NCBI RefSeq assembly: GCF_029338395.1
Contig: NZ_CP119809.1
Location: 434,001-498,000 of the forward strand
Length of the DNA: 64,000 nucleotides
Reading direction: 5' to 3'
From: Halorussus caseinilyticus
Lineage (GTDB): Archaea; Halobacteriota; Halobacteria; Halobacteriales; Haladaptataceae
Shown here: in pieces, positions 1 through 64,000 of the stretch
How positions within the stretch are numbered: position 1 is the first letter of the stretch
Layout: each line of letters opens with the position of its first letter
Program-made: the position numbers and the translations under genes
The notes under the pieces: generated by a model
What the model saw: the letters and a program-made list of their open reading frames with translations, nothing else
Databases searched by the model: none
What the model was told of the DNA's origin: nothing

Positions 1-981
1 GTCGCGGAACCGCTCGCGGCGGGCGTCGGGCAACTCGGGAATCTCTAGCTTCTGCTTCCAGTCGCTGACCTGAAGCGGCGGCAGGTCGGCCTCCCGGAAG
101 TAGCGGTAGTCTTTCTCCTCTTCCTTCGAGCGCATCGACATCGTGATGCCCCGGCCCTCGTCCCAGTGGCGGGTCTCCTGTTCGACTTCCCGGCCGCGCT
201 GGACCGCGTTCTTCTGGCGCTGGGCCTCGTAAGCGAGGGCCTTTTCCGCGCCCTTGTGACTGGAGATGTTCTTGACCTCGGTCCGGTTGGCGGCTTCGAG
301 CGCCTCGTCGCTAATCTCGCCGTCGTCGCCGATTTCGTCGGCGTCCACTACGCTGAGGTTGGCGTCGATTCGGAGGCTACCGTCCCGTTGGCTGTCGAAC
401 ACGCCGAGGTATTCGAGGACCTCTTCGAGTTTGGCGAGGAACGCTTCGACTTCCTCCGGTCCGCGGAAGTCGGGTTCGGTCACGATTTCCATCAGCGGGA
501 CGCCTGCCCGGTTGTAGTTGACCAGCGTGTAGTCGGCGGTGTCGATGCTCCCGCCCGCGTGCTGGAGGCTTCCGGGGTCCTCTTCGAGGTGGGCGCGCTG
601 GATGCCGACGGTCCGCCGGTCGCCTTCGACTTCGACTTCCAGTTCGCCGTCCTGACAGACGGGGGCGTCGTACTGGGTAATCTGGAACCCCTTCGGCAGG
701 TCGGGGTAGAAGTAGTTCTTCCGGTGGAAGGTCGTCTCCACGGGGATGTCGGCGTCGATGGCCTTCCCGACCTTGACCGCCGACTCGACGGCCGCCTCGT
801 TCAGCACCGGAAGCGCACCCGGCAGGCCGAGACACACCGGGCAGGTGTGGGTGTTCGGTTCGGCGTCGGCAACGTCGGTCGAACAGCTACAGAAAATCTT
901 CGTGTCCGTCTCCAGTTGGACGTGGACCTCCAGTCCGATGACGACGGCGAGGTCCTCCTGCTGGACAGCCTGAGCAGTCAT
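1..981 (-). CDS. gatB: Asp/Glu-tRNA amidotransferase subunit B (partial)
   Basis: GatB is the kinase and tRNA-binding subunit of the GatCAB complex, which converts Asp-tRNA(Asn) and Glu-tRNA(Gln) into the amidated forms in the cytoplasm. The N-terminus shows the family motif VIGLEVHVQL (about residues 14-23), a CPVCLGLPGALP segment and NYNRAGVPLMEIVTEPD, all typical of GatB. The start is the ATG at 981, about 29 bases downstream of a TATA-like CCTTTAGC on the minus strand. 327 codons are visible with no stop, so the C-terminal part (the family is usually 480-500 residues) lies beyond the left edge. It is divergent from the histidine kinase at 1070. Confidence 0.95.
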   Translation of the reverse strand, partial: MTAQAVQQEDLAVVIGLEVHVQLETDTKIFCSCSTDVADAEPNTHTCPVCLGLPGALPVLNEAAVESAVKVGKAIDADIPVETTFHRKNYFYPDLPKGFQITQYDAPVCQDGELEVEVEGDRRTVGIQRAHLEEDPGSLQHAGGSIDTADYTLVNYNRAGVPLMEIVTEPDFRGPEEVEAFLAKLEEVLEYLGVFDSQRDGSLRIDANLSVVDADEIGDDGEISDEALEAANRTEVKNISSHKGAEKALAYEAQRQKNAVQRGREVEQETRHWDEGRGITMSMRSKEEEKDYRYFREADLPPLQVSDWKQKLEIPELPDARRERFRD

Positions 982-1069
982 TACCGGTCCGTTTGAGGCG
1001 GGAGCGCTAAAGGCTAACGAACGACGGTTCAGTAGGCTTGATTACCCCCGAGCGAGCACGTAGGAAAAC
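982..1069. promoter_or_regulatory. divergent promoter region gatB / histidine kinase
   Basis: This 88-bp gap separates two divergent genes. On the plus strand TTGATTAC at about 1037-1044 lies 26-33 bases before the GTG at 1070. On the minus strand CCTTTAGC at about 1008-1015 lies a similar distance before the gatB ATG. Both spacings fit leaderless haloarchaeal transcripts. Confidence 0.5.
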
Positions 1070-2737
1070 GTGAAAGTCCGGACGAAGTTCGCGGTGCTGA
1101 TGGTGGTCGTGACCCTCGTGCTGAGCGGCGTGGTCTACGGCCAGTTAGAACTGGCCAAGAGCCGGTCGGTCTCCCAGATTCAGGAGAACGTAGACCAGAC
1201 CGCTGGCCAGACCGCCGAGCAAATCGACGCCCAGATACGTCAAGAGAAGAACTACGTCGGATTCTACGCGTCTCGTCCGGCGGCGAGCAACTTCAGTCGG
1301 TCCGGCCAGTTCTTAGAGCAGTTTCTCACCAATCCCCACGTCTTCGCCGGGCAGGTCGTCGCGGCCAACGGCACCGTGGTCGGCTTTCGCGGCGACGTGA
1401 CCGACGAGATTCGCCGCGAGACCGTCGGTGAGGACTTGGGGAACCGAACCTACGTCCGCCGCCCCGCCCGAGCTGGCGAGATACACGTCACCGACCCCGA
1501 GCGTGCGAACGGGACCGACCAGTACATCGTCGTCATCAGCGCGCCTATCTTCGAGGATGGGGAGATAGTCGGCGTGCTGGCGGCGGCGCTCCCGGTCAAC
1601 GAGTTCACCGTTCTCACGATGGTCAAACCCTTGGAGACCGACGTTCGAACGGTCTCGGTCTGGACCGACGACAGGGTTCTCCACGCCCCGCAGTCCGCGC
1701 TGACGGACCCGGTGTCTAGTACCGCCACCGTCGATTCGACCGGGTGGACGGTGCGGGTCAGTCGGGACCGGTCGGCGCTCGCCGCGCGCCTGCGGGAGAT
1801 GGCGCTCCTACAGGCCGCGAGTCTGGCGCTGGTGTTGTCGTTGGTCGTCGGACTCGCCGTCTGGGAGTACAACGTCAACATCCGGCAGGCACAGAAGCTG
1901 TTGGACGGGTTCGGCGCGCTCCGGGAGGGCGACTACGACCACGAACCGGACCTCTCGTCGGGCGAGGAGTGGCACCAACTCCGCGACGGGTTCGCGGACC
2001 TCGCCGACGCGCTGGCCGAGCGCGAGACCGAACTTCGGGAGCGCGAACAGCGCCTACAGGTGTTCAACCGCGTCCTGCGTCACAATCTCCGCAACGACAT
2101 GACCGTCGTGGTCAACTACGCCGAGTTCGTCGCCGAGGAGTCCGACGACGCCGCGATTCGGGACGCGGCCGAGAAAATCGCGTCTCACGGCTGGAACCTC
2201 GTGGACATGAGCGAGAAGGCACGCCGCGTCGGGGCCGGAGGTGACGGTGCGACCGGCCCGGTCGAAGTCGATGTCGTCTCGACTGTGACCGACGCCGTGG
2301 CCGAGGTCCGAGACGACTACCCCGACGCCGACGTTTCGGTCGAGACGGGCGACGAGCAGGCCGTGCGAGCGGTTCCGGCATTGGACGCCGCAGTCGAGAA
2401 CGTCTGTGAGAATGCGGTCGAACACAACGACGCCCACGCGCCCGAAATGTCGGTCACTGTCGAGTCGATAACCGACGACGGCGAGGAGTGGGTCCGGGTT
2501 GCAGTCACCGACGACGGACCCGGCATCCCCGACCACGAGCGAGCGGTCCTGACGGAGGGCGAGGAGACTGCCCTAGAACACGGGAGCGGTCTGGGTCTCT
2601 GGTTGGTCCACTGGGTCGTCGAACGCTCGGACGGTCGGTTGTCCTTCGCCGAGAACGACCCGAGCGGGTCGGTCGTCAGGATGGACTTGAAACCCGCGGA
2701 CGGAGCAGACGAAGCGGCGGAGACCGACGGGAACTGA
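1070..2737 (+). CDS. membrane sensor histidine kinase with extracellular Cache-like domain
   Basis: Two-component sensor kinase of 555 residues. A membrane helix at residues 5-25 and another at about 244-266 bracket a ~200-residue extracellular domain of double-Cache type, which probably binds a small ligand. A HAMP-like segment and a coiled coil (about 267-330) lead to the dimerisation/phosphoacceptor helix FNRVLRHNLRND, with the phosphorylated His at residue 338. The ATPase domain has the N-box (NVCENAVEHN), G1 box (DDGPGIP) and G2 box (HGSGLGLWLV). The start is a GTG, supported by a TATA-like element 26-33 bases upstream. No response regulator lies next to it, so the partner is unknown; haloarchaeal kinases of this type are often orphans. 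Confidence 0.9.
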   Translation: MKVRTKFAVLMVVVTLVLSGVVYGQLELAKSRSVSQIQENVDQTAGQTAEQIDAQIRQEKNYVGFYASRPAASNFSRSGQFLEQFLTNPHVFAGQVVAANGTVVGFRGDVTDEIRRETVGEDLGNRTYVRRPARAGEIHVTDPERANGTDQYIVVISAPIFEDGEIVGVLAAALPVNEFTVLTMVKPLETDVRTVSVWTDDRVLHAPQSALTDPVSSTATVDSTGWTVRVSRDRSALAARLREMALLQAASLALVLSLVVGLAVWEYNVNIRQAQKLLDGFGALREGDYDHEPDLSSGEEWHQLRDGFADLADALAERETELREREQRLQVFNRVLRHNLRNDMTVVVNYAEFVAEESDDAAIRDAAEKIASHGWNLVDMSEKARRVGAGGDGATGPVEVDVVSTVTDAVAEVRDDYPDADVSVETGDEQAVRAVPALDAAVENVCENAVEHNDAHAPEMSVTVESITDDGEEWVRVAVTDDGPGIPDHERAVLTEGEETALEHGSGLGLWLVHWVVERSDGRLSFAENDPSGSVVRMDLKPADGADEAAETDGN

Positions 2738-2742
2738 CCGGT

Positions 2743-4380
2743 CTATCGGTCGCGCCGTCGCGCCGCGTACAGCGCCGCGACCAGTCCGGCGACCCCCGCA
2801 CCGAATCCGAGACCGGGGGTCTTGGCGTTGGCGTCTGACTGTGCCTCGCTTCCGTGAGTCAGCGCGTCCGAGTTCGTCTTCGAGTCGGTCGCCGGGCCGT
2901 CGGTCGGGCCTGCGCTGGTCGAACCGGTCGCTTCGCTTCCGTTCACCCGGACTTCGCCGACTTGGAACTCGTTGACGTACACGTCGTAGGTGCCCGGTTT
3001 GACCACCTCGCGCTCGAAGGTGACTTGGCGCATGCCGCCCGCGGCGATGGTGAGTTGGCGGTCCGCGACCAACTCGTCACCGAGGACGAGTTCCGCGGTG
3101 AACGTCCCGTCGGCGTCTCCGCGGTTCGTGATGCGGACGCGGACTTCGAGGGCGTCACCCACCGACAGCGTGGAGAACTTGACCGTGGCGTTGGTAATCT
3201 CGAACTGGGGGGTCTTCTTGCCCGCCGCGAACTCGGAGAGACCGGGCGAGCGAACCCGGTAGACGTAGTGGTTCTCGGTGGTCTCGACTAGAGTCGTCGG
3301 GAGTTCGTTCCACGAGTCGTCGTGGTAACGATACAGCGCGATTTCGTCGCGCTCCGTGTGATTCACTCGGTCTCGGTCCACCCGGAACGTGAAGGTGACG
3401 TTGCTGATGTTCCGGTCGGAGATGGAGTGGTCCACGCTCATGTACGCCAGCGGTTCCGTGTCGTTCGAGAGCGTCTCCGTCGGCGTCTTTTCGGCTATCG
3501 GGTTCTCGCTTGACGTGACGTTTAGCGTGAGGTCGGCGTTCCGGGTCGGCGTCACGTTGACCGACGAGAACGACACGTTGCCGTCGCGCTCCTCGGGCGT
3601 CGAGACGTTGACCGACACCGGTTCGTTCGCACTGGCGTTCCGCACGGTGACGTTCACCTTTGCGGCGTCCGCGGGGAGCGTGCGGTTTGTGCGCTCGGTC
3701 GCGTTCGAAGTCCGGTTCCCCGGTAGATACGTTCCGTTCCCGGCGTTCTCGGGAAACGCGGTCCGGTTTCGACCCGGATTCGTCACGTTCACCGGCGGGC
3801 CGGTACGGTTTTCCTCGGGACCGCGGTCGGCGGGCGGACCGGACCCCATTCCGGGACCGACTCCCTCCGGTGGCGCGCCCAGTCCGGGCGTCCAGTTCGG
3901 TTCGGCCGGGGGAGTTTCGCCTCGGTTCTCGGGGGGAGCGGTCTCGTTCGGCGAGTTGCCCGGATTCGCCGGTTCACCCGAGTTCGGCGAGTCGCCGGGA
4001 GTCTGCGTCTCGCCCTGACCCGGCGGGTCACCGGGGTTCGGTTCGGTAGTCGCCGGTTCGGTGGTCGTCGGCTCGCTCGTCGTCTCGTGGGGGAACGGGA
4101 ACAGACCCGGCCCGTCGTCGGACTGGGTCGTGGTCTGGGTCGTCGGGAACGTCACCTCGTTCGAATCGTTGGTCTCGTTGTCGGTGTCGTTCATCGGATA
4201 CGGGGCGGCGCGTTCGCCCGCCGGGACGCGTCCGTCGTTCGAACCGGACACGTCGCCGAGGGCGACGCCGACCGTGGAGGTGGCGGTAGCGCCGAGGAGA
4301 AAGACGACTGCGAGTGCCGCGAGTGCCTGCTTCGAGGTCGATGACCTGCGTCTCGGGTCCGGCTTTCTACCCCCGCTCAT
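2743..4380 (-). CDS. secreted, threonine/proline-rich PGF-type surface protein
   Basis: A 545-residue exported protein. The N-terminus (MSGGRKPDPRRR, then a hydrophobic run about residues 20-42) is a signal peptide. Residues about 60-240 are low-complexity T, P, E, N and G, with many N-x-T/S sites. A folded region at about 250-500 contains the segment on frequency of positive/negative charge and HFRV-like strands that I associate with PGF-pre-PGF and CARDB-like domains (IRITNRGDADG). The C-terminus TPGLGFGAGVAGLVAALYAARRRDR-type tail (written here only as its start TPGLGFGAG plus helix plus RRRDR) is an archaeosortase PGF-CTERM signal. A possible GTG start at 4416 falls inside the TATA box, so ATG 4380 is preferred. 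It converges with the histidine kinase gene. Confidence 0.8.
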   Translation of the reverse strand: MSGGRKPDPRRRSSTSKQALAALAVVFLLGATATSTVGVALGDVSGSNDGRVPAGERAAPYPMNDTDNETNDSNEVTFPTTQTTTQSDDGPGLFPFPHETTSEPTTTEPATTEPNPGDPPGQGETQTPGDSPNSGEPANPGNSPNETAPPENRGETPPAEPNWTPGLGAPPEGVGPGMGSGPPADRGPEENRTGPPVNVTNPGRNRTAFPENAGNGTYLPGNRTSNATERTNRTLPADAAKVNVTVRNASANEPVSVNVSTPEERDGNVSFSSVNVTPTRNADLTLNVTSSENPIAEKTPTETLSNDTEPLAYMSVDHSISDRNISNVTFTFRVDRDRVNHTERDEIALYRYHDDSWNELPTTLVETTENHYVYRVRSPGLSEFAAGKKTPQFEITNATVKFSTLSVGDALEVRVRITNRGDADGTFTAELVLGDELVADRQLTIAAGGMRQVTFEREVVKPGTYDVYVNEFQVGEVRVNGSEATGSTSAGPTDGPATDSKTNSDALTHGSEAQSDANAKTPGLGFGAGVAGLVAALYAARRRDR

Positions 4381-4415
4381 TTGTTCGGAATGTTGAATTT
4401 CTTCGACGGCGAACA

Positions 4416-4424
4416 CTTATATTC
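4416..4424 (-). promoter_or_regulatory. TATA box for the surface-protein gene
   Basis: GAATATAAG on the minus strand, 36-44 bases upstream of the ATG at 4380, predicts transcription start about 10-15 bases before the ATG and rules out the upstream GTG that overlaps it. Confidence 0.5.
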
Positions 4425-4531
4425 ATCGGAAGGCGCACCCGGTGAGTGAGATTGATACGCACGCGAAAGATAGTAGAAATTTGATACTTGTCTGACGTAC
4501 GTTTATGGTCCTGCCGTGGCCCAACACGGAC

Positions 4532-4837
4532 ATGAGCGACCAAGACGAGCGCATCGAGGAACTCGAATCCAAGGTCGGGCGACTCGAAGCGACGATACAG
4601 GGACTCACCGAGGAACTTGTTGAGGTTCACGACCGACTCGAAACGCTCGAAGCGGCCGCCGACGCGCAGTCGGCGGCCGCGAGCGCGCAGTCCGGAGAGA
4701 CCCGACCGTCGGAGCAACCGGCGGACGACGAGCGGGCGCAAACCGACAAAAACGACGAGGCTAAAAGCGACGAGTCCCACGAAGAAGACGAGACGGGGGG
4801 AGACTCCGGGTTAGGCGACGACATCATCGTCGCGTGA
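4532..4837 (+). CDS. small acidic coiled-coil protein upstream of smc
   Basis: A 101-residue protein starting MSDQDERIEELES. Residues 5-50 are a leucine-heptad coiled coil (IEELESKVGRLEATIQGL) and the rest is a disordered, Asp/Glu-rich tail ending DDIIVA. It belongs to a haloarchaeal family with no known activity that I associate with DUF7518. Its place 25 bp upstream of smc, on the same strand, suggests co-transcription with the condensin genes. The ATG at 4532 is preferred over 4505, because the earlier codon sits in the TATA-like TTTATGG at about 4502. Confidence 0.75.
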   Translation: MSDQDERIEELESKVGRLEATIQGLTEELVEVHDRLETLEAAADAQSAAASAQSGETRPSEQPADDERAQTDKNDEAKSDESHEEDETGGDSGLGDDIIVA

Positions 4838-4862
4838 GAGGGGTCCCCACGTACGAGCAACC

Positions 4863-7800
4863 ATGCACATCAAAAAGCTCGTCTTGGACAACTTCAAGAG
4901 CTTCGGACGACGAACCGAAATCCCCTTTTACGAGGATTTCACCACTGTTTCGGGTCCGAACGGCTCCGGGAAGAGTAACATCATCGACAGCGTTCTGTTC
5001 GCGCTGGGACTGGCCCGGACGCGAGGCATCCGCGCCGAGAAACTGACCGACCTCATCTACAACCCCGGCCACGCCGACGGGAGCGAGGAGTCGAGCGGCC
5101 CGCGGGAGGCCAGCGTCGAAGTCGTCTTGGACAACGGCGACGGCGTGTTGGACCGCGCGCAAGTGGTCAACGCCGCCGGGTCCGAGAGCGTCGGCGACGT
5201 GGACGAAATCACCATCAAGCGCCGGGTCAAGGAGACCGAAGACAACTACTATTCGTACTACTACCTCAACGGCCGGTCGGTCAACCTCTCGGACATTCAG
5301 GACTTGCTAGCGCAGGCGGGCGTCACGCCGGAAGGCTACAACGTCGTCATGCAGGGCGACGTGACCGAGATTATCAACATGACGCCCTACGAGCGCCGCC
5401 AGATAATCGACGAAATCGCGGGCGTGGCGGAGTTCGACGCCAAGAAAGAAGACGCCTTAGCGGAGTTGGAGACGGTCAAAGACCGCATCGGCGAGGCCGA
5501 ACTCCGCATCGAGGAGAAACAGGACCGACTCGACCAGTTGGCCGACGAACGCGAGACGGCACTCGAATATCAGGGCCTGCGCGACGAAAAACAGGAGTAC
5601 GAGGGCCACCTCAAGGCCGCCGAGTTGGAGGAGAAGCGCGAGGACCTCGCCAACACCCGCGAGGACATCGAAGACCGCGAATCGGAGTTGGCCGACCTCC
5701 AACGGGAGTTAGACGAGCGACAGGGCCGGGTCATCCGCCTCGAAGACGAGTTAGAGGAACTCAACGCCGAAATCGAGCGGAAAGGCGAGGACGAACAACT
5801 CCGCATCAAGAGCGAAATCGAGGAGGTCAAAGGCGAAATTTCCCGCCTCGAAGACGCCATCGAGTCGGCCCAAGAGAAGATTCAGGACGCTGAGAACACC
5901 CGCCGACAGGCGTTCGTGGAGATAGACCGCAAGCAGGAGAACGTCGAGGAGTTCGAGTCGGACATCCGCGACGTGAAAATCGAGAAGTCCTCGGTGAAAG
6001 CCGACGTACAGCAGAAGCAGGCCGAGTTAGAGGAAGTCGAGGCCGAAATCGACGCCATCGACACCGAGTACGACGAGGTGAAGGCCGAACTCGCCGAGAA
6101 AAAGGACGAGTTAGAGGAGCAAAAGAGCGAGAAGAACGACCTCCAGCGCGAGAAAGACCGCCTCGTAGACGAGGCCCGGCGGCGGTCGAACGCCGAGAGC
6201 GAGAAGGAACGGGAACTGGAGGAGGCCCGCGAGACGATTCCGGAGTTGGAGACCAAACTCGACGACTTGGAAGACGAGTTGGCGAAGGCCGAGCGCAATC
6301 GCGCCCAAATCGCCGACGTGGTTGCGGACCTCAAACGGGAGAAACGCGAGTTGCAGGACGACCTCGATTCGGTCGAGGACGAGATTCAGGCCAAACAGCA
6401 GGAGTACGCCGAACTCGAAGCCAAGGCCGGACAGAGCGGCGACTCGTCGTACGGCCGGGCGGTCTCCACGATTCTGAACGCCGAGAAACCCGGCGTCCAC
6501 GGCACGGTGGCACAGTTGGGCGGCGTCGGCCAGAAGTACGCGACGGCGTGTGAAACCGCCGCTGGCGGCCGGATGGCTCACGTCGTGGTTGACGACGACG
6601 GCGTGGGTCAGTCCTGCATCGAGTACCTCAAATCCCGGAACGCCGGGCGCGCGACGTTCCTACCGTTGACGGAGATGCACGACCGCAATCTCCCGTCCCC
6701 GCCCTCGGCACCGGGCGTGGTGGACTTCGCGTACAACCTCGTGGACTTCGACTCGCAGTTCTCGGGCGTGTTCGCCTACGTGCTGGGCGACACGCTGGTC
6801 GTAGAGGACATGGAGACGGCCCGCGACCTGATGGGCGACTACCGACTCGTGACCCTCTCGGGCGAGTTGGTCGAGAAGAGCGGCGCGATGACCGGCGGGT
6901 CGAAGTCGGGGTCCCGGTACTCCTTCTCGAAGTCCGGCAAGGGACAACTGGAGCGAGTCGCCCAGCGAATCAACGAGTTGGAGGACGAGCGCAAGTCCGT
7001 CCGCGAGGACCTCCGGGACGTGGACGACCGGTTGGACGACGCCCGCGACCGGAAGAGCGACGCCACCGACCAAGTTCGGTCCATCGAGTCGGACATCGAA
7101 CGCACCGAAGACGAGTTGGCGTCGGTGAAAGACCGCATCGCGGACCTCGAAGACGAACTCGTGGCGATGGAGACCGAACGCGAGGCGGTCAACGAGCAGA
7201 TGCAGGAACTCGAAGACGAAATTGGGGAACGCGAGGACGACATCGCGGAAATCGAGGGCGACATCGCGGACCTCGAAGACGAACTCGCCGACTCGCGGAT
7301 TCCGGAACTCACCGCCGAGGCCGAGGGAATCGAGGACGAAATCGAGACGCTGGAGGACCGAATCGACGAGTTGGACGGGGAACTCAACGAACTCCAGTTG
7401 GAGAAACAGTACGCCGAAGACGCCATCGAGGACCTCCACGACGACATCGAACAGGCCCAGAACCGGAAGGCCGAGCAGGAAGAACGGATAGCGGAGTTCG
7501 AGGCCGAAATCGAGAACTGGGAGTCGATTCTCGAAGACAAGCGCGAGGCGGTCGAAGAACTCGAAGACGAACTCGCCGACCTCAAAGACGACCGCGAGGA
7601 CGTGAAAGCCGACCTCCGGGAGGCCCAGCAAGAACGCGACGAGAAGAAGTCGGAAGTGGAGACGGTCGAGAACCGCCTCGAAAGCCTCCGGCGGAGCGCC
7701 GACCGACTCGAAGACGACATCGCGGACCTCCGCGAGCGAGTGGGCGAGTACGACGCCGACGAGATTCCGGACTTGGACGACGTGGAGAAGAACATCGCGC

Positions 7801-8444
7801 GCCTCGAACGCCAGATGGAGGAGCTAGAACCGGTCAACATGCTCGCCATCGAGGAGTACGACGACGTGAAGTCGGACTTGGACGACTTAGAGGAGCGCAA
7901 GTCGGTCCTCGTGGAGGAACGCGAGGGCATCCGCGAGCGCATCGATTCCTACGAGGACCAGAAGAAGGCGACGTTCATGGACGCCTTCGAAGCCATAGAC
8001 GACCAGTTCGAGGACATCTTCGAGCGACTCTCGAACGGGACCGGACGCCTCCACCTCGAAGACGACGAGGACCCCTTCGACGGCGGCCTGACGATGAAGG
8101 CCCAACCCGGCGACAAGCCAATCCAGCGCCTCGACGCGATGTCGGGCGGCGAGAAGAGTCTGACCGCCCTCGCGTTCATCTTCGCCATCCAGCGGTACAA
8201 CCCCGCGCCGTTCTACGCGCTGGACGAGGTGGACGCCTTCCTCGACGCCGCGAACGCAGAGCGCGTCGGCGAGATGGTAGACGAACTCGCGGGCGACGCC
8301 CAGTTCGTCGTCGTCTCCCACCGGTCGGCGATGATGGAACGCTCCGAGCGGGCAATCGGCGTGACGATGCAGGGCGACAACGTGAGTACGGTGACGGGAA
8401 TCCAGTTGGGCGACGGCGACGAGGAGGTGCCCGCGGATGATTGA
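4863..8444 (+). CDS. smc: chromosome segregation protein SMC
   Basis: Structural-maintenance-of-chromosomes ATPase, 1193 residues, the usual length. The N-terminal head has the Walker A motif GPNGSGKSN at residues 31-39. Long antiparallel coiled coils (about 170-520 and 680-1000) flank a hinge at about 540-680, which carries the conserved GG motif region (AGGRMAHVVV). The C-terminal head has the ABC signature MSGGEKSLTALAF near 1092 and Walker B FYALDEVDAFLD near 1117. It holds DNA in condensin-like rings with ScpA, whose gene overlaps its 3' end. The start ATG at 4863 fits the expected beginning MHIKKLVLDNFKSF. Confidence 0.98.
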   Translation: MHIKKLVLDNFKSFGRRTEIPFYEDFTTVSGPNGSGKSNIIDSVLFALGLARTRGIRAEKLTDLIYNPGHADGSEESSGPREASVEVVLDNGDGVLDRAQVVNAAGSESVGDVDEITIKRRVKETEDNYYSYYYLNGRSVNLSDIQDLLAQAGVTPEGYNVVMQGDVTEIINMTPYERRQIIDEIAGVAEFDAKKEDALAELETVKDRIGEAELRIEEKQDRLDQLADERETALEYQGLRDEKQEYEGHLKAAELEEKREDLANTREDIEDRESELADLQRELDERQGRVIRLEDELEELNAEIERKGEDEQLRIKSEIEEVKGEISRLEDAIESAQEKIQDAENTRRQAFVEIDRKQENVEEFESDIRDVKIEKSSVKADVQQKQAELEEVEAEIDAIDTEYDEVKAELAEKKDELEEQKSEKNDLQREKDRLVDEARRRSNAESEKERELEEARETIPELETKLDDLEDELAKAERNRAQIADVVADLKREKRELQDDLDSVEDEIQAKQQEYAELEAKAGQSGDSSYGRAVSTILNAEKPGVHGTVAQLGGVGQKYATACETAAGGRMAHVVVDDDGVGQSCIEYLKSRNAGRATFLPLTEMHDRNLPSPPSAPGVVDFAYNLVDFDSQFSGVFAYVLGDTLVVEDMETARDLMGDYRLVTLSGELVEKSGAMTGGSKSGSRYSFSKSGKGQLERVAQRINELEDERKSVREDLRDVDDRLDDARDRKSDATDQVRSIESDIERTEDELASVKDRIADLEDELVAMETEREAVNEQMQELEDEIGEREDDIAEIEGDIADLEDELADSRIPELTAEAEGIEDEIETLEDRIDELDGELNELQLEKQYAEDAIEDLHDDIEQAQNRKAEQEERIAEFEAEIENWESILEDKREAVEELEDELADLKDDREDVKADLREAQQERDEKKSEVETVENRLESLRRSADRLEDDIADLRERVGEYDADEIPDLDDVEKNIARLERQMEELEPVNMLAIEEYDDVKSDLDDLEERKSVLVEEREGIRERIDSYEDQKKATFMDAFEAIDDQFEDIFERLSNGTGRLHLEDDEDPFDGGLTMKAQPGDKPIQRLDAMSGGEKSLTALAFIFAIQRYNPAPFYALDEVDAFLDAANAERVGEMVDELAGDAQFVVVSHRSAMMERSERAIGVTMQGDNVSTVTGIQLGDGDEEVPADD

Positions 8445-9468
8445 CGGTGACGAGACGGACGACGAAAAAGCGAGCGACGACTTCTCGCTGAACATCGCGG
8501 GCCACGACGAAGAGAGGCGCGAGGGCGCGGCGTCGAACCCGTTCGGCGACGGCGCGTCCGAGGAATCGGGCGCGTCCGGCGACTCCCCGGAGTCGCCGGA
8601 CGACGGCGAAACCGACGCCGACGCCATCCTCGGCGACGAACTCGACGTGGACGCCGACCCGGACGACGACGAGGCCGAACCCGTCGAACTCCTCGTCCAA
8701 CTCGCCGAGGACGGCGAAATCGAGCCGTGGGACATCGACATCGTGACGGTCACGGACAAGTTCCTCGACAGACTCGACGAGGCCGACCTCCGGACCTCCG
8801 GACGGGCGCTGTTCTACGCCAGCGTCCTGCTTCGGATGAAGTCCGACGCGATGCTGGCCGACGACGACGAGGACGAGGAGCCCGACGACCCGTGGGACGA
8901 GTGGGAGATGGCCGCGGACGCGCCGACGGACGGCGAATTCCCGGCCCACGACCCGGTGGACCGACTCGAAGACGAGATGGAGCGCCGACTCGACCGCAAG
9001 ACCGCCCGCGGGACGCCCGAGACGCTGGACGAACTCGTCCGGGAGTTGCGCGAGCGAGAGCGCGGGTCGTGGTGGAAAGAGTCCAGAAGCTACGACACCA
9101 GCGACTCGCCAAGCGGGTTCCAGCGCGGGACCCAGACGCTGGACTACCGGATGGACGACGACATGCGCGTCGAGGAGGAACCCTCCGCCGACGACGTGAC
9201 CGGCACGGCCCACGAGGAGGACATCGAGGCGGTCATCGACGACGTGCGCGAGGAACTCCGGAGTCACTACGAGAGGGGCCGCGACGAGGTGCTGTACGCC
9301 GAAATCGACGCGGTAGGCGGGTCGCGCATCCGGACGTTTCTGGCGCTCCTGTTTCTCTCCCACCGCGGTACCGTGACCCTCGACCAAGACGACATGTTCG
9401 GCGACCTGTGGGTCGAAGACGCCGAAACCGCCGACGGGACCGAGACGCCGGAAGCTATCGCGGACTGA
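8437..9468 (+). CDS. scpA: segregation and condensation protein A (kleisin)
   Basis: The kleisin subunit that bridges the two SMC heads, 343 residues. The first ~85 residues are an acidic haloarchaeal extension. The kleisin N-terminal domain follows (LLVQLAEDGEIEPWDIDIVTVTDKFL, shown only as LLVQLAEDGEIEPWDID), then ALFYASVLLRMKSD, and a C-terminal winged helix (about 285-330, RIRTFLALLFLSHRGTVTLD). The ATG overlaps the smc stop by 8 bases, so the two are translationally coupled. No scpB lies beside it. Confidence 0.93.
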   Translation: MIDGDETDDEKASDDFSLNIAGHDEERREGAASNPFGDGASEESGASGDSPESPDDGETDADAILGDELDVDADPDDDEAEPVELLVQLAEDGEIEPWDIDIVTVTDKFLDRLDEADLRTSGRALFYASVLLRMKSDAMLADDDEDEEPDDPWDEWEMAADAPTDGEFPAHDPVDRLEDEMERRLDRKTARGTPETLDELVRELRERERGSWWKESRSYDTSDSPSGFQRGTQTLDYRMDDDMRVEEEPSADDVTGTAHEEDIEAVIDDVREELRSHYERGRDEVLYAEIDAVGGSRIRTFLALLFLSHRGTVTLDQDDMFGDLWVEDAETADGTETPEAIAD

Positions 9469-9488
9469 CGCCGCGCGGCGTCAGTCCG
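9461..9488 (+). terminator. 28-bp perfect palindrome over the scpA stop codon
   Basis: Bases 9461-9488 read the same on both strands without a mismatch (centre 9474/9475, core GCCGCGCGGC). The scpA stop TGA (9466-9468) lies inside the left arm. A CUUUAGAUUGCUUU stretch follows. It is best read as a hairpin terminator or a protector of the mRNA 3' end. Confidence 0.55.
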
Positions 9489-9595
9489 ACGACGGACAAC
9501 TTTAGATTGCTTTGAATAGTACATGTGTTTCTTTTGGCCATATTTAGAATCGTCTTCCGCGGGTAGACGTTTCTCCAGTCGTCGCTCGAAAGCTC

Positions 9596-9905
9596 TCTGT
9601 CCATCCCGGCGCGCGCGGGTGCGCCACGGAGGGCGCACCCGTCCGCGCGAGGTCGTCGGCGCTGTGCGCCGACTGCTCGGCAGACGCGGTTTGTCTGCCG
9701 GTGGACGAGGCTTGCGAGACGCTTCGCGTCTCGCTGATTTGCGAACGACGTTCGCAAACATCGGAGCGAACGCAGTGAGCGAGACGCGCAGGAGGTTGGG
9801 GAGGTGTGAGGTCCGCGGTGCGGTGCCGTGCGGTGCAGTCGCGATGCCGTGCGGTCGCGGTCTGAGAGGTTCGGGCCTGTAGATAGCGTCTACTCGTCTT
9901 CGACT
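9596..9905 (-). repeat. dispersed family-2 element, copy a, with a ladder of five hairpins
   Basis: Read on the minus strand, it starts with CTCAGACCGCGACCGCACGG, continues with ACCGC-type repeats and CCTCACACCTCCCCAACC, and ends in five consecutive perfect hairpins (stems at 9615-9624/9631-9640, 9654-9661/9665-9672, 9677-9684/9692-9699, 9713-9721/9725-9733, 9737-9745/9749-9757). Head and middle match the copies near 19.1, 26.6 and 55.5 kb. No convincing gene lies in 9489-9975. The element lies 3' of mtnP in the same orientation. Confidence 0.6.
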
Positions 9906-9975
9906 CCGCAGTCTCGGTCGTCTAGTCCCCATGACGTTCGACGCCGAAACAGACACAGAAACCCCGAGACCCGAC

Positions 9976-10830
9976 CTACTCCAGATACTCGCCGACGAAT
10001 TCGTCCACGCGCTCGCGGGTCTCGTCGGGAATCGCCGCCGTGGGCGTGTTGATGGTCCCCTCCAGCGCGTGCCCACAGTCACACTCTCGCTCGTCGGGCA
10101 GGTTCCGAATCGCGTGTTCCACGACTTCCTTGATGGCCTCCTCGTTCTCGGCGGCGTTGTCAAGCACCTCCTGAAGCGTGACTTCGCTGTCTTCTTTCCA
10201 CACGTCGTAGTCGGTGACGCCCGTGACGGTGGCGTAGCACATCTCGGCTTCGCGGGCCAGTTTCGCCTCCGGAATCGTCGTCATCCCGATTACGTCCCAG
10301 CCTTGGTCGCGGTAGAACTCGCTCTCGGCGCGCGTCGAGTACTGCGGTCCCTCGATGCAGACGTAGGTGCCGCCTTGCTCGGACTCCGCGTCGGTCGCCG
10401 TCTCGCACGAGTCGGCCAGATGTCCGACCATGTGGGGGCAGTAGGGGTCGGCGAAGGGCATGTGGACGACGATGCCGTCGCCGAAGAACGTCGCGTCCCG
10501 GTGTTTCGTCCGGTCGAAAATCTGGTCGGGGACGACGAGCGTCTGGGGCGGGAGGTCCTCGCGCAGGCTTCCGACCGCGTTGCTCGACAGGACGCGCTCT
10601 ACGCCGACCTGCTTCAGCGCGTGGATGTTGGCCTTGTACGGTGCGTTGGTCGGCGTGTGCTGGTGGTCCGGGCCGTGGCGCGGCAGGAACGCGACTTCCT
10701 CTCCGGCCAACTCGCCGATGGTGACGGGCGCGCTCGGGTCGCCGAACGGGGTCGAAATCTCCTTCTCACGGGTGTCTTCGAGGGGCAGGGCGTCGTAGAT
10801 GCCGCTTCCGCCGATGAATCCGATTGTCAT
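9976..10830 (-). CDS. mtnP: S-methyl-5'-thioadenosine phosphorylase
   Basis: Cleaves 5'-methylthioadenosine with phosphate to adenine and methylthioribose-1-phosphate, salvaging the by-product of polyamine and related pathways. The protein (284 residues) begins MTIGFIGGSGIYDAL, and has the phosphate-binding RHGPDHQHTP segment, NAVGSLRED and IEGPQYSTRAESEF, all typical of the PNP/MTAP family. The start is the ATG at 10830; a GTG lies two codons upstream. The C-terminus adds about 20 acidic residues. Strictly, the sequence could also be an MTI phosphorylase, a known archaeal variation. Confidence 0.92.
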   Translation of the reverse strand: MTIGFIGGSGIYDALPLEDTREKEISTPFGDPSAPVTIGELAGEEVAFLPRHGPDHQHTPTNAPYKANIHALKQVGVERVLSSNAVGSLREDLPPQTLVVPDQIFDRTKHRDATFFGDGIVVHMPFADPYCPHMVGHLADSCETATDAESEQGGTYVCIEGPQYSTRAESEFYRDQGWDVIGMTTIPEAKLAREAEMCYATVTGVTDYDVWKEDSEVTLQEVLDNAAENEEAIKEVVEHAIRNLPDERECDCGHALEGTINTPTAAIPDETRERVDEFVGEYLE

Positions 10831-10862
10831 GCCCACAACTCGCGTCGGCGGGTACTAAACGC

Positions 10863-11072
10863 CTACCTTTCGAGATTGCGGACGACAGCGGAGGGTTTCT
10901 CGCGCGTCCGGCGTTCGTACTCGTCGCCGAGTATCGCTCCGAGAACGGCGACACCGATTGTTCCTGCCGGACCGAAGAGCGACCCGAACGCCGCACCGCT
11001 AACGATGCCAAGTACAGCACCGAGACCCGACGTGTTCGACCGCTGTTCGTTCTCGTCCTGTTCCGTCTGAAT
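10863..11072 (-). pseudogene. glycine-zipper small membrane protein, no usable start
   Basis: This frame encodes about 70 residues with a charged N-terminus (QTEQDENEQ), a glycine-zipper hydrophobic core (LGAVLGIVSGAAFGSLFGPAG, cited as LGAVLGIVSGAAFGS) and a charged tail (DEYERRTREK), which looks like a real small membrane protein. The frame is open only from about 11098, and has no ATG, GTG or TTG before the core. An ATG at 11080 is in another frame. Either one base is lost or gained near 11070, or translation starts at a rare ATT codon. It lies between mtnP and another broken reading frame. Confidence 0.4.
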
Positions 11073-11083
11073 GCCTCCATCGG

Positions 11084-11427
11084 TTACTGCACCGTCCGGA
11101 ACGCTCTTTCGTCATCATCAACTATATTGACTACTACTTCCCGGTTGTTAAATGTGACTACGAGTAGAGCAGTCTGAATCGGGAGTAACGCGATGACTAA
11201 AAATAGGAGTTGAACTTCCAACTCTAACGTTCTCAGTCGTCCGAACGTCTCGGTGACGACTAGCCCCTGCCGCAGTCGGGGCTGTATCTTGAACAGAACC
11301 CCCTGACGGCCCAACCGCCCAGTCTGACGAGTATCGGGAGCGTTCGCCACTTCCGAACCAGCCAGTCTTTTCCGTCGCTCGGTTCGCCGACCACCTGCGC
11401 CACCCACCGGAGAACTCGTCCGCGCAT
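11084..11427 (-). pseudogene. small membrane protein broken by a frameshift
   Basis: An ATG at 11427 opens MRGRVLRWVAQVVGE, which runs protein-like for about 42 residues to WAVRG. It then reads into a stop, while the next frame continues sensibly (LFKIQPRLRQGLVVTETFG) to a membrane helix (LLFLVIALLPIQTALLVV) and an acidic tail ending at 11084. The switch point is a run of five C (11299-11303 on the plus strand), a common place for a slip or sequencing error. I do not recognise the family. The composite would be about 113 residues. Confidence 0.4.
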
Positions 11428-11584
11428 GACTCTGCGCCGAGTTCGGCGCGTCATCGTACTTGAACCTCGGCAATCGCCCGGTTCGAGCGTCGCGCGAAAG
11501 GGAAAGAGGTGCGTGTGGAGTGGGCCGCGTCAGCGGTCGCTCGGCGTGACGGAAGCCACCTTATCGAGACCGAACGTCCGGGGT

Positions 11585-12298
11585 TCAGCCCTGCACGCCG
11601 CTGTCGTTCTCGACCAGTCGCCACGTCTCGCCGTCGTCTTCGAGGACGCCCCGACGAACCATCTCGTTCAGGACCTCCTCCATCCGGTCGGGTTGGGCGA
11701 TTTCCATCTCGATTCGCTCCACGTCGTGGAACTCGCTCAGGAGGTGGCGAATCTCCTCGGTGGTGAAGGTGTCGTCGTCGGCCTTGTCCATCACGCCCGA
11801 GGTGATGTCTATCATGTCTTCGATGAAGTTCCACGGGTAGACAATCCACGCCCACTCGTCGAGTCGCTCGCCGATGTAGTCCGGTTCGAACTCGCTGGTC
11901 TGGAGGAGTTGGAGGGTGGCGGTCCGAACCTCACCGGCGTCACGGTCGGCGACGTACTCGTAGGCGCGTTCGATTGACCCGCCGGTGTCGGCGATGTCGT
12001 CGATGATGAGTACGTCTTTCCCCTCGACGCTCCCCTCGGGCATGGGATAGCGCACCTCGGGTTCGCCCGCTTTCTCGGCGGTCCCGACGTAGTGTTCCAT
12101 CTTGAGACTCGTCAGGTCGTCCATCCCGAGGAAGTCACAGATGCACCGCCCCGCGAACCACCCACCCCGCGCCAGCGCGACCACCACGTCGGGGTCGAAC
12201 GAGTCGTGTTTAACTTGGTCGCTGACATCGCGGCAGAGACCGTAGATGTACTCCCAGTTCGTAATCGTGCATTTGAACTCGTCGGGGAGGTCGCTCAT
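11585..12298 (-). CDS. purine phosphoribosyltransferase (HGPRT/Gpt-like)
   Basis: A 237-residue phosphoribosyltransferase. The PRPP-binding motif is VLIIDDIADTGGS (about residues 97-109) and VVALARGGWFAGR is the expected loop that touches pyrophosphate. The family transfers PRPP to hypoxanthine, guanine or xanthine in salvage. After the type I fold (to about 175) come a C-terminal ~60 residues with a winged-helix look (FTTEEIRHLLSEFHDVERIE and RRGVLEDDGETWRLV), common in the archaeal members. The start is the ATG at 12298, which excludes an R-rich upstream extension. The exact base specificity cannot be read from sequence. Confidence 0.85.
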   Translation of the reverse strand: MSDLPDEFKCTITNWEYIYGLCRDVSDQVKHDSFDPDVVVALARGGWFAGRCICDFLGMDDLTSLKMEHYVGTAEKAGEPEVRYPMPEGSVEGKDVLIIDDIADTGGSIERAYEYVADRDAGEVRTATLQLLQTSEFEPDYIGERLDEWAWIVYPWNFIEDMIDITSGVMDKADDDTFTTEEIRHLLSEFHDVERIEMEIAQPDRMEEVLNEMVRRGVLEDDGETWRLVENDSGVQG

Positions 12299-12378
12299 AC
12301 CACCTCGCAAATCGCGGCCCTGCACACTTAACGGTTTACAGGTGGATTCGGCGGACTTCGGGCGCTCACCCGATTCGC

Positions 12379-12813
12379 CTACTCGCTCTGTGGCCGGGGC
12401 CGACACGACTCGCACGCCAGCGACCGCCGGTAGTAGACGAGACCCCCGAGTACGACGACGGCGACGACGCCGACGACCGGTCGAAGCGGGTCGAAGTACG
12501 TCATGAGTGCCGAACTGCTGAACGCCGCGAGCAGGACCGCGTTGCACACCGGGCATCCGAACGCGAGGATGCCCCCGACGGTGCCGAGGGCGGCCACGCC
12601 GTCGTCGCTCCCCCGGCCTTCGGGGACGCGCTGGACGCTGTAGACGCCCAGTAATCCCGCGGTCAGCGTCAGAAAGAGGTAGTCCAACGGCGTCCGAGAG
12701 ACCATGCGAACGTAGAAGTCGTTCGGAATCAGGCCCGTGACGACGCCGAACAGGACGAATGCCCCGGCGCTCACCGCGAGGCCCTTCCCGACTCGCCGCG
12801 GATTGAGTGACAT
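12379..12813 (-). CDS. four-helix membrane protein with intramembrane CPxC motif
   Basis: A 144-residue protein with predicted membrane helices at about 10-30, 42-60, 75-100 and 112-130. Helix 3 contains FGCPVCNAVLL, and the C-terminal tail has a second cysteine pair (ACESC). CPxC inside a membrane helix is seen in metal-handling or disulfide-exchange membrane proteins, but I cannot assign a substrate. It is divergent from the protease at 13024. Confidence 0.7.
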   Translation of the reverse strand: MSLNPRRVGKGLAVSAGAFVLFGVVTGLIPNDFYVRMVSRTPLDYLFLTLTAGLLGVYSVQRVPEGRGSDDGVAALGTVGGILAFGCPVCNAVLLAAFSSSALMTYFDPLRPVVGVVAVVVLGGLVYYRRSLACESCRPRPQSE

Positions 12814-12881
12814 CGCTTCGTTTCGGCTATTCGGTCCGTGACCTTAAATCCCATCGAGTCTGGGAGTCGGGAGGTGAGAGA

Positions 12882-12916
12882 GTCGGCGAGTCGTCGGCGT
12901 CCGACGACTCGCCGAC
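12882..12916. promoter_or_regulatory. 16-bp perfect inverted repeat in a divergent intergenic region
   Basis: GTCGGCGAGTCGTCGG (12882-12897), loop CGT, then its exact complement (12901-12916). It lies between two divergent genes (starts 12813 and 13024), so it is not placed as a terminator for either. It could be an operator or a leader hairpin of the protease transcript. Confidence 0.4.
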
Positions 12917-13023
12917 GTACTTCTCGGGAACTCGGCGGATACGACCATCTGCGCTCGCCGGTACTACTATTGTCGAGCGCGTCCTCAAATTATTCTCTCG
13001 GGGCCTTCCCCCGGAGGTGTGCC

Positions 13024-14001
13024 ATGCCGAGTTCCGAAGACTTCGAACACTTGCTCGACTGTCGAAACGTACTGGGCGTCGAATACGACGACGAGACCGA
13101 CACCGTTCGCGTGTTCGTCTCACAGAAACTCGGCCCGGACGACTTGGACGAACGCGACGACGTGACCCGGCAGGTCACCGACCGGAACGTCGAAGTCGTG
13201 GACGCTGGCTACGACGAGGAGCGCGAGGGGTTCGACGCGCTCGGAGTCGCTCAGATTCCCGAGGCCCAACCCGACCGCCACGAGCGCCACCGGCCGGTCC
13301 TCGCGGGCGTCAGCGAAATCAACGCCGATTCGACCGCCGCGACCGCCGGGCCGTACCCCGCCCGCGTGACCGACACGGACGCCGCGAACGCGACGTGGGG
13401 CGACGACGCCAGCGAGGGGGAACTGGTCCGCCTGTCGAACAACCACGTCTACGCGCTCGTCAACGACGCCGGGTTCGGCGCGGCCGTCGTCCAACCGTCG
13501 CCGCGGGACGGCGGGGAGTTACCCGACGACAGGGTGGGCGAACTGCGGGGCTACGTCCCCATCGAGGACGGCGTGGTGGTCGACGTGGCCGCGCGGTCGG
13601 CCCGCCCCGACCGCGAGTCGGCGGAGTACCACGAACTCCCCGACGAGTGGCCCACCGGGATTCGCCGCGAGGAGTACCGCGCGCTGAAGGGCGAGACGGT
13701 CACGAAGACCGGCCGGACGACCGGCGTCTCGTCGGCGTCGGTGGAGGGGGTCGGCGCGAGCGTCCGGGTTGACTTCGGCCCGGACCACGGCACGATAACC
13801 CTCCGCGACCAGCTAATCGCGGGGCCGATGTCGGAGGGCGGCGACAGCGGGTCGCCCGTCTTCCGCGACGAGACCGGTGAACTCGTCGGTCTGCTGTTCG
13901 CGGGGTCGGCCAACCAGACCATCTTCAACAAGGCCGCGAACGTCGAAGCGGCGTTGGGCGTCGAGTTGCTGACCGCCGAGGCGAGCGCCGACGCGACCTG
14001 A
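13024..14001 (+). CDS. trypsin-like serine protease, cytoplasmic
   Basis: A 325-residue protein of the chymotrypsin clan. The His motif is LSNNHV (His 141) and the nucleophile motif is GDSGSPVF (Ser 275), followed by the usual GLLFAG strand. The Asp is not certain. There is no signal peptide. The N-terminal ~100 residues (CRNVLGVEYDDETDTVRVFV) form a separate small domain seen in haloarchaeal relatives. The ATG at 13024 is favoured over an upstream one (12838), because a strong Shine-Dalgarno GGAGGTG lies 7 bases before it and the upstream part is arginine-rich and not protein-like. It converges with the gene at 14014. Confidence 0.8.
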   Translation: MPSSEDFEHLLDCRNVLGVEYDDETDTVRVFVSQKLGPDDLDERDDVTRQVTDRNVEVVDAGYDEEREGFDALGVAQIPEAQPDRHERHRPVLAGVSEINADSTAATAGPYPARVTDTDAANATWGDDASEGELVRLSNNHVYALVNDAGFGAAVVQPSPRDGGELPDDRVGELRGYVPIEDGVVVDVAARSARPDRESAEYHELPDEWPTGIRREEYRALKGETVTKTGRTTGVSSASVEGVGASVRVDFGPDHGTITLRDQLIAGPMSEGGDSGSPVFRDETGELVGLLFAGSANQTIFNKAANVEAALGVELLTAEASADAT

Positions 14002-14013
14002 CAGTGGTTCCTG

Positions 14014-14547
14014 CTACCGGATACTCGGGTAGCGCCGCACGCCGAGGTACGCTCGCTGTGGCGCGTACTCGCCGTCGCGCAGGAGGCGAATCGCGCTGGC
14101 GGTGGCGTAGTGGTTTCCGTCGGCGACGTAGGGCGTGGCCGACCCGCGCCGGAAGCAGACGAGTCGCTCGGTCCGGGGCGACTGTTCGGCGAGTCGTCGC
14201 ACGTGGTCTACGTCCACGTCCTCGAACCGTCCCCTGAGGTTCGAATCGAGGATTCGCCGGGCCGCGCCGAGAATCGTGTGGTCGGGCGAGAGCTTTCGCC
14301 ACGACTCGTCTCGCGGTCCCTCGATGACCCGGAGTCGCCGGAAGGTGGTCTCCTCGAACTCGGTCCGGTACCACGTCACGGGATACCGCCAGACGAACGC
14401 GGCCTGAAACGGCGCGACCGAAAAGAGGGTGCCGACGAGTTCCCAGTCGTCCATCTCGTCGGGGTCTCGAAAATCGAGGTCGCGCTTCCGGCGTTCGCGG
14501 GCGAGCCAGCTTCTGACGACCTCGGTTTGATGGACGCGCTCGTTCAC
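14014..14547 (-). CDS. hypothetical protein with ParB-like DGNHY motif
   Basis: A 177-residue protein starting with GTG at 14547 (MNERVHQTEVVRSW). Near the C-terminus VADGNHYATASAIRLL resembles the D-G-N-H-R box of ParB/Srx-type nuclease or kinase folds, here with Tyr in place of Arg. The N-terminal half has WYRTEFEETTFRRL and no clear domain. It is convergent with the protease gene, only 12 bp away. Function unknown. Confidence 0.65.
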   Translation of the reverse strand: MNERVHQTEVVRSWLARERRKRDLDFRDPDEMDDWELVGTLFSVAPFQAAFVWRYPVTWYRTEFEETTFRRLRVIEGPRDESWRKLSPDHTILGAARRILDSNLRGRFEDVDVDHVRRLAEQSPRTERLVCFRRGSATPYVADGNHYATASAIRLLRDGEYAPQRAYLGVRRYPSIR

Positions 14548-14637
14548 GGAGACATCGGTACGACGGCCGGGATGAAAAATCGACCGCGAGGTCGTCGCGA
14601 GCGAGGCGACCCACGACTCGCCCCGACCAACCAGTTA

Positions 14638-14656
14638 CAAGAGCGGTGCGCTCTTG
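14638..14656 (+). promoter_or_regulatory. 8-bp inverted repeat just before the PhzF start
   Basis: CAAGAGCG, loop GTG, CGCTCTTG, ending nine bases before the ATG at 14666, where a leaderless or short-leader transcript would begin. It would fit an operator over the core promoter or a small hairpin at the mRNA 5' end. Confidence 0.35.
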
Positions 14657-14665
14657 GGTCCGACC

Positions 14666-15571
14666 ATGCAGACGGTACGCGCCCTCCAAGTAGACGCATT
14701 CGCCGACGAACCGCTCGCCGGGAACGCGGCCGGGGTCGTCCCCGACGCCGCCGACCTCACCGAGGCACAGATGCAGGCCGTCGCCACGGAGTTGGCGGTC
14801 AGCGAGACCGCCTTCCTCCTGTCGAGCGACGAGGCCGACCGCCGGGTCCGGTACTTCACGCCGACGACCGAGGTGGACCTCTGCGGTCACGCGACTATCG
14901 CCTCCCACGCCCACCTCGTCGCGGAGGGCGTCATCGACACCGGGACCCACAGCCTCGAAACCAACGTCGGCGTTCTCGAAATCGAAGTCGAGGAGGACGG
15001 CACGGTATGGATGACTCAAGACGACCCCGAGATTCGGCGGGTGGACCTCGGCTACGAGCGAATCGCCGACGCACTCGGCATCGACCACGCGGCCCTCCAA
15101 GACGTGGGCGCGGAGTTCCCGCTGGCGGTCGCCTCGACCGGCCTGCCGTTCCTCGTGGTCCCGGTCAACTTCCTCGAACACGTCAGTGCGATGGACCCCG
15201 ACCTCGGGAAAATCGAGACCATCAGCGACGAGGTGGACGCGACGGGCGTCTACGCCTTCTCGTTCGATGCGCTGGAACCCGACTCGACGCTCCACGGCCG
15301 GATGTTCGCGCCCGCCGCCGGAGTGCCCGAGGACCCCGTGACCGGCACCGCGAGCGGCGCGACGGGGGCCTACCTCCGGGAGTACCGCGCCTTCGACGGC
15401 GACTTCCCCGACGAGATGCGCTTCGAGCAGGGCCACTTCGTGGACCGGCCGGGCCACGTCCGCGTGCGTGTGGGCGAGGAGGTCCGCGTGGGCGGGCGCG
15501 CCGCGACTGCGCTCGACGGCGAACTCCGGGTCCCGGAGCGCGACGACGGCGACGACATCATCGAAGCCTGA
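14666..15571 (+). CDS. PhzF-family isomerase
   Basis: A 301-residue member of the PhzF/diaminopimelate-epimerase fold. It begins QTVRALQVDAFADEPLAGN and shows the expected catalytic Glu in VSETAFL, CGHATIASHAHL near residue 76, and the second-domain signature PEDPVTGTASGATGAYL. PhzF proteins isomerise small carboxylic acids without cofactors, but the substrate outside phenazine pathways is unknown; no phenazine genes are near. The ATG at 14666 is chosen over a TTG at 14654. Confidence 0.85.
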   Translation: MQTVRALQVDAFADEPLAGNAAGVVPDAADLTEAQMQAVATELAVSETAFLLSSDEADRRVRYFTPTTEVDLCGHATIASHAHLVAEGVIDTGTHSLETNVGVLEIEVEEDGTVWMTQDDPEIRRVDLGYERIADALGIDHAALQDVGAEFPLAVASTGLPFLVVPVNFLEHVSAMDPDLGKIETISDEVDATGVYAFSFDALEPDSTLHGRMFAPAAGVPEDPVTGTASGATGAYLREYRAFDGDFPDEMRFEQGHFVDRPGHVRVRVGEEVRVGGRAATALDGELRVPERDDGDDIIEA

Positions 15572-15593
15572 ACCGCCGCACGGAGGCGGACTG

Positions 15594-15625
15594 GCGCGGA
15601 CCGCCGGGACTCCGGCGGTCCGCGC
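15594..15625 (+). terminator. 14-bp hairpin after the PhzF gene
   Basis: GCGCGGACCGCCGG, loop GACT, and its exact complement, starting 22 bases after the stop codon. A likely terminator or mRNA 3'-end structure. Confidence 0.5.
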
Positions 15626-15643
15626 TCGGCCCATCGCCCGCCA

Positions 15644-15693
15644 GCGAACGCTCCGCTGACCAATCCACCGCGAACGCTCCGCTGACCAATCCA
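15644..15693 (+). repeat. two 24-nt direct repeats, period 26
   Basis: GCGAACGCTCCGCTGACCAA plus TCCA occurs exactly at 15644-15667 and again at 15670-15693, immediately before family-1 copy A. A related pair (13-nt repeats at 38393-38405 and 38418-38430) sits at the same place before copy C. Confidence 0.8.
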
Positions 15694-15825
15694 TCGGGGT
15701 GGGATAAAGGGGCCGCCCGCTCGCGGGTCGCAGACCCGTGGTCGTCTCAGCGACCCCTCTCCGGAGCGAACGCAGTGAGCGACGGAGATGTCGCTGAGCG
15801 ACCGCGAGCGGGCGGGGGCTTTCTA
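15694..15825 (+). ncRNA. dispersed family-1 structured element, copy A (diverged)
   Basis: It begins CGGGGTGGGATAAAGGGG and ends GGGCGGGGGCTTTCT. The ends pair: AAAG with CTTT, an internal G-rich loop, then CCGCCCGCTCGCGG with its exact complement. Inside, CTCAGCGAC (15746-15754) pairs with GTCGCTGAG (15790-15798) around CTCCG/CGGAG and the loop GAGCGAACGCAGTGAGCGA. The outline matches copies B and C but most stem bases differ while pairing is kept. It lies 3' of the PhzF gene, same orientation. I do not recognise a named RNA family. Confidence 0.6.
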
Positions 15826-15844
15826 AACCTCGTTCTCTCCGACG

Positions 15845-16040
15845 CTGACGACTCCGACGACAATGACCGAGACGACAACAGCGACGACTCCGACAACGAC
15901 CGAGACCACTCCGACGACAGAAACCGCAGAACCAGCACCGACGACAACCGAGACCACAGAACCAGCAGAGACGACCCCGAAGACGCGGACGAAAGCCCTC
16001 GTTCCCCAAAGCCTACGTCACCGCACCGAGAGGTCCACGG
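15845..16040 (+). other. low-complexity ACN/GAC-rich tract
   Basis: One frame from an ATG at 15863 reads a Thr/Glu/Pro-rich stretch (TETTTATTPTTTETTP) and another reads Asp/Ser-rich. Neither continues into a protein-like sequence and neither has a clear promoter. It resembles the linker DNA of secreted haloarchaeal proteins and may be a remnant. Confidence 0.4.
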
Positions 16041-16043
16041 ACG

Positions 16044-16403
16044 ATGAAGTGGCAGGCCCTCGTCGTCGGACTGCTCGCCGTCTTCGTCACCGCCGCCGCG
16101 GGGGTCCTGTCCGGGCCGTCGGTCCTCCTGCTTCTGGCGTCGGGACTCGTCGGCGGCGTCGTCACCGGCTATCTCGCCGGAGGACTGACGAGCGGTCTCG
16201 GACACGGCCTGCTTCTGGGCGTCGTGGTGGTCGCACTCGGTGCGGGACTCGGGGCGTGGGTGCTGTCGTCGCCGGACCCCCAACCGTACCCCGGAGCGGG
16301 GATGGCGCTCGTCCTCTGGTGGGTGGTCGCGGGTCTGCTCGGCGCGGAGGCCGTCGTCGGTGGACTCGTCGGCGGGGGTCTCGGCCGAATTCGCGGCAGG
16401 TAG
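16044..16403 (+). CDS. glycine-rich four-helix membrane protein
   Basis: A 119-residue protein, nearly all hydrophobic, with helices at about 4-22, 25-50, 52-75 and 85-112 (GLLAVFVTAAAGVLSG, LASGLVGGVVTGYLAGGL). The composition resembles haloarchaeal DUF5518 proteins, whose role is unknown. It is convergent with the APH-family gene and its stop touches the end of that gene. Confidence 0.75.
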   Translation: MKWQALVVGLLAVFVTAAAGVLSGPSVLLLLASGLVGGVVTGYLAGGLTSGLGHGLLLGVVVVALGAGLGAWVLSSPDPQPYPGAGMALVLWWVVAGLLGAEAVVGGLVGGGLGRIRGR

Positions 16404-17507
16404 CTACCCTTCGAGCAGGTCCCGAATCGCCCGCCGGTGGCGCTCGGCGGTCTCCTCTCGCTCCGGTTCGGGTCGGTGGCCGTACCACAGCGAGAAGCAG
16501 GTCATCGGGAAGAGTCGAGTCACGGCGAGGTAGAGTTCGCGCCGTCGCTCGTCGGGGTGGTACGCCGCGTCGCTCGCCGCCCGGTACTCCTCGCGGAGGG
16601 CCGTCCGGACGCGCTCGCGGAAGGGGTCGTCGTGGGGTGCCCACCCGCTGAGGTACTGCTCGGTCACGACGAGGTTGTACTGGACCTCCAGCGTGTTGGC
16701 GTTGCCCCAGTCGAGGACCGCGCGGGTCTCGCCGGTCGCCGGGTCCACGAGCAGGTTGCCGAGTCGGTAGTCGTCGTGGCCCAGCACCGGCGCGAAGTCG
16801 CCGTCGAGCGCGTCTAAGCGGTCGGCGACGATTGACCGAACGTCCGACTCAAGGTCGGCGAACCGGTCGGCGACACTTTCGAGGCAGTCGTCGGCCAGTC
16901 GCTCGACGTGAGTGGCCCACGAGTCGCTGGCGGACTCGTGGGTGGTCAGGACGCGCCCGTCTACCGTCAGTCCCCCTCGGTCGCGGTCGGCGTCCGCTCC
17001 GAGTCGGACCGGGCCGAACGCCTCGAACTCGCCGAGGGCGTGGACCTCGGCGAGATTCCGGCCCGCGTCGCGGGCGAGTTGCTCCATCGCGTCGGCGGGC
17101 AACTCGCGGGCCTCGTTCTCGCGGACTTCGCCGTCGCGTCGGTCCATCAGAAAGAACGGCGCGGGCAGGTCGTCGTGGTCGTCCACCGCACCGACGACGC
17201 TCGGCACGGGAATCGAGGTACGGCGGTCGGCCAGCGATAGCAGGTAGGGTTCGGGCCGGAACGCCTCGGGGTCCAGAAACTCGCAGGCCTTCAGGACGCA
17301 CTCGCGGGGACCGGCGGGCGTCCCGACGGTGAGGAAGTAGACGACATCGGTACCCTCGTCGGCGGGCGCGGCCTCGCGGAGCGACCACGCCGAGCGAACC
17401 TCGCGGACCATCCGCCGGAGGGTGGCGTCGGTGAGTTCGTCGGCGTCTGGAGCGTCGTCTGTCTCGTCGTCGGCGTCTGGAGCGTCGTCGGCGTCCGCGT
17501 CGTCCAT
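16404..17507 (-). CDS. aminoglycoside phosphotransferase (APH) family protein
   Basis: A 367-residue kinase-fold protein. The catalytic loop is VLGHDDYRLGNLLVD (Brenner motif HxDxxxxN, here H-D-D-Y-R-L-G-N) and the metal-binding Asp is in AVLDWGNA. The N-lobe has VLKACEF and PFFLMDRRDG. The family phosphorylates small molecules such as sugars, choline or aminoglycosides; the substrate here is unknown and resistance should not be assumed. The first 30 residues contain two copies of DDAPDAD. The ATG at 17507 is favoured, since upstream codons are not protein-like. Confidence 0.8.
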   Translation of the reverse strand: MDDADADDAPDADDETDDAPDADELTDATLRRMVREVRSAWSLREAAPADEGTDVVYFLTVGTPAGPRECVLKACEFLDPEAFRPEPYLLSLADRRTSIPVPSVVGAVDDHDDLPAPFFLMDRRDGEVRENEARELPADAMEQLARDAGRNLAEVHALGEFEAFGPVRLGADADRDRGGLTVDGRVLTTHESASDSWATHVERLADDCLESVADRFADLESDVRSIVADRLDALDGDFAPVLGHDDYRLGNLLVDPATGETRAVLDWGNANTLEVQYNLVVTEQYLSGWAPHDDPFRERVRTALREEYRAASDAAYHPDERRRELYLAVTRLFPMTCFSLWYGHRPEPEREETAERHRRAIRDLLEG

Positions 17508-17611
17508 GCTCGCCGAGTCGGGGCCGCGCGGTAGAAATCTTACCCCGCTACGCGAGTCGGTGACAGGCGCGGAGCGGCGCACCGACGACTACCGGCGCGC
17601 CGGGGTACCGG

Positions 17612-18280
17612 CTACCGGCGCGCCGACGACTCCCGACCCCGGTCGGCGTGGCCCATCAGATAGCCGCCGAACCCGGTCATCCACAGCAAGAGGGGGTAGA
17701 CGACCCACCGCTCGACGCCGCCGAGTCCGAGGACGAGCAACGGGTTCGCGCTCCCGAGGAAAATCGCGCTCGCCAGCGCGGTCAGCGAGACGCCGCCGAA
17801 CGCGAGACAGAGGTACCGGAAGGGACTCGTGACGACCCGGGAGGAGAGGACGACGGTGACGCCGCCGCTGACGAACGTGAGCAGTGCGAAGATGCCGTGC
17901 CACGGGACGCGATTTCCGGGGAACACGCCGACGCCGAGGACGCCGACGCCGAACAGCGCGAGCGGAACCGAGACGACGCGGCGGCCGAACGTCCGGTGGA
18001 CGAAGTAGGTGGCGACGAGGACGAGCGCGCCCGAGAGAACCATCGTCGCGTTGAAGATGGTCGCCGAGGGCTGGTGGACGACGCTGTTGGGCGGCCGCGA
18101 GGCCCCGAGGTCGCTTATCTCCTGTAGAGTCGTGTACCCCGGATAGAACACCTCGGCGGTGATGATGCCGAGGAGCGCGATACCGCCGACGAGAAACGTG
18201 AGCGCCCCCGCGATGCTCGCGTCGTCGAGACCGAGCGCGGACCGCGAGGTCCGGGTCGGTCGCTCTCCGGCGTCGGTCAT
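17612..18280 (-). CDS. DUF998-family membrane protein
   Basis: A 222-residue protein with six predicted helices (for example AGALTFLVGGIALLGIITAE, PLALFGVGVLGVGVFPGN, YPLLLWMTGFGGYLMG). The segment SDLGAS followed by HQPSATIFNATMVLSG, and VFPGN...WHGIFALLTF, are typical of the DUF998 family, whose function is not known. The start is the ATG at 18280. Confidence 0.8.
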   Translation of the reverse strand: MTDAGERPTRTSRSALGLDDASIAGALTFLVGGIALLGIITAEVFYPGYTTLQEISDLGASRPPNSVVHQPSATIFNATMVLSGALVLVATYFVHRTFGRRVVSVPLALFGVGVLGVGVFPGNRVPWHGIFALLTFVSGGVTVVLSSRVVTSPFRYLCLAFGGVSLTALASAIFLGSANPLLVLGLGGVERWVVYPLLLWMTGFGGYLMGHADRGRESSARR

Positions 18281-18414
18281 CGGTCTGTACCACCACCGCA
18301 CCGGAGGAAAAAGTGTGGGCCGGGCTTCGAGTGATTTTTCGTTTGCTTACCAAATAAGAATGTTGCCCTCGGAATGTTTCGTATTGCTTTCGCGGGCTTG
18401 TCCCGTCCGTCCGG

Positions 18415-18846
18415 TCACTGTTGTTCGCCGAACTGGAACTCGTCGGCGGACTCCTCGCGCTTGAGTTCCGAGACGGTCCGGCGCATCTCCGACACGTCGT
18501 GTTCCACGTCCGAGAGTCGGTCGTCCAGCACCGACAGAATCTCGCTTTTGACCTTCTCGCCGTCGAAGCGTTCGCGCATCTGTTCCTCGACGGCGGCGGT
18601 GAACACCCGCACGAAGGCGGTGACGGTGCCGACGGCCCACACCAACACGCCCAGAACCACGGCCGCGAGACCCGGCGCGGCGGTCTCCAGCGCCGTCGAG
18701 AGGGCCGCGCCGCTCTCTAACTGACTGTACCCGTCCGCGATGCCCAACACGACGCCCGCGCCGACGAGTGCGCCACCGAGGAGGGTGGCGACCCCGGCGA
18801 GAATCACGTAGTACACTGCCCACCGAAGCGAACGACTCGCGTCCAT
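18415..18846 (-). CDS. two-helix membrane protein with cytoplasmic coiled coil
   Basis: A 143-residue protein: membrane helices at about 10-34 and 57-80, then a charged coiled coil (about 85-135, LDDRLSDVEHDVSEMRRTVSELKRE). It ends FQFGEQQ. The family is restricted to haloarchaea as far as I know and its role is unknown. Expression is supported by a good TATA box 25-33 bases upstream, which also confirms the ATG at 18846 and a leaderless mRNA. Confidence 0.75.
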   Translation of the reverse strand: MDASRSLRWAVYYVILAGVATLLGGALVGAGVVLGIADGYSQLESGAALSTALETAAPGLAAVVLGVLVWAVGTVTAFVRVFTAAVEEQMRERFDGEKVKSEILSVLDDRLSDVEHDVSEMRRTVSELKREESADEFQFGEQQ

Positions 18847-18870
18847 GCGTGGGTGACTCGGACGCGAGAG

Positions 18871-18879
18871 TATAAACTC
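18871..18879 (-). promoter_or_regulatory. TATA box for the gene at 18846
   Basis: GAGTTTATA on the minus strand, 25-33 bases from the ATG at 18846, so the start of transcription should fall at or next to the start codon. Confidence 0.6.
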
Positions 18880-19029
18880 ACCCGTTTTCGTGTCGAAAAC
18901 CGTTCAGATACGTCGGATGATGAAAATATTCGGACGGGAAGAAGTGTCGTGGGGGTGGGACGAGAACGGTGGTGGCTTCGTAGGTTAGTGACCGCGCCCG
19001 CACAGCACTGCACGGCGGTTTTGACCGGT

Positions 19030-19180
19030 AGCGAGGCGCTAGCTACTGCTTGAGCCAACAGAGACCGTACAGCACCGCACCGTCAACCGTACAGCACCGC
19101 AACCGCACCGCGCCCCCGTTCCTCCCCGCACCGCGAGCGCCATCGGCGCTCGCGGTGCGCGTCCCGTGGTCGGTGAAGTC
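19030..19180 (+). repeat. dispersed family-2 element, copy b
   Basis: CTAGCTACTGC, AGACCGTACAGCACCGCACC and further ACCGC repeats, followed by a 15-bp perfect hairpin (19127-19141 with 19145-19159, loop ATC). Head sequence matches the copies at 26.5 and 55.4 kb. It lies between two divergent genes, upstream of ppsA, which breaks the 3'-of-gene pattern of the other copies. Confidence 0.5.
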
Positions 19181-19243
19181 GTGCGCGTTCGGTGGCGTGC
19201 GTGGCCGGGCGACCTGTTCCGGTCGCGGCAATTTTTTCGATTC

Positions 19244-19307
19244 GAATATAAAACCCGCTTTCGAGTTAATATTCTCGGCACGGGGCGGTCGGAACATTCT
19301 TTATTCG
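19244..19307 (+). promoter_or_regulatory. two candidate TATA boxes for ppsA
   Basis: GAATATAAAA at 19244-19253 is the stronger match and would give a leader of about 55 bases. CTTTATTCG at 19299-19307 lies 26-34 bases before the ATG at 19333 and would give a leaderless mRNA. Both could be used under different carbon sources. Confidence 0.4.
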
Positions 19308-19332
19308 CCTTCCTGTTCTCCCACATGCACCA

Positions 19333-21669
19333 ATGGCTGTACTCTGGCTGGACGAAATCACCGCGGACGACCTCGAACTGGTCGGCGGGAAGGGCGCGTC
19401 GCTGGGGGAACTCACGGGCGCGGGCCTGCCGGTTCCGTCGGGGTTCGTGGTTTCGGCTGGCACCTACCGCTCGTTCATCGAGGAGACCGGCATCGCGGAG
19501 GAACTGTTCGAGGCCGTGGACGTGGACACCGAGGACTCCGCGGCGCTCGCCGAGGCCCAGTCGCGGGCCAAGGAACTCGTCTTGGAGACCGAGATGCCCG
19601 AGGACATCCGACAGGAAATTCTCGACTCCTACGACGACTTGGAAGACGGCGAGGCGTTCGTCGCGGTCCGGTCGTCCGCGACGGCCGAGGACCTGCCCGA
19701 CGCGAGTTTCGCGGGCCAACAGGAGACGTTCCTCAACGTCACCCGCGAGGACCTCGTGGACCGCGTGAAGCGTTGCTGGGCGTCGCTTTTCACCCAGCGC
19801 GCCATCTACTACCGACAGGAGAAAGGGTTCGCTCACGACAAGGTGGACATCGCGGTCGTCGTCCAGCGCATGGTTGACGCCGAGAAGTCCGGCGTGATGT
19901 TCACCAGCCATCCTTCGACCGGCGCGTCGAAGATTATCATCGAGGCGGCGTGGGGTCTCGGCGAAGCGGTCGTCTCGGGGTCGGTCTCGCCCGACAACTA
20001 CGTCGTGAACCGCGAGACCGGCGCGGTCGAGGAACTCACCATCGCCGACAAGAAGACGATGATGGAGAAAGACGACGAGACCGGCGAGACGGTCGAACGC
20101 GAGGTCGAAGACGACCGCCGCGAGGCCCAAGTGCTGGACGAGACCGACATCTCCCGACTCGTGGAACTCGGCGAACGCGTCGAGGACCACTACGACACGC
20201 CCCAAGACGTGGAGTGGGCCATCGTTGACGGAGAAGTCTTCATGCTCCAGTCCCGGCCCATCACGACGATAGACGACGGCGAGAGCGAAATCGAGACCGA
20301 CGCCGCCGCGGGCGCGAACGGCGACGAGGGTATCGCCGACGGGAGCGGCGGGGTCGAAGCCGCCAGCGCCGGAAGCGACGCCGGAGCGGGCAACGACGTT
20401 CTGGTCTCCGGACTGGGCGCGAGTCCCGGCATCGCCTCGGGCGCGGTCCGCATCGTGGACCAACTCGACCAACTCGACAAGGTGAGCGAGGGCGACATCA
20501 TCGTCACCGAGATGACGACCCCGGACATGGTGCCCGCGATGAAGCGCGCGGCGGGCATCGCCACCGACGAGGGCGGGATGACGAGTCACGCCGCCATCGT
20601 CTCGCGGGAGTTGGGCGTCCCGGCAGTCGTCGGGTGTACCGACGCCACCACATCGCTGACCGACGACCAGCGCATCAGTCTCGACGGCGACAAGGGCACC
20701 ATCACCGAGGGTCGGCCCGAGACCGAATCGGAAAAAGAGCGCGAACCCATCGAGGAAGCCCGACCGAAGGCCCCGGTCAAGCCGATGACCGCGACCGAGG
20801 TGAAGGTCAACGTCTCCATCCCGGAGGCCGCCGAGCGCGCGGCGGCGACCGGTGCGGACGGCGTGGGTCTGCTCCGGATGGAACACATGATTCTGTCCAC
20901 GAACAAGACGCCCGCGAAGTACCTCGACGACCACGGCGTGGACGCCTACGTCAACGAAATCGTGGAGGGCGTCCGCGGCGTCGCCGACGAGTTCTACCCC
21001 CGTCCGGTCCGCGTGCGGACTCTCGACGCGCCGACCGACGAGTTCCGCCAGTTGCAAGGCGGCGAGGACGAACCCGACGAACACAACCCGATGCTGGGCT
21101 ACCGGGGCATCCGGCGGAGTCTCGACCGACCGGAGGTGTTCGCCCACGAACTCGAAGCGTTCGCTCGCCTCTACGAGATGGGCTACGACAACGTGGAAAT
21201 CATGCTCCCGCTGGTCAACGACGCCGAGGACGTGATTCGGTCCCGCAACCTCATGGAGGAGGCGGGAATCGACCCCGAGAAGCGGACGTGGGGCGTGATG
21301 ATAGAGACCCCCGCCTCGGCGCTCGGCGTCGAGCAGATGGCCGAGCAGGGCATCGACTTCGCCTCGTTCGGCACCAACGACCTGACCCAGTACACGCTGG
21401 CGGTGGACCGCAACAACGGGAACGTCGCCGACCGGTTCGACGAACTCCACCCCTCGGTCCTCCAACTCATCAGCCAGACCATCGAGACCTGCCGCGAACA
21501 CGACGTTGACACCTCCATCTGCGGACAGGCCGGGTCGAAGCCCAAGATGGTTCAACACCTCGTCAACGAGGGCGTGAGTTCCATCTCGGCCAACATCGAC
21601 GCGGTACGCGACGTGCAACACGAAGTCAAGCGCGTCGAGCAGAAACTCCTGTTGGACTCGGTGCGCTGA
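19333..21669 (+). CDS. ppsA: phosphoenolpyruvate synthase, divergent type
   Basis: Makes PEP from pyruvate and ATP for gluconeogenesis (778 residues). The N-terminal ATP-binding domain has VGGKGASLGEL and VRSSATAEDLPDASFAGQQ. The swivel domain carries the phosphorylated His in GGMTSHAAIVSREL (His 419). The C-terminal TIM barrel has LLRMEHMI, NPMLGYRGIRRS, FGTNDLTQYTL and the Cys motif SICGQAGS. A Gly/Ala/Asp-rich linker (about 315-355) joins the first two domains. It differs from the second copy at 41521 at several active-site segments (RTLDAPTDEF against RLSDFKTDEY), so the two are distinct subtypes. Confidence 0.93.
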   Translation: MAVLWLDEITADDLELVGGKGASLGELTGAGLPVPSGFVVSAGTYRSFIEETGIAEELFEAVDVDTEDSAALAEAQSRAKELVLETEMPEDIRQEILDSYDDLEDGEAFVAVRSSATAEDLPDASFAGQQETFLNVTREDLVDRVKRCWASLFTQRAIYYRQEKGFAHDKVDIAVVVQRMVDAEKSGVMFTSHPSTGASKIIIEAAWGLGEAVVSGSVSPDNYVVNRETGAVEELTIADKKTMMEKDDETGETVEREVEDDRREAQVLDETDISRLVELGERVEDHYDTPQDVEWAIVDGEVFMLQSRPITTIDDGESEIETDAAAGANGDEGIADGSGGVEAASAGSDAGAGNDVLVSGLGASPGIASGAVRIVDQLDQLDKVSEGDIIVTEMTTPDMVPAMKRAAGIATDEGGMTSHAAIVSRELGVPAVVGCTDATTSLTDDQRISLDGDKGTITEGRPETESEKEREPIEEARPKAPVKPMTATEVKVNVSIPEAAERAAATGADGVGLLRMEHMILSTNKTPAKYLDDHGVDAYVNEIVEGVRGVADEFYPRPVRVRTLDAPTDEFRQLQGGEDEPDEHNPMLGYRGIRRSLDRPEVFAHELEAFARLYEMGYDNVEIMLPLVNDAEDVIRSRNLMEEAGIDPEKRTWGVMIETPASALGVEQMAEQGIDFASFGTNDLTQYTLAVDRNNGNVADRFDELHPSVLQLISQTIETCREHDVDTSICGQAGSKPKMVQHLVNEGVSSISANIDAVRDVQHEVKRVEQKLLLDSVR

Positions 21670-21691
21670 GGTCGCCGACTCGTCGGCGACC
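21670..21691 (+). terminator. 9-bp hairpin after ppsA
   Basis: GGTCGCCGA, loop CTCG, TCGGCGACC, starting one base after the ppsA stop codon. Confidence 0.45.
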
Positions 21692-21825
21692 CTCGATTCG
21701 CTCCCGATTCGCCGGATTAGCAACCCGGTAAGCCCGGCTTAGGGCGCATAATTCACAGCTAATCTCGAAAACGTCACGGCACTATACGCCCGGTTTATGG
21801 GTGGCGCGCCCGCAGTAGACGGGTA

Positions 21826-22809
21826 ATGGTTTCGCGTCGAGCAGTGCTCGCCGTCGCCGTGTTGGTTCTCGTCGCCGGATGCGCCGGAAGCGAGGAGACG
21901 ACGCCGCCGACGACTTCCGTAGAGACCCCGACGACCGCCGAACCCGCGACTACTACGTCGCCAGCGACGACCAGTTCCTCCCCCGCGACTACGGCGAACG
22001 CCTCCGCGAACGAGTCGCTCCCGCCGGGACTGAACGCTTCGGGCGTCGAGGACTCGGCGGTGCTGGTCGAGGCCCACCGAAGCGCGCTCAACAACTCCAG
22101 TTTCGCCTTCCGGTTCCGGTCGAACGTCTCGGTGGGCCAGTCGAGTCAGTGGACCAGACAGCGCGGCACCGTCGAAGCGGGCAAGTCGCCGCTGGTGGTC
22201 CACTCCGATAGCGTCCGGAACCTCTCCGGGGGAACGACCCGAGTCGCCACCGACCTGTGGGCCAACGACACGACCGTCGTGGTCCAGTACCACCGGCAGG
22301 ACCGGACCGAACTCCGGCGGTACAACCGAACCGGCGGGAACGTCGCCGACGAGACGTGGGCGCACCTGCCGCGGGCCGACCTCGACTCGCAGGTGACTCA
22401 ATCGTGGCTCGTGGAACTCGCGCTGACCGCCGGGGACTTCGAACTCGACCGCATAGAGCGACGTGACGGCCGGAGGGTCGCGGTCCTCCGAGCGACCGAA
22501 GCGGTCGAGGCGACCAACCTCACCGACCTGAACGCGACGGCGGTCGTGGACGAGGAGGGCCGGGTCCACTCGCTCTCGCTGACGGCGGCCTACGAGGGCG
22601 ACGACCGGAGTCGGATTCACTACGAATTCGAGTTGACCGATGTCGGGTCGGTCGCCGTGGAGCGTCCGATGTGGGTGGGTGCCGCGCTTCCGCCGACCAC
22701 CGAGAACGGAACGACGACGACCACGGTTCCGTCGGGCGACGAGACGGCGACCCCGACCGACGCCGAGACGACTACCGCCACCGCGACGACCACCGCCGAT
22801 TCGCGCTGA
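21826..22809 (+). CDS. secreted lipoprotein with Thr/Pro-rich linkers
   Basis: A 327-residue lipoprotein. The signal peptide ends in the lipobox VAGC (Cys 19), so the mature protein is anchored by lipid at the outer face of the membrane. A Thr/Pro/Ala linker (about 24-63) comes first, then a folded region (about 65-285) of beta strands with LTDLNATAVVDEEGRVHSL (cited as NATAVVDEEGRVHSL), which resembles LolA/LppX-like folds, and finally a second Thr-rich tail. The TATA-like TTTATGG at about 21796 is 25-30 bases from the ATG. Ligand unknown. Confidence 0.8.
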   Translation: MVSRRAVLAVAVLVLVAGCAGSEETTPPTTSVETPTTAEPATTTSPATTSSSPATTANASANESLPPGLNASGVEDSAVLVEAHRSALNNSSFAFRFRSNVSVGQSSQWTRQRGTVEAGKSPLVVHSDSVRNLSGGTTRVATDLWANDTTVVVQYHRQDRTELRRYNRTGGNVADETWAHLPRADLDSQVTQSWLVELALTAGDFELDRIERRDGRRVAVLRATEAVEATNLTDLNATAVVDEEGRVHSLSLTAAYEGDDRSRIHYEFELTDVGSVAVERPMWVGAALPPTTENGTTTTTVPSGDETATPTDAETTTATATTTADSR

Positions 22810-22838
22810 CTCGTGCGCGCAGTCCTGCGCGCACGAGT
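22809..22838 (+). terminator. 12-bp hairpin plus T-tract after the lipoprotein gene
   Basis: ACTCGTGCGCGC, loop AGTCCT, and its exact complement, beginning on the last base of the stop codon. A TTTTTT run follows at about 22877-22882. Confidence 0.5.
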
Positions 22839-22978
22839 GTCGGCGACGAGGAACCGAACCGTCGTTTGAAAATTTTTTGGCCGAATCCGGCTCGCGCCCC
22901 GGACGAGACGCCGATTTTGTAGTCGCACGATTCGACACATCCGCCACGTTCAAGCCGTCTCGCTGCAAGCGTGGGAAC

Positions 22979-24145
22979 ATGACACGCTCCGTGTGGCTCA
23001 AGGCCGACGACACGGTCGGCGACTGGGACGTTCGTCGGAAACGAATCACAGCAGGACTCGAAGCAGGCGTCGATTGGGTTCTAGTGGACGCCGAAGACGT
23101 AGAACGAGTGCGCGAACTCGGGGACGTGAACGTCGCCGCGTTCACCGACGGCGACGCGAAGGTGATGGACGAGACCGAACCGCAGGCCGACCCCGACGCG
23201 TTCGTCGTCGGCAAGGACGGCGAGGGCGACGGCACCGTAGACCTCCCCTCGGACTTCTCGGGGTCGGCCGATCTCTCGACGCTCCGGCGCGACGACAACC
23301 GGGCGAACGGGGCGTACGTCCGCATCCTGAGCAAGAACTACGAGGCGTTCGCGGAGGCGGCCGCCGCGGAGTCCGACTACACCATCGTCGTCGGCGAGGA
23401 CTGGACCATCATCCCGTTGGAGAACCTCATCGCGCGCATCGGCGAGGAGACCGAACTCGTCGCGGGCGTCACGACCGCCGAGGAAGCCCGGACCGCGTTC
23501 GAGACGCTCGAAATCGGGAGCGACGCGGTGTTGCTCGACACCGACGACCCCGACGAGATTCGCCAGACCGTCGAGGTGCGCGACGAGGCCGACCGCGAGA
23601 CGCTCGACTTGGACTGGGCGGAGGTTCGGAGCGTCGAGCGAACCGGGAGCGCGGACCGGGTGTGCGTCGATACCGGGAGTCTGATGAACCGCGACGAGGG
23701 GATGCTGGTCGGGTCGATGTCTCGCGGCCTGTTTTTCGTCCACGCTGAGACCGCCGAGTCGCCCTACGTCGCCTCCCGGCCGTTCCGGGTGAACGCGGGC
23801 GCGGTCCACGCCTACGTCCGGACGCCCGACGGCGGCACCAAGTACCTCGCGGAACTCAGGTCCGGAGACAACGTGCAGGTCGTAGACTTGGACGGCCACA
23901 CCCGCGAGGCGACGGTCGGTCGCGTGAAGATAGAGAAGCGCCCGATGTTCCGGGTCGAAGTCGAGTTCGACGACGGCGACCGGGTGGAGACGCTACTCCA
24001 GAACGCCGAGACCATCAAGGTCGCCACCCGCGACGGCCGGAAGGCGGTCACGGACCTCGAGGCGGGCGACGAACTCCGGGTCTACCGCGAGGGCGTCGCT
24101 CGCCACTTCGGGGAAGCCGTCGAAGAGAGCATCATCGAGAAGTAG
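22979..24145 (+). CDS. 3-dehydroquinate synthase II (archaeal shikimate pathway)
   Basis: A 388-residue enzyme of the archaeal route to dehydroquinate, in which amino-dideoxy-keto-heptonate is oxidatively deaminated and cyclised with NAD. Family segments are clear: SVWLKADDTVGDWDVRRKRI (first 20 of it), LSKNYEAFAEAAA, EDWTIIPLENLIA, SMSRGLFFVHAET and FRVNAGAVHAYV. It replaces bacterial AroB. AroD lies 1.2 kb downstream on the other strand, so the second and third pathway steps are neighbours. The partner that makes its substrate is outside the window. The start is the ATG at 22979. Confidence 0.93.
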   Translation: MTRSVWLKADDTVGDWDVRRKRITAGLEAGVDWVLVDAEDVERVRELGDVNVAAFTDGDAKVMDETEPQADPDAFVVGKDGEGDGTVDLPSDFSGSADLSTLRRDDNRANGAYVRILSKNYEAFAEAAAAESDYTIVVGEDWTIIPLENLIARIGEETELVAGVTTAEEARTAFETLEIGSDAVLLDTDDPDEIRQTVEVRDEADRETLDLDWAEVRSVERTGSADRVCVDTGSLMNRDEGMLVGSMSRGLFFVHAETAESPYVASRPFRVNAGAVHAYVRTPDGGTKYLAELRSGDNVQVVDLDGHTREATVGRVKIEKRPMFRVEVEFDDGDRVETLLQNAETIKVATRDGRKAVTDLEAGDELRVYREGVARHFGEAVEESIIEK

Positions 24146-24598
24146 TTACCGCGAGACCGCCTCGCCTTCGGTCGGACCGTTCGGACCGTCGCGTTCGGGA
24201 AGCGGGGTCGTACACCACTGACAGAAGTCGAGGTCCTCGTCTACGGGTTTGCCGCAGGACGGACACTGGTCGCCTTCCTCCTCGTCGGGCGTGCGCTGGA
24301 GCGCCAGCCAGTAGGCGTCGATGGCGCTGAACACACGGACGACCCAGATGGGGAGCAACGCCTTCAGCGGGAGGTCCCGAGTCGCTTCGAGGGCGGCGTC
24401 GAACGCCGCGCCGACGCTCGTCGCGCCGGTGGTCGCCGCGTCGGGAAGCGGGACGAACAGCAGTACCGCGCTGACCGCGAAGGCGAACCACATCACCGAC
24501 CGAAGCCACTCCTTGAGGTAGACGTGGCCGAGTCCGGGGAGGAAGAACGCGAGTAGTGCGCCCAACCACGGACGCTTTTCGGATTTCGTATGGGTCAC
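24146..24598 (-). CDS. membrane protein with C-terminal zinc ribbon
   Basis: A 150-residue protein with a TM2-like N-terminal pair of helices (GALLAFFLPGLGHVYLKEWL, about 12-30, and 35-52), a third hydrophobic stretch near 80-100, and a zinc ribbon CPSCGKP...CQWC at about 115-135. The ribbon is of the CPxCG type common in archaea. I associate it with DUF7575. It starts with GTG at 24598 and converges with the DHQ synthase gene, whose stop adjoins its own. Confidence 0.75.
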   Translation of the reverse strand: MTHTKSEKRPWLGALLAFFLPGLGHVYLKEWLRSVMWFAFAVSAVLLFVPLPDAATTGATSVGAAFDAALEATRDLPLKALLPIWVVRVFSAIDAYWLALQRTPDEEEGDQCPSCGKPVDEDLDFCQWCTTPLPERDGPNGPTEGEAVSR

Positions 24599-24778
24599 TA
24601 CTGGCGGGTAGCCGACCGACGTTAATAAATGCTGTCCCTGCGACGTTTCTCCGGTCGAATACGTCGAGCGTCCGACGAGAGCGACTACCGCGGGTCTCGG
24701 GCGTCGATTCGGGGGCGTCTGCGCTCGGTCGTCGGAAACGTCTCGGAGAAGCTAGAACGTCGATAGTCGGTCAGTCGG

Positions 24779-25150
24779 TTACTGGCGCGCCCACTCGAAG
24801 GCGTCCTCGCGGTCCTGCGTGGTGTGGGTCTCGATTTCGTCGGGGAGTTGGCTTCCGATAGCCATGGTCTTCGTCCGTCGCGCGACGATGGCCCAGCGGT
24901 CTACGCCGTGGTCGAGTCCGAGCTGACCCGCCTGTTCGAGGGTTTCGAACGTCTTGCTGTCGAAGTGGTCGTCGGCGTCGAGAACGAGGACGTGAGTGTC
25001 CACGTTGGCGTCGGAGATGAGCGGCGTCCACTCCTCGACGATGTTCTCGCCCTCCTCGGGCGAGATGTCGCCGGTGTACTCGATGAGCGTGAAGTTGTCT
25101 TCGACTCGAAGCGACCAGTTCTCGGACTCGGCTCCGCTTATCTGCTTCAT
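24779..25150 (-). CDS. SpoIIAA-like (STAS/SEC14-type) small protein
   Basis: A 123-residue protein (MKQISGAESENWSL). The pattern of strands and helices, with LIEYTGDISPEEGENIVEEW and HVLVLDADDHFDSKTFETLEQ, resembles SpoIIAA-like or haloarchaeal DUF proteins that bind lipids or act in partner switching; that match is by eye. The upstream region is very AT-rich (ATTTAAATATAG at about 25176-25190 on the minus strand), giving a strong core promoter. Confidence 0.6.
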   Translation of the reverse strand: MKQISGAESENWSLRVEDNFTLIEYTGDISPEEGENIVEEWTPLISDANVDTHVLVLDADDHFDSKTFETLEQAGQLGLDHGVDRWAIVARRTKTMAIGSQLPDEIETHTTQDREDAFEWARQ

Positions 25151-25301
25151 TTTATCTATGAAAATAATACGCCAACTCTATATTTAAATATTTCCATCTT
25201 ATTTTTATAAAATTAAAATAGTTAGTGAAATTAACCCACTGGATACGTATTGATTGCTCGACAACTTCTTACGGTGGGGATTTAAGCACGCTCGCTCGCC
25301 G

Positions 25302-25973
25302 TCAGGCGAGTTCGTCCACGAGTCGGGCCAGCGTCTCGAGGTCGTACTGGCCGGGCGCGGTAGCGTCCTCGGACTCGACCGGCGCGTAGCCGATTTTCGA
25401 CCCGTAGACCGGCGCGACCGCCCGCGAGTGGCGGCCCGGTTCGCCCATCGCCATCGTCGCCACGCGTTCGCCCGCGGACGCGAACTCGTGGGTGACCGCC
25501 AGTAGGTCCAGCACGTCGCCGCGGTCCTCGGCGGTGACGGCGAGTTTGCCAACGTCGGCGTGGTCGGTAGCCGACTCCAACAGGCCACGCAGGTCGGTCT
25601 CCGGCGGCGTGCGCTCGAAGTCGTGGACCGAGGCGACGACGGTGGTTCCGGCCCGGCGCGCGCGCTCGGCCACCCGGTCGCCCTCGCCCTCCGTCAGCGA
25701 CTGCAGTTCCACGTCCACCGCGCCGACGCAGGCGAGTTCGGCGGCCTCCGCGAGTTCCGCGAGGCGCGTCTCGTCGTCGTCTGCCTCGCCGCCCTCCCAC
25801 GCCGCGCGGTTGGTGGCGAGGACGGGCAACTCGCCGTCGTAGTCCCCGAGCGCGGCCAGCGGGTCGCTGGCGAGGTCCATCCGGAACTCCACGGCGTCGG
25901 CGTGTTCGCGGGCGCGGGGTTCGGCGTCGAGGTCGGTGACGCTCGCCGCGAGGACGAACTCCTCGAAGTTCAT
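25302..25973 (-). CDS. aroD: 3-dehydroquinate dehydratase, type I
   Basis: A 223-residue enzyme that dehydrates 3-dehydroquinate to 3-dehydroshikimate. The type I catalytic residues are visible: the Schiff-base Lys in DVGKLAVTAED and the general-base His in VVASVHDFERTP. EFRMDLA near residue 30 is the expected substrate strand. The ATG at 25973 is preferred to an upstream one. It lies close to DHQ synthase II, the previous pathway step. Confidence 0.92.
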   Translation of the reverse strand: MNFEEFVLAASVTDLDAEPRAREHADAVEFRMDLASDPLAALGDYDGELPVLATNRAAWEGGEADDDETRLAELAEAAELACVGAVDVELQSLTEGEGDRVAERARRAGTTVVASVHDFERTPPETDLRGLLESATDHADVGKLAVTAEDRGDVLDLLAVTHEFASAGERVATMAMGEPGRHSRAVAPVYGSKIGYAPVESEDATAPGQYDLETLARLVDELA

Positions 25974-26118
25974 GCGTGTGGGTGTGCGTGCGGCGAGCAA
26001 AAGTGTGTTCGTTGTTCGGGACGCAGTTTCTCCACGGACGGTTCGTCTCCCGAAGGAAACGTCTAAAGAGGATTATTTTTGTTTCCCCGACACCATATTC
26101 CCCGTCGGTGATTCCGAA

Positions 26119-26400
26119 ATGACGGCAGACGAGTTGAGCGACGAACAGTTAGCCGTCCTCGCGGCGGTCAGAGACGGACGAGAACCGGAACTCCGAGACG
26201 TTCACCAGACGCTGGTTGACGACGAAGACACGCAGTTCACGCACTCGCCGGACTACGGGGACAACTACTACAACGACGAACGCGAGCGGGTTCAGAAACT
26301 ACTGCACGAACTCAAAGACGAAGGATTAGCCGACGTGGACGGTCGCGGGAACCCGTGGTATCTGACGGCGGCAGGGAGAGAAGCCGTAGACGGCGTATAG
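26119..26400 (+). CDS. small winged-helix protein
   Basis: A 93-residue acidic protein starting MTADELSDEQLAVL. The fold looks like a winged helix: RERVQKLLHELKDEGLADVD (recognition helix) then a beta hairpin NPWYLTAAGREA. Such stand-alone domains in haloarchaea are probable transcription regulators. The AT-rich GATTATTTTTG at about 26081 is the likely promoter, giving a leader of about 10 bases. The longer reading frame upstream runs through the promoter and is not used. Confidence 0.65.
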   Translation: MTADELSDEQLAVLAAVRDGREPELRDVHQTLVDDEDTQFTHSPDYGDNYYNDERERVQKLLHELKDEGLADVDGRGNPWYLTAAGREAVDGV

Positions 26401-26511
26401 CGTCGGTTTCGTAACTCGGTCCCGTGCCCGATAGCCGAACCGGACTGGCCGAACGTAATCGAAGCGACACGCTGGCGACGCCGACCGAAACGGGACGGAA
26501 ACCTGCGAGAA

Positions 26512-26690
26512 GTCGGCTACTGCCGACGCCAATCAGACCGCACAGCACTGCGACGGCCTCACGCCACCCAACCGACTCCCTCGCTCGCGCCTTCGGCGCT
26601 CGTTCGGTCGTCCACCGTCACGTCGCTTCGTTTGTGACGAGCCGTCGGTCGCTCCGTTCCCGACGACCTCGCGCGCCGTCTCGGAACTGA
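26512..26690 (+). repeat. dispersed family-2 element, copy c
   Basis: It starts with GTCGGCTACTGCCGAC, a small hairpin, then ATCAGACCGCACAGCACTGC, CCTCACGCCACCCAACCGAC and a tail of short hairpins (GCGCCTTCGGCGC, and GTCAC...GTGAC at about 26612-26641). The CCAACCGACTCC and TCGGTCGTCC or TCAGTCGTCC parts match copy d at 55.5 kb. It lies 3' of the gene at 26119, same strand. The rest of 26401-26743 shows no gene. Confidence 0.55.
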
Positions 26691-26743
26691 AAATATATCT
26701 CTAAAATAGAAATATGCGGCTTTGAGAAACAGAAATATTTCTC

Positions 26744-27772
26744 TCACCCGTCGAACTTCTCGTGAGTGACCACGTAGTGGTCGCCCTCGCGTCGGTAGTC
26801 GGCCACCGTGTACAACTGCAACTGGCGTTCCTGCTTGGTCTTGACTTGGAAGTCGTAGTTCTCGGACTCGTAACCGAGTTGCTGACCCGCGGCGAACTCC
26901 CGGTGGGCGTCGAGTCGCTGGCGGTTCTTCTCCTCGGCGAACGCGCCGACTTCCGCGAGTCGGTCGTCGAACACCTCGCGGAACTCCGTGCTGAGTTCGT
27001 ACCCCACCGAGTTTCGCCCGGCGACCATCGCCGCCAGCGTCGTGGTGCCGGTGCCCCAGAAGGGGTCTAACACCGTGTCGCCGTACACCGAATACATGTT
27101 GACGAGTCGGTACGGCACCTCGAAGGGGAACGCCGCCGACCGGGTTCGAAGGTCGTCGTGGTCGAGTTTTTGGCCCTCGCCCTGCACGTCGGTCCAGAGG
27201 TCCGAGAACCAGTCGTTTCGCTCCTCCCAGAAGTACGCCGCCTCGTAGCGTCGCTCCGCGCCGGTCTCGAACGACCGCGACTCGCCGCCGTTGCGAAAGA
27301 GGAGGACGTACTCGTGTTCGAGGGTCGCGTAGGCGTTGGGCGGCACCATCCCCGAACCCATGAACTTAGTGAGTCGATTGACAGGTTTGCGCCACAACAC
27401 GTCGGGTAGGAGGTCGAACCCTCGCTGTCGGAGTCGGGTGATGAGTTCGGCGTGGTTCGGGTAGAGTTGGAACCCGTCGCCGACGCTCCGGGTGGCGTCG
27501 CCGACGTTGACGGCGGCCACGCCGCCCTCCACGAGGACCCGCGATAGTTCGTCCCACACGGGGTCGAGTGCGGCGTGCATCGCCTCGAACGCGGCCTCGC
27601 CGTCGCCGTCGGCCAGCAGGTCTTCGACCTCGGGGTCTAACTCCGCGAACAGGTCGTCCCACATCTCTATCATGGGGTACGGCGGTGAGGTGACGACGAG
27701 TTCGACGGAGTCGTCACCGAGCGAAGCCATGTCGCGTGCGTCGCCGACGTGAATCCGATGTTCGGTCTCCAT
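26744..27772 (-). CDS. zim: orphan DNA methyltransferase, probable CTAG N4-cytosine type
   Basis: A 342-residue DNA methyltransferase of the N4-C/N6-A class. Motif IV is TSPPYP (residues 28-33) and the AdoMet motif I follows later as DPFWGTGTT (236-244), so the order is beta-type. SPPY is the common variant for N4-cytosine. The segments PMIEMWDD, NVGDATRSV and KFMGSGMVPPNAY match my memory of the haloarchaeal CTAG methylase (zim), and the neighbourhood (tfb, aglD) fits. No restriction gene is nearby. The ATG at 27772 is chosen over a TTG at 27826. Confidence 0.75.
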   Translation of the reverse strand: METEHRIHVGDARDMASLGDDSVELVVTSPPYPMIEMWDDLFAELDPEVEDLLADGDGEAAFEAMHAALDPVWDELSRVLVEGGVAAVNVGDATRSVGDGFQLYPNHAELITRLRQRGFDLLPDVLWRKPVNRLTKFMGSGMVPPNAYATLEHEYVLLFRNGGESRSFETGAERRYEAAYFWEERNDWFSDLWTDVQGEGQKLDHDDLRTRSAAFPFEVPYRLVNMYSVYGDTVLDPFWGTGTTTLAAMVAGRNSVGYELSTEFREVFDDRLAEVGAFAEEKNRQRLDAHREFAAGQQLGYESENYDFQVKTKQERQLQLYTVADYRREGDHYVVTHEKFDG

Positions 27773-27879
27773 CCGCTCTGTAACCCCGTCTCTGGGGTGA
27801 CAAAACTCTCTTTCGGTTTTGAACAATCAGTAACTTTCCACGACGCGCAAAACGAGCGAGCGCGGGTCTCGTGCCGGAC

Positions 27880-28845
27880 TCAGGCCATCGCCGGGGCTTC
27901 CTCGGCCTCCAGCAGTTCGTGGTAGCGGTTGCGAATCGTGACCTCGCTGATGTCGGCGACTTCGCTGACTTCGGCCTGCGTGGTCTTCTCGTTGGTCAGA
28001 AGCGCGGCGGCGTAGACGGCGGCGGCCGCGAGACCCACCGGCGACTTCCCGCTGTGGACGCCCTTCTCCTTGGCGGTCTGGAGGAGTTCGCGGGCGCGGT
28101 GTTCGGCCTCGTCCGAGAGGTCCAGACCCGAGGCGAACCGCGGGACGTAGCTCTCGGGGTCGGCGGGCTTGACCTCCAGATTCAACTCACGGACCACGTA
28201 GCGGTAGGTCCGGGCGACTTCGCTCTTCTCGACTCGACTCACGTCAGCGATTTCGTCCAAACTGCGCGGGACGCCCGCCTGCCGCGCGGCGGCGTAGACG
28301 CAGGCCGTCGAGACGCCCTCGATGGACCGACCCGGCAGGAGGTCCTCGTCGAGCGCCCGCCGGTAGATGACCGAAGCGGTCTCTCGGACGTTGTTCGGCA
28401 GACCGAGCGCGGAGGCCATGCGGTCGATTTCGCCGAGCGCCTGCTTGAGATTGCGCTCTTTGGAGTCCCGCGTGCGGAACCGCTCGTTCCACTTGCGCAG
28501 GCGTTGCATCTTCTCGCGCTGGCGCGACCCCAACGAGTTACCGTAGGCGTCCTTGTTTCGCCAGTCGATGTTGGTCGAGAGACCCTTGTCGTGCATCGTG
28601 TTCGTCGTCGGCGCGCCGACGCGGGACTTCTCGTTTTTCTCTTTCGAGTCGAACGCGCGCCACTCGGGGCCGCGGTCCACTTGGTCCTCGTCCACGACCA
28701 GACCGCACTCCTCGCAGACGGTCTCGCCGTGTTCGGTGTCGGAGATGAGATTGCCGCCGCACTCGGGACAGGCGGTGGACTGCTCGGATTCTTGTTCGAC
28801 TTCTTCCTCTTCGGTTCGCTTGACTCGCGTGGTTACATCTGACAT
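27880..28845 (-). CDS. tfb: transcription initiation factor TFB
   Basis: Archaeal TFIIB homologue, 321 residues, which recruits RNA polymerase to TBP-bound promoters. The zinc ribbon has four Cys (26, 29, 44, 47: CPECG and CEECG). The B-finger/linker is WRAFDSKEKNEKSRVGAP (about 60-78). Two cyclin repeats follow: AASVIYRRALDEDLLPGRSI-type sequence (about 135-215) and the second with the HTH VSEVADISEVTIRNRYHEL. Haloarchaea carry several TFBs; which one this is cannot be told. A TATA-like AATACTAAATACC near 28944 gives a leader of about 70 bases before the ATG at 28845. A longer start (28965) cannot be ruled out. Confidence 0.93.
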   Translation of the reverse strand: MSDVTTRVKRTEEEEVEQESEQSTACPECGGNLISDTEHGETVCEECGLVVDEDQVDRGPEWRAFDSKEKNEKSRVGAPTTNTMHDKGLSTNIDWRNKDAYGNSLGSRQREKMQRLRKWNERFRTRDSKERNLKQALGEIDRMASALGLPNNVRETASVIYRRALDEDLLPGRSIEGVSTACVYAAARQAGVPRSLDEIADVSRVEKSEVARTYRYVVRELNLEVKPADPESYVPRFASGLDLSDEAEHRARELLQTAKEKGVHSGKSPVGLAAAAVYAAALLTNEKTTQAEVSEVADISEVTIRNRYHELLEAEEAPAMA

Positions 28846-29073
28846 GTTGACTCCTCGTTGACGGAGATGGCGTGGGCTACCGGGCAGGGAAAACCTGGAA
28901 AACCCCGGACTCAGTTCCTTGACCTTGCGTTGTTCCGAAAGGTATTTAGTATTTTCGGAACTCATTCCTGCGGGCCTCGTGAACGGGTGTCATACCCCCT
29001 CGAAACGCCGGTCTAGCTCACCGGCGGCAAAATTTCGCAGACCCTTATGGTAGGTCGAATCGGCCGGGCGGTC

Positions 29074-29082
29074 GATTTAACC
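29074..29082 (+). promoter_or_regulatory. TATA box for the BtuF-like gene
   Basis: GATTTAACC, 25-33 bases upstream of the ATG at 29107; fixes that start and predicts a leaderless mRNA. Confidence 0.5.
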
Positions 29083-29106
29083 GACGGGGCTTCTAACTCC
29101 CGGTCG

Positions 29107-29871
29107 ATGGTAGCCCACACCGAGCGAGTCGTCTCGTTGGCCCCAAGCGCGACCGCAACCTTGCGGAGACTCGACGCGACCGACCGTCTCGTCGGCGTGA
29201 CCTACCACTGCGAGGCGGACGCTCCGCCGGTCGGCGGGTGGCTCAACCCCGACTACGAGGCGGTCGCCGACTGCGACCCGGACCTCGTTCTGACCGCCGA
29301 CGACTTGCAGGCCGACATCGCGGCCGACCTGCGAGAGCGCGGTTACGAGGTGTTCCACGCCGCTCCGACGACCTTAGACGAGGTGGTCGCGTCGTTCTCC
29401 GACCTCGGTGCCGCGTTGGGACTCCCCGACGAGGGCGCGGCGCTCGCTCGGTGCGCCGAGGACCGACTCGACCGCGTTCGGCGTCTCACGCCCGGTGCCG
29501 ACGCCGACCGACCGGTCGTCTACTGCGAGGAGTGGTCGGACCCGCCGATGGCCGCGGGCAACTGGGTGCCCGAAGCGGTCGCAGTCGCGGGCGGGCGCTA
29601 CCCCTTCGCGGCCCCCGGCGAACGCTCGCGGGAGGTCTCGGCCACGGAAGTCGAAACCGCCGACCCCGACCACGTGGTCGTCCACGTCTGCGGCCACGGG
29701 TCTTGCGCCGACCCCGACGCGGTTCTCGACCGGGGGTGGGACGTTCCGGCGCTCGCCCGCGAGAACGTCCACGTCCTCGACGACTCGCTTCTGAACCAAC
29801 CGAGTCCCCGACTCGTGGAGGGCGTCGAGACGCTCGCCCGGACGTTCCACCCCGACGCCTTCGACTCGTAA
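29107..29871 (+). CDS. BtuF-like helical-backbone metal receptor, no signal peptide
   Basis: A 254-residue protein with the fold of cobalamin/siderophore-binding proteins (RVVSLAPSATATLRRL, then DCDPDLVLTADDLQ, then DPDHVVVHVCGHGS). The usual members are secreted and feed an ABC importer, but this one has no signal peptide or lipobox and no BtuCD genes beside it. It is likely cytoplasmic. CGHGSC contributes possible metal ligands. The function is unknown; family members without transport genes have been guessed to handle corrinoids inside the cell. Confidence 0.75.
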   Translation: MVAHTERVVSLAPSATATLRRLDATDRLVGVTYHCEADAPPVGGWLNPDYEAVADCDPDLVLTADDLQADIAADLRERGYEVFHAAPTTLDEVVASFSDLGAALGLPDEGAALARCAEDRLDRVRRLTPGADADRPVVYCEEWSDPPMAAGNWVPEAVAVAGGRYPFAAPGERSREVSATEVETADPDHVVVHVCGHGSCADPDAVLDRGWDVPALARENVHVLDDSLLNQPSPRLVEGVETLARTFHPDAFDS

Positions 29872-29901
29872 CCGACAGGACGCACCCGGCCAACCAACCG
29901 C

Positions 29902-30103
29902 CGGGGTGGGATAAAGGGGCCGCCCGCTCGCGTTTACCGTGGTCGTCTCTGCGGGCACTATTCGAGCGAGCGAAGCGAGCGAGAATATCCCGCAGAGCGG
30001 CCGTCTGCGGAGCGAAGCGACGCAGGCCTCGGAAGTCGCACGCCCGCGCAACGTAGTGAGCAGGACCGTCTTCCGGCGGCGACCGGGCGGGGGCTTTCTG
30101 GGC
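29902..30103 (+). ncRNA. dispersed family-1 structured element, copy B
   Basis: A 202-bp block whose reverse complement is found unchanged at 38185-38386. The ends pair (AAAG with CTTT and a G-rich internal loop, then a 12-bp stem with one C-C mismatch). Inner hairpins are CTCTGCGGG (29947-29955) with CCCGCAGAG (29989-29997), CTGCG/CGCAG (30005-30009/30021-30025) and CGGAAG/CTTCCG (30030-30035/30070-30075). Loops carry GAGCGAAGCGA-type words. It begins 31 bases after the BtuF-like gene stop, same strand. Several arginine-rich reading frames here are not coding. Confidence 0.7.
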
Positions 30104-30227
30104 CTTCGTCACGGCGATTCCCACGGACGCGATGACTGTACGAAGCGAAGCTTTTCGAGGACTCCACCCGACGAGAACCGACCGAGAGAGCGCAACCCCC
30201 AAGTCGGCCGGACGACTCCACACGGCC

Positions 30228-30785
30228 ATGCGAGTCGGCGTCGGCAGTACCAACCCGGTGAAACGAGACGCGACCGAAGCGGCGTTTGCGGCCGTCGCGG
30301 ACGCCTCAGCCACGAAGTCCTCGGCCGAATCAGTCGCGGACGCGGCGGTCGAACCGGTTGCGGTCGAATCGGGCGTGAGCGAACAACCCTTCGGCGAGCG
30401 CGAGACTCTCGAAGGCGCGCAGAACCGCGCCCGGAACGTCCTCGCGGCGGGCGACTACGACCTCGGAATCGGCTTGGAGGGCGGGGTCGCCCAAGTCGAG
30501 GGCGCAGAGGGTCTCTTCCTCGTGATGTGGGCGGCGGCCACCGACGGCGAGCGAGTCGGCCGCGGCGCTGGCCCTCGCCTGCGACTCCCCGAGACCATCG
30601 CGTCCCGAGTCCGGGACGGCGAGGAGCTAGGACCCGTGATGGACGACGTGTTGGGGACGGAGAACGTCGCCGAGAAACGGGGCGCGGCGGGCGCGCTGAC
30701 CGGCCACGCCATCGACCGGGAGGGGGCGCTCCGACAGGCAGTCGCCGGGGCAATCGGTCCCTTCGTGACGGAGTTGTACGAGTAA
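30228..30785 (+). CDS. non-canonical purine NTP phosphatase (DUF84, ITPase/XTPase)
   Basis: A 185-residue protein that removes ITP/XTP from the nucleotide pool. It begins MRVGVGSTNPVKRDATEAAF, has the family Glu/Gly segment GIGLEGGV (about residue 83) and GERETLEGAQNRARNVL, and ends with HAIDREGALRQAVAGAIGPF, all typical of DUF84/YjjX. The ATG at 30228 is chosen, since codons upstream are not protein-like and lie next to the family-1 element. Confidence 0.87.
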   Translation: MRVGVGSTNPVKRDATEAAFAAVADASATKSSAESVADAAVEPVAVESGVSEQPFGERETLEGAQNRARNVLAAGDYDLGIGLEGGVAQVEGAEGLFLVMWAAATDGERVGRGAGPRLRLPETIASRVRDGEELGPVMDDVLGTENVAEKRGAAGALTGHAIDREGALRQAVAGAIGPFVTELYE

Positions 30786-30803
30786 CGCCGAATCCGAAAC
30801 CGG

Positions 30804-32639
30804 TCAGTCGTCGGTCGCCGGGTCCGCCGCGGTCCGGGCGTCCTTGCTCTCTTCGACGGCAGTCGTCAGTGAGACGTTCAACACGAACATCGAGGCCACG
30901 CCGCCGACAAGCGTGACGACGTTCTTCACGGCGTGATCGAGGATGGCCGCGCCGAGCGCGATGGCGGGCGATAGCGGCGTCAGTGCGACCACGAGCAGGG
31001 TGAACGCGCCCTCGTAGAGACCGACGCCGCCGGGCGACAGCGGCAGGACCTTGGCGAGGTTGCCCACGCTGACCGCGAAGAAACACACCGCCACGAGCAT
31101 CGGGAGCGAGAGCGAGACGTTCGGGAAGGCGACCAGCACGAGCATCGCCGTCACCACGTCGAGCGACCAGATGGCGAGACTGCTCGTGCCGACCGTGGCG
31201 AACGCGCTCCGATTGCCCGCGACGGTCTGCACGTCGCCGGTGAATCGCTCGATGACGCCAGCCACGTAGTCGGCGTACGAGTCGTTACTGAGTTTGGAGA
31301 CGGCCCCGCGGACGAGGTTGCGGTCCGACCGCGCGCTGGCGACGATGACCGCGACCGCGAGGATGGCGGCGAGACCGACGCCGCCCGCGACGTACACCGC
31401 AGTCTGGCCGCTACTCCCGACGCCGCCGTCGGTGGGACCCGACCCCAGTAGCGTCGATTCGAGTCCGCCCGTCGTGCCGGTCACCGCGAGTCCGACGAGA
31501 ACCACGCCCGCGAGCATCGTGATTGTCAAGAGGTCGAAAACGCGCTCGACCGCTAACGAGGCGAACCCGGTCGGATACGGAATCGACCGCCGGGCCTTCA
31601 CAACGTAGGCGCGCACCGCGTCGCCCGCGCGGGCCGGGAAGACGAGGTTGCCCGTCTGACTCACGAAGATTGCTCCCGTCAGGAAGCCCGCGTCCTCGGT
31701 GTAGCCGAGTTCTTCGAGGATGTCCTTGTACCGGGTTCCGCGGAGGGGCCACGACAGTACGTAGACCAGCGCGGCGAGACCCACCAGCATGGGGTCGGCA
31801 CGGCTCATCTGTTCGAGGACTTCGCCCATCGGGAGGTACTTCCCCATCAGGAGGACGGCGACTATCGTCAGGATGATACCGGCCGTGATAGAGACGCGCT
31901 TGGTGATGCGGGGTTGGACGCTGAACTCCCACCAACACCGCATGATTTGGCTCCCCATCCCGAACACGTCCCGAACGATGTCCACTTTCGAGTCGCCTTT
32001 CGGGGTCCAGTCCACCGCGAACTCCTTGATGTCGTAGCCCCGCCGCTGTGCGCGCACGAGAACCTCGGTGTCCCAGAACCAGTGTTCGTCCTCCACGTCG
32101 TCGAGTACGTCGAACAGCGCGGTCCGGTCGAACGCCTTGAACCCGCACTGGTGGTCGCGCATCTCGGACCCGAGGAAGGTTCTGGTCAGACCGTTGAAGC
32201 CCCTGCTGGCTACGTCGCGTTTCGCTGGCCGGTCTGCCTCGTCGCCGGGCATCCAGCGCGACCCAGTGGCGAAGTCGTACTCGCCCGACCGGACGCTCTC
32301 GACCAGTTCCTCGAGGTGGCGCATGTCGGTGGCGAGGTCCGTGTCGAAGTAGACCAGCGTCTCGCCGTCGGCCGCCTCGAACGCGTGATTCAGCGCCCCT
32401 CCTCGACCCAACCGCTCGTCGCTGTGGTAGTGGCGGACCCGCTCGTCTTCGGCGGCCATCCGGTCGGCGATTTCGGGCGTGCGGTCCTCACACCCGTCCT
32501 CGGCGACGATGACCTCGAAGGTTCCGTCGGGGAGAAACTCGTCTAGCGTTGCGAGCGTCGTCTCCACCGTGTTCTCGATGGTCGCCTCCTCGTTGTAAGC
32601 GGGGAGGACGACGCTCACCTCGACTGCACGACCGCTCAT
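30804..32639 (-). CDS. aglD: AglD-type dolichol phosphate glycosyltransferase fused to a membrane domain
   Basis: A 611-residue two-part enzyme. Residues 1-250 are a GT-A glycosyltransferase of family 2 (VSVVLPAYNEE, DGCEDRTPEIADRM, DxD motif FDTD at about 98-101, and DHQCGFKAF). Residues 285-600 are a lysylphosphatidylglycerol-synthase-like membrane domain (YTEDAGFLTGAIFVSQ). In Haloferax this enzyme charges dolichol phosphate with the last mannose of the S-layer N-glycan. The acceptor and sugar here are inferred. The ATG at 32639 removes a long arginine-rich extension. It is adjacent to a short intergenic stretch with no gene. Confidence 0.88.
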   Translation of the reverse strand: MSGRAVEVSVVLPAYNEEATIENTVETTLATLDEFLPDGTFEVIVAEDGCEDRTPEIADRMAAEDERVRHYHSDERLGRGGALNHAFEAADGETLVYFDTDLATDMRHLEELVESVRSGEYDFATGSRWMPGDEADRPAKRDVASRGFNGLTRTFLGSEMRDHQCGFKAFDRTALFDVLDDVEDEHWFWDTEVLVRAQRRGYDIKEFAVDWTPKGDSKVDIVRDVFGMGSQIMRCWWEFSVQPRITKRVSITAGIILTIVAVLLMGKYLPMGEVLEQMSRADPMLVGLAALVYVLSWPLRGTRYKDILEELGYTEDAGFLTGAIFVSQTGNLVFPARAGDAVRAYVVKARRSIPYPTGFASLAVERVFDLLTITMLAGVVLVGLAVTGTTGGLESTLLGSGPTDGGVGSSGQTAVYVAGGVGLAAILAVAVIVASARSDRNLVRGAVSKLSNDSYADYVAGVIERFTGDVQTVAGNRSAFATVGTSSLAIWSLDVVTAMLVLVAFPNVSLSLPMLVAVCFFAVSVGNLAKVLPLSPGGVGLYEGAFTLLVVALTPLSPAIALGAAILDHAVKNVVTLVGGVASMFVLNVSLTTAVEESKDARTAADPATDD

Positions 32640-33033
32640 TATCCAAGAGAGTCTTTCCGCCCGCCTAAGTACCTTCTGCTCCGTTCCAGCGACGTGGCGA
32701 CTTAGGCTCTGCCTTGGAAACCCGTTCACGCGAGTTCACCGGAGAAACAGTCTCGTGAAACCGAATTTTGGCTCGTTACGTCCCGTAATCAGACGTTACC
32801 TGCCGGATAAGTCGCCGCAACTCTCCCGAAATCGTCGCTATCGAGAGCGCGGCGCGAACGGGCCGACCGGTCGGAGCGTTTCGAGCGCAACGTCGGATTA
32901 ACCAGCCGTACCAACAGACCCCTCGGGGGTGGTTTAGTTCAACCGGAAAGAGGATGAAATCGCAAGACTGCGGCGTGTTAACTCCACGTACCAAATCCAC
33001 TAAGGCGGTTTCCGTCTAAGCGTGAAGTACGTC
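32640..33033. other. intergenic, no gene found
   Basis: 394 bp between the divergent aglD and DUF7123 genes. One minus-strand reading frame (32776-33000) has no promoter and an atypical composition. I see no repeat or hairpin of note. Confidence 0.4.
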
Positions 33034-33276
33034 ATGAGCACGACCGCAACTGCTGGCACGACCACCCTCACCGACAAACAACAGCGCATCCTCCAGTTCC
33101 TCCGCGAGAAGGGACAGATGAAGACCTACTTCAAGTCGCGTCTCATCGGCGAGGAACTCGGCATGACCGCCAAGGAAGTCGGTGCGAACATGACCGCTAT
33201 CGCCGAAGGCGAGTTCGACGTTGACGTGGAGAAGTGGGGTTACTCCTCGTCCACGACGTGGAAAGTCACGACCTAA
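33034..33276 (+). CDS. small helix-turn-helix protein (DUF7123)
   Basis: An 80-residue basic/acidic protein with TDKQQRILQFLREKGQMKTYF, then SRLIGEELGMTAKEVGANM, which looks like a winged HTH (helix 3 at about 46-57). It is a conserved haloarchaeal family that I know as DUF7123; role unknown. The ATG at 33034 is used, four codons after a GTG. The upstream region has no clear TATA box. Confidence 0.75.
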   Translation: MSTTATAGTTTLTDKQQRILQFLREKGQMKTYFKSRLIGEELGMTAKEVGANMTAIAEGEFDVDVEKWGYSSSTTWKVTT

Positions 33277-33497
33277 TCCGGGCGCGATTCGCCGAGGTGG
33301 CACTGCTGGCACGTGTCTCGGGAGGGGGTTCCCGCCTGTCGCCGTCGTCGTCCGCCACCGTCCCCGCTTTCCACTAGTCGGTCGCTCGTTCAGATTCTCG
33401 CCGGGTAGTTCGTTACGCCACTTTGCGCTACCGTCTGCGAACGTACGACACTACGACAGACACGCGGTTCTCAAAAAAATCAGTCAGTGAGAGTGCT

Positions 33498-33590
33498 TTA
33501 CTCGTCAACGAAGCAAATGCACGGGATGAAGTCGCCTTCACCGTACTGTTCTTCGGTAAGGTCCGAAAGTTCCATGAGTGTCACCTCCAT
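33498..33590 (-). CDS. 30-residue small protein ending in a CIC motif
   Basis: Too short for standard gene finders. From ATG 33590 it reads MEVTLMELSDLTEEQYG, then GDFIPCICFVDE and a stop. A second ATG in frame (33575) has a full Shine-Dalgarno GGAGGTGA six bases before it, so the mature start may be MELSDL (25 residues). An AATTTATTA box at about 33612-33622 fits transcription start just at the first ATG. The acidic leader plus a short C-I-C core recalls ribosomal peptides, but no modifying enzyme is near. The sole support is start signals and open frame. Confidence 0.5.
   Translation of the reverse strand: MEVTLMELSDLTEEQYGEGDFIPCICFVDE
33580..33587 (-). promoter_or_regulatory. Shine-Dalgarno for the small protein
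   Basis: GGAGGTGA on the minus strand (complement at 33581-33588), six bases before the ATG at 33575. Strong Shine-Dalgarno sequences are the minority in this genome, so its presence over such a short frame is informative. Confidence 0.55.
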
Positions 33591-33689
33591 TTCGCCCTAT
33601 AGTTGTCTGTACTAATAAATTTTACTGGACGAGATATAATTAAAAATATAAGGGTTTGGGATTGAGCGTCTGCGCTCGGTGACTCGGAC

Positions 33690-33720
33690 GGCCGGAACGC
33701 GCTGGTAGCGCGTTCCGGCC
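33690..33720. terminator. 14-bp perfect hairpin
   Basis: GGCCGGAACGCGCT, loop GGT, and its complement. It lies between the epimerase gene (ends 33814) and the small-protein gene (starts 33590), both on the minus strand, and probably ends the epimerase transcript. Confidence 0.45.
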
Positions 33721-33813
33721 GGTTGCTGTAGCGAAGAGCGGTTCGAGCGTGTGTGACAATACGAACCAACCCTAGACAAGGAAAATCATTGCTAAGGGAA
33801 TTAAAAATAACCC

Positions 33814-34692
33814 TCACCGGTCGAAATCGCGCCACGACACTTCGGGCGACCACCCCAATCGCTGGCGGGCCTTCCGCGTCCCGACGAGACTCTCGCGGTC
33901 CTCGAACGAGTCCCGAATTTCGGCGTCGTAGAGCGCGGCCAGTTCCGAACTCGGCGCGTCCACGGTGGTGTCGCTGGCGGCACCGAAAAACACCTCGTGG
34001 CCCGCGAAGTCGGCTTCCAGCGCTCGGACGGCGAGGGCCGCCGCGTCGTCGAGCGAGAGATACGCGAACAGGGTCTTTCGCGCCTTCTCGAAGAATCCCG
34101 CCGACCGCACGCCGGACGGCGTGCGGTCGGCGTCGGCGAAGACGGTTCGGAGTTCCGCCTCGTCCGCGACGAGCGGAAACCGGAGCGAAGCCACGGTTGT
34201 CGGCGCGCCCGCGCGCCGACCGAACCCGTCGGCGACGACTTCGGCGACTTGCTTGCCGAGACCGTAGGGGTTCGAGGGCGTCAGCGGGTGGTTCTCGTCC
34301 ACCGGGAGGTAGCGCACGTCCACGTCGTCTTCGAATCCCGCGCCCATCGCCGAGAGGCTAGACGCGAGTACCACCGTGTCGATGTCGAGGGCTTGGGCGG
34401 CCTCCAGTACGTGGTAGGGCGTCTGGGCGTTGCTCCGGAAGGTGACGTGGCCGGGGGTCCGGTCGGGGCGAGGAATCGTCCCGAAGTGGGCCACGGCGTC
34501 GGGGTCGGCGCGGGCCAGCGACCCGTACACCTCACCGGGGTCGAGTAGGTCGGTCCGGAGGTACCCGTCGGCGATTTGCTCCCGGCGCGCTCCTCTGCTC
34601 AGGTTGACGGTTCGATAGCCGCGCTCGCGGAGTTCCGCGAGCAGAGCAGTGCCTAGCTCGCCGTTTCCGCCGGTGACTGCGACAGTGTCCAT
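33814..34692 (-). CDS. NAD-dependent epimerase/dehydratase (extended SDR)
   Basis: A 292-residue oxidoreductase of the extended short-chain family. The nucleotide-binding motif is VTGGNGELGTALL (residues 6-18) and the catalytic triad is visible as VVLASSLSAMG (Ser) and NPYGLGKQVAE (Tyr, Lys). Substrate unknown; nucleotide sugars are the usual ones. It follows a two-domain repressor gene (31-base gap, same strand), which suggests a small operon controlled by that regulator. Confidence 0.82.
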   Translation of the reverse strand: MDTVAVTGGNGELGTALLAELRERGYRTVNLSRGARREQIADGYLRTDLLDPGEVYGSLARADPDAVAHFGTIPRPDRTPGHVTFRSNAQTPYHVLEAAQALDIDTVVLASSLSAMGAGFEDDVDVRYLPVDENHPLTPSNPYGLGKQVAEVVADGFGRRAGAPTTVASLRFPLVADEAELRTVFADADRTPSGVRSAGFFEKARKTLFAYLSLDDAAALAVRALEADFAGHEVFFGAASDTTVDAPSSELAALYDAEIRDSFEDRESLVGTRKARQRLGWSPEVSWRDFDR

Positions 34693-34722
34693 GAAAAAGA
34701 CGAATCGCGGGCGACCGAAAAG

Positions 34723-35331
34723 CTACGGGTCGAACGAGATGAAACCGTCGGCTTGTGCGGCGAACGTCGCGGCGCTCTCGCCGAACGAGTCGGCGTACCG
34801 GACGAGCAAGGTGATGACGGTCTCGGGTTCCCGGACCGCGTAGCCGTCCTCGCGGTCCAGCAGGCCCGCCTCTTCGAGGCCAGCGGCGTACTTGCTTACG
34901 GTCGGTCTCGACACGTCTAGGGCCTCCGCGAGGTCACTGCCGGTGGCGTCGGGGTCGCGCAGTAACTCGATGAGCATCCCGCGGGGCGTGTCCCTGCGGA
35001 GGTAGCCCAGCGCGACTTGCTCGAACGGGGAGAACTGCTCGGCCGGGTAGAATCGACGGTAATCTCCGTCGCGGCGGCTTTCGACCACCTTCGCTTCGAG
35101 TAACTGTCGGAGGTGGTGCTGTGCTTCCCCGGTTCCCAGTTTGAGGTCGTCGCGGATTTTCGAGAAGTGCGCGCCCGGCGTGGTAGCGACGTAGCCCGCG
35201 ATGGCGTCTCGGGCCTCGCTCTCGCCGCCGTCGTCGCCGCCGAACTTGGCGAGCGGAGTCGCGGCCCCCAAGACCGCGAACCGGCGGAGGGTAGCCCGCT
35301 TATTTTCATCCACTTCGGAGCGCTCAACCAT
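34723..35331 (-). CDS. double winged-helix transcription regulator
   Basis: A 202-residue protein with two wHTH domains: residues 48-105 (GAHFSKIRDDLKLGTGEAQHHL) and about 118-180 (DPDATGSDLAEALDVSRPTVSKY, shown in part as SDLAEALDVSRPTVSKY). It resembles ArsR/MarR-like haloarchaeal regulators. A short charged N-terminus precedes a hydrophobic AVLGAATPLAKFG that could be a membrane-proximal helix. It is the first gene of a probable operon with the epimerase. Confidence 0.78.
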   Translation of the reverse strand: MVERSEVDENKRATLRRFAVLGAATPLAKFGGDDGGESEARDAIAGYVATTPGAHFSKIRDDLKLGTGEAQHHLRQLLEAKVVESRRDGDYRRFYPAEQFSPFEQVALGYLRRDTPRGMLIELLRDPDATGSDLAEALDVSRPTVSKYAAGLEEAGLLDREDGYAVREPETVITLLVRYADSFGESAATFAAQADGFISFDP

Positions 35332-35435
35332 CTACAAGCAAAGGGTCGTGACCGAGGATTAAAACACCTTCGGCTTGCGAGTCGGTCGCATGGGTGAGAA
35401 GTCAGCGCCGGGTCCCAGAGGGTCTCTCGCGCCGG

Positions 35436-35618
35436 TCAGGGGACGGACGGCGAGTCGTCGTCTCGGTCGTCGGTCACGATTCTCGTCAGGACGCCGCCAC
35501 AGCGACGGCAGTCCTCGGCCCAGTCGTCGTGACCCACGCCGCAGTGGGCGCACTCGTAGATACTCTCGGCGTCGGGACCGGAGAGCGCGTCTTCGACCGC
35601 TCTCCGAAAGTCACCCAT
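35436..35618 (-). CDS. small zinc-finger protein (CxxC pair)
   Basis: A 60-residue acidic protein beginning MGDFRRAVEDAL with one zinc ribbon, CAHCGVGHDDWAEDCRRCG (Cys at about 30, 33, 44 and 47). Haloarchaea have many such one-domain zinc proteins. The ATG at 35618 is chosen because codons before it are Arg/Thr-rich shadows. Function unknown. Confidence 0.72.
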   Translation of the reverse strand: MGDFRRAVEDALSGPDAESIYECAHCGVGHDDWAEDCRRCGGVLTRIVTDDRDDDSPSVP

Positions 35619-35891
35619 CTGCGGCCTCCCGCCGGTCGGGATTCGGGTGTCGGTCGAGTCTCGCGTGTCGGCCGGAATTCGGGTCGGCACTCGACTCCGT
35701 GTTGCTACTCGTCGGGTTCGGTTCCTCGATTGCGTTCTCGCGTGCCATAGTACGTCGGCGCGGCGGTCACGTCGGACTCGCCGCACTACTCGTCGCCACT
35801 CCCGACGCCGAGTAATATCTTTTTAAAAATACGTCGATATATCGGTTTCAGAGTGAATATTCTGCGGGAAAGAAGCCAATTTGGTCCCGAT

Positions 35892-37049
35892 TCACTTCTC
35901 TAGCTCGGCGTCCATCTCGGCTTCAACGTCTTCGACACCGGGGGCATCCTCGTCCATCTCTTCGATTACCTCGTCGGCGCTCTTGATGTTGGCGGGGTCT
36001 TCGCCCTCCTTGATGGCCTGTGCCTCTTTTTCCATCGCTTCCACGTCCATCTCGGCTTCCTCGTCTATCTGACCCAGAATCTCCTCGATGTTGTCGAGAC
36101 CGATGAGTTCGCGGGTCTCCTCGTCGAAGTCGAGGCTGTCGAGTTCGCCGTTGTCTTCTTTCACGTCGCTCCCGGTGAGGTGCTTGCCGTAGCGCCCGAC
36201 CAACGAGGAGAGTTCCTGCGGGAGGACGAACGTCGTGGACTCGCCCTGCCCGATGGATTCGAGCGTCTCCATCCCCTTGTCGATGACCGCGCGTTCGCCC
36301 ATCGACTCGGCGGATTTGGCGCGCAGGACGGTCGAAACCGCGTCACCTTGGGCTTCCAGAATCTGGCTCTGCTTCTCGCCCTGCGCTCGGATGATGTTCG
36401 ACTGCTTGTCACCTTCGGCGGTCTCGATGGCGCTCCGGCGCTCGCCCTGCGCTTCCAGAATCATGGCGCGGCGCTTGCGCTCCGCGGAGGTCTGTTGCTC
36501 CATCGCCTGCTGGACATCCTTGCTCGGGTTGACCTCGCGGACTTCGACGCTCTCGACGCGGATTCCCCACTCGTCGGTGGGTTCGTCCAGCTCGCGGCGG
36601 ATTTTCGCGTTTATCTCTTGGCGCTTGTTGAGCGTGTCGTCTAGTTCCATGTCGCCCAGCACCGCACGGAGGGTGGTCTGGGCGAGGTTCGAGACGGCGC
36701 GCTTGTAGTCCTCGACTTCGAGGAACGCCTTCTTCGCGTCCATCACCTTGATGTAGACCACGGCGTCGGCCGTCACCGGCGAGTTGTCGCGGGTGATGGC
36801 CTCTTGGCGGGGCACGTCCAAGGTCTGGGTCCGCATGTCGAAGCGGTGAGTCGCGCTGACGAACGGCGGTACGAAGTTGATACCGGGTTCGAGGAGTTTC
36901 CGGTACTCGCCGAACACCGTCAGCGCGCGCTTCTCGGTCGCGTCCACGATTTCGACCGACTGCCAGATGGTGATGACTGCCAACGCGAGAATCAGCAGAG
37001 CGACTACGGTGAAGCCACCCACCGGGGCGGCCTGTAGTGGAACCAACAT
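35892..37049 (-). CDS. SPFH/band 7 membrane protein (stomatin-like)
   Basis: A 385-residue protein with a membrane helix at about 12-33, a band 7 domain (about 35-240, KRALTVFGEYRKLLEPGINF), and a long coiled coil with Ala/Glu/Gln-rich sequence (AQGERRSAIETAEGDKQSNI). The C-terminal 130 residues are very acidic. Stomatin-like proteins scaffold membrane microdomains and commonly pair with a NfeD protein; here NfeD lies 67 bases upstream on the same strand, so a two-gene unit is likely. Confidence 0.88.
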   Translation of the reverse strand: MLVPLQAAPVGGFTVVALLILALAVITIWQSVEIVDATEKRALTVFGEYRKLLEPGINFVPPFVSATHRFDMRTQTLDVPRQEAITRDNSPVTADAVVYIKVMDAKKAFLEVEDYKRAVSNLAQTTLRAVLGDMELDDTLNKRQEINAKIRRELDEPTDEWGIRVESVEVREVNPSKDVQQAMEQQTSAERKRRAMILEAQGERRSAIETAEGDKQSNIIRAQGEKQSQILEAQGDAVSTVLRAKSAESMGERAVIDKGMETLESIGQGESTTFVLPQELSSLVGRYGKHLTGSDVKEDNGELDSLDFDEETRELIGLDNIEEILGQIDEEAEMDVEAMEKEAQAIKEGEDPANIKSADEVIEEMDEDAPGVEDVEAEMDAELEK

Positions 37050-37116
37050 AGTGTGAGTGTTAGCAAGAACGAATGTTAAGCGTTCCCCTCACCGTCGCCC
37101 GGACGACGTAATTTTA

Positions 37117-37674
37117 TCAGGCTCCTTCGGTGTCGGTCTCCCGTTCGCTCTCGGGGTCGGCGTCCACGCGCTGTCGGCCCTTCCGTAGTTCGCGGTCGAT
37201 GGGGTCCTCGATGGCCTCCAACGCTTCGACGGTGACGACGTTGCCGCCGCCGGGGTCCACGACCATGACCTCCGTCCCCTCCGGAATCTCGTCGCGGACG
37301 CTCCGCGCGGCGTAGTAGGGGTTGAAACCGCCCTCGTGGAGTTTGATTTGGCCATCGTGGGGCGAGACCCGTTCGGTGACGCGGCCGGTCTGTCCTTTCA
37401 GCGAGTCGGAGTCGCGCGTGCGCGCGACGCCTTTCCCGCCGTAGAGGTCCAACTCGCGGTAGGCGTACAGCGACGCCGCGCCGAACCCGAGGACCAGCGC
37501 CGCCAACACGAGCGGCGAGGCGGCCGGTCCCAGCGCGAGTCCGACGAGTCCCGCGAGTGCGAGCGCGACGCCGAGGACGATGAAGTGCGCGCCCGGAATC
37601 AGCGCCTCGGCTATCGCCAACCCGATGCCCGCGACGAGGAGCAACAGCGGGAGCGAGTCCAACAGCGGTGCCAT
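37117..37674 (-). CDS. NfeD-family membrane protein
   Basis: A 185-residue protein: membrane helices at about 5-20, 25-50 and 55-75, then a soluble OB-fold (about 95-150, KGQTGRVTERVSPHDGQIKL and GTEVMVVDPGGG). NfeD proteins with an OB fold partner with band 7 proteins. It lies upstream of the band 7 gene in the same direction. The ATG at 37674 trims an unlikely extension. Confidence 0.85.
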   Translation of the reverse strand: MAPLLDSLPLLLLVAGIGLAIAEALIPGAHFIVLGVALALAGLVGLALGPAASPLVLAALVLGFGAASLYAYRELDLYGGKGVARTRDSDSLKGQTGRVTERVSPHDGQIKLHEGGFNPYYAARSVRDEIPEGTEVMVVDPGGGNVVTVEALEAIEDPIDRELRKGRQRVDADPESERETDTEGA

Positions 37675-37898
37675 GTCTACGTCTTGGAATCCCGACCGGT
37701 TAACGTTTTGCAGTCGGGGCGGGGTTCCCGACCGATTCGGACACCCCAACGGCGAGTGACGCGCTGAGACTTTGAGACAGAAAAATACGTCCTAAAGAAA
37801 TCTAAAGCATTGCCAAAGAAATAATTTTATTTCCCTCGGCGCGAGAGGACCCGACGCTCCCCGGACCGCGGCGACCCGAGCAAGGAGTCCGCGAACGA

Positions 37899-38069
37899 CT
37901 ATCCGGCCAGCAGGACGATTCGAGCGAAGACGAACAGCATCGTACCGACGCCGAGAGCAACGAAGAAGGCGTTCTCGGCCGTCGGCGACCCCGGTTCCAG
38001 CGGGTCCGGTTCTCGGGGTTCGTAGCCGTCTTCGCCAACTTCGTCGGTGTCGTACTTCCAGTCCGACAT
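37899..38069 (-). CDS. single-helix membrane protein (DUF7312)
   Basis: A 56-residue protein with an acidic N-terminal half (YDTDEVGEDGYEPREPDPL) and one C-terminal membrane helix (ENAFFVALGVGTMLFVFARI). I recognise the haloarchaeal DUF7312 pattern. Function unknown. The start is the ATG at 38069. Confidence 0.65.
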   Translation of the reverse strand: MSDWKYDTDEVGEDGYEPREPDPLEPGSPTAENAFFVALGVGTMLFVFARIVLLAG

Positions 38070-38184
38070 GGCCGTGGGTACGTACCCCACCGGCAAAAGG
38101 ATTGGCTACGGAGACTCCGGCGCGTTCACGTCGATTCGCTGTGGACTACTACCGTCAGTGACCGAGGGAGTCGGGACCGTGAAC

Positions 38185-38386
38185 GCCCAGAAAGCCCCCG
38201 CCCGGTCGCCGCCGGAAGACGGTCCTGCTCACTACGTTGCGCGGGCGTGCGACTTCCGAGGCCTGCGTCGCTTCGCTCCGCAGACGGCCGCTCTGCGGGA
38301 TATTCTCGCTCGCTTCGCTCGCTCGAATAGTGCCCGCAGAGACGACCACGGTAAACGCGAGCGGGCGGCCCCTTTATCCCACCCCG
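38185..38386 (-). ncRNA. dispersed family-1 structured element, copy C
   Basis: Exact reverse complement of 29902-30103 over 202 bp as read by eye. On the minus strand it lies 98 bases 3' of the pyk stop, in the pyk direction. Two 13-nt direct repeats (GGTTCACCGAGCG, plus-strand 38393-38405 and 38418-38430) stand at its 5' side, as in copy A. Overlapping reading frames with Ser/Arg-rich products are not coding. Confidence 0.7.
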
Positions 38387-38484
38387 TGGACTGGTTCACC
38401 GAGCGTTACTGGTGGTCGGTTCACCGAGCGCACGCTCCCCCGGTCGTCGCACCGAAAGCCGACGAAAGACGCTCAGAGGTCCGA

Positions 38485-40248
38485 TTACGGCCGTTCGGCG
38501 TGGGTCACGTCGCCCTCGTAGACCACGCCGCGCTCGGCGTCTAGGGTCACTTCGTCGCCGTCCCGGATGGTCGGGTCGAGGGGTGCGCCGCTGACCATCG
38601 GGATGTCGAGTTCTCGCGCGACCATCGCGGGGTAGCCAGTCATCCCCGGCCGTGCGTCCACGATGCCGACGAGTTTCTCGGGGTCGCCCGTGAACTCGCC
38701 GTCGAAGTCTGGTTCGATAGCCAGAATCGACCCGTGGGGCACGTCCGAGAGGTCGCCGTCCGCGGTCCGGACGACCGACCCCGCGACTCGACCCCGGACG
38801 ACGCTTCGGCCGGTCGCAATCGTCTCGGCCGCGACGTGGACCTTGAGCATGTTGGTCGTGCTGGTGCCGTCGAGTTCCGACATCATCCCCGAGACCACGA
38901 CCACGGTGTCGCCGCTGTCGGCCACGCCCGCGTCGAGTGCCGCCTGCACCGAGTCGTCGATGATGGTGTCGATGGTCTCGGCGACGCGGGTGTACTGGGC
39001 GTTGACGCCCCACGACAGCGCGAGCTGGCGGCGCACCTCGTCGTTGGGCGTGGTGGCGACGACCGGCACCTGCGGGCGGAACTTCGAGATTTTGAGTGCG
39101 GTGTAGCCGGATTCGGAGGCCGCGACGATGGCCGACGCGCCGATGTCCCGCGCGAGGTAGCGCGCCGACCGCGCGAGCGCGTCCGTCCGGGCGTCCTCTG
39201 CCGCGGGCACGCGCTGTTCCCGAATCTCGTCGTACTCGCCGCTCTCCTCGACTTCGCGGACGATGCGGTCCATCGTCTCCACGACCCGTACCGGGTCGTC
39301 GCCGATTGCGGTCTCGCCCGACAGCATCACGGCGTCGGTGCCGTCCAGCACCGCGTTCGCCACGTCGGACGCCTCCGCGCGCGTGGGCCTGCGAGCGTGG
39401 ACCATCGAATCTAGCATCTCGGTCGCGGTGATGACCGGGACGCCAGCGTTCTGGCAGGTGTGGATGATGCGCTTTTGAATCATCGGTACGTCTTCGAGCG
39501 GACACTCGACGCCGAGGTCCCCGCGCGCGACCATCACGCCGTAGGCCGCGCCCACGATTTCCTCCAGATTGTCCACCGCGCCGCGGCGCTCGATTTTGGC
39601 GACGATGGGAATGTCCGCGCCCAACTCCTCCAGCACTTGGTTGACCGCCAGCACGTCGTCGGCGCTCCGGACGAAACTCGCGGCCACGAAGTCGGCGTCC
39701 TTCTCGGCGGCGAGTTCGAGGTCCCGGCGGTCCTTCTCGGTCACTACGTCCAAGTCGAGGTCCACGCCCGGAACGTTGACGCCCTTCCGACTGCTCAGGT
39801 CGCCCCCCGAATCGACGTGGGCGACGACCACGCCCTCGCCGTCCGACCCGTCTTCGACTTCCTCGACGGTGGTCTCGATGCGGCCGTCGTCCAACAGCAC
39901 TTTGTCGCCCGGTTCGACGTTGGTGATGGAGTAGCTCAGACCGACTTCCTCGGGCGTGGCGGTGTCGCCTCTCACGAACCGGACGGTCGAACCCGTTTCG
40001 AGGTGAACTGGTTCGTCGGTCTCGGCGGTCCGAATCTCCGGGCCTTGCAGGTCTACCATCACCGCGAGGGGGTCGGAAGTCGTCTCGTCTACTTCTCGAA
40101 CGTGGTCGATGAGTTCGGCGCGGTCCTCCCGAGTCCCGTGACTCGCGTTGAGTCGAGCGACTGTCATCCCCGCGTCGGCCAACTCCCGGATGGTGCGCCG
40201 GGAGTCGGAGGCGGGTCCCAGCGTACAGACGATTTTGGCGTTTCTCAT
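38485..40248 (-). CDS. pyk: pyruvate kinase with extra C-terminal domain
   Basis: Converts PEP and ADP to pyruvate and ATP; 587 residues. Domain order: barrel start MRNAKIVCTLGPAS, B domain (about 72-170), the active-site signature IVAKIERRGAVDN and GVMVARGDLGVE, MLDSMVHARRPTRAEASDVANAV-type segment (first 20), and the allosteric C domain to about 470. A further ~110 residues resemble the PEP-utiliser swivel domain (GMTGYPAMVARELDIPMVSG), but the phosphorylatable His is replaced by Tyr, so it cannot carry phosphate. The ATG at 40248 is preferred. Confidence 0.95.
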   Translation of the reverse strand: MRNAKIVCTLGPASDSRRTIRELADAGMTVARLNASHGTREDRAELIDHVREVDETTSDPLAVMVDLQGPEIRTAETDEPVHLETGSTVRFVRGDTATPEEVGLSYSITNVEPGDKVLLDDGRIETTVEEVEDGSDGEGVVVAHVDSGGDLSSRKGVNVPGVDLDLDVVTEKDRRDLELAAEKDADFVAASFVRSADDVLAVNQVLEELGADIPIVAKIERRGAVDNLEEIVGAAYGVMVARGDLGVECPLEDVPMIQKRIIHTCQNAGVPVITATEMLDSMVHARRPTRAEASDVANAVLDGTDAVMLSGETAIGDDPVRVVETMDRIVREVEESGEYDEIREQRVPAAEDARTDALARSARYLARDIGASAIVAASESGYTALKISKFRPQVPVVATTPNDEVRRQLALSWGVNAQYTRVAETIDTIIDDSVQAALDAGVADSGDTVVVVSGMMSELDGTSTTNMLKVHVAAETIATGRSVVRGRVAGSVVRTADGDLSDVPHGSILAIEPDFDGEFTGDPEKLVGIVDARPGMTGYPAMVARELDIPMVSGAPLDPTIRDGDEVTLDAERGVVYEGDVTHAERP

Positions 40249-40356
40249 GGGTCCGGGTAAGTGCGACCGGGCCAAAAACCCCAGTGAATGCACTTCAGGA
40301 TTCACTCGGTTCCGAGTTGTCCCCTCGACGACCGGAAGTTCCACTAGCCACAACCC

Positions 40357-40365
40357 CTTATTGCA
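40357..40365 (+). promoter_or_regulatory. TATA box for the GYD gene
   Basis: CCTTATTGC, 22-30 bases upstream of the ATG at 40387, consistent with a leaderless mRNA. Confidence 0.45.
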
Positions 40366-40386
40366 TCGCTCTCCAAAGAGATAGAT

Positions 40387-40671
40387 ATGCCAGAGTACGC
40401 CTCCCTCGTTGACGTGCGCACGGACTTCCAGAACGCGCAGGAACTCACGTCGGTGTGGGGCGACATCCGGTCGGACCTCGAGAGCCAGAACGCCGACCTG
40501 AAACACACCTACGCTATCCTCGGCGAGTACGACTTCCTCGTCATCATGGAGGCCCCCGACCGCGACGCGGCGTATCAGGCCGGAGTCGCACTAGAGCGCC
40601 ACGGGTTAGACGCCCAGACGATGGAGATTATCCCGACCGAAGAACTCGCGCAGGTCGTAGACGACCATTGA
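40387..40671 (+). CDS. GYD domain protein
   Basis: A 94-residue dimeric alpha/beta-barrel-like protein (MPEYASLVDVRTDFQNAQEL), with the GEYDFLVIMEAPD strand that gives the GYD domain its name. GYD proteins have no fixed role; some are co-regulated with carbon metabolism. It lies between pyk and the Tat protein, divergent from pyk. Confidence 0.85.
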   Translation: MPEYASLVDVRTDFQNAQELTSVWGDIRSDLESQNADLKHTYAILGEYDFLVIMEAPDRDAAYQAGVALERHGLDAQTMEIIPTEELAQVVDDH

Positions 40672-40722
40672 ATCGGTTCCACGAGAAAAAAGACGGTCCG
40701 GATTCCGGGCGGCGCGGCGGAT

Positions 40723-41316
40723 TTAGATGTCGTGCGAGACGGTGACGGAGTACCCGTCGGTGGCACTCGCGCTGATGGCGTAGATGGTGCCGTCGAGGTA
40801 GTAACTGTCGGTGTCGCTGAAGCCGAGGGTGCCGTCGCAGGTGTCGTCGCTCACGCTGTCGGTGGATTCGAGGTTGCTGTAGTCGTCTCGCATGTCTTGG
40901 CTCGCCTTGACCCAGTAGGTGGAGTCTCCGCCACCTTCGATGTCGAGTCGGCCGCCGAGGTTGATGCCGTTGGGGTTAGCGACCTCTAGCCACACGTCGC
41001 CGCGGAGGATGGCGGCCGTCACCTGTCCGGTGAAGGTGTACTCGTCGCGGTCGCCGTCGCTGAGGTCGCCGCTGATTCGGGACTTGCTGGAACCGCTATC
41101 GACTTCATCACCGCTTTCGAGGGTACTGCTGACGCCCGACGCGCCCGTGTCGTTGACGTAGACCGTGTAGCTACCGCTTCCGCCGTTGCTTTCCAGAATG
41201 AGTTTCTGGTCGGCCGCGGCCGCGGTACCGGCGCTGGCGAGGACGCCACCGCCGACGGTCGTCGTAAGCGCTGCCTTCTTCAGAAATGCTCGTCGGTTGG
41301 AGGTTTCTCGGGTCAT
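40723..41316 (-). CDS. Tat-secreted protein, function unknown
   Basis: A 197-residue protein with a Tat signal (NRRAFLKKAALTTTVGGGV, residues 7-25). The mature part is Gly/Ser/Asp-rich with beta strands (YTFTGQVTAAILRGDVWLEV) and resembles haloarchaeal secreted proteins of the beta-sandwich type. No catalytic motif. Two Cys are absent except near the end (DTCDG), so disulfides are not the stabiliser. Confidence 0.7.
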   Translation of the reverse strand: MTRETSNRRAFLKKAALTTTVGGGVLASAGTAAAADQKLILESNGGSGSYTVYVNDTGASGVSSTLESGDEVDSGSSKSRISGDLSDGDRDEYTFTGQVTAAILRGDVWLEVANPNGINLGGRLDIEGGGDSTYWVKASQDMRDDYSNLESTDSVSDDTCDGTLGFSDTDSYYLDGTIYAISASATDGYSVTVSHDI

Positions 41317-41520
41317 GGGGACTGCATTCGGGAAAATAAGTGTGAACTACTTAACCTATTATATTTCTAACTAGTAGTGGAACGTATCTCATCCCTCGAA
41401 GTGCGTAATCTCAATAAACTAGTTAAAATTCTATAATTTAGTATTTGAACTTTGCGCGGGTCGGCGACCCTCGCGCTCGACTTTTATTGTCCCGCGCGTC
41501 GAACCCGAACCGGGATTCAG

Positions 41521-43860
41521 ATGGGGGACAACCAGTTCGTCCGTTCGCTCGACACGCTCGGTTCCGACGACCTGCCGCAGGTCGGCGGCAAGAGCGCCAA
41601 TCTGGGGGAACTCACCCGACTCGACGTGCCGGTTCTGCCGGGGTTCACGACGACTGCCGACGGGTACGACCACTACCTCGACGCCGCGGACCTACGCGAT
41701 GACCTCCGGGACGCCCTCGCGGGTCTCGACCCCGACGACGTGTCGGACTTGCAGGACCGGGGAAGACGGGTCCGAAACATGGTCGCGTCCGCCGAGATGC
41801 CCGACGACCTCCGCCGGTCGATAGTCGAGGCCTACCGGCGACTCGGCGACGAGGCGGGCGAGGCGAACCCGCGGGTCGCGGTCCGGAGTTCCGCCACGGC
41901 CGAGGACCTGCCGACCGCCTCGTTCGCGGGCCAACAGGAGACGTTCCTGAACGTGACGGGCGAAGACGAACTCGTGGACGCGGTGAAACGCTGTTACGCC
42001 TCGCTGTTCACCGACCGGGCCATCACTTACCGCGAGGACCGGGACTTCGACCACTTCGACGTGAAACTCGCCTGCCCGGTCCAGTCGATGGGTCGCCCCG
42101 ACGCCGACCGGGGTTGCTCGGGCGTCGCGTTCACCATCGACCCGGACACCGGGTTCGAGAACGTCGTGGTCGTGGAGGCGGCCTACGGACTCGGCGAACT
42201 CCTCGTGCAGGGCGAGGTCACGCCCGACCGGTACACGGTGTTCAAACCGACGAACGGAATCCTCGAACGCGAACGCGGCGAGAAGGCCGTCCGGATGGTG
42301 TGGCGCGGCGACGAGAACGCCGTCGAGGACGTGCCCGAACCCGACCGCAAGCGGTACGCGCTGGACGACGACCGAATCCGGGAACTCGCAACCTATTGCG
42401 GACGCATCGAGGACCACTTCGACCGCCCGATGGACGTGGAGTGGTTGTTAGACGGCGAACGCGACGAACTATACGTGGTGCAGGCCCGCCCCGAGACGGT
42501 CCACGCCAGCGCACCCGAACGCGCCGTCAGGACCTACGAGTTGACCGGCGACGCCGACCCGAGCGTCGCCGTCGCGGAGGGGGTCGCGGTCGGCAACCAA
42601 GTCGGCACCGGCCGGGTCCGGATTCTGACCCACCTCTCGGAGATGGACCGGTTCGAGGCGGGCGACGTTCTCGTCACTGACTCGACCGACCCCGACTGGG
42701 AACCCGTGATGCGGAAGGCGGCGGCCATCGTCACCGAACGCGGCGGCAAGACCTCTCACGCCGCCATCGTCTCGCGGGAACTCGGGATTCCGGCCATCGT
42801 GGGGGCCGAGCGCGCGACCAAGGCACTCCGCGACGGCGACCCGGTGACGGTGGACTGCACCGAAGCGAAGGGGCGAGTCTACGAGGGGGAACTCGACTAC
42901 GAGGTCCACGAGGAGCGACTGGACGAGATTCCCGACACCGAGGCGGACGTGATGCTCGTGTTGGGCGACCCCGAACGCGCGTTCTCGCTCGCCCGACTCC
43001 CGGTGGACGGCGTGGGTCTCGCCCGCGAGGAGTTCATCGTTACGTCGGCAATCGGCGACCACCCGCTGTACGCCATCGAACGGGGTCAAGCCGACCGATT
43101 CGTCGAGGGCCTGCGGACCGGGGTCGCCAAAATCGCGGCGGCGTTCTACCCGGACCCGGTGGTCGTCCGTCTCAGCGACTTCAAGACCGACGAGTACCGC
43201 AACCTCCGGGGCGGGACACGCTACGAACCCGAGGAAGCGAACCCGATGCTCGGGTGGCGTGGGGCCTCGCGCTACTACGACCCCGACTTTCGGGCGGCCT
43301 TCGAGTTGGAGTGTGAGGCCCTCCGACAGGTCCGCGAGGACGTTGGTCTGGACAACCTCGTGCTGTTGGTTCCGTTCTGCCGGACGCCCGACGAGGGCCG
43401 GAAGGTGCTGGACCTGTTGGCCGAGTTCGGTCTCGACACCGACGCCATCGACGTGTACGCGATGGCGGAACTTCCGTCGAACGTCGTCCGGGCCGACGAC
43501 TTCGCCGACGTGTTCGACGGCTTTTCGGTCGGGTCGAACGACCTGACCCAACTCGTCCTCGGCATCGACCGCAACTCGGCGAAACTCGCGGACCTGTTCC
43601 GCGAGGACGACTCGGCCGTCAAGCGGTCGATTCGGTCGCTGGTCGAGTCGGCTCACGCCCACGACCCGCGCCGCCCGGTGGGAATCTGCGGCGACGCGCC
43701 TTCGACGGTGGAGGGGTACGTGGAATTCCTGCTGGACGCCGGACTCGACTCCATCTCGGTGACGCCCGACGTTGCCCTAGAGACCATCGTCCGCGTCGCG
43801 CAACTGGAGACCGAGCCATCCGACGGAGGGAACGGAGAACGCGACGGAGGGAACGCATAA
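41521..43860 (+). CDS. ppsA: phosphoenolpyruvate synthase, classic type (second copy)
   Basis: A 779-residue PEP synthase. It has VGGKSANLGELTRL (N-terminal), VRSSATAEDLPTASFAGQQ, the phosphorylated His in GGKTSHAAIVSREL (His 413), RLSDFKTDEYRNLRGGT (as in E. coli PpsA), NPMLGWRGASRY, VGSNDLTQLVL and GICGDAPS with the catalytic Cys. The RME motif of most members reads LAREEF here. The ATG at 41521 is about 32-40 bases after a CTTTTATTG box. It is 1.2 kb from pyk, the opposing enzyme; co-regulation is likely. Confidence 0.92.
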   Translation: MGDNQFVRSLDTLGSDDLPQVGGKSANLGELTRLDVPVLPGFTTTADGYDHYLDAADLRDDLRDALAGLDPDDVSDLQDRGRRVRNMVASAEMPDDLRRSIVEAYRRLGDEAGEANPRVAVRSSATAEDLPTASFAGQQETFLNVTGEDELVDAVKRCYASLFTDRAITYREDRDFDHFDVKLACPVQSMGRPDADRGCSGVAFTIDPDTGFENVVVVEAAYGLGELLVQGEVTPDRYTVFKPTNGILERERGEKAVRMVWRGDENAVEDVPEPDRKRYALDDDRIRELATYCGRIEDHFDRPMDVEWLLDGERDELYVVQARPETVHASAPERAVRTYELTGDADPSVAVAEGVAVGNQVGTGRVRILTHLSEMDRFEAGDVLVTDSTDPDWEPVMRKAAAIVTERGGKTSHAAIVSRELGIPAIVGAERATKALRDGDPVTVDCTEAKGRVYEGELDYEVHEERLDEIPDTEADVMLVLGDPERAFSLARLPVDGVGLAREEFIVTSAIGDHPLYAIERGQADRFVEGLRTGVAKIAAAFYPDPVVVRLSDFKTDEYRNLRGGTRYEPEEANPMLGWRGASRYYDPDFRAAFELECEALRQVREDVGLDNLVLLVPFCRTPDEGRKVLDLLAEFGLDTDAIDVYAMAELPSNVVRADDFADVFDGFSVGSNDLTQLVLGIDRNSAKLADLFREDDSAVKRSIRSLVESAHAHDPRRPVGICGDAPSTVEGYVEFLLDAGLDSISVTPDVALETIVRVAQLETEPSDGGNGERDGGNA

Positions 43861-43908
43861 GGCGGGACGGCGTGAGGGCATAACTCACGCGATAACGGCT
43901 ATCCCGCC
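43861..43908 (+). terminator. nested hairpins after the second ppsA
   Basis: Outer GGCGGGA (43861-43867) with TCCCGCC (43902-43908) and inner GCGTGAG (43870-43876) with CTCACGC (43884-43890). It begins right at the stop codon. The rest of the 286-bp gap to 44147 is AT-rich near its right end but holds no gene. Confidence 0.5.
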
Positions 43909-44146
43909 AGACCACGGCGGAGTCGGGTCCGACCCGGTACCGGTCACGCCGTCGCTGACCCGTCCGTTCCGCCGCAGTCGGAGCAATTCAGTTGGCGGTA
44001 AAATTATTTTCGAATGTCAGTTGTGGCCCGTCGACTGCCCACGGTGGGCCTGCGTCTCGTCGCCGAGACGCCTTCGAACGGTATTTCGATTGCTATCCAT
44101 AGGAATATATTTCTAAAGTAATTATTTTCCGTTTCTAAAGCACGTT

Positions 44147-45160
44147 TTACGTGTCCTCAGTTCCGGTCGGCGACAGCGGTTCGGGTTCCGGAATCGGTTC
44201 GGGTTCCGGAATCGGCCACTCGTCGGGGCTTCGCGGCTGTATCTCGGGTCCGTCCGGTCCCACGACGCACTGTTGCCAACCCGTCTGTAGTCCGCGATGC
44301 GCGAAGAACGGCGACGACAGCAGGGCGGCGATTTCCTTTTCGAGGAGGATTGCCTCGGGCGGTTTTCCGGTCCCCATTATCGACTGACGACACCGCGGGT
44401 GGTTCGGATGGGCCTGACAGGAGTGACGCAGGCCGAACGTGTGCCCGAGTTCGTGGCCCACCGCGTACGCGGCATCGGCACACCGGGCGTCGAGTGGTCC
44501 CGACGCAGGACACGAGATACTCGTGGCTCTCGGCGGAACGACCACGTACGGCGAACTCGCGGCCGCACCGAGCCACACGTCCGGACTGTCGCCGGTGTAC
44601 GGTGCCAACACGACTCGAATCCGACTCGTCGCCCGCGGTAGACTCGCAGAGTAGGCATCGACGGCGGACTCGAACAGCGCGAATCGCTGGTCGGGATGTT
44701 GGGTCGCTGTCGAGCGGTCGTTCCACGCCGCCGACGGGTGTTTCGTCGGCACGACCAGCGGGTCGAGTAGCGCGAACGTCTCGGAGACGCGCTCTCGGTA
44801 CCAGTGTTGGACGGTTTCGAGAACGGACTTGTATCGGTCTCTCGCCCGGCGGACCCCGGCCACGTCGAAGAAGCGGTCCGAGGCTATCGGCATCACGGGG
44901 AGGACGACGGCGTTGAGGCGGTCGAACTGGAGCGCCTTCCAATCGTAGCGGTGGACGCCGGTCGTCACGAGCGACCAGTCACGCCCGTACTGGGTTTCGA
45001 CCGCTCGCTCCAAGTCGAGCGACCGTCGCTGTCCGTTCACGGCGGCGCTCCAACTGTAGAGGTGGTCGCCGTTCGAGACCAGTCTCGCTCCCGGCCCGTA
45101 CTGGTCGCGGACCGCGCGTTCGAGGTCTAGCGGCCGGTAGACGCTGGCGTCGAAAGTCAT
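44147..45160 (-). CDS. metzincin-type metalloprotease with duplicated N-terminal motif
   Basis: A 337-residue zinc protease. The metzincin motif HELGHTFGLRH is at residues 236-246 and the Met-turn is SIMG (Met 262). Residues 11-37 and 48-74 are repeats of the pattern LDLERAV-x-x-QYG ... LV-x-x-G-x-H-x-Y-x-W, which is probably a recognition or binding unit. The C-terminus has PEPIPEPEP. No signal peptide is present, so it should act in the cytoplasm unless exported by another route. Nearest families are archaemetzincin and other minimal metzincins. Confidence 0.78.
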   Translation of the reverse strand: MTFDASVYRPLDLERAVRDQYGPGARLVSNGDHLYSWSAAVNGQRRSLDLERAVETQYGRDWSLVTTGVHRYDWKALQFDRLNAVVLPVMPIASDRFFDVAGVRRARDRYKSVLETVQHWYRERVSETFALLDPLVVPTKHPSAAWNDRSTATQHPDQRFALFESAVDAYSASLPRATSRIRVVLAPYTGDSPDVWLGAAASSPYVVVPPRATSISCPASGPLDARCADAAYAVGHELGHTFGLRHSCQAHPNHPRCRQSIMGTGKPPEAILLEKEIAALLSSPFFAHRGLQTGWQQCVVGPDGPEIQPRSPDEWPIPEPEPIPEPEPLSPTGTEDT

Positions 45161-45351
45161 GGGTCTCCGAGAACTATACGACTGGCGGACAGATAGTTAT
45201 ACGGCGGTTTTCGGTCGGTAACGGCGGTTACGTCCGGCGAAACGGAGACACTCATCCACGCCGTCTTCGGTCGTTCGCCAGCGACGACGGACGTAGCCGT
45301 CGCTCGGACACCGACGACTAGAGAAACAAAGACCGCAAAACTACAGAACGC

Positions 45352-46215
45352 TTACAGCAGACCCGTCTTCTGGAGCTTCATGAGGTCCTCGGTGTCGAGG
45401 GTCTCGCCGTCCTTGAACTGCTGGTAGATTTCCTCGGCCTCTTCTTTGGCCTCTTCGCGCTCCTTTTCCTTCTCGGACTTGCGCTCTTGTTCTTCCTGCT
45501 TGTCGAGTTCGCGCAGGCGCTTCTGAACGCGCACGAAGTCCTCGTGGTGCTGGTCGGCGGCTTCTTGGGCCTCCACGAAGCTCTCGTGCATCTCGTCGGC
45601 CTCGTCACGAATCTCGTCGGCCTCGCGATAGGCCTCAATCATCTGGTTGTGATGCTCTTGGGCCTTGTCCGCGAGTTCGGTGACTTTCTCGTGGTGGCGC
45701 GACGCCTCGGCGCGAACTTCCTCGGCTTCCTCGACGAGGTCTTCTAGGTCCTCGCTCTCTTCGAGCTTTTCCTTGCGGGCCTGAAGCTTCTCGCGCTTGT
45801 CCTCGATTTTCTCGATGAGTTCGCGCTCTTCCTCGGTCGAGAGGACTTCGGTCTGCTGTTTGAACTCGAGGTCCTCGATTTCGGATTCGAGTTCCTCGAT
45901 GTCCTTGCCCTCGTCGAGTTCGAGGTCGGACTTCTTCTGCTCGACTTCGTCGAACAGTTCGTTGGCCTTCGCGTTGAGTTCGTTCCGACTCTCTTTGTGT
46001 TCCTGAACCTGCTCGTTCAGTTCGTCACGCTTCTCGCGGTGTTCTTGGGCCTCGTCGACCTTCTCGCGGGTTTTCGCGTTCAGGTCGTCGCGGTTGGACG
46101 CGCGCTTGCTGGCCTTCTGGTTCAGCTCGTTTCGTCGGTCTCGGAGCTGTCCTGCAAGTTTGATTAGTTCGCCTTTCGACTTGTTCTGGAGTTCCTCTTC
46201 TGTTACACTTACCAT
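45352..46215 (-). CDS. long coiled-coil protein (DUF7121)
   Basis: A 287-residue acidic protein that is helical and charged throughout (heptads from residue 15 to 270, such as REKRDELNEQVQEHKESRNE). It is a haloarchaeal conserved family, often labelled DUF7121 or phosphoserine phosphatase-like without proof. The gene is preceded by 279 bp with AT-rich boxes (a TATATAAAT box near 46391 on the plus strand reads as ATTTATATA on this strand), so a leader of about 150 bases is possible. Confidence 0.8.
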   Translation of the reverse strand: MVSVTEEELQNKSKGELIKLAGQLRDRRNELNQKASKRASNRDDLNAKTREKVDEAQEHREKRDELNEQVQEHKESRNELNAKANELFDEVEQKKSDLELDEGKDIEELESEIEDLEFKQQTEVLSTEEERELIEKIEDKREKLQARKEKLEESEDLEDLVEEAEEVRAEASRHHEKVTELADKAQEHHNQMIEAYREADEIRDEADEMHESFVEAQEAADQHHEDFVRVQKRLRELDKQEEQERKSEKEKEREEAKEEAEEIYQQFKDGETLDTEDLMKLQKTGLL

Positions 46216-46494
46216 GCTAATTTAACCTCGATTCCATGCCCGCCTCGGCGTTCGGCGAGCCAGCCGACGACAGCGACGGCTGTCTCGAACTGGCAATCGA
46301 CCTGTGACAATAGTCCCATGTCATTTGTCGCGCGATGCTTGCCGAACGCTCGTGGCGTTCTGGTATCAACAAATATTCGCCGTGGATATATAAATGTTGC
46401 GCTGATTCGAGGCGTGGAAACGGTTCACACGCCCGCTAACGGCCGTGTAAGGGCTTCTCACACTCTTCGGGGGGTTATAAATACCGGTCCGGAC

Positions 46495-48369
46495 TCAGAG
46501 CCGATAGATATTCCGGACCGCGCCGTCGGCGCGCCCGAAGGACGTTTCGACCGCTTCGGCGTCGTCCGGGACGGTCAGGTCTCCGGCGGGTTCGCGGCCG
46601 TAGGCTTCGACTTCTACGTCCGTCTCGCCGGTCTCGTCGCCCGCGGTCCACGACACGGTTCCCGACACCGATTCGGGGGTGTCGTTGAGGACAGTCAACG
46701 CCCGGGTCCCTCCGGCCGACGGATAGCCGTCGAGGACGACCTGCACGGGTTCCAGCGAGGCGGCCATCGCCTCGTACCCGGACTTCTCGGACCCGTCGGC
46801 CGACAGCACGCCCATGCCCGCCCCGGCGTCGGCGTCCCGTAGCGCGTCGGCGGCCAACACGCCGGTTCCGCGGCGGCGGAGCGTCTCGGTGACGTGCTTG
46901 AGGACGCGGGTCTGGTAGGCTTGAGAAGCTTCCACGTCGTCTTCGTCGTCGCCGACCGAGACGTAGGCGTCGTGGGCGTCGGCGTCGAATCCGGCGGCGT
47001 CGTGGCCGTCCGCCGCGGTGAGCGACCCCGCGCCGAACGCGCCGACCGCGCCGCCGCAGTCGTACTTGTCGAGGACCCACTCGGTGTCGCTGGCCTCCCC
47101 GAAGTCCCATCCGGGATAGACGTGAGTGGCGTCGGGGTCGATTCCCGGCGCGCCCGAGACGGGGAACACCACCGCGTCGTCGGGGAAGGCTTCGGCGAGT
47201 TCGCGGTCCGCGGCGGCGTCGTAGCCCGCGCGCCACGCCCGCCAGCGAACCTTGTAGCGGGCGAACCGGGAGGGACCGACGCCCGCGAGGTGATTCGTCG
47301 GGTCCGACCGGACGCCGAACGCGGCCACGCAGGGGTGGCGCTCGACCGACGAAGAGAGCGTCCCGACCAACTCGGTCGCGCGGTCGGCGTCGTACTCGTC
47401 GCCCCCCGAAATCGGGAGGTCCTGCCACACCAGCAGTCCCGCCTCGGCGGCCGTCTCGTAGAACTCCGCGGGCGGGACGTGGCCCGAGGCCCGGACGAAG
47501 TTGGCGTTGGCGTTGGCCGCCCGCTCTACGTCCCACGTCGGGTCGCCGGTGGGCAGAAGCGAGAACCCCCGCGCCCGGACTCGCTGGCCGTTGACGAGGA
47601 GTCCGTCGCCCTCGTCGGCGCGCCGAATCTCCGAGAGACCCGTCTTCACGACCGCCTCGGAGTCGCCGAGTCGCGCCCGGACCGCGTACCGGTGTTGGGG
47701 ACCGTGGCCCGCGGGCCACCAGTAAGCCGGGTCCCGGAGTTCGAGCGTTTTGGTGACGGAGACGCGCTCCCCGGCGTCGGCCTCGATGCGGGCGCGTTCC
47801 ATCACGCCGCCGCCGCGGAACCCCTGCGGGCGCACCGACAGCGAGATGCGGTCGGAAAGCGACTCGCCCGCCTCGACTTCCAATTCGGCGTCGATGACCG
47901 CGCCGTCGTCGGTCCGGCGCGGCGTCAGCGTGAGCGCGTCGATGAACGTCTCGGGGTGCGTTTCGAGGTCCGCGGCCCACCAGATACCGGGGACCGCACG
48001 CTCGTCGGGCACCCGGTCGGTGGCGTAGACGCCGCCGAACGTCTCGGGTGAGCGACACTCCACGACCAGTACGTTGTCGGCTTGCGGGTCCAACTCGTAT
48101 CTCGCGGGAACGAAGTAGGCGTCGTGTTCGCCGAGCAACTCGCCGTTCAGCCAGATTCGGGCGTGGGCGAACAACCCGCGGAGTTCGAGGGTCGCGCGCT
48201 CGTCGCCCTCGCGCGGGTCGGCGAACTCGGTTCGGTAGGCCACGGCGTCGGCGTCGGCGAACCGCTCGGGCCGGCCCGGAACTTCCACCGGGTGCCACTC
48301 GTCGGGCGACGGCGGGCCGTCGCCCGCGGGCGGTTCGACTGCCGCCCCCGTCCAGTCGGTCAGAGACAT
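46495..48369 (-). CDS. glycoside hydrolase family 2-like protein, probably inactive
   Basis: A 624-residue protein with the GH2 plan: sugar-binding beta sandwich (FAHARIWLNGELLGEHDAYF), immunoglobulin-like domain, then a TIM barrel (LLVNGQRVRARGFSLLPTGD). The stretch where GH2 enzymes have the acid/base Glu (H-P-x-V-x-x-x-x-x-x-N-E) reads RHPCVAAFGVRSDPTN, with no Glu. A second catalytic Glu is also not obvious. It is therefore likely a pseudo-enzyme or uses another mechanism. No signal peptide. The ATG at 48369 is chosen, as upstream sequence is not protein-like. Confidence 0.7.
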   Translation of the reverse strand: MSLTDWTGAAVEPPAGDGPPSPDEWHPVEVPGRPERFADADAVAYRTEFADPREGDERATLELRGLFAHARIWLNGELLGEHDAYFVPARYELDPQADNVLVVECRSPETFGGVYATDRVPDERAVPGIWWAADLETHPETFIDALTLTPRRTDDGAVIDAELEVEAGESLSDRISLSVRPQGFRGGGVMERARIEADAGERVSVTKTLELRDPAYWWPAGHGPQHRYAVRARLGDSEAVVKTGLSEIRRADEGDGLLVNGQRVRARGFSLLPTGDPTWDVERAANANANFVRASGHVPPAEFYETAAEAGLLVWQDLPISGGDEYDADRATELVGTLSSSVERHPCVAAFGVRSDPTNHLAGVGPSRFARYKVRWRAWRAGYDAAADRELAEAFPDDAVVFPVSGAPGIDPDATHVYPGWDFGEASDTEWVLDKYDCGGAVGAFGAGSLTAADGHDAAGFDADAHDAYVSVGDDEDDVEASQAYQTRVLKHVTETLRRRGTGVLAADALRDADAGAGMGVLSADGSEKSGYEAMAASLEPVQVVLDGYPSAGGTRALTVLNDTPESVSGTVSWTAGDETGETDVEVEAYGREPAGDLTVPDDAEAVETSFGRADGAVRNIYRL

Positions 48370-48447
48370 ACTGGGGGAACTAAACCCACACCAGATAGGT
48401 TTTACGTCCCGCGACGGACTACTTTCACTTTCACTCCGGGGATGGCT

Positions 48448-48457
48448 CAATTTAAGT
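48448..48457 (+). promoter_or_regulatory. TATA box for the small zinc protein
   Basis: CAATTTAAGT, 25-34 bases upstream of the ATG at 48482. Confidence 0.5.
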
Positions 48458-48481
48458 AGGATGGCGAGACCAACATCCGGT

Positions 48482-48634
48482 ATGCTCGAAGACCTGCAGT
48501 GTGTCTGCGACGGGCGCAACTGCCAGCGCACGCTCGGCGAGAACCAGTTGATGCTCCGTATGACGACGGAGGCGGGCGAGCGCCGCGCCTACGAGTGCGC
48601 CTGCGGCGCAGTCACGGTGACGGTGGTGCAGTAA
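48482..48634 (+). CDS. 50-residue zinc-binding protein
   Basis: Found below the usual length limit. MLEDLQCVCDGRNCQRTL has Cys at about 7, 9 and 14, and the C-terminal part ends with YECACGAVTVTVVQ, giving two more Cys. Such CxC...CxC ribbons are common in haloarchaea. A TATA box at 48448-48457 supports a leaderless start at the ATG. Function unknown. Confidence 0.65.
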   Translation: MLEDLQCVCDGRNCQRTLGENQLMLRMTTEAGERRAYECACGAVTVTVVQ

Positions 48635-48695
48635 CCGCCGCGACCCCGCCGCGCCCTCGACTTCGACCTCGCTTCCTCGTTTCGGCCCCGCTCGC

Positions 48696-48725
48696 GGGCG
48701 CGACTGCGCTGGCGCAGTCGCGCCC
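48696..48725 (+). terminator. 14-bp hairpin after the small zinc protein
   Basis: GGGCGCGACTGCGC, loop TG, and its exact complement, in the 207-bp gap before the DUF371 gene. A second, imperfect hairpin (CGACAC...GTGTCG, about 48728-48758) follows. Confidence 0.5.
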
Positions 48726-48841
48726 GGCGACACGGGCCACCGGAAGCCCCCGGTGTCGCCAACCCCCGACGGCGACTCTCGAACGTCGTCCCGAAAGACG
48801 ACCCTGAAGTGCCCACCACCCGAATCGCCGGTCGAGAGACC

Positions 48842-49270
48842 ATGACGATGCAAGAAGTCGTTCGCGCGCAGGGCCACGAGAACGTCTCGGCCGCCCACGC
48901 GAGTACCTTCGAGGTGACGACAGACGACTATCTGACGCCCGCTGGCGACTGCATCCTCGCTGTCGAGGCCGACCGCGCCCCGGCGGACTTCGACCCCGAG
49001 TTCGTCGCGGCCTGCCAGCACGCCGACGCGACCATCACCGCGACGTTCGAGACCGACGGCCACCGCGAGACCGTCACCGGCCGGGGCGACCCGGACCTGA
49101 CCTTCGAGAGCGACCGAAGCGCCGTGGGTCGGACCAGCGACTACGTGGACGACCGCACGATTCTGGTCGGCGCGGAGTTCGCCGCCGAGGGCTTCGACCG
49201 GGAGTTAGTCGGCGCGCTGGCCGACGGGACGGAGTTGACGGTGACGCTGACGGTCGAGCGCGACGAATGA
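48842..49270 (+). CDS. DUF371 family protein
   Basis: A 142-residue protein with the DUF371 signature ARGHENVSAAHASTF-like stretch (observed AQGHENVSAAHASTFEVTTD) and LTPAGDCILAVEADRAP. DUF371 is an archaeal protein of unknown role. The ATG at 48842 is used. Its stop overlaps the next gene by 4 bases (ATGA), so the two are probably co-translated. Confidence 0.85.
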   Translation: MTMQEVVRAQGHENVSAAHASTFEVTTDDYLTPAGDCILAVEADRAPADFDPEFVAACQHADATITATFETDGHRETVTGRGDPDLTFESDRSAVGRTSDYVDDRTILVGAEFAAEGFDRELVGALADGTELTVTLTVERDE

Positions 49271-49704
49271 GTCGCCAGACGTGGGCGGTCGTCGCAAGAG
49301 TCGTCGCGTTCGCCGGGGCGGTGGGTGTCGCGGTCGGCGCGTGGCTTCCGTGGCTGATGGTCCGGCCGGGGTACGACGGCCCGGTCCCGGCGATTCACCT
49401 CGCGGGAATGGACGCGGGACTCGCGGGTCTCGACTGGCTTGCGCTCGCGGCGGCCGCTATCGCGCTCCTCGGCGTTCTGCCCGTCGAACTCATGCCCGTC
49501 TCGATTCCCGGTCTCGGCGGGCCGCGGGCCGCGGCCGTGACCACCGTCGCGGGCGGGTTCGTCGCGGCGCTCACCGTGTTCTACCTGCTCTCGAACGGCT
49601 TTCTCGGCACGCTCGTCCCCGCCTCGGGGTTCTACCTCACTGCGCTCGGCGGCGTCCACCTCTCGATGGGCGGGGCGCTCCGCCTCTACGCTATCGGTGG
49701 CTGA
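49267..49704 (+). CDS. four-helix membrane protein
   Basis: A 145-residue protein with hydrophobic helices at about 5-28, 53-72, 85-107 and 115-140 (LALAAAAIALLGVLPV). No motif recognised. ATGA overlap with the DUF371 gene indicates coupling. Confidence 0.7.
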   Translation: MSRQTWAVVARVVAFAGAVGVAVGAWLPWLMVRPGYDGPVPAIHLAGMDAGLAGLDWLALAAAAIALLGVLPVELMPVSIPGLGGPRAAAVTTVAGGFVAALTVFYLLSNGFLGTLVPASGFYLTALGGVHLSMGGALRLYAIGG

Positions 49705-49774
49705 GGTCCCGTCGGTCCTCTCGGAACGGCCGAGGAGCCGAGCATTTTACTCGGTTCGGGCCTCAGCCTCGGCC

Positions 49775-50641
49775 ATGAGCGACGACCCCGAATCGGCCCG
49801 GACCGCCGACCCCGAACCCGCCGAGAACATCAGCGGCGGCGACTCGGACGGAAGTTCGCTCGCGGAGTTCGCCGCCGGGGACCCGGCCACGCGCGCCGAG
49901 GCGGTCGTGGACCGCCTCGGGGACCGCTACTGGCAGAAGACCTACGGCGGACGGGACGCCTTCGAGTGTTTGGTCCGGACGGTTCTGAGCCAGAACACCA
50001 GCGACGTGGCGAGCCAACCCGCCCACGACGCCCTGATGGAGCGATACGGGTCGGACAACGAGTCGGCCGACGGAGAGGGCGGGGACTTGGCCACGGCGCT
50101 GGCCGACGCGAACCACGACGAACTCGCCGAGACCATCCGGCCCGCGGGCCTCTACAACCGGAAGGCCGATGTGCTGACCTCGGTCGCGGCGCGAGTGTTG
50201 GACGAGTACGGAAGCGTCGCCGAATTCGACGCCTTCGTCCGCGAGCGAGACCTCGCAGAAGTCCGGCCCGCGCTTCTGGACTTCGGCGGCGTCGGTCCCA
50301 AGACCGCCGACTGCGTGCTGTTGTTCGCTGGCGGGCAGGTCGGGGTGTTCCCGGTCGATACCCACGTCCACCGCATCTACCGCCGGTTGGGTGTCGCGCC
50401 GCCCGACGCCGACCACGAGGAAGTCCGGGCCGTCTTGGAGCGCGAAGTGCCCGCCGAGAAGTGCGGGTTCGGCCACACCGCGAGCATCCAGTTCGGCCGG
50501 GAGTTCTGTTCGGCGCGCAAGCCAGCGTGTCTCGACGGACTCGACGAGTGTCCCGTGTCCGACATCTGCGACAGGGTGGGCGTCGATACCGGGACCGGTG
50601 CCGTCGTGGACCCCGCAGAAGCGCCCGCCGAGACCGAATAA
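49775..50641 (+). CDS. endonuclease III-like DNA glycosylase
   Basis: A 288-residue DNA repair enzyme of the HhH-GPD family. The HhH is FGGVGPKTADCVL with the catalytic Lys 176, and the catalytic Asp 195 is in VDTHVHRI. A Cys cluster C-x6-C-x6-C-x5-C near the C-terminus (ACL...ECPVSDIC) should hold the [4Fe-4S] cluster; the middle spacing is longer than in E. coli EndoIII (x2). An acidic 30-residue N-terminus and a Glu/Asp loop (94-108) are haloarchaeal additions. TATA-like CATTTTACT lies 25-33 bases from the ATG. Confidence 0.88.
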   Translation: MSDDPESARTADPEPAENISGGDSDGSSLAEFAAGDPATRAEAVVDRLGDRYWQKTYGGRDAFECLVRTVLSQNTSDVASQPAHDALMERYGSDNESADGEGGDLATALADANHDELAETIRPAGLYNRKADVLTSVAARVLDEYGSVAEFDAFVRERDLAEVRPALLDFGGVGPKTADCVLLFAGGQVGVFPVDTHVHRIYRRLGVAPPDADHEEVRAVLEREVPAEKCGFGHTASIQFGREFCSARKPACLDGLDECPVSDICDRVGVDTGTGAVVDPAEAPAETE

Positions 50642-50660
50642 AAGTCGAAGAGTGACCGGC

Positions 50661-51032
50661 CTATCGCAACTCGTCGGCGTCCGCCAGTTCGAGGTACGGC
50701 GCGAGTCGGTCCCGCGCGTCCAGCAACTCGACAGTTCCTCGCTCGGCGTCGTAGCGGACGACGCCAGCGTCACAGAGTCGCGGGAGGTGGTGGTGGTGCA
50801 GACTCGTTCGGATTCGGTCGCGCCGTTCCGAGAGACGCGCGCCCTCCCGAAGAGCGAGTTCGTCGGCGAGTTCGTCTACGCTCGCGGACCCGACTCTCCG
50901 AGAGAGCGACCGAAGCGCGTACCATCGGCGGTCGTCGGCGAGCAGACCGAAGATGTCGGTCGGCGAAAGGTCGGTTACGGCTGTACCCTGTGTGGTGGAT
51001 TCCGTCGTGTCGGTTCTCATGGTGGACTCCAT
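50661..51032 (-). CDS. winged-helix regulator (DUF7344)
   Basis: A 123-residue protein with an N-terminal Ser/Thr-rich stretch, then FGLLADDRRWYALRSL and TSLHHHHLPRLCDAGVVRYD, the typical DUF7344 pattern (same family as 58960-59364). A TATA box near 51108-51122 gives a leader; ATG 51032 or 51020 could be the start. It is presumably a DNA-binding regulator. Confidence 0.75.
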   Translation of the reverse strand: MESTMRTDTTESTTQGTAVTDLSPTDIFGLLADDRRWYALRSLSRRVGSASVDELADELALREGARLSERRDRIRTSLHHHHLPRLCDAGVVRYDAERGTVELLDARDRLAPYLELADADELR

Positions 51033-51164
51033 ACTCGGCTTACGCGGCACACCACGACTCGTCTCACGGTCCGACTTCGGCAGAGTACAGTCGAACGCCC
51101 TCACCAAGATAATATAAATTTATTCTCTCCTTTGAAACAGGAGTCGGCTCGTCGCCCACGCCGC

Positions 51165-51500
51165 TCACTCCGCGCGTCCGGTCTCTTCGAGCAGGTGGTC
51201 CCGCAGGTGGCGCACGTCCCGGCGCTCCCGGTCGCGCCACGGCAGAAAGCGGAGTTTCCGCGCTCGCCCGCGGAGAAACGACGAGAGATACGTCACCTGC
51301 CGGTCCGAGAGCGCGACGGTGTGGGTCGTCCCCGCGGTGTCCCGCCGGTCGTCTCGGTCCCCGATTTCCCGGCGTAGGTCCCGGACGAACTCCCACTCCG
51401 CGGACTTCTCCCGAAGTGCGTACTGGAGGCGGTTCTCGCGCTCCCGAAGCCAGTTCGTCAGTACGTACCACTCCTCGGATTCGAGGGTTACTTCGGGCAT
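51165..51500 (-). CDS. hypothetical charged protein
   Basis: A 111-residue protein, mostly helical and Arg/Glu-rich (EWYVLTNWLRERENRLQYAL, VALSDRQVTYLSSFLRGRAR). The latter looks like a helix-turn-helix core. I do not recognise it. It is on the same strand as the DUF7344 gene with a 132-base gap. Confidence 0.55.
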   Translation of the reverse strand: MPEVTLESEEWYVLTNWLRERENRLQYALREKSAEWEFVRDLRREIGDRDDRRDTAGTTHTVALSDRQVTYLSSFLRGRARKLRFLPWRDRERRDVRHLRDHLLEETGRAE

Positions 51501-51559
51501 CTGGACTGTCGAATTTTCGAGGGCGGGACTTTTGGTGTTTCGGGCGTTAGGGGGAGCAA

Positions 51560-52282
51560 ATGGCCCCGGAGGTCACGATAACTATCGACCCGCACGTCCA
51601 CTCGGAGGGGTCCTACGACGGCCACGAACCCGTCGAACTCCTGTTGGCGCAGGCCCGCGACATCGGTCTCGACGGCATCGTAGTGACCGACCACGACACC
51701 ATCGCCGAGTCGCTCCGGGCGGCCGAACTCGCACCCGAGTACGGACTCGTCGGCATCCCCGGCGTCGAAGTTTCGACCGCCGCGGGCCACTTGCTGGCTA
51801 TCGGCGTCTCCGAGCGACCCGAACCACACCGACCACTCGCGGAGACGGTGGCGACGATTCGGGACCTCGGCGGGGTCGCGGTCGTTCCCCACCCGTTCCA
51901 GCGGACGCGCCACGGGATTCGCAAGGGCCGAATCGAGGACTGCGACGCCATCGAGGTGTACAACGCGTGGATTTTCACGGGGTACCGAAACCGGCGCGCC
52001 CGCCAGTTCGCGGCGCGCAACGACTACCCCGGCGTCGCCGCGAGCGACGCCCACTCCGCGAAGTACCTCGGCCGGGCGTACACCGAACTCACCGTCAGCG
52101 GCGCGTCCTCGAAAGCCGACCTCGACCGTGAGCGCATCGTGGCGGCGCTGGCGAACGGCGACGCCGAGGTTCACGGCCGACGCCAACCTCTCCGGCGGAG
52201 TGCCCGCCACTACGCGCTGGGTGCCGGGCGAAAGGTGGGCCACGGCGTCGCGGCCACCGTGTCGAGTCTGGCGTGGTTTTGA
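51560..52282 (+). CDS. PHP-domain phosphoesterase
   Basis: A 240-residue metal-dependent phosphoesterase. The four PHP motifs are clear: DPHVHSEGSYDG, VTDHDT, GIPGVEVST and PHPFQ, plus SDAHSAKYLG at the end of the metal site. PHP proteins hydrolyse phosphoesters such as 3'-5' bonds or histidinol phosphate; substrate here unknown. It ends with a basic, hydrophobic tail. The paralogue at the right edge (63550) shares the order. Confidence 0.85.
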   Translation: MAPEVTITIDPHVHSEGSYDGHEPVELLLAQARDIGLDGIVVTDHDTIAESLRAAELAPEYGLVGIPGVEVSTAAGHLLAIGVSERPEPHRPLAETVATIRDLGGVAVVPHPFQRTRHGIRKGRIEDCDAIEVYNAWIFTGYRNRRARQFAARNDYPGVAASDAHSAKYLGRAYTELTVSGASSKADLDRERIVAALANGDAEVHGRRQPLRRSARHYALGAGRKVGHGVAATVSSLAWF

Positions 52283-52424
52283 GGTGGGAGTCCGTCCCTC
52301 CTCGCCCGCTTCGTTCGTCGTCAGGTCTCCTCGCTCGTTCGCTCACTCGTCGTTCGAAACCCGGTCATATTCCCGCAAGCACGAGGGTTTTTAACGCGGG
52401 ACCGTCTGGATTCAGATACGCGAC

Positions 52425-53582
52425 ATGAGTACGCTGGTAGTCTGTGTGGACCGGAACGACGACATCGGGACCAAGACCGGTCTCGACACCCCGGTCGCCG
52501 GGTGGGAAGCGGTCCGTTCGCTCGTCACCGAGGTCGGACTCGCGGACCCGGAGGACTCCAGCGTCAACTGTCTCCTCGAATCCCTGCGCGTGGCCCGCGA
52601 CCTGCGGGACGGCGACGAGGACGTGTCGGTGGCGGTCATCTCCGGTGCCGCCGAGACGATGGTGGGCCGCGACCGCGCGGTCGCCGAACAGATGGACGAC
52701 CTCATCGCCGACCACGACCCCGACTCCGCGGTGGTCGTCATCGACAGCGCCCAAGACGAGCGACTCGTCCCCATCATCGAGAGTCGGGTGCAGGTCGATG
52801 CGGTCGATAGGGTGGTCGTCCGGCAGGCCCGCGACATCGAATCGACCTACTACCTGCTCAAGCAGTTCCTCGCCGACGAGGAGTTGCGCCAGACCGTCCT
52901 CGTCCCGGTGGGGGTCGCACTGCTTGCGTTCCCCATCCTCCTGATGGCGGCGGGTCCGGCCACCGCCATCGCCTCCATCACCGCGGTCATCGGCCTGTTC
53001 GTCCTCTACAAGGGTCTGGGCGTGGACGAGTACGTCGCCGACCTCCCCGGCGAGGTCAAAGACGCCCTCTACTCCGGGCGGGTCTCCATCGTCACCTACG
53101 TCGTCGCGGCGGGCCTGTCGCTCATCGGCGTGTTCGCGGGCGCGCTCCGCCTCTCGAACCCCACGGCCCCGACGACCGGCGTGTTGATGCCCGCGATGGC
53201 GTTCGCGTTCGCCAGCGTCCCGTGGTTGGCCGCCGCCGCGCTCGCGGCCTCGACCGGCCGACTCCTCGACGAGATTATCCGCAACGACCGGGTGCGCAAC
53301 TCCTACCTCAACCTCCCGTTCGGCGTGCTTGCGGTCGGTCTCGTGATTCGGGGCTTCTCGGCGTACTTCCTCCAGCGCGAGGGCTACGTCGAAGCGATGG
53401 TGGTTCCCCACGCCGAGGTGGGTAGCCTCTCGGTCGCCCGCATCGTCCTCCATCCGGGCACGCGGATGGCCCTGTTCGTCGTCGCGGGCGTGGTCGTGAG
53501 TCTGCTCGGCGTCCAACTCTCGTCGTACTTCACCGCGACTTCGCTCGGCGAGGAGTTCGAGGACGAGGAACTGGTGGACTAA
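52425..53582 (+). CDS. DUF373 family membrane protein
   Basis: A 385-residue protein: a soluble Rossmann-like domain (residues 1-130, MSTLVVCVDRNDDIG and VVVIDSAQDERLVP) followed by six membrane helices (about 148-375). DUF373 occurs in nearly all archaea and its role is unknown. A GGTTTTTAACG box at about 52385 is the likely promoter. Confidence 0.88.
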   Translation: MSTLVVCVDRNDDIGTKTGLDTPVAGWEAVRSLVTEVGLADPEDSSVNCLLESLRVARDLRDGDEDVSVAVISGAAETMVGRDRAVAEQMDDLIADHDPDSAVVVIDSAQDERLVPIIESRVQVDAVDRVVVRQARDIESTYYLLKQFLADEELRQTVLVPVGVALLAFPILLMAAGPATAIASITAVIGLFVLYKGLGVDEYVADLPGEVKDALYSGRVSIVTYVVAAGLSLIGVFAGALRLSNPTAPTTGVLMPAMAFAFASVPWLAAAALAASTGRLLDEIIRNDRVRNSYLNLPFGVLAVGLVIRGFSAYFLQREGYVEAMVVPHAEVGSLSVARIVLHPGTRMALFVVAGVVVSLLGVQLSSYFTATSLGEEFEDEELVD

Positions 53583-53672
53583 GCGACTGCCGCCGTTATT
53601 GTCAATAGAATATAAGTATGCACAAAGGATAAAACCATGCCTCTCCAATTTTGACTCAGGAATACTACTACC

Positions 53673-53915
53673 GTGACCTACCCGAACAACTGGAAGCATT
53701 TCGTTGCAGGACTCGCGGTGGTAGCGGTTAGTGCGTATGTCTACACCTCCGGTTATTCGGCAACTTCGATAGAATCGACGGTTGCATTCGGCGTTGTTCT
53801 ACTATTTTCCCTCTATATGCTGGCAGTTCCCGTACTGGAGAAGCGGAAAGTGATTCCGCTACTCGAACGCATCGGAGGGAGTAAGCCGGTCGAGTACATC
53901 AAGAACAAATCGTAG
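53673..53915 (+). CDS. two-helix membrane protein, low GC
   Basis: An 80-residue protein starting with GTG at 53673 (the reading MTYPNNWKHF). Helices at about 10-27 and 36-54, ending in a Lys-rich tail (EYIKNKS). GC is clearly below the neighbours'. The next gene begins 10 bp downstream, so the pair forms one unit. Confidence 0.6.
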   Translation: MTYPNNWKHFVAGLAVVAVSAYVYTSGYSATSIESTVAFGVVLLFSLYMLAVPVLEKRKVIPLLERIGGSKPVEYIKNKS

Positions 53916-53925
53916 TATTTTCAGG

Positions 53926-54453
53926 ATGGCGGAGAACAGCGAAAATCCGTTACTCACCGTCCTCTTCTACGGTCAGTTATCGTGCGTCGTTGCCGCCGTT
54001 GCAGTCTGGATTGCTGTACTCTTCGGTCCGCTGGTCAATCCGTGGTTCTTCCCGATTATGGCGGTCGGCGCAGTGCTTGGACTCGTAAGAGCGTACGTCG
54101 GAAAGCAGCAGAGCGACGAGGCGAAGAAAACCGTCATCCAAGGCGAAGCAGGAGTCCTTCACGCTCTCGCCGTCGAAAATCGGCCGATAACGGCACGGGC
54201 ACTCAGCAATATCCTTCCACATACCCTCCCCGATATGAAGTACCGATTGCAACGACTTGAGGAGAAAGACCTCATCGGAGCAACCGAGCGAGACGGAGTG
54301 AAGTACTACTACGTCAAGTCAACTGAGTCTGCCACTTCGTCCGAAGAGACGACAGACGCTTCGATGGCGTCCAGCGGAACGTCGGAACAATCGGATGACA
54401 GACAGGAGTCTGACAAAATGGACGACGAAAAGACGGAACTCGAAACCGAGTAG
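53926..54453 (+). CDS. membrane-anchored winged-helix protein, low GC
   Basis: A 175-residue protein with two membrane helices (about 10-30 and 35-54), then a cytoplasmic winged helix (EAGVLHALAVENRPITARAL, PDMKYRLQRLEEKDLIGATE) and an acidic Ser-rich tail. It looks like a membrane-bound transcription regulator. It forms a two-gene unit with the gene at 53673. Low GC and lack of family suggest acquisition. Confidence 0.6.
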   Translation: MAENSENPLLTVLFYGQLSCVVAAVAVWIAVLFGPLVNPWFFPIMAVGAVLGLVRAYVGKQQSDEAKKTVIQGEAGVLHALAVENRPITARALSNILPHTLPDMKYRLQRLEEKDLIGATERDGVKYYYVKSTESATSSEETTDASMASSGTSEQSDDRQESDKMDDEKTELETE

Positions 54454-54616
54454 ATAACGGCGCTCCTGAAATGGAGCGAAAATCCACTTCGGCGCCCATC
54501 ACACAACTTTATGTTTTCTTTAGCAACATTTAGGTAGCTTTGACGTGGCCAGCATTTCGATACTCACGCCGGACCGATTCGCCGTACCTAAATCCGCCCG
54601 CGCCCGACTCACCGCC

Positions 54617-55363
54617 ATGACCGAACAGCCATCGTCAGTCGCTCGGGAGGGCCAGTGGGTCAGTCTCTTCTCGGGCGGGAAGGACTCCTCGTGGGCGCTC
54701 TACCGCGCCCTCGAATCGGGTCTCGACGTGTCGCGCCTCGTCACCGTCCACCCAGAAGGCGACTCGTACATGTACCACGTCCCGGCGACTCGCCTCGCCT
54801 CGCTCGCGGCCGAGAGCGTCGGCATTCCGCTGGTGGAGGTCGAACCCGACGACTTCGAGGCCGACGACGCCGACGAGTCGGGAGCGCAGGGCGACGCGGA
54901 ACTCCGGCCCCTCGAAGCGGCCCTGACGGACCTCGACGGCGACCTCTCGGGCGGACTCGCGGGCGTGACCGCGGGCGCAGTCGAGAGCGAGTACCAGACC
55001 TCCCGCATCGAGGGGATGGCCGACCGCCTCGACGCCGAGGTGTTCGCTCCGCTCTGGCAGGAAAACCCCCGCGAACTCGCCGACGCGATGCTGGAGGCGG
55101 GCTTCGAAATCACGATTATCAGAGTCGCGGCCTACGGACTCGACGAGTCGTGGCTCGGCCGGACCTTGGACGAGCAGGCCATCGCCGAGCTGGAGGACCT
55201 CAACGAGAGCCACGGCGTCCACATCTTGGGCGAGGGTGGCGAGTTCGAGACGCTCGTGACCGACGGCCCGCACATGGACCGCGCCATCGAACTGGAGTAT
55301 TCGACCCGGTGGGACGGGACTCGCGGGACGCTGAAAATCGAAGACGCGTGGCTGGCGGAGTGA
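54617..55363 (+). CDS. dph6: diphthine-ammonia ligase (ATP pyrophosphatase)
   Basis: A 248-residue member of the PP-loop ATPases. The PP-loop is SGGKDSS (residues 19-25) and the family segments HPEGDSYMYHVP and GEFETLVTDGPHM are present. In archaea and eukaryotes it completes diphthamide on elongation factor 2. An acidic insert lies at about 78-95. A TACCTAAATC box 27-33 bases upstream supports ATG 54617. Confidence 0.85.
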   Translation: MTEQPSSVAREGQWVSLFSGGKDSSWALYRALESGLDVSRLVTVHPEGDSYMYHVPATRLASLAAESVGIPLVEVEPDDFEADDADESGAQGDAELRPLEAALTDLDGDLSGGLAGVTAGAVESEYQTSRIEGMADRLDAEVFAPLWQENPRELADAMLEAGFEITIIRVAAYGLDESWLGRTLDEQAIAELEDLNESHGVHILGEGGEFETLVTDGPHMDRAIELEYSTRWDGTRGTLKIEDAWLAE

Positions 55364-55440
55364 CGTGGCTGTTTCGACCGGTTGGCTTCCGGTCGTGATT
55401 ATTGTCGGTCTCAGAAACGACGAGGGAGGTCGGTTGGAAG

Positions 55441-55651
55441 CTAGCTACTGCCGACTCCTATCAGACCGCAACCGCACCGCCCCGAACCGCAACTGCCCCG
55501 CACCGCAACTGCGCAACCGCCCCGAACCGCAACCGCGAACCTCACACTTCCCCAACCGACTCCTTCGCCCCTTACGGTCGCTCAGTCGTCCCTCACCGCG
55601 GGTTGACGCGCGCAGGACCGCGCGCGCCAGCGCGCGCCGGAAGGTAGGTTA
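55441..55651 (+). repeat. dispersed family-2 element, copy d
   Basis: CTAGCTACTGCCGACTCCTA, TCAGACCGCAACCGCACCGC and more ACCGC/AACCGC repeats, CCTCACACTTCCCCAACCGA, and TACGGTCGCTCAGTCGTCC, with a GCGCGC-rich 3' end. It lies 3' of dph6 in the same direction, in the 364-bp gap before the SleB-like gene. No gene is seen in it. Confidence 0.6.
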
Positions 55652-55727
55652 GAATACCCGCGAACCATTGTTTCTAGATTCTGTTCATGAAATTTATCTG
55701 TGTCGGGGTCGTGAGGAAAAACTGCAG

Positions 55728-56756
55728 ATGAGTGATTCACGACGCAGTTTCCTGAAAAAAGCGGGTCTCGCCGCGGGCGGCGCGTCCGTCCTCGGCGCGA
55801 GTACGGCATCGGCGGCGACCTTCCAACTCGGTGAGGTCGTCCACACCACGGTTGCGCTCAACGTCCGCGACGGCGCGGGCACCGGCTACACCGTCGTAGA
55901 CACCGAACCCCCGGCGATGCGCGGGACGGTAAAGGACGGCCCGGCTTACGCCGACGGCTACGAGTGGTGGTACGTCGAGTTCGACGACGACCGCTATGAC
56001 GGCACCGCGACCGGGTGGTGCGCCAAGGGCGACGGATGGCTGACCTCGGGCAAGGAGTGGACCACCGAGTTCTGCCGCTACGACGCGGTTCACGCCACCG
56101 GCTACGCCGCCATCCGAGACAGCGCCACCACCAGCGCGAGTCAGGTCGGCACCACCGAACCCGGCGACTGGGGTACGCTCGTCGGCGGACCCGAGTGGAA
56201 CGACGGCTACGAGTGGTGGAACGTGAACTTCCACGACGACTACGACGGGTGGGTCACCGCCCAGTCGCTCGACGAGGGGATGCTCTACGACTGTAACGGC
56301 GCGTGGGACAACACCGACAACCAGTGGGCGCTGGCGAAAATCATCATGTCCGAGGCCTCTATCGGCAACACCACCGAGCGCCGGGCGGTCGGCTACACGG
56401 TCCTCAACCGGATGGAGCGCAACGGCACCACCGCCGTCACCGACGAGTGGGACGCTTACGCCCACAATCAGGACCCGACCAGCGAGATTCACGACCTCGC
56501 GGGTCGAATCCTCCGATGCGCCGAACCCGACCCCTCCTGCGGCGCGACCCACTTCTACTCGCCGCGGAGCATGCCCAAGGAAGGCGACAGCACCTCCGGA
56601 TGCGCCTGCGGCGGCGGACTGGAGTGGACGCCCGGCCTGAGCGAGCGCAACTACTGCCCGAGTTGGTCTGAGACGATGTGCCGGTCGTACGTCGTCGGCG
56701 CGCGGCAGGCCTACTACAAGTTCTACCGAGCGTGGGGCGACGGCACGGTGTACTGA
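55728..56756 (+). CDS. Tat-secreted SH3b x2 plus SleB-like hydrolase
   Basis: A 342-residue exported protein. The Tat signal is RRSFLKKAGLAAGGA (residues 5-19). Two bacterial SH3 (SH3b) repeats follow (about 42-105, LNVRDGAGTGYTVVDTEP; 118-180, AAIRDSATTSASQVGTTEPG), both with the YEWWxVxF strand. The C-terminal domain (about 200-330) has AKIIMSEASIGNTTERRAVG and the FYSPRSMP segment, matching cell-wall hydrolase SleB (Hydrolase_2), with the catalytic Glu in MSEA. Archaea have no murein, so it should target bacteria or another wall polymer. The ATG at 55728 removes an upstream extension. Confidence 0.75.
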   Translation: MSDSRRSFLKKAGLAAGGASVLGASTASAATFQLGEVVHTTVALNVRDGAGTGYTVVDTEPPAMRGTVKDGPAYADGYEWWYVEFDDDRYDGTATGWCAKGDGWLTSGKEWTTEFCRYDAVHATGYAAIRDSATTSASQVGTTEPGDWGTLVGGPEWNDGYEWWNVNFHDDYDGWVTAQSLDEGMLYDCNGAWDNTDNQWALAKIIMSEASIGNTTERRAVGYTVLNRMERNGTTAVTDEWDAYAHNQDPTSEIHDLAGRILRCAEPDPSCGATHFYSPRSMPKEGDSTSGCACGGGLEWTPGLSERNYCPSWSETMCRSYVVGARQAYYKFYRAWGDGTVY

Positions 56757-56874
56757 CCGAGGGGCACCGACTCGACCGCGGTTTTTCATCGACGTTTTGC
56801 AAGAGCGGCGCGCCTGCGCGCCGCTCGCAGGAAAAGGTCGAGTTCTACCGAGCGTGGGGCGATGGCACGGTGTA
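56719..56874 (+). repeat. 34-bp direct repeats flanking an 88-bp segment
   Basis: The 34 bases at 56719-56752 (end of the SleB-like gene, AGTTCTACCGAGCGTGGGGC and onward) return at 56841-56874 with a single change. Between them lies an 88-bp segment carrying family-3 copy a. The repeat re-encodes EFYRAWGDGTV in frame with a stop. Confidence 0.8.
56783..56840 (+). ncRNA. dispersed family-3 element, copy a
   Basis: TTTTTCATCGACGTTTTGCA, then a 10-bp hairpin (GAGCGGCGCG, loop CCTG, CGCGCCGCTC), then CAGGAAAAGGTCG. Outer CGAC/GTCG and TTTT/AAAA also pair. It shares order and flanks with copy b at 61566. It lies 3' of the SleB-like gene, same strand. No further gene is seen in the gap to 57124, which is AT-richer. 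Confidence 0.55.
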
Positions 56875-57123
56875 GCTAACCTAGCCTCGCTACTTTTTTG
56901 CTGTGAGCGAGCGGGCCAGGCGACGACCTATAGGATGAGTATAGGGTTTCATTGACATTGCACAGTAAGTGGGGAACCTCACAGAGCGAATGTATCGTGC
57001 GTCGAATTCTTCTGTTCGCGGGGTTTTGTCGACACACCGTATTGTTATTTATATTCTCGCAATCCTGCGCGGCGGCGACTTCGAGGGCCAAGACGTGTAT
57101 CTGGGCGTCAGGGAATGAGTGGA

Positions 57124-57840
57124 CTACTGTTGGCTTTGGCTTGAGACACGCTTACAATCAGACTCGTTAAACGAGTCGTACAGGTCAAAGAGTCGAATAG
57201 CGTCTTCTTCGGCGTAATCGAGCAACATATTCTTTAGCTCCTGATACAGTGGTACCTCTTCTAACCCTCTCGTTACACCTGTCACGTACTCCTCGCCGAG
57301 ATATGTTCCGACGTGTTTACCCTTTAGTTCGTCTTCGTCTATTCCTAGGTCATGGAAAAACTCGGAATCTATCTCATAATCCTCGTATTCGGTTTCTGTT
57401 ACCGAGATATTGCGTGCTTCACAGACTGCTTCAAAGCTCAAGTCGGTATGGTAATCGGCTGATGGAACTGCTAAATCGATTTGCTGAGAGTCCAGCGACC
57501 GAAAGCACTCGGAAACTCCGTCTGTAAGACCTAAGTCGTCTGTTTCTTCTGCCCAGTTGCGGAGGTGAATGAAATCGAACCCTGCTCCATTATATGTGAG
57601 AACCTCGCTAATCTCCCGTCGTCCGAGCCACTCGGCCACTCGTTCAAGCAAATCCGCAGTATGCTCTTCTTCCCACCCTCCGTCTCGAAAGAGTACCGCT
57701 GATTCGACTGACGAGCTGTCGTCAACTCGATAGCCGAGAGCAACTGCGACGAGTTCGAAGTAGTCGGTGTTGTCGAACTCGTCGTATGCTGGCTCTTCGT
57801 CGGGACTCGCCGTCTCGATGTCGATTGCTAACGTTCCCAT
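57124..57840 (-). CDS. DEDD 3'-5' exonuclease-like protein, low GC
   Basis: A 238-residue nuclease of the RNase H/DnaQ fold. DIETASPDEE holds the first D and E, TYNGAGFDFIHLRNW the second Asp, and LDYAEEDAIRLFDLY the last Asp, so all four metal ligands have candidates. Base composition and codon use are clearly less GC-rich than neighbours, and the flanking gap (56880-57123) is also AT-rich, which suggests recent gain. Function unknown; related domains serve DNA repair or polymerase proofreading. Confidence 0.78.
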   Translation of the reverse strand: MGTLAIDIETASPDEEPAYDEFDNTDYFELVAVALGYRVDDSSSVESAVLFRDGGWEEEHTADLLERVAEWLGRREISEVLTYNGAGFDFIHLRNWAEETDDLGLTDGVSECFRSLDSQQIDLAVPSADYHTDLSFEAVCEARNISVTETEYEDYEIDSEFFHDLGIDEDELKGKHVGTYLGEEYVTGVTRGLEEVPLYQELKNMLLDYAEEDAIRLFDLYDSFNESDCKRVSSQSQQ

Positions 57841-57911
57841 CAGAGGTAAAACAGAAGCTACGTGGTAAAATGATTCTGATTCGAGTCCTGATGAAAGGCG
57901 TTTGGGAACCT

Positions 57912-58880
57912 CTACTCCCCGTTCAGAATCTGGGTGTGCGCACCGATGAGCGCCCCGGCGAGGTCCATGTTCTCGACGCGGGTCTTCTCGTCGATTATGG
58001 AGTCGCGGATGTCGCAGTCACGAATCGTCGCCGACGGGAAGACGATGGAGTTGTTGACGCTGGAGTTGACGACTTCCGCGCCCGGCATGACGTGTACGTT
58101 CTCGCCGACCGTGGTGTTCTCGACCGTGGCCGAATCGGCGATTTGGTTCTCGCCGTCGAGTTTCCACCCGACCGCTTCGAGGTAGCTTTCGGGCGTGCCG
58201 ATGTCGAACCACGCCTCGTCGAAGGTGTAGCCGTACACCGAGTCTCGCTGTTGAAGCCACTGGACGAACCAACCGGGTTCGTCGGGGTTGTTGCCGTTTT
58301 CGAGGTACTCGTCCAACAGCGGAAGGGTCTCGGCGGTGAAGGCGTAGCAGGCGATGGAGACCAGCGTACTCTTGGGGTCGTCGGGTTTCTCTTGGAAATC
58401 CACCACCTCGTCGCCGTCGAGTTCGACCAGTCCGTAGGACTTGGCGCGCTCTCGGGACCCCACGTCGTAGGCGGCCAGCGTCGGCGACTCCTTGGCTTGG
58501 AAGAAGTCCACGAAGTCGCTGACGCCGAAACTGATGAGGTTGTCGCCCGCGATGACGAGGGTGTCCTCGGTGATGTTCTCCCGGTCGAACAACTGGGCCA
58601 GCGCACCCACGACGCCGAACTTCTCGTCTTCCTCGGTGGTGTCTTCGACGGTGAGTCGCGGCTTGTCGAACTCGCTGTCGGCGAGGTGGTCCCGGAAGTC
58701 CTCGGCGAACCGCTCGTTCGTAGAGACGTACACCTCGTCGATTCGGTCGTCGGCTTCCAACTCGGCGAATATCTGGTCGATGACGGTCGAATCTCCGACC
58801 GGCAGAAACATCTTCGGTCGGTGCTTCGTAATCGGCCAGAGTCGCGTCGCGTACCCACCCGCGAGAACGACGGCTTTCAT
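57912..58880 (-). CDS. sugar-1-phosphate nucleotidyltransferase
   Basis: A 322-residue enzyme that activates a sugar phosphate with UTP, dTTP or CTP. The G-x-G-x-R signature is VLAGGYATRLWPITKHRPK (residues 4-22) and the sugar motif GDNLISFGV; the C-terminal 60 residues form left-handed beta-helix hexapeptide repeats (VENTTVGENVHVMPGAEV). It resembles AglF and GlmU-like proteins, so a role in surface glycan synthesis is likely. The ATG at 58880 is preferred. Confidence 0.85.
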   Translation of the reverse strand: MKAVVLAGGYATRLWPITKHRPKMFLPVGDSTVIDQIFAELEADDRIDEVYVSTNERFAEDFRDHLADSEFDKPRLTVEDTTEEDEKFGVVGALAQLFDRENITEDTLVIAGDNLISFGVSDFVDFFQAKESPTLAAYDVGSRERAKSYGLVELDGDEVVDFQEKPDDPKSTLVSIACYAFTAETLPLLDEYLENGNNPDEPGWFVQWLQQRDSVYGYTFDEAWFDIGTPESYLEAVGWKLDGENQIADSATVENTTVGENVHVMPGAEVVNSSVNNSIVFPSATIRDCDIRDSIIDEKTRVENMDLAGALIGAHTQILNGE

Positions 58881-58959
58881 ACGACGAGAGTCTACCCGAC
58901 GCGGTAAGTCCTTTTTCATTTCCGAGGTCGGACACGACTCGGCGATGCGTCGGTATTAC

Positions 58960-59364
58960 TCACGTTTGACTGTCCGATTCGTGAGACTGGGCGAGTTCCA
59001 CCCAGTCCGCGACGAACGGGTCGCCTCGGTACCGAACCACTTCGCTTCGCGGGTCGTACTCCACGACGTTCGCGTCTTCGAGTTTCGGCAGGTGGTTGTG
59101 GTGTAGATTCACCGCGATTCGCTCGTGGTCGTCGGTCGATTCCCCGTCGGAGTCGTCGGCGACGTGTTCTACGAGTTCGGAGAACGCCGCAATCCCGTCG
59201 TCGGTGTCGTCCAGATACGCGAGGACGCGACGCCGATACCCGTCGGCGAGGACCTCGAAGAGTTGGTCGAGGTCGGTGCCCGTCGTCGTTCGTTCGTCGG
59301 AAACGGACGGGCCACCGTCCGGCGTTGCTCCCTCTCCTCCCGTCGGTGCGTGTTCGTTGCTCAT
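58960..59364 (-). CDS. winged-helix regulator (DUF7344)
   Basis: A 134-residue protein with a disordered N-terminus and the DUF7344 pattern: LFEVLADGYRRRVLAYL then NLHHNHLPKLEDANVVEYD. It probably binds DNA. It lies 59 bases downstream of the PAS-GAF-BAT regulator (same strand), and 79 bases upstream of the nucleotidyltransferase, so the three may be linked. Confidence 0.75.
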   Translation of the reverse strand: MSNEHAPTGGEGATPDGGPSVSDERTTTGTDLDQLFEVLADGYRRRVLAYLDDTDDGIAAFSELVEHVADDSDGESTDDHERIAVNLHHNHLPKLEDANVVEYDPRSEVVRYRGDPFVADWVELAQSHESDSQT

Positions 59365-59423
59365 GATGCGTCGCGCCGGGAGATAGTTTCTACCGGACCA
59401 CAAAGAACAGTGGACCTAAACAG

Positions 59424-61052
59424 CTAGGGTCTCTCGTCGTCCCGGTCGAAGAACGCTCCGAGCAGTTCCTGCTGTGCCTTGCGGATGTGCTGGTGAAACG
59501 TCGGCGAGGAGACGCCCAGCGAGGCCGCGATGTCCTCGGCGGTACTGTCGCGGGGCCACTCGTAGTATCCGGCGAAGTACGACGCCCGGAGCGCGGTTCG
59601 CTGGGCGTCGGTGAGTCGCTGGTCCAAGTCGCGGCGGAACTCGCGGGCGGTCTGGAGTTCGCGCTGGCTTTCGCGCTTGGCGACCAGTTCCACGTCGGGG
59701 AACTTGGTTCGGACGCGCTCTACGACGCTCCGCACGTCCGCGTCTGAGGGGAGTTCCACGACGACGGTGGCTTGACCGCCCTCGCTCGTCGCTTCTCTCG
59801 GTTTCGCGCCGTACTCCGAGAGCGTCAGGACGAGCGACGCCCCCGTCAGAGTGAACTCGAACAGCGCCTCGTCGCCGTGGTCGCTGACGAGGCGGACGCC
59901 TTCGACCGCGTCCCACTCGGCGGCGAAGTCGAAGACCGCTCGCGGGTCGGCACCGCTCACCGCATCGTAGAACAGGAGACTGCCTTCGGGTCCCGCGGCC
60001 ATACCTTCGAGTCGAAAGGTCGCGTCCAACTGCTCGGAGGCGGCGACGTAGAACGACTCCGAGTCCGAGAGGCGGAGGGTCAACTCGACTACGGTGTCCG
60101 ACAACGCGAGTCGCCGGTGTTTGACCGCGTTGATGGCGAACCCGATGACCTCGCCGAGTACGTCGAAGGCGTCCACCTCTCGGTCGCTGAACGCCGCCAG
60201 TCGGTCGGACCCGACCGCGAGGACGCCGTAAGTCGTGTCGCCGTAGCGAATCGGTACCGCGATTCCCGCCCGGTCGCCGCGTTCGAGGATGTCCTTCCGG
60301 CGCTGTTCGGGGAGCGACTCGTCGTCGGGCACGCTCTGGACGACCTGCAACTCGCCGGTGTAGTAGGCCTTCGGGACCGGTTCCTCGCTGTCCTCGCTGG
60401 CGTCGATGCTCCGTATCAACTCGCGCGTCTGGTCGTCGAGTCCCGTCCCGACCACGTCGGTCATCTCCGACCCGTGGGGGTCTGGTTCGCCGACCCACGC
60501 GACCTGATACAGTTCGGTCCCCACGAGGCGGTCGCAGACCGCTTGGGCTATCTCCTCGCGGGAGGGTTCGCTGATGAGCGTCCGGACGACCTCTTGGGCC
60601 ACCTCGTTGATGCGGTCTAGCGTGGCTAACTCGTCGCGTTGGTTTTCGAGCGTTCGCTCGCGGACCTTCCGGTGGGTCACGTCACGACAGATGGACACCG
60701 TTCCCGCGAGGTCGCCGTCGCCGTCGTAGTACGGCGAACACGTCGTCTCGAAGACGTGTTCGTCGCCGTCTATCGGGAGCGACTCCTCGAACGTCCGGGT
60801 GGTCTCGGCGTCCAGAACCTGTCGTTCCTGCTCGCGGAGGTCACCGGCTTTCTCCTCGCCGAAGAGTTCCGCGTCGGTCCGGCCTAACACGTCGCTGACC
60901 TCGCTGTCGAGGTAGTCTGCGGCCGCTTCGTTGGCGAACTGGTATCGGCCGTCGGTGTCCTTGACGAGAAGCGCGTCGGTGCTACTCTGGACGATGGCCT
61001 CCAATTGCCGCGTGTACTGTGAGGGTCGGTCGTCGGTGTCAGAGTTCTCCAT
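59424..61052 (-). CDS. PAS-GAF-BAT-HTH10 sensor-regulator
   Basis: A 542-residue cytoplasmic regulator of the bacterio-opsin-activator type. Domains: PAS (about 14-130, LLVKDTDGRYQFANEAAADY), GAF (about 145-300), the BAT domain (about 315-470) and a C-terminal HTH (about 480-540, LTDAQRTALRASYFAGYYEW, YYEWPRDSTAEDIAASLGVS). It probably senses a small ligand or redox state and binds DNA. No opsin gene is near; the target is unknown. Confidence 0.85.
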   Translation of the reverse strand: MENSDTDDRPSQYTRQLEAIVQSSTDALLVKDTDGRYQFANEAAADYLDSEVSDVLGRTDAELFGEEKAGDLREQERQVLDAETTRTFEESLPIDGDEHVFETTCSPYYDGDGDLAGTVSICRDVTHRKVRERTLENQRDELATLDRINEVAQEVVRTLISEPSREEIAQAVCDRLVGTELYQVAWVGEPDPHGSEMTDVVGTGLDDQTRELIRSIDASEDSEEPVPKAYYTGELQVVQSVPDDESLPEQRRKDILERGDRAGIAVPIRYGDTTYGVLAVGSDRLAAFSDREVDAFDVLGEVIGFAINAVKHRRLALSDTVVELTLRLSDSESFYVAASEQLDATFRLEGMAAGPEGSLLFYDAVSGADPRAVFDFAAEWDAVEGVRLVSDHGDEALFEFTLTGASLVLTLSEYGAKPREATSEGGQATVVVELPSDADVRSVVERVRTKFPDVELVAKRESQRELQTAREFRRDLDQRLTDAQRTALRASYFAGYYEWPRDSTAEDIAASLGVSSPTFHQHIRKAQQELLGAFFDRDDERP

Positions 61053-61141
61053 CGGGCGATTCGAAGTTAAAAAGTCACTCCGGATACATAAAACTACGGT
61101 CGCGGGAAAGGGTTATGGTCACCCGGTGGCGACGGTGAGAT

Positions 61142-61435
61142 ATGCGCGAGGCCGACGAGACCACCCGCGAGCGAATCGCCGCCCACCTCCGCGAGACGGC
61201 CGCTTCGCCCAGTACGCTGGCGGTGGAGTTCGACGTGACGGCGAACGCCGCCATCGACCACGTTCGCCACGTCGCCCAGTCGATTGCCGCTGGCGACGAC
61301 GAGCAACTGCTGGTCGCGCCCCCGGAGTGCGTCGAGTGCGGATTCAGCGAGTTCGACGACCCCGCGAACCGTCCGTCGCGGTGTCCCGAGTGCAAGAGCG
61401 AGTCCGTCGAGGAACCGGAGTTCAGAATCCAGTAG
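61142..61435 (+). CDS. HTH plus zinc-ribbon regulator
   Basis: A 97-residue protein: an N-terminal HTH (ASPSTLAVEFDVTANAAIDH, residues 22-41) and a C-terminal zinc ribbon, CVECGFSEFDDPANRPSRCP (Cys about 64, 67, 80, 83). It matches archaeal regulators with an HTH and a zinc ribbon, which act on transcription. TATA-like GGTTATGG lies 26-32 bases upstream. It is divergent from the BAT-type gene. Confidence 0.75.
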   Translation: MREADETTRERIAAHLRETAASPSTLAVEFDVTANAAIDHVRHVAQSIAAGDDEQLLVAPPECVECGFSEFDDPANRPSRCPECKSESVEEPEFRIQ

Positions 61436-61512
61436 CGGTTTGCGGTCTGCGGTGCCGCGAGTACCGGCAGTTCGACCGCGAGCGAGGGAGCGGAGCGACC
61501 GAGCGAGCGGAC

Positions 61513-61560
61513 CAAGGAATCCTCGAAGCCCCGCGTCTCCGACGCGGGGCTGAGGGGGTG
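61513..61560 (+). mobile_element. possible remnant right end of an IS200/IS605 (TnpB) element
   Basis: GACCAAGGAATCCTCG, then an 11-bp perfect hairpin (AGCCCCGCGTC, loop TCC, GACGCGGGGCT, 61527-61551), then GAGGGGGTGACG. From memory, haloarchaeal TnpB-type elements end with a GGAATCCTC hairpin GAGG pattern, the part that also ends the guide RNA. No tnpB or tnpA is present. The call rests on recall of that pattern and could be chance. Confidence 0.35.
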
Positions 61561-61565
61561 ACGCC

Positions 61566-61645
61566 GTGTTTTTGGTCGAGCTTTTGCAAGGGAGGGACGC
61601 GTCTGAGTCTGCGACTCAGACGCGACCGACCGCTGGAAAAGGTCG
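61566..61645 (+). ncRNA. dispersed family-3 element, copy b
   Basis: TTTTTGGTCGAGCTTTTGCA followed by an 11-bp hairpin (GCGTCTGAGTC, loop TGC, GACTCAGACGC) and CTGGAAAAGGTCG. It follows the HTH-zinc gene on the same strand and faces the Rieske gene (ends 61650). The loop and inner stem differ from copy a, the flanks match. Confidence 0.55.
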
Positions 61646-61649
61646 TAGT

Positions 61650-62063
61650 TCAGTCGAAGCCCAGACTCCGGTTCGAGGAGAGGTCGTACTCCTTCGAGGA
61701 CCCGACTTCCACGAAGTCGTAGTCGTCGTCGGTGAGGTACACCGCGCCGTCCTCGACGGCCACATCGACTTCTTGGAGGACCGCACCCTCGCAGGGTCCG
61801 TAGGTGCAACACCCCGAGTCGTCCTCGAAGAGCGCGCCGTGCTTGCCACAGACCAGTTCGCCGTCGCGCTTGGTCGCGCCGCTTCCCTTATCCAGTCTCA
61901 CGTCGGTCCAGTGCTGGCAGTAGTTCTCGAACGCCGTCACGTCGCCCTCGTCGGTTTCGGTCAGGATGGCCTCGCGCTCGTCGAAGCCGTCTCGGACCGT
62001 GAACAGGAGCGTCGAGTCGTCGGGAACCTCGCTCACGTCGGCGATGCGACTGTCCTCGTCCAT
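61650..62063 (-). CDS. Rieske [2Fe-2S] protein
   Basis: A 137-residue soluble protein with the two Rieske boxes: NYCQHWTD (C-x-H) and LVCGKHGALFEDDSGCC (C-x2-H). It resembles the ferredoxin subunit of aromatic dioxygenases or nitrite-reductase small chains, and serves as an electron carrier. No dioxygenase gene is beside it. The ATG is at 62063. Confidence 0.85.
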   Translation of the reverse strand: MDEDSRIADVSEVPDDSTLLFTVRDGFDEREAILTETDEGDVTAFENYCQHWTDVRLDKGSGATKRDGELVCGKHGALFEDDSGCCTYGPCEGAVLQEVDVAVEDGAVYLTDDDYDFVEVGSSKEYDLSSNRSLGFD

Positions 62064-62174
62064 CTACCCGGTTCTATCCGACCCGCGCTTTTCAGTGTTC
62101 CCATCGCGTCTCCCCGGCGGGCAGGCACGTCGCTGGCGCGGGCGCGCCTCCGGCCCCCAGCGGTCGGCGTCCGC

Positions 62175-62684
62175 TCACCGGTCGGTCTCGACTTCGGCCA
62201 GCAGGTCCCGCAACGCTCGGCGGGCGATTCGGGCCTTGATTTCCCGGCGCGTGCCGTCGAACTCGTAGCGCGAGACCGTCGCGTACGACGCTTGGGTCCC
62301 CCAGTCGCCCGCGTAGGCGACCCCGACGAAGACGGTGCCGACTGGTTTCTCGTCGCTCCCGCCGGTGGGTCCCGCGATGCCCGTCGTGGCGACGCCCCAC
62401 GTCGTCCCCGCGGCGTCCCGGACGCCGCGGGCCATCCGGCGCGCGACGGGTTCGCTAACCGCGCCTCGGTCGTCCAGCACCTCGCGGGCGACGCCGAGTT
62501 CCTGCAGTTTGGCGTCGTAGGAGTAGGTGACGAACCCCCGGTCGAAGTATTCGCTGGACCCCGGCACGTCGGTCAGCATCGACCCGACGAGTCCGCCGGT
62601 GCAGGACTCGGCGACGGCAACGGTGTGGTCGGCGTCTCGCAGGGCGTCTCCGATTCGCTCCTCGACTGGCGAGTCGTCGGTCAT
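62175..62684 (-). CDS. pncC: nicotinamide-nucleotide amidohydrolase (CinA C-terminal domain)
   Basis: A 169-residue enzyme that deamidates NMN to nicotinate mononucleotide, feeding NAD recycling. The signature [20 protein letters not shown] (residues 24-43) and [20 protein letters not shown]-type stretch (cited as [19 protein letters not shown]) are standard for the family. It is the single-domain form, without the N-terminal CinA part. The ATG at 62684 is chosen, as the upstream codons run through a low-complexity region. Confidence 0.9.
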
Positions 62685-62879
62685 GTCCGAGTCTGAGGGG
62701 ACCGACTCGGATGAAGGTACGGGAGAGTCGCCGTGGCGAACGCCCCCGCTCGCGAGCGGCCGCTTTCTCTCGCCCGAAAGTCGGATTCGGAAAGTTCGAC
62801 GAGGCTTAGAGAAATATAATCCGTATTCTAAGAAAGAAAATAATTGCTCTAGAGATTGTATACAATCGTCTCGCGGTTC

Positions 62880-62909
62880 GGGCCGTCCGCGCGGACGCGC
62901 GGACGGCCC
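62880..62909. repeat. 13-bp perfect hairpin in an AT/GC-mosaic gap
   Basis: GGGCCGTCCGCGC, loop GGAC, and its exact complement. It lies in the 386-bp gap between pncC and the membrane hydrolase gene, next to an AT-rich island (62810-62875) with no gene. Confidence 0.45.
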
Positions 62910-62936
62910 TCCGCGGACGACCGGACGGACGAGGCG

Positions 62937-62997
62937 CACACGCGGCCGGGCGTGGAACGCACGCGGCCGGGCGGGACACGCACGCGGACGGAGAAAG
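62937..62997 (+). repeat. three 21-nt tandem repeats
   Basis: Units CACACGCGGCCGGGCGTGGA, CGCACGCGGCCGGGCGGGAC and CGCACGCGGACGGAG, each followed by one or more bases at a period of 21. The third is partial. Confidence 0.7.
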
Positions 62998-63070
62998 AAA
63001 AGTTCAGACGGAGAAGGGAAAACCTTGAGTCGTGGCCGGATAAGGAATCGGACATGACCGAGGACGAACC

Positions 63071-63553
63071 ATGAACAAGGAGGGCCACGTTCTGAACGCA
63101 GTGCTGTTGAGCATCGGGTTGGGTTTCGTGTTCCACCCCTCGGCGGACGTGCCGACGCTCCGGGCCATCGCCGAGATGTCGGTGCCGGTCGTACTCGGGG
63201 CGTTGTTCCCCGACGTTGACACCGCGTTCGGCAAGCACCGCAAGACGCTCCACAACCTGCCGGTGCTGGCGGTGTTCTACGCCTACCCCGTCTTCTTCGA
63301 CAACCTCCACTTCGTCTGGATTGGCGTGGCGACTCACTACGTCCTCGACATGTTGGGGAGCAAGCGCGGCATCGCGCTGTTCTACCCCTACACGCAGGAG
63401 TACAACCTGCCGGTCGGCGTCCCCGTCTCCAGCAAGTGGGCCACCGGCGTCACCGTCGCAATCTCGGCGCTTGAGGTCCTGCTGGTCGCCGCCGTCGTTC
63501 ACCTCGAACTGCCGGTTCAGGACCTCTCGACCACCGTGACGGGACTGGTTTAG
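63071..63553 (+). CDS. membrane-bound metal-dependent hydrolase (YdjM-like)
   Basis: A 160-residue protein of the YdjM/DUF457 group: [20 protein letters not shown] (about 41-60) with the Asp/His ligands and helices at about 6-22, 65-85 and 130-148. [20 protein letters not shown] is also typical. Its ATG overlaps the stop of a six-codon frame (ATGACCGAGGACGAACCATG, 63054-63073). Possible translational coupling. Confidence 0.8.
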
Positions 63554-64000
63554 TAAACGCTCTCGAACCGGTCGTCGTAGGCGATGTGGTCGGGATGGGT
63601 GGGTTCCATCCCCGAGAGGAAGAGTCTGTCAATCTTCTCGTAGGAGTTCTCCCACCCGAGGTGGGCGAACTCCGCGGCACACCGCAGGTCGTGGTCCCAC
63701 CCCGACCTGCGGACGATTCGCCGGGGAACGCCTTCCCTCAGCGCCGCGACCAGTTCGTCCGCGGAGTCGAACGTCCGGTCGAACTCGGTCCACGCTTCGC
63801 CGACCGACCCGGCGAGGTGGGCGTACGACGAGGTGAACCCCGGCAGGTCGAACTCGTCGGCGAGTTCCCGCGCCCGCCGGTTGTGGTGGGACCAGTGCTT
63901 GGGGTTGTACACCTCCACGGCGTCGATTCGGTCTCGGTAGGCGGCGAGGTCCCCCGCCGAGACGCTGACGTTGAGAAATTCTGGATGGGGCGCGAGTATC
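63550..64000 (-). CDS. PHP-domain protein, C-terminal part
   Basis: 150 residues are visible and the frame stays open to the window edge; the start lies beyond 64000. ILAPHPEFLN and RIDAVEVYNPKHWSHHNRRA align with the PHP paralogue at 51560 (PHPFQ, DAIEVYNAW...NRRARQFA). At the last metal motif this copy has SSYAHLAG in place of SDAHSAKY, so one metal ligand looks altered. The 3' end overlaps the stop of the membrane hydrolase gene by 4 bases. Confidence 0.7.
   Translation of the reverse strand, partial: ILAPHPEFLNVSVSAGDLAAYRDRIDAVEVYNPKHWSHHNRRARELADEFDLPGFTSSYAHLAGSVGEAWTEFDRTFDSADELVAALREGVPRRIVRRSGWDHDLRCAAEFAHLGWENSYEKIDRLFLSGMEPTHPDHIAYDDRFESVY

Follow-up and report, generated by a model that had tools for sequence, protein, structure and literature searches.

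A Large Halobacteriales Family of Short, Probably Mobile Repeats With a Covarying Branched Fold, Possibly Recognised as Single-Stranded DNA

Introduction

The SMR-A and SMR-B elements of Haloquadratum walsbyi (HqIRS42, 43 and 55) are about 110 bp long and transposase-free, and their mobilisation is enigmatic (PMC3119063). The REPs are dispersed intergenic palindromes that are recognised as folded single-stranded DNA and contain bulges that are functionally required (PMC8266576). The Haloquadratum SMRs are the nearest described kind to the element reported here, and the bacterial REPs are also near.

The element was encountered in a 64-kb window of a Halorussus genome (the window being the whole stretch of DNA that was analysed), which holds three copies, A, B and C. 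All three are best explained as members of a large Halobacteriales family of short non-autonomous mobile elements that would be recognised as folded single-stranded DNA, an explanation to which we give roughly even chances.

The Family and Its Fold

The family is a repeat of about 120 bases with about 80 copies in the source genome (4.39 Mb, five contigs). A pattern search of this genome returned 81 places, approximately 76 of which were real copies on inspection, and blastn added more; copy counts from the pattern, BLAST and capped covariance model (CM) searches are to be read as at least the number given, being lower bounds. The consensus of the wider family is GGGTGGGACTGAAAGGGG...GGGGGCTTTC, and a definition by GGGATAAAGGGG alone was discarded as too narrow.

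From the ends inward, the helices of the fold are P1, P2 (13 bp), an optional P3 hairpin, P4 (4 bp), P5 (9 bp) and P6 (TAT.../...ATA), the last of which leads to a capped tip that varies. P1 and P2 are separated by a GGG x GGG internal loop, P4 and P5 by a one-base bulge, and P5 and P6 by an asymmetric loop with CCC or CNAC on its 5' side and T on its 3' side. The GGG/GGG and CCC/T loops, the single-base bulge before P5 and the tandem GA mismatches are unpaired yet conserved. What is conserved is a specific branched single-strand fold and not a mere palindrome. The covariance model recovers all three copies in the window (Table 1). The motif at the 5' end has three exact matches in the window, compared with 0.03 expected by chance when up to three mismatches are allowed.

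Table 1. Positions of the element and its parts in the 64-kb window.
Feature	Position	Strand	Observation
Tandem units of ~25 nt, AGCGAACGCTCCGCTGACCAATCCA, upstream of copy A	15640-15694	+	Accompany most copies; outside the moving unit
Copy A, conserved ends and fold	15695-15824	+	Exact motifs; CM R1 match 104.8 bits, E 1.2e-19; folding energy -79.9 kcal/mol, z -4.5 versus dinucleotide shuffles
Copy A 5' end motif CGGGGTGGGATAAAGGGG	15695-15712		Exact
P1 5' arm AAAG	15706-15709	+	Partner CTTT at 15819-15822; AAAG/CTTT becomes GAAG/CTTC in other copies
GGG of the conserved GGG x GGG internal loop	15710-15712	+	Partner at 15816-15818; alignment columns invariant
P2 5' arm CCGCCCGCTCGCG	15713-15725	+	13 bp; double changes in 6 pairs
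P3 side hairpin GGGTC-GCA-GACCC, GNA triloop	~15725-15737	+	Missing from B and C
P4 5' arm GTCG	15741-15744	+	Partner CGAC at 15799-15802
P5 5' arm CTCAGCGAC (central stem of the sequence-only reading)	15746-15754	+	Covariation among copies
Internal loop, P6 and apical cap	15755-15789	+	Cap GA-AC-GCA-GT-GA at 15768-15778
P5 3' arm GTCGCTGAG	15790-15798	+	Pairs with CTCAGCGAC
P2 3' arm CGCGAGCGGGCGG	15803-15815	+	Covariation alignment
Copy A 3' end motif GGGCGGGGGCTTTCT	15810-15824		Exact
GGG loop partner and P1 3' arm CTTT(C)	15816-15823	+	Right end of the unit
Copy B, containing the nested 76-nt module	29902-30099	+	Motif matches; CM
Copy B P5 arms CTCTGCGGG / CCCGCAGAG	29947-29955 / 29989-29997		Copy C arms identical
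Nested two-hairpin module, ~76 nt	~30003-30078	+	In B follows the P4 3' arm and precedes the P2 3' arm; also in C
Copy C	38386-38189	-	Motif matches; CM; 100% identical to B over 206 nt, flanks unrelated

Repeats of other kinds adjoin the element. The array upstream of copy A has counterparts before most copies (among them L021, L031 and L067), with units of approximately 25-27 nt and a consensus like ACGCTCGGCCGACCAACCGCCAGCGA. Some of these units could form a small hairpin (e.g. CGGTG...CACCG), and the array stops exactly at the G-rich 5' end of the element. Immediately 3' of copy A, at 15841-15990, lie degenerate AC-rich repeats (GACGACTCCGACGACAGAGACC) that are also found 3' of L007, L022, L032 and L356. 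Downstream of many copies (L009, L012, L031, L324-L328) there are tandem units of about 55-66 nt, each of which ends with an extra P2 3' arm and GGGGGCTTTC (CGTAGCGAGCGGGCGGGGGCTTTC), which could leave several 3' arms in competition for a single 5' arm.

Coevolution of the Stem Arms

The covariation alignment comprised 50 copies from Halorussus and related MAGs, including three from Haloarcula plasmids. Over 34 pairs, 98.8% of cells hold standard pairs. Double changes occur in 15 of these pairs and amount to 141 cells, compared with 37+-6 in shuffled alignments and 3-12 with slid structures. The covariation score was 0.255, as against 0.080 after shuffling (0/500) and 0.01-0.06 with slid structures; related copies inflate the shuffle comparison, while the slid control keeps relatedness and still lies below the observed value. 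The pairing-preserving base changes proposed by the sequence-only reading are thus real, the end motifs and central stem arms that it placed in copy A match exactly, and in this structural alignment of haloarchaeal copies the stem arms do not vary independently.

Individual stems show the same behaviour in larger samples. Among 181 candidates selected blind to complementarity, P2 pairing is bimodal, with at least 10 of the 13 positions paired in 116. The P5 cells of 117 parsed elements comprise 1017 Watson-Crick, 11 G.T, 6 A.C and 19 other combinations; this central stem exists in more than 25 fully paired sequence versions, and its position 4 is occupied by all four Watson-Crick pairs (AT 53, TA 31, CG 17, GC 13). 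At a locus adjoining a probable pyruvate kinase gene, which the source genome shares with genome G124, the stems differ, being CTCTGCGGG/CCCGCAGAG and CTCCTCGAC/GTCGAGGAG in the two genomes' copies.

The comparison of A with B and C, from which the suggestion of compensatory change came, holds for the difference in the stem, but B and C are identical to each other and their layout is unlike that of A, with an extra nested hairpin module of about 76 nt and without the P3 side hairpin. Within the window the identical B and C amount to one observation. The compensatory claim is therefore strong only through the copies found across the genome and the genus.

Nested Modules and Variant Copies

Nested two-hairpin modules are found at several different loops (that of copy B and those of L002, L019, L026, L033, L056, L069, L076, L078 and L224) and leave the helices of the element largely intact. 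A second type of inner hairpin (CGCGCTCGGCGAACCCCGG...) lies between the same conserved ends in L001, L018, L027, L046 and L066. Collapsed copies of 34-51 nt, reduced to the ends with all or part of P2, are represented by L014, L037, L052, L063 and L065. A weak CM match (24 bits) at 62738-62776 of the window contains a short palindrome, CGCCCCCGCTCGCGAGCGGCCGCTTTC, and is perhaps a collapsed copy.

Distribution and Mobility

A blastn search with copy C and its flank gave matches in all 18 Halorussus genomes, most of them with tens of element matches, and copy number ranges from tens to more than 100 in most Halorussus genomes. G124 has 113 places, and other Halorussus have 0-30 of the end variant seen in the source genome. 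The CM search, which applied strict filters, detected members in 67 of the 195 Halobacteriales genomes covered and in 21 of 66 genera; with at most 18 candidates scored per genome, many Halorussus have at least 18 copies and genus g21 has 1-3.

The gap that holds copy A is element-free in 17 relatives. In two of these genomes, G136 and G171, the PhzF-like and phosphotransferase neighbours are kept and are directly adjacent. The stretch absent from these two genomes also contains an ORF (16044-16403) for a predicted membrane protein of 119 amino acids, located between copy A and the phosphotransferase gene. The gap of copy C is empty in G114 and G156, and in G124 it is occupied by a copy with a different stem. 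The empty orthologous sites are too diverged for junctions, an exact target site or a duplication to be read from them. Between copies that are 97-99% identical, flank identity ends no more than a few bases from P1 at either end, which indicates that the ends of the unit coincide with P1. All 146 parsed copies are intergenic and none lies inside a gene predicted by heuristic calls (codon log-odds). The family behaves like a mobile repeat. Gene conversion among old copies might also have made them near-identical.

An exclusive role as a 3'UTR or terminator was ruled out, as copies occur in all orientations. Copies were not clustered in orientation by replication arm (runs P 0.20, arc P 0.46), and a lagging-strand bias was not seen in these data.

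The Folded Strand: DNA or RNA

GNA loops with two or more closing G-C pairs are known, very stable DNA mini-hairpins (PMC4686876). The P3 loops are GNA in 39 of 43 cases (N = C 17, A 17, G 3, T 2), and closure by two or more G-C pairs was likewise found for 39 of 43. The tip, with the order GA-stem-GNA-stem-GA, is present on the element's own strand in 36 of 47 source-genome copies and on the other strand in none of the 47, and its inner pairs covary (GC/GC 19, AC/GT 14, ACC/GGT 3). Features of the fold that appear on one strand only assign it to the + strand as drawn. G.T pairs exceed A.C pairs by 27 to 13, a modest excess (P 0.04) that agrees with the assigned strand and fits RNA and single-stranded DNA equally. 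GNRA tetraloops were absent from all 106 apical regions. By its loop preference, GNA triloops and no GNRA, the folded molecule would seem to be single-stranded DNA rather than RNA. GNA loops can form in RNA also.

We infer the single-stranded state, the recogniser and the route of movement as follows. The folded DNA strand would be recognised while single-stranded, during replication, repair or plasmid transfer, by a putative enzyme or other protein that would bind it and also move or copy the unit. Such recognition would select for coevolving stem arms while the sequence drifts, and hairpin modules would come and go in the loops. A search for the mobilising enzyme found no Y1_Tnp domain in the source genome (PF01797, 0 matches), and across the genus the element lay by 0 of 10 Y1 loci and 1 of 30 TnpB loci. 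An origin from IS200/IS605 ends or PATE was rejected on these counts, which show no link to TnpA or TnpB.

The alternative that survives best, though we think it doubtful, is a family of structured noncoding RNAs, transcribed as small RNAs or UTRs, with a fold that is bound by protein or tunes mRNA ends and that has spread by duplication. Covariation together with conserved internal loops is typical of structured RNA, and some copies begin right after a stop codon. Orientation in the source genome gives this explanation slight support, with 27 sense and 11 antisense copies in co-directional gaps; however, many copies occupy divergent or convergent gaps (11 and 8, respectively, in the source genome), and orientation to the neighbours in other species is near random (20 to 15). 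Nor does the Haloarcula alignment contain a conserved promoter-like block directly upstream of the element. The loops are GNA triloops and not GNRA or UNCG, and Rfam gave no match at either gathering or permissive thresholds. The sequence-only reading had proposed an RNA structure under selection; the copies do maintain a specific branched fold in which unpaired motifs are conserved, but orientation, mobility and loop code do not support its identity as RNA.

Haloarcula Plasmids and the OB-Fold Gene

A different setting for the element is seen on Haloarcula plasmids. Protein and element searches of a plasmid collection found an OB-fold gene of the 'SOSS complex subunit B family' (58-100% identical) on 12 Haloarcula plasmid records, and all 12 carry one element beside it, 486-671 nt upstream and divergent. 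In an alignment of 11 of these regions the element forms a conserved island of non-coding sequence (0.76-0.92 in 40-column windows, versus approximately 0.4-0.5 in the flanks). On pNG500 it is located about 4 kb from VirB4/VirD4-like genes, near the annotations 'conjugal transfer protein' and 'type IV secretion system DNA-binding domain'. On a Haladaptatus plasmid an element lies next to a related OB-fold protein (E 9e-16). The Haloarcula OB-fold gene has the folded strand as its template, and in the Frpo single-stranded DNA promoter of the F plasmid the folded strand is likewise the template strand. The region upstream of the OB-fold gene (L443 2010-2500 on pNG500, and its orthologs) contains more conserved palindromes with variable loops, including GTCTTTC...GGAAAGAC and CGGGTG...CACCCG near the gene start, and is a candidate plasmid origin or leader.

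These plasmid observations would fit a single-strand control element of plasmid type (a transfer origin, initiation site or single-stranded DNA promoter) that became dispersed into Halorussus chromosomes. As a general account this is improbable, since only 2 of 30 OB-fold homolog loci in Halorussus have an element nearby, no nick site, relaxase or promoter could be recognised, and common descent may account for the region that the plasmids share. There is a similarly small chance that the branched single-stranded DNA fold is kept by selection and acts on Haloarcula plasmids as an initiation, transfer or promoter element beside the ssDNA-binding-like gene, and that amplification has given Halorussus chromosomes about 100 copies of it.

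Palindrome Maintenance and REP Transposition

Template switching could maintain DNA palindromes by copying one arm onto the other, with no selection on the fold. The stems are very well paired, and L048, L059 and L078 combine mismatched arms from two stem types, which suggests that arms are exchanged occasionally. Such copying would erase the conserved mismatches (GGG/GGG, CCC/T, the bulge and the GA tandems), yet these persist, and G.T intermediates exist in L016, L019, L045 and L067; as an explanation of the family, template switching is very unlikely. Movement as bacterial-type REP elements by a RAYT (Y1 HUH) transposase, for which the intergenic, palindromic, high-copy character and the bulged stem could speak (PMC8266576), can hardly be credited, given about 80 copies in a source genome that lacks Y1_Tnp, Y1 loci of relatives that lack the element, and a 5' flank that is GGGTGGGA[T/C]T-like with no GTAG-type tetranucleotide.

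Significance

If folded single-stranded DNA is indeed what is recognised, the family would be among the clearest cases in which comparative covariation, usually read as evidence of RNA, reflects selection acting on a DNA fold, and the loop code (GNA versus GNRA) would become a test that separates DNA from RNA. If the molecule is RNA, it would represent a large unannotated family of structured RNAs in Halobacteriales, one that even the model species Haloarcula marismortui and H. hispanica carry. On either reading, about one-third of the sampled Halobacteriales genomes contain an unannotated conserved element, and one that is open to direct assay in tractable archaea.

Comparison With Known Systems

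No description of the element was found in Rfam or in the open-licence PMC papers that were searched. In the text of open-licence PMC papers GGGATAAAGGGG occurs once, in an unrelated paper, and GACTGAAAGGGG does not occur; a phage collection gave no match.

The family resembles haloarchaeal MITEs in being short, non-coding and multicopy with inverted ends. A parent transposon was not found, nor was a target duplication at the diverged empty sites, and the ends hold GGG x GGG mismatches and so are not symmetric duplex repeats. It shares with structured noncoding RNAs of the Rfam type a covariation-supported fold of several helices and conserved loops, and differs from them in its GNA loops, its mobile-element copy numbers and the lack of an Rfam match. 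The Haloarcula copies recall Frpo and the leading region of the F plasmid in that the fold lies by an OB-fold gene, the template strand is folded and some of the plasmids have type IV secretion genes; this likeness is one of position and strand only, and the present element is archaeal and dispersed in Halorussus chromosomes. Like the elements of the REP/REPIN-RAYT (TnpA-REP) system, the copies are dispersed intergenic palindromes with bulges, but their fold is much larger and branched, GTAG is lacking and the source genome has no Y1 transposase.

The Haloquadratum SMRs are also haloarchaeal, belong to the same class of about 110 bp, have prominent inverted ends without a known transposon, number up to tens of copies and show insertion of hairpin within hairpin (PMC3119063). 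The present family agrees with them in size, inverted ends, multiple copies and the lack of a transposase. The SMRs target near-terminal palindromes of IS605 and PATE, whereas the present copies lie in ordinary intergenic DNA and such targeting is not seen (1 of 30 TnpB loci). Compared by description, the present family is further set apart from the SMRs by its occurrence in at least 21 genera and by its branched, covarying fold.
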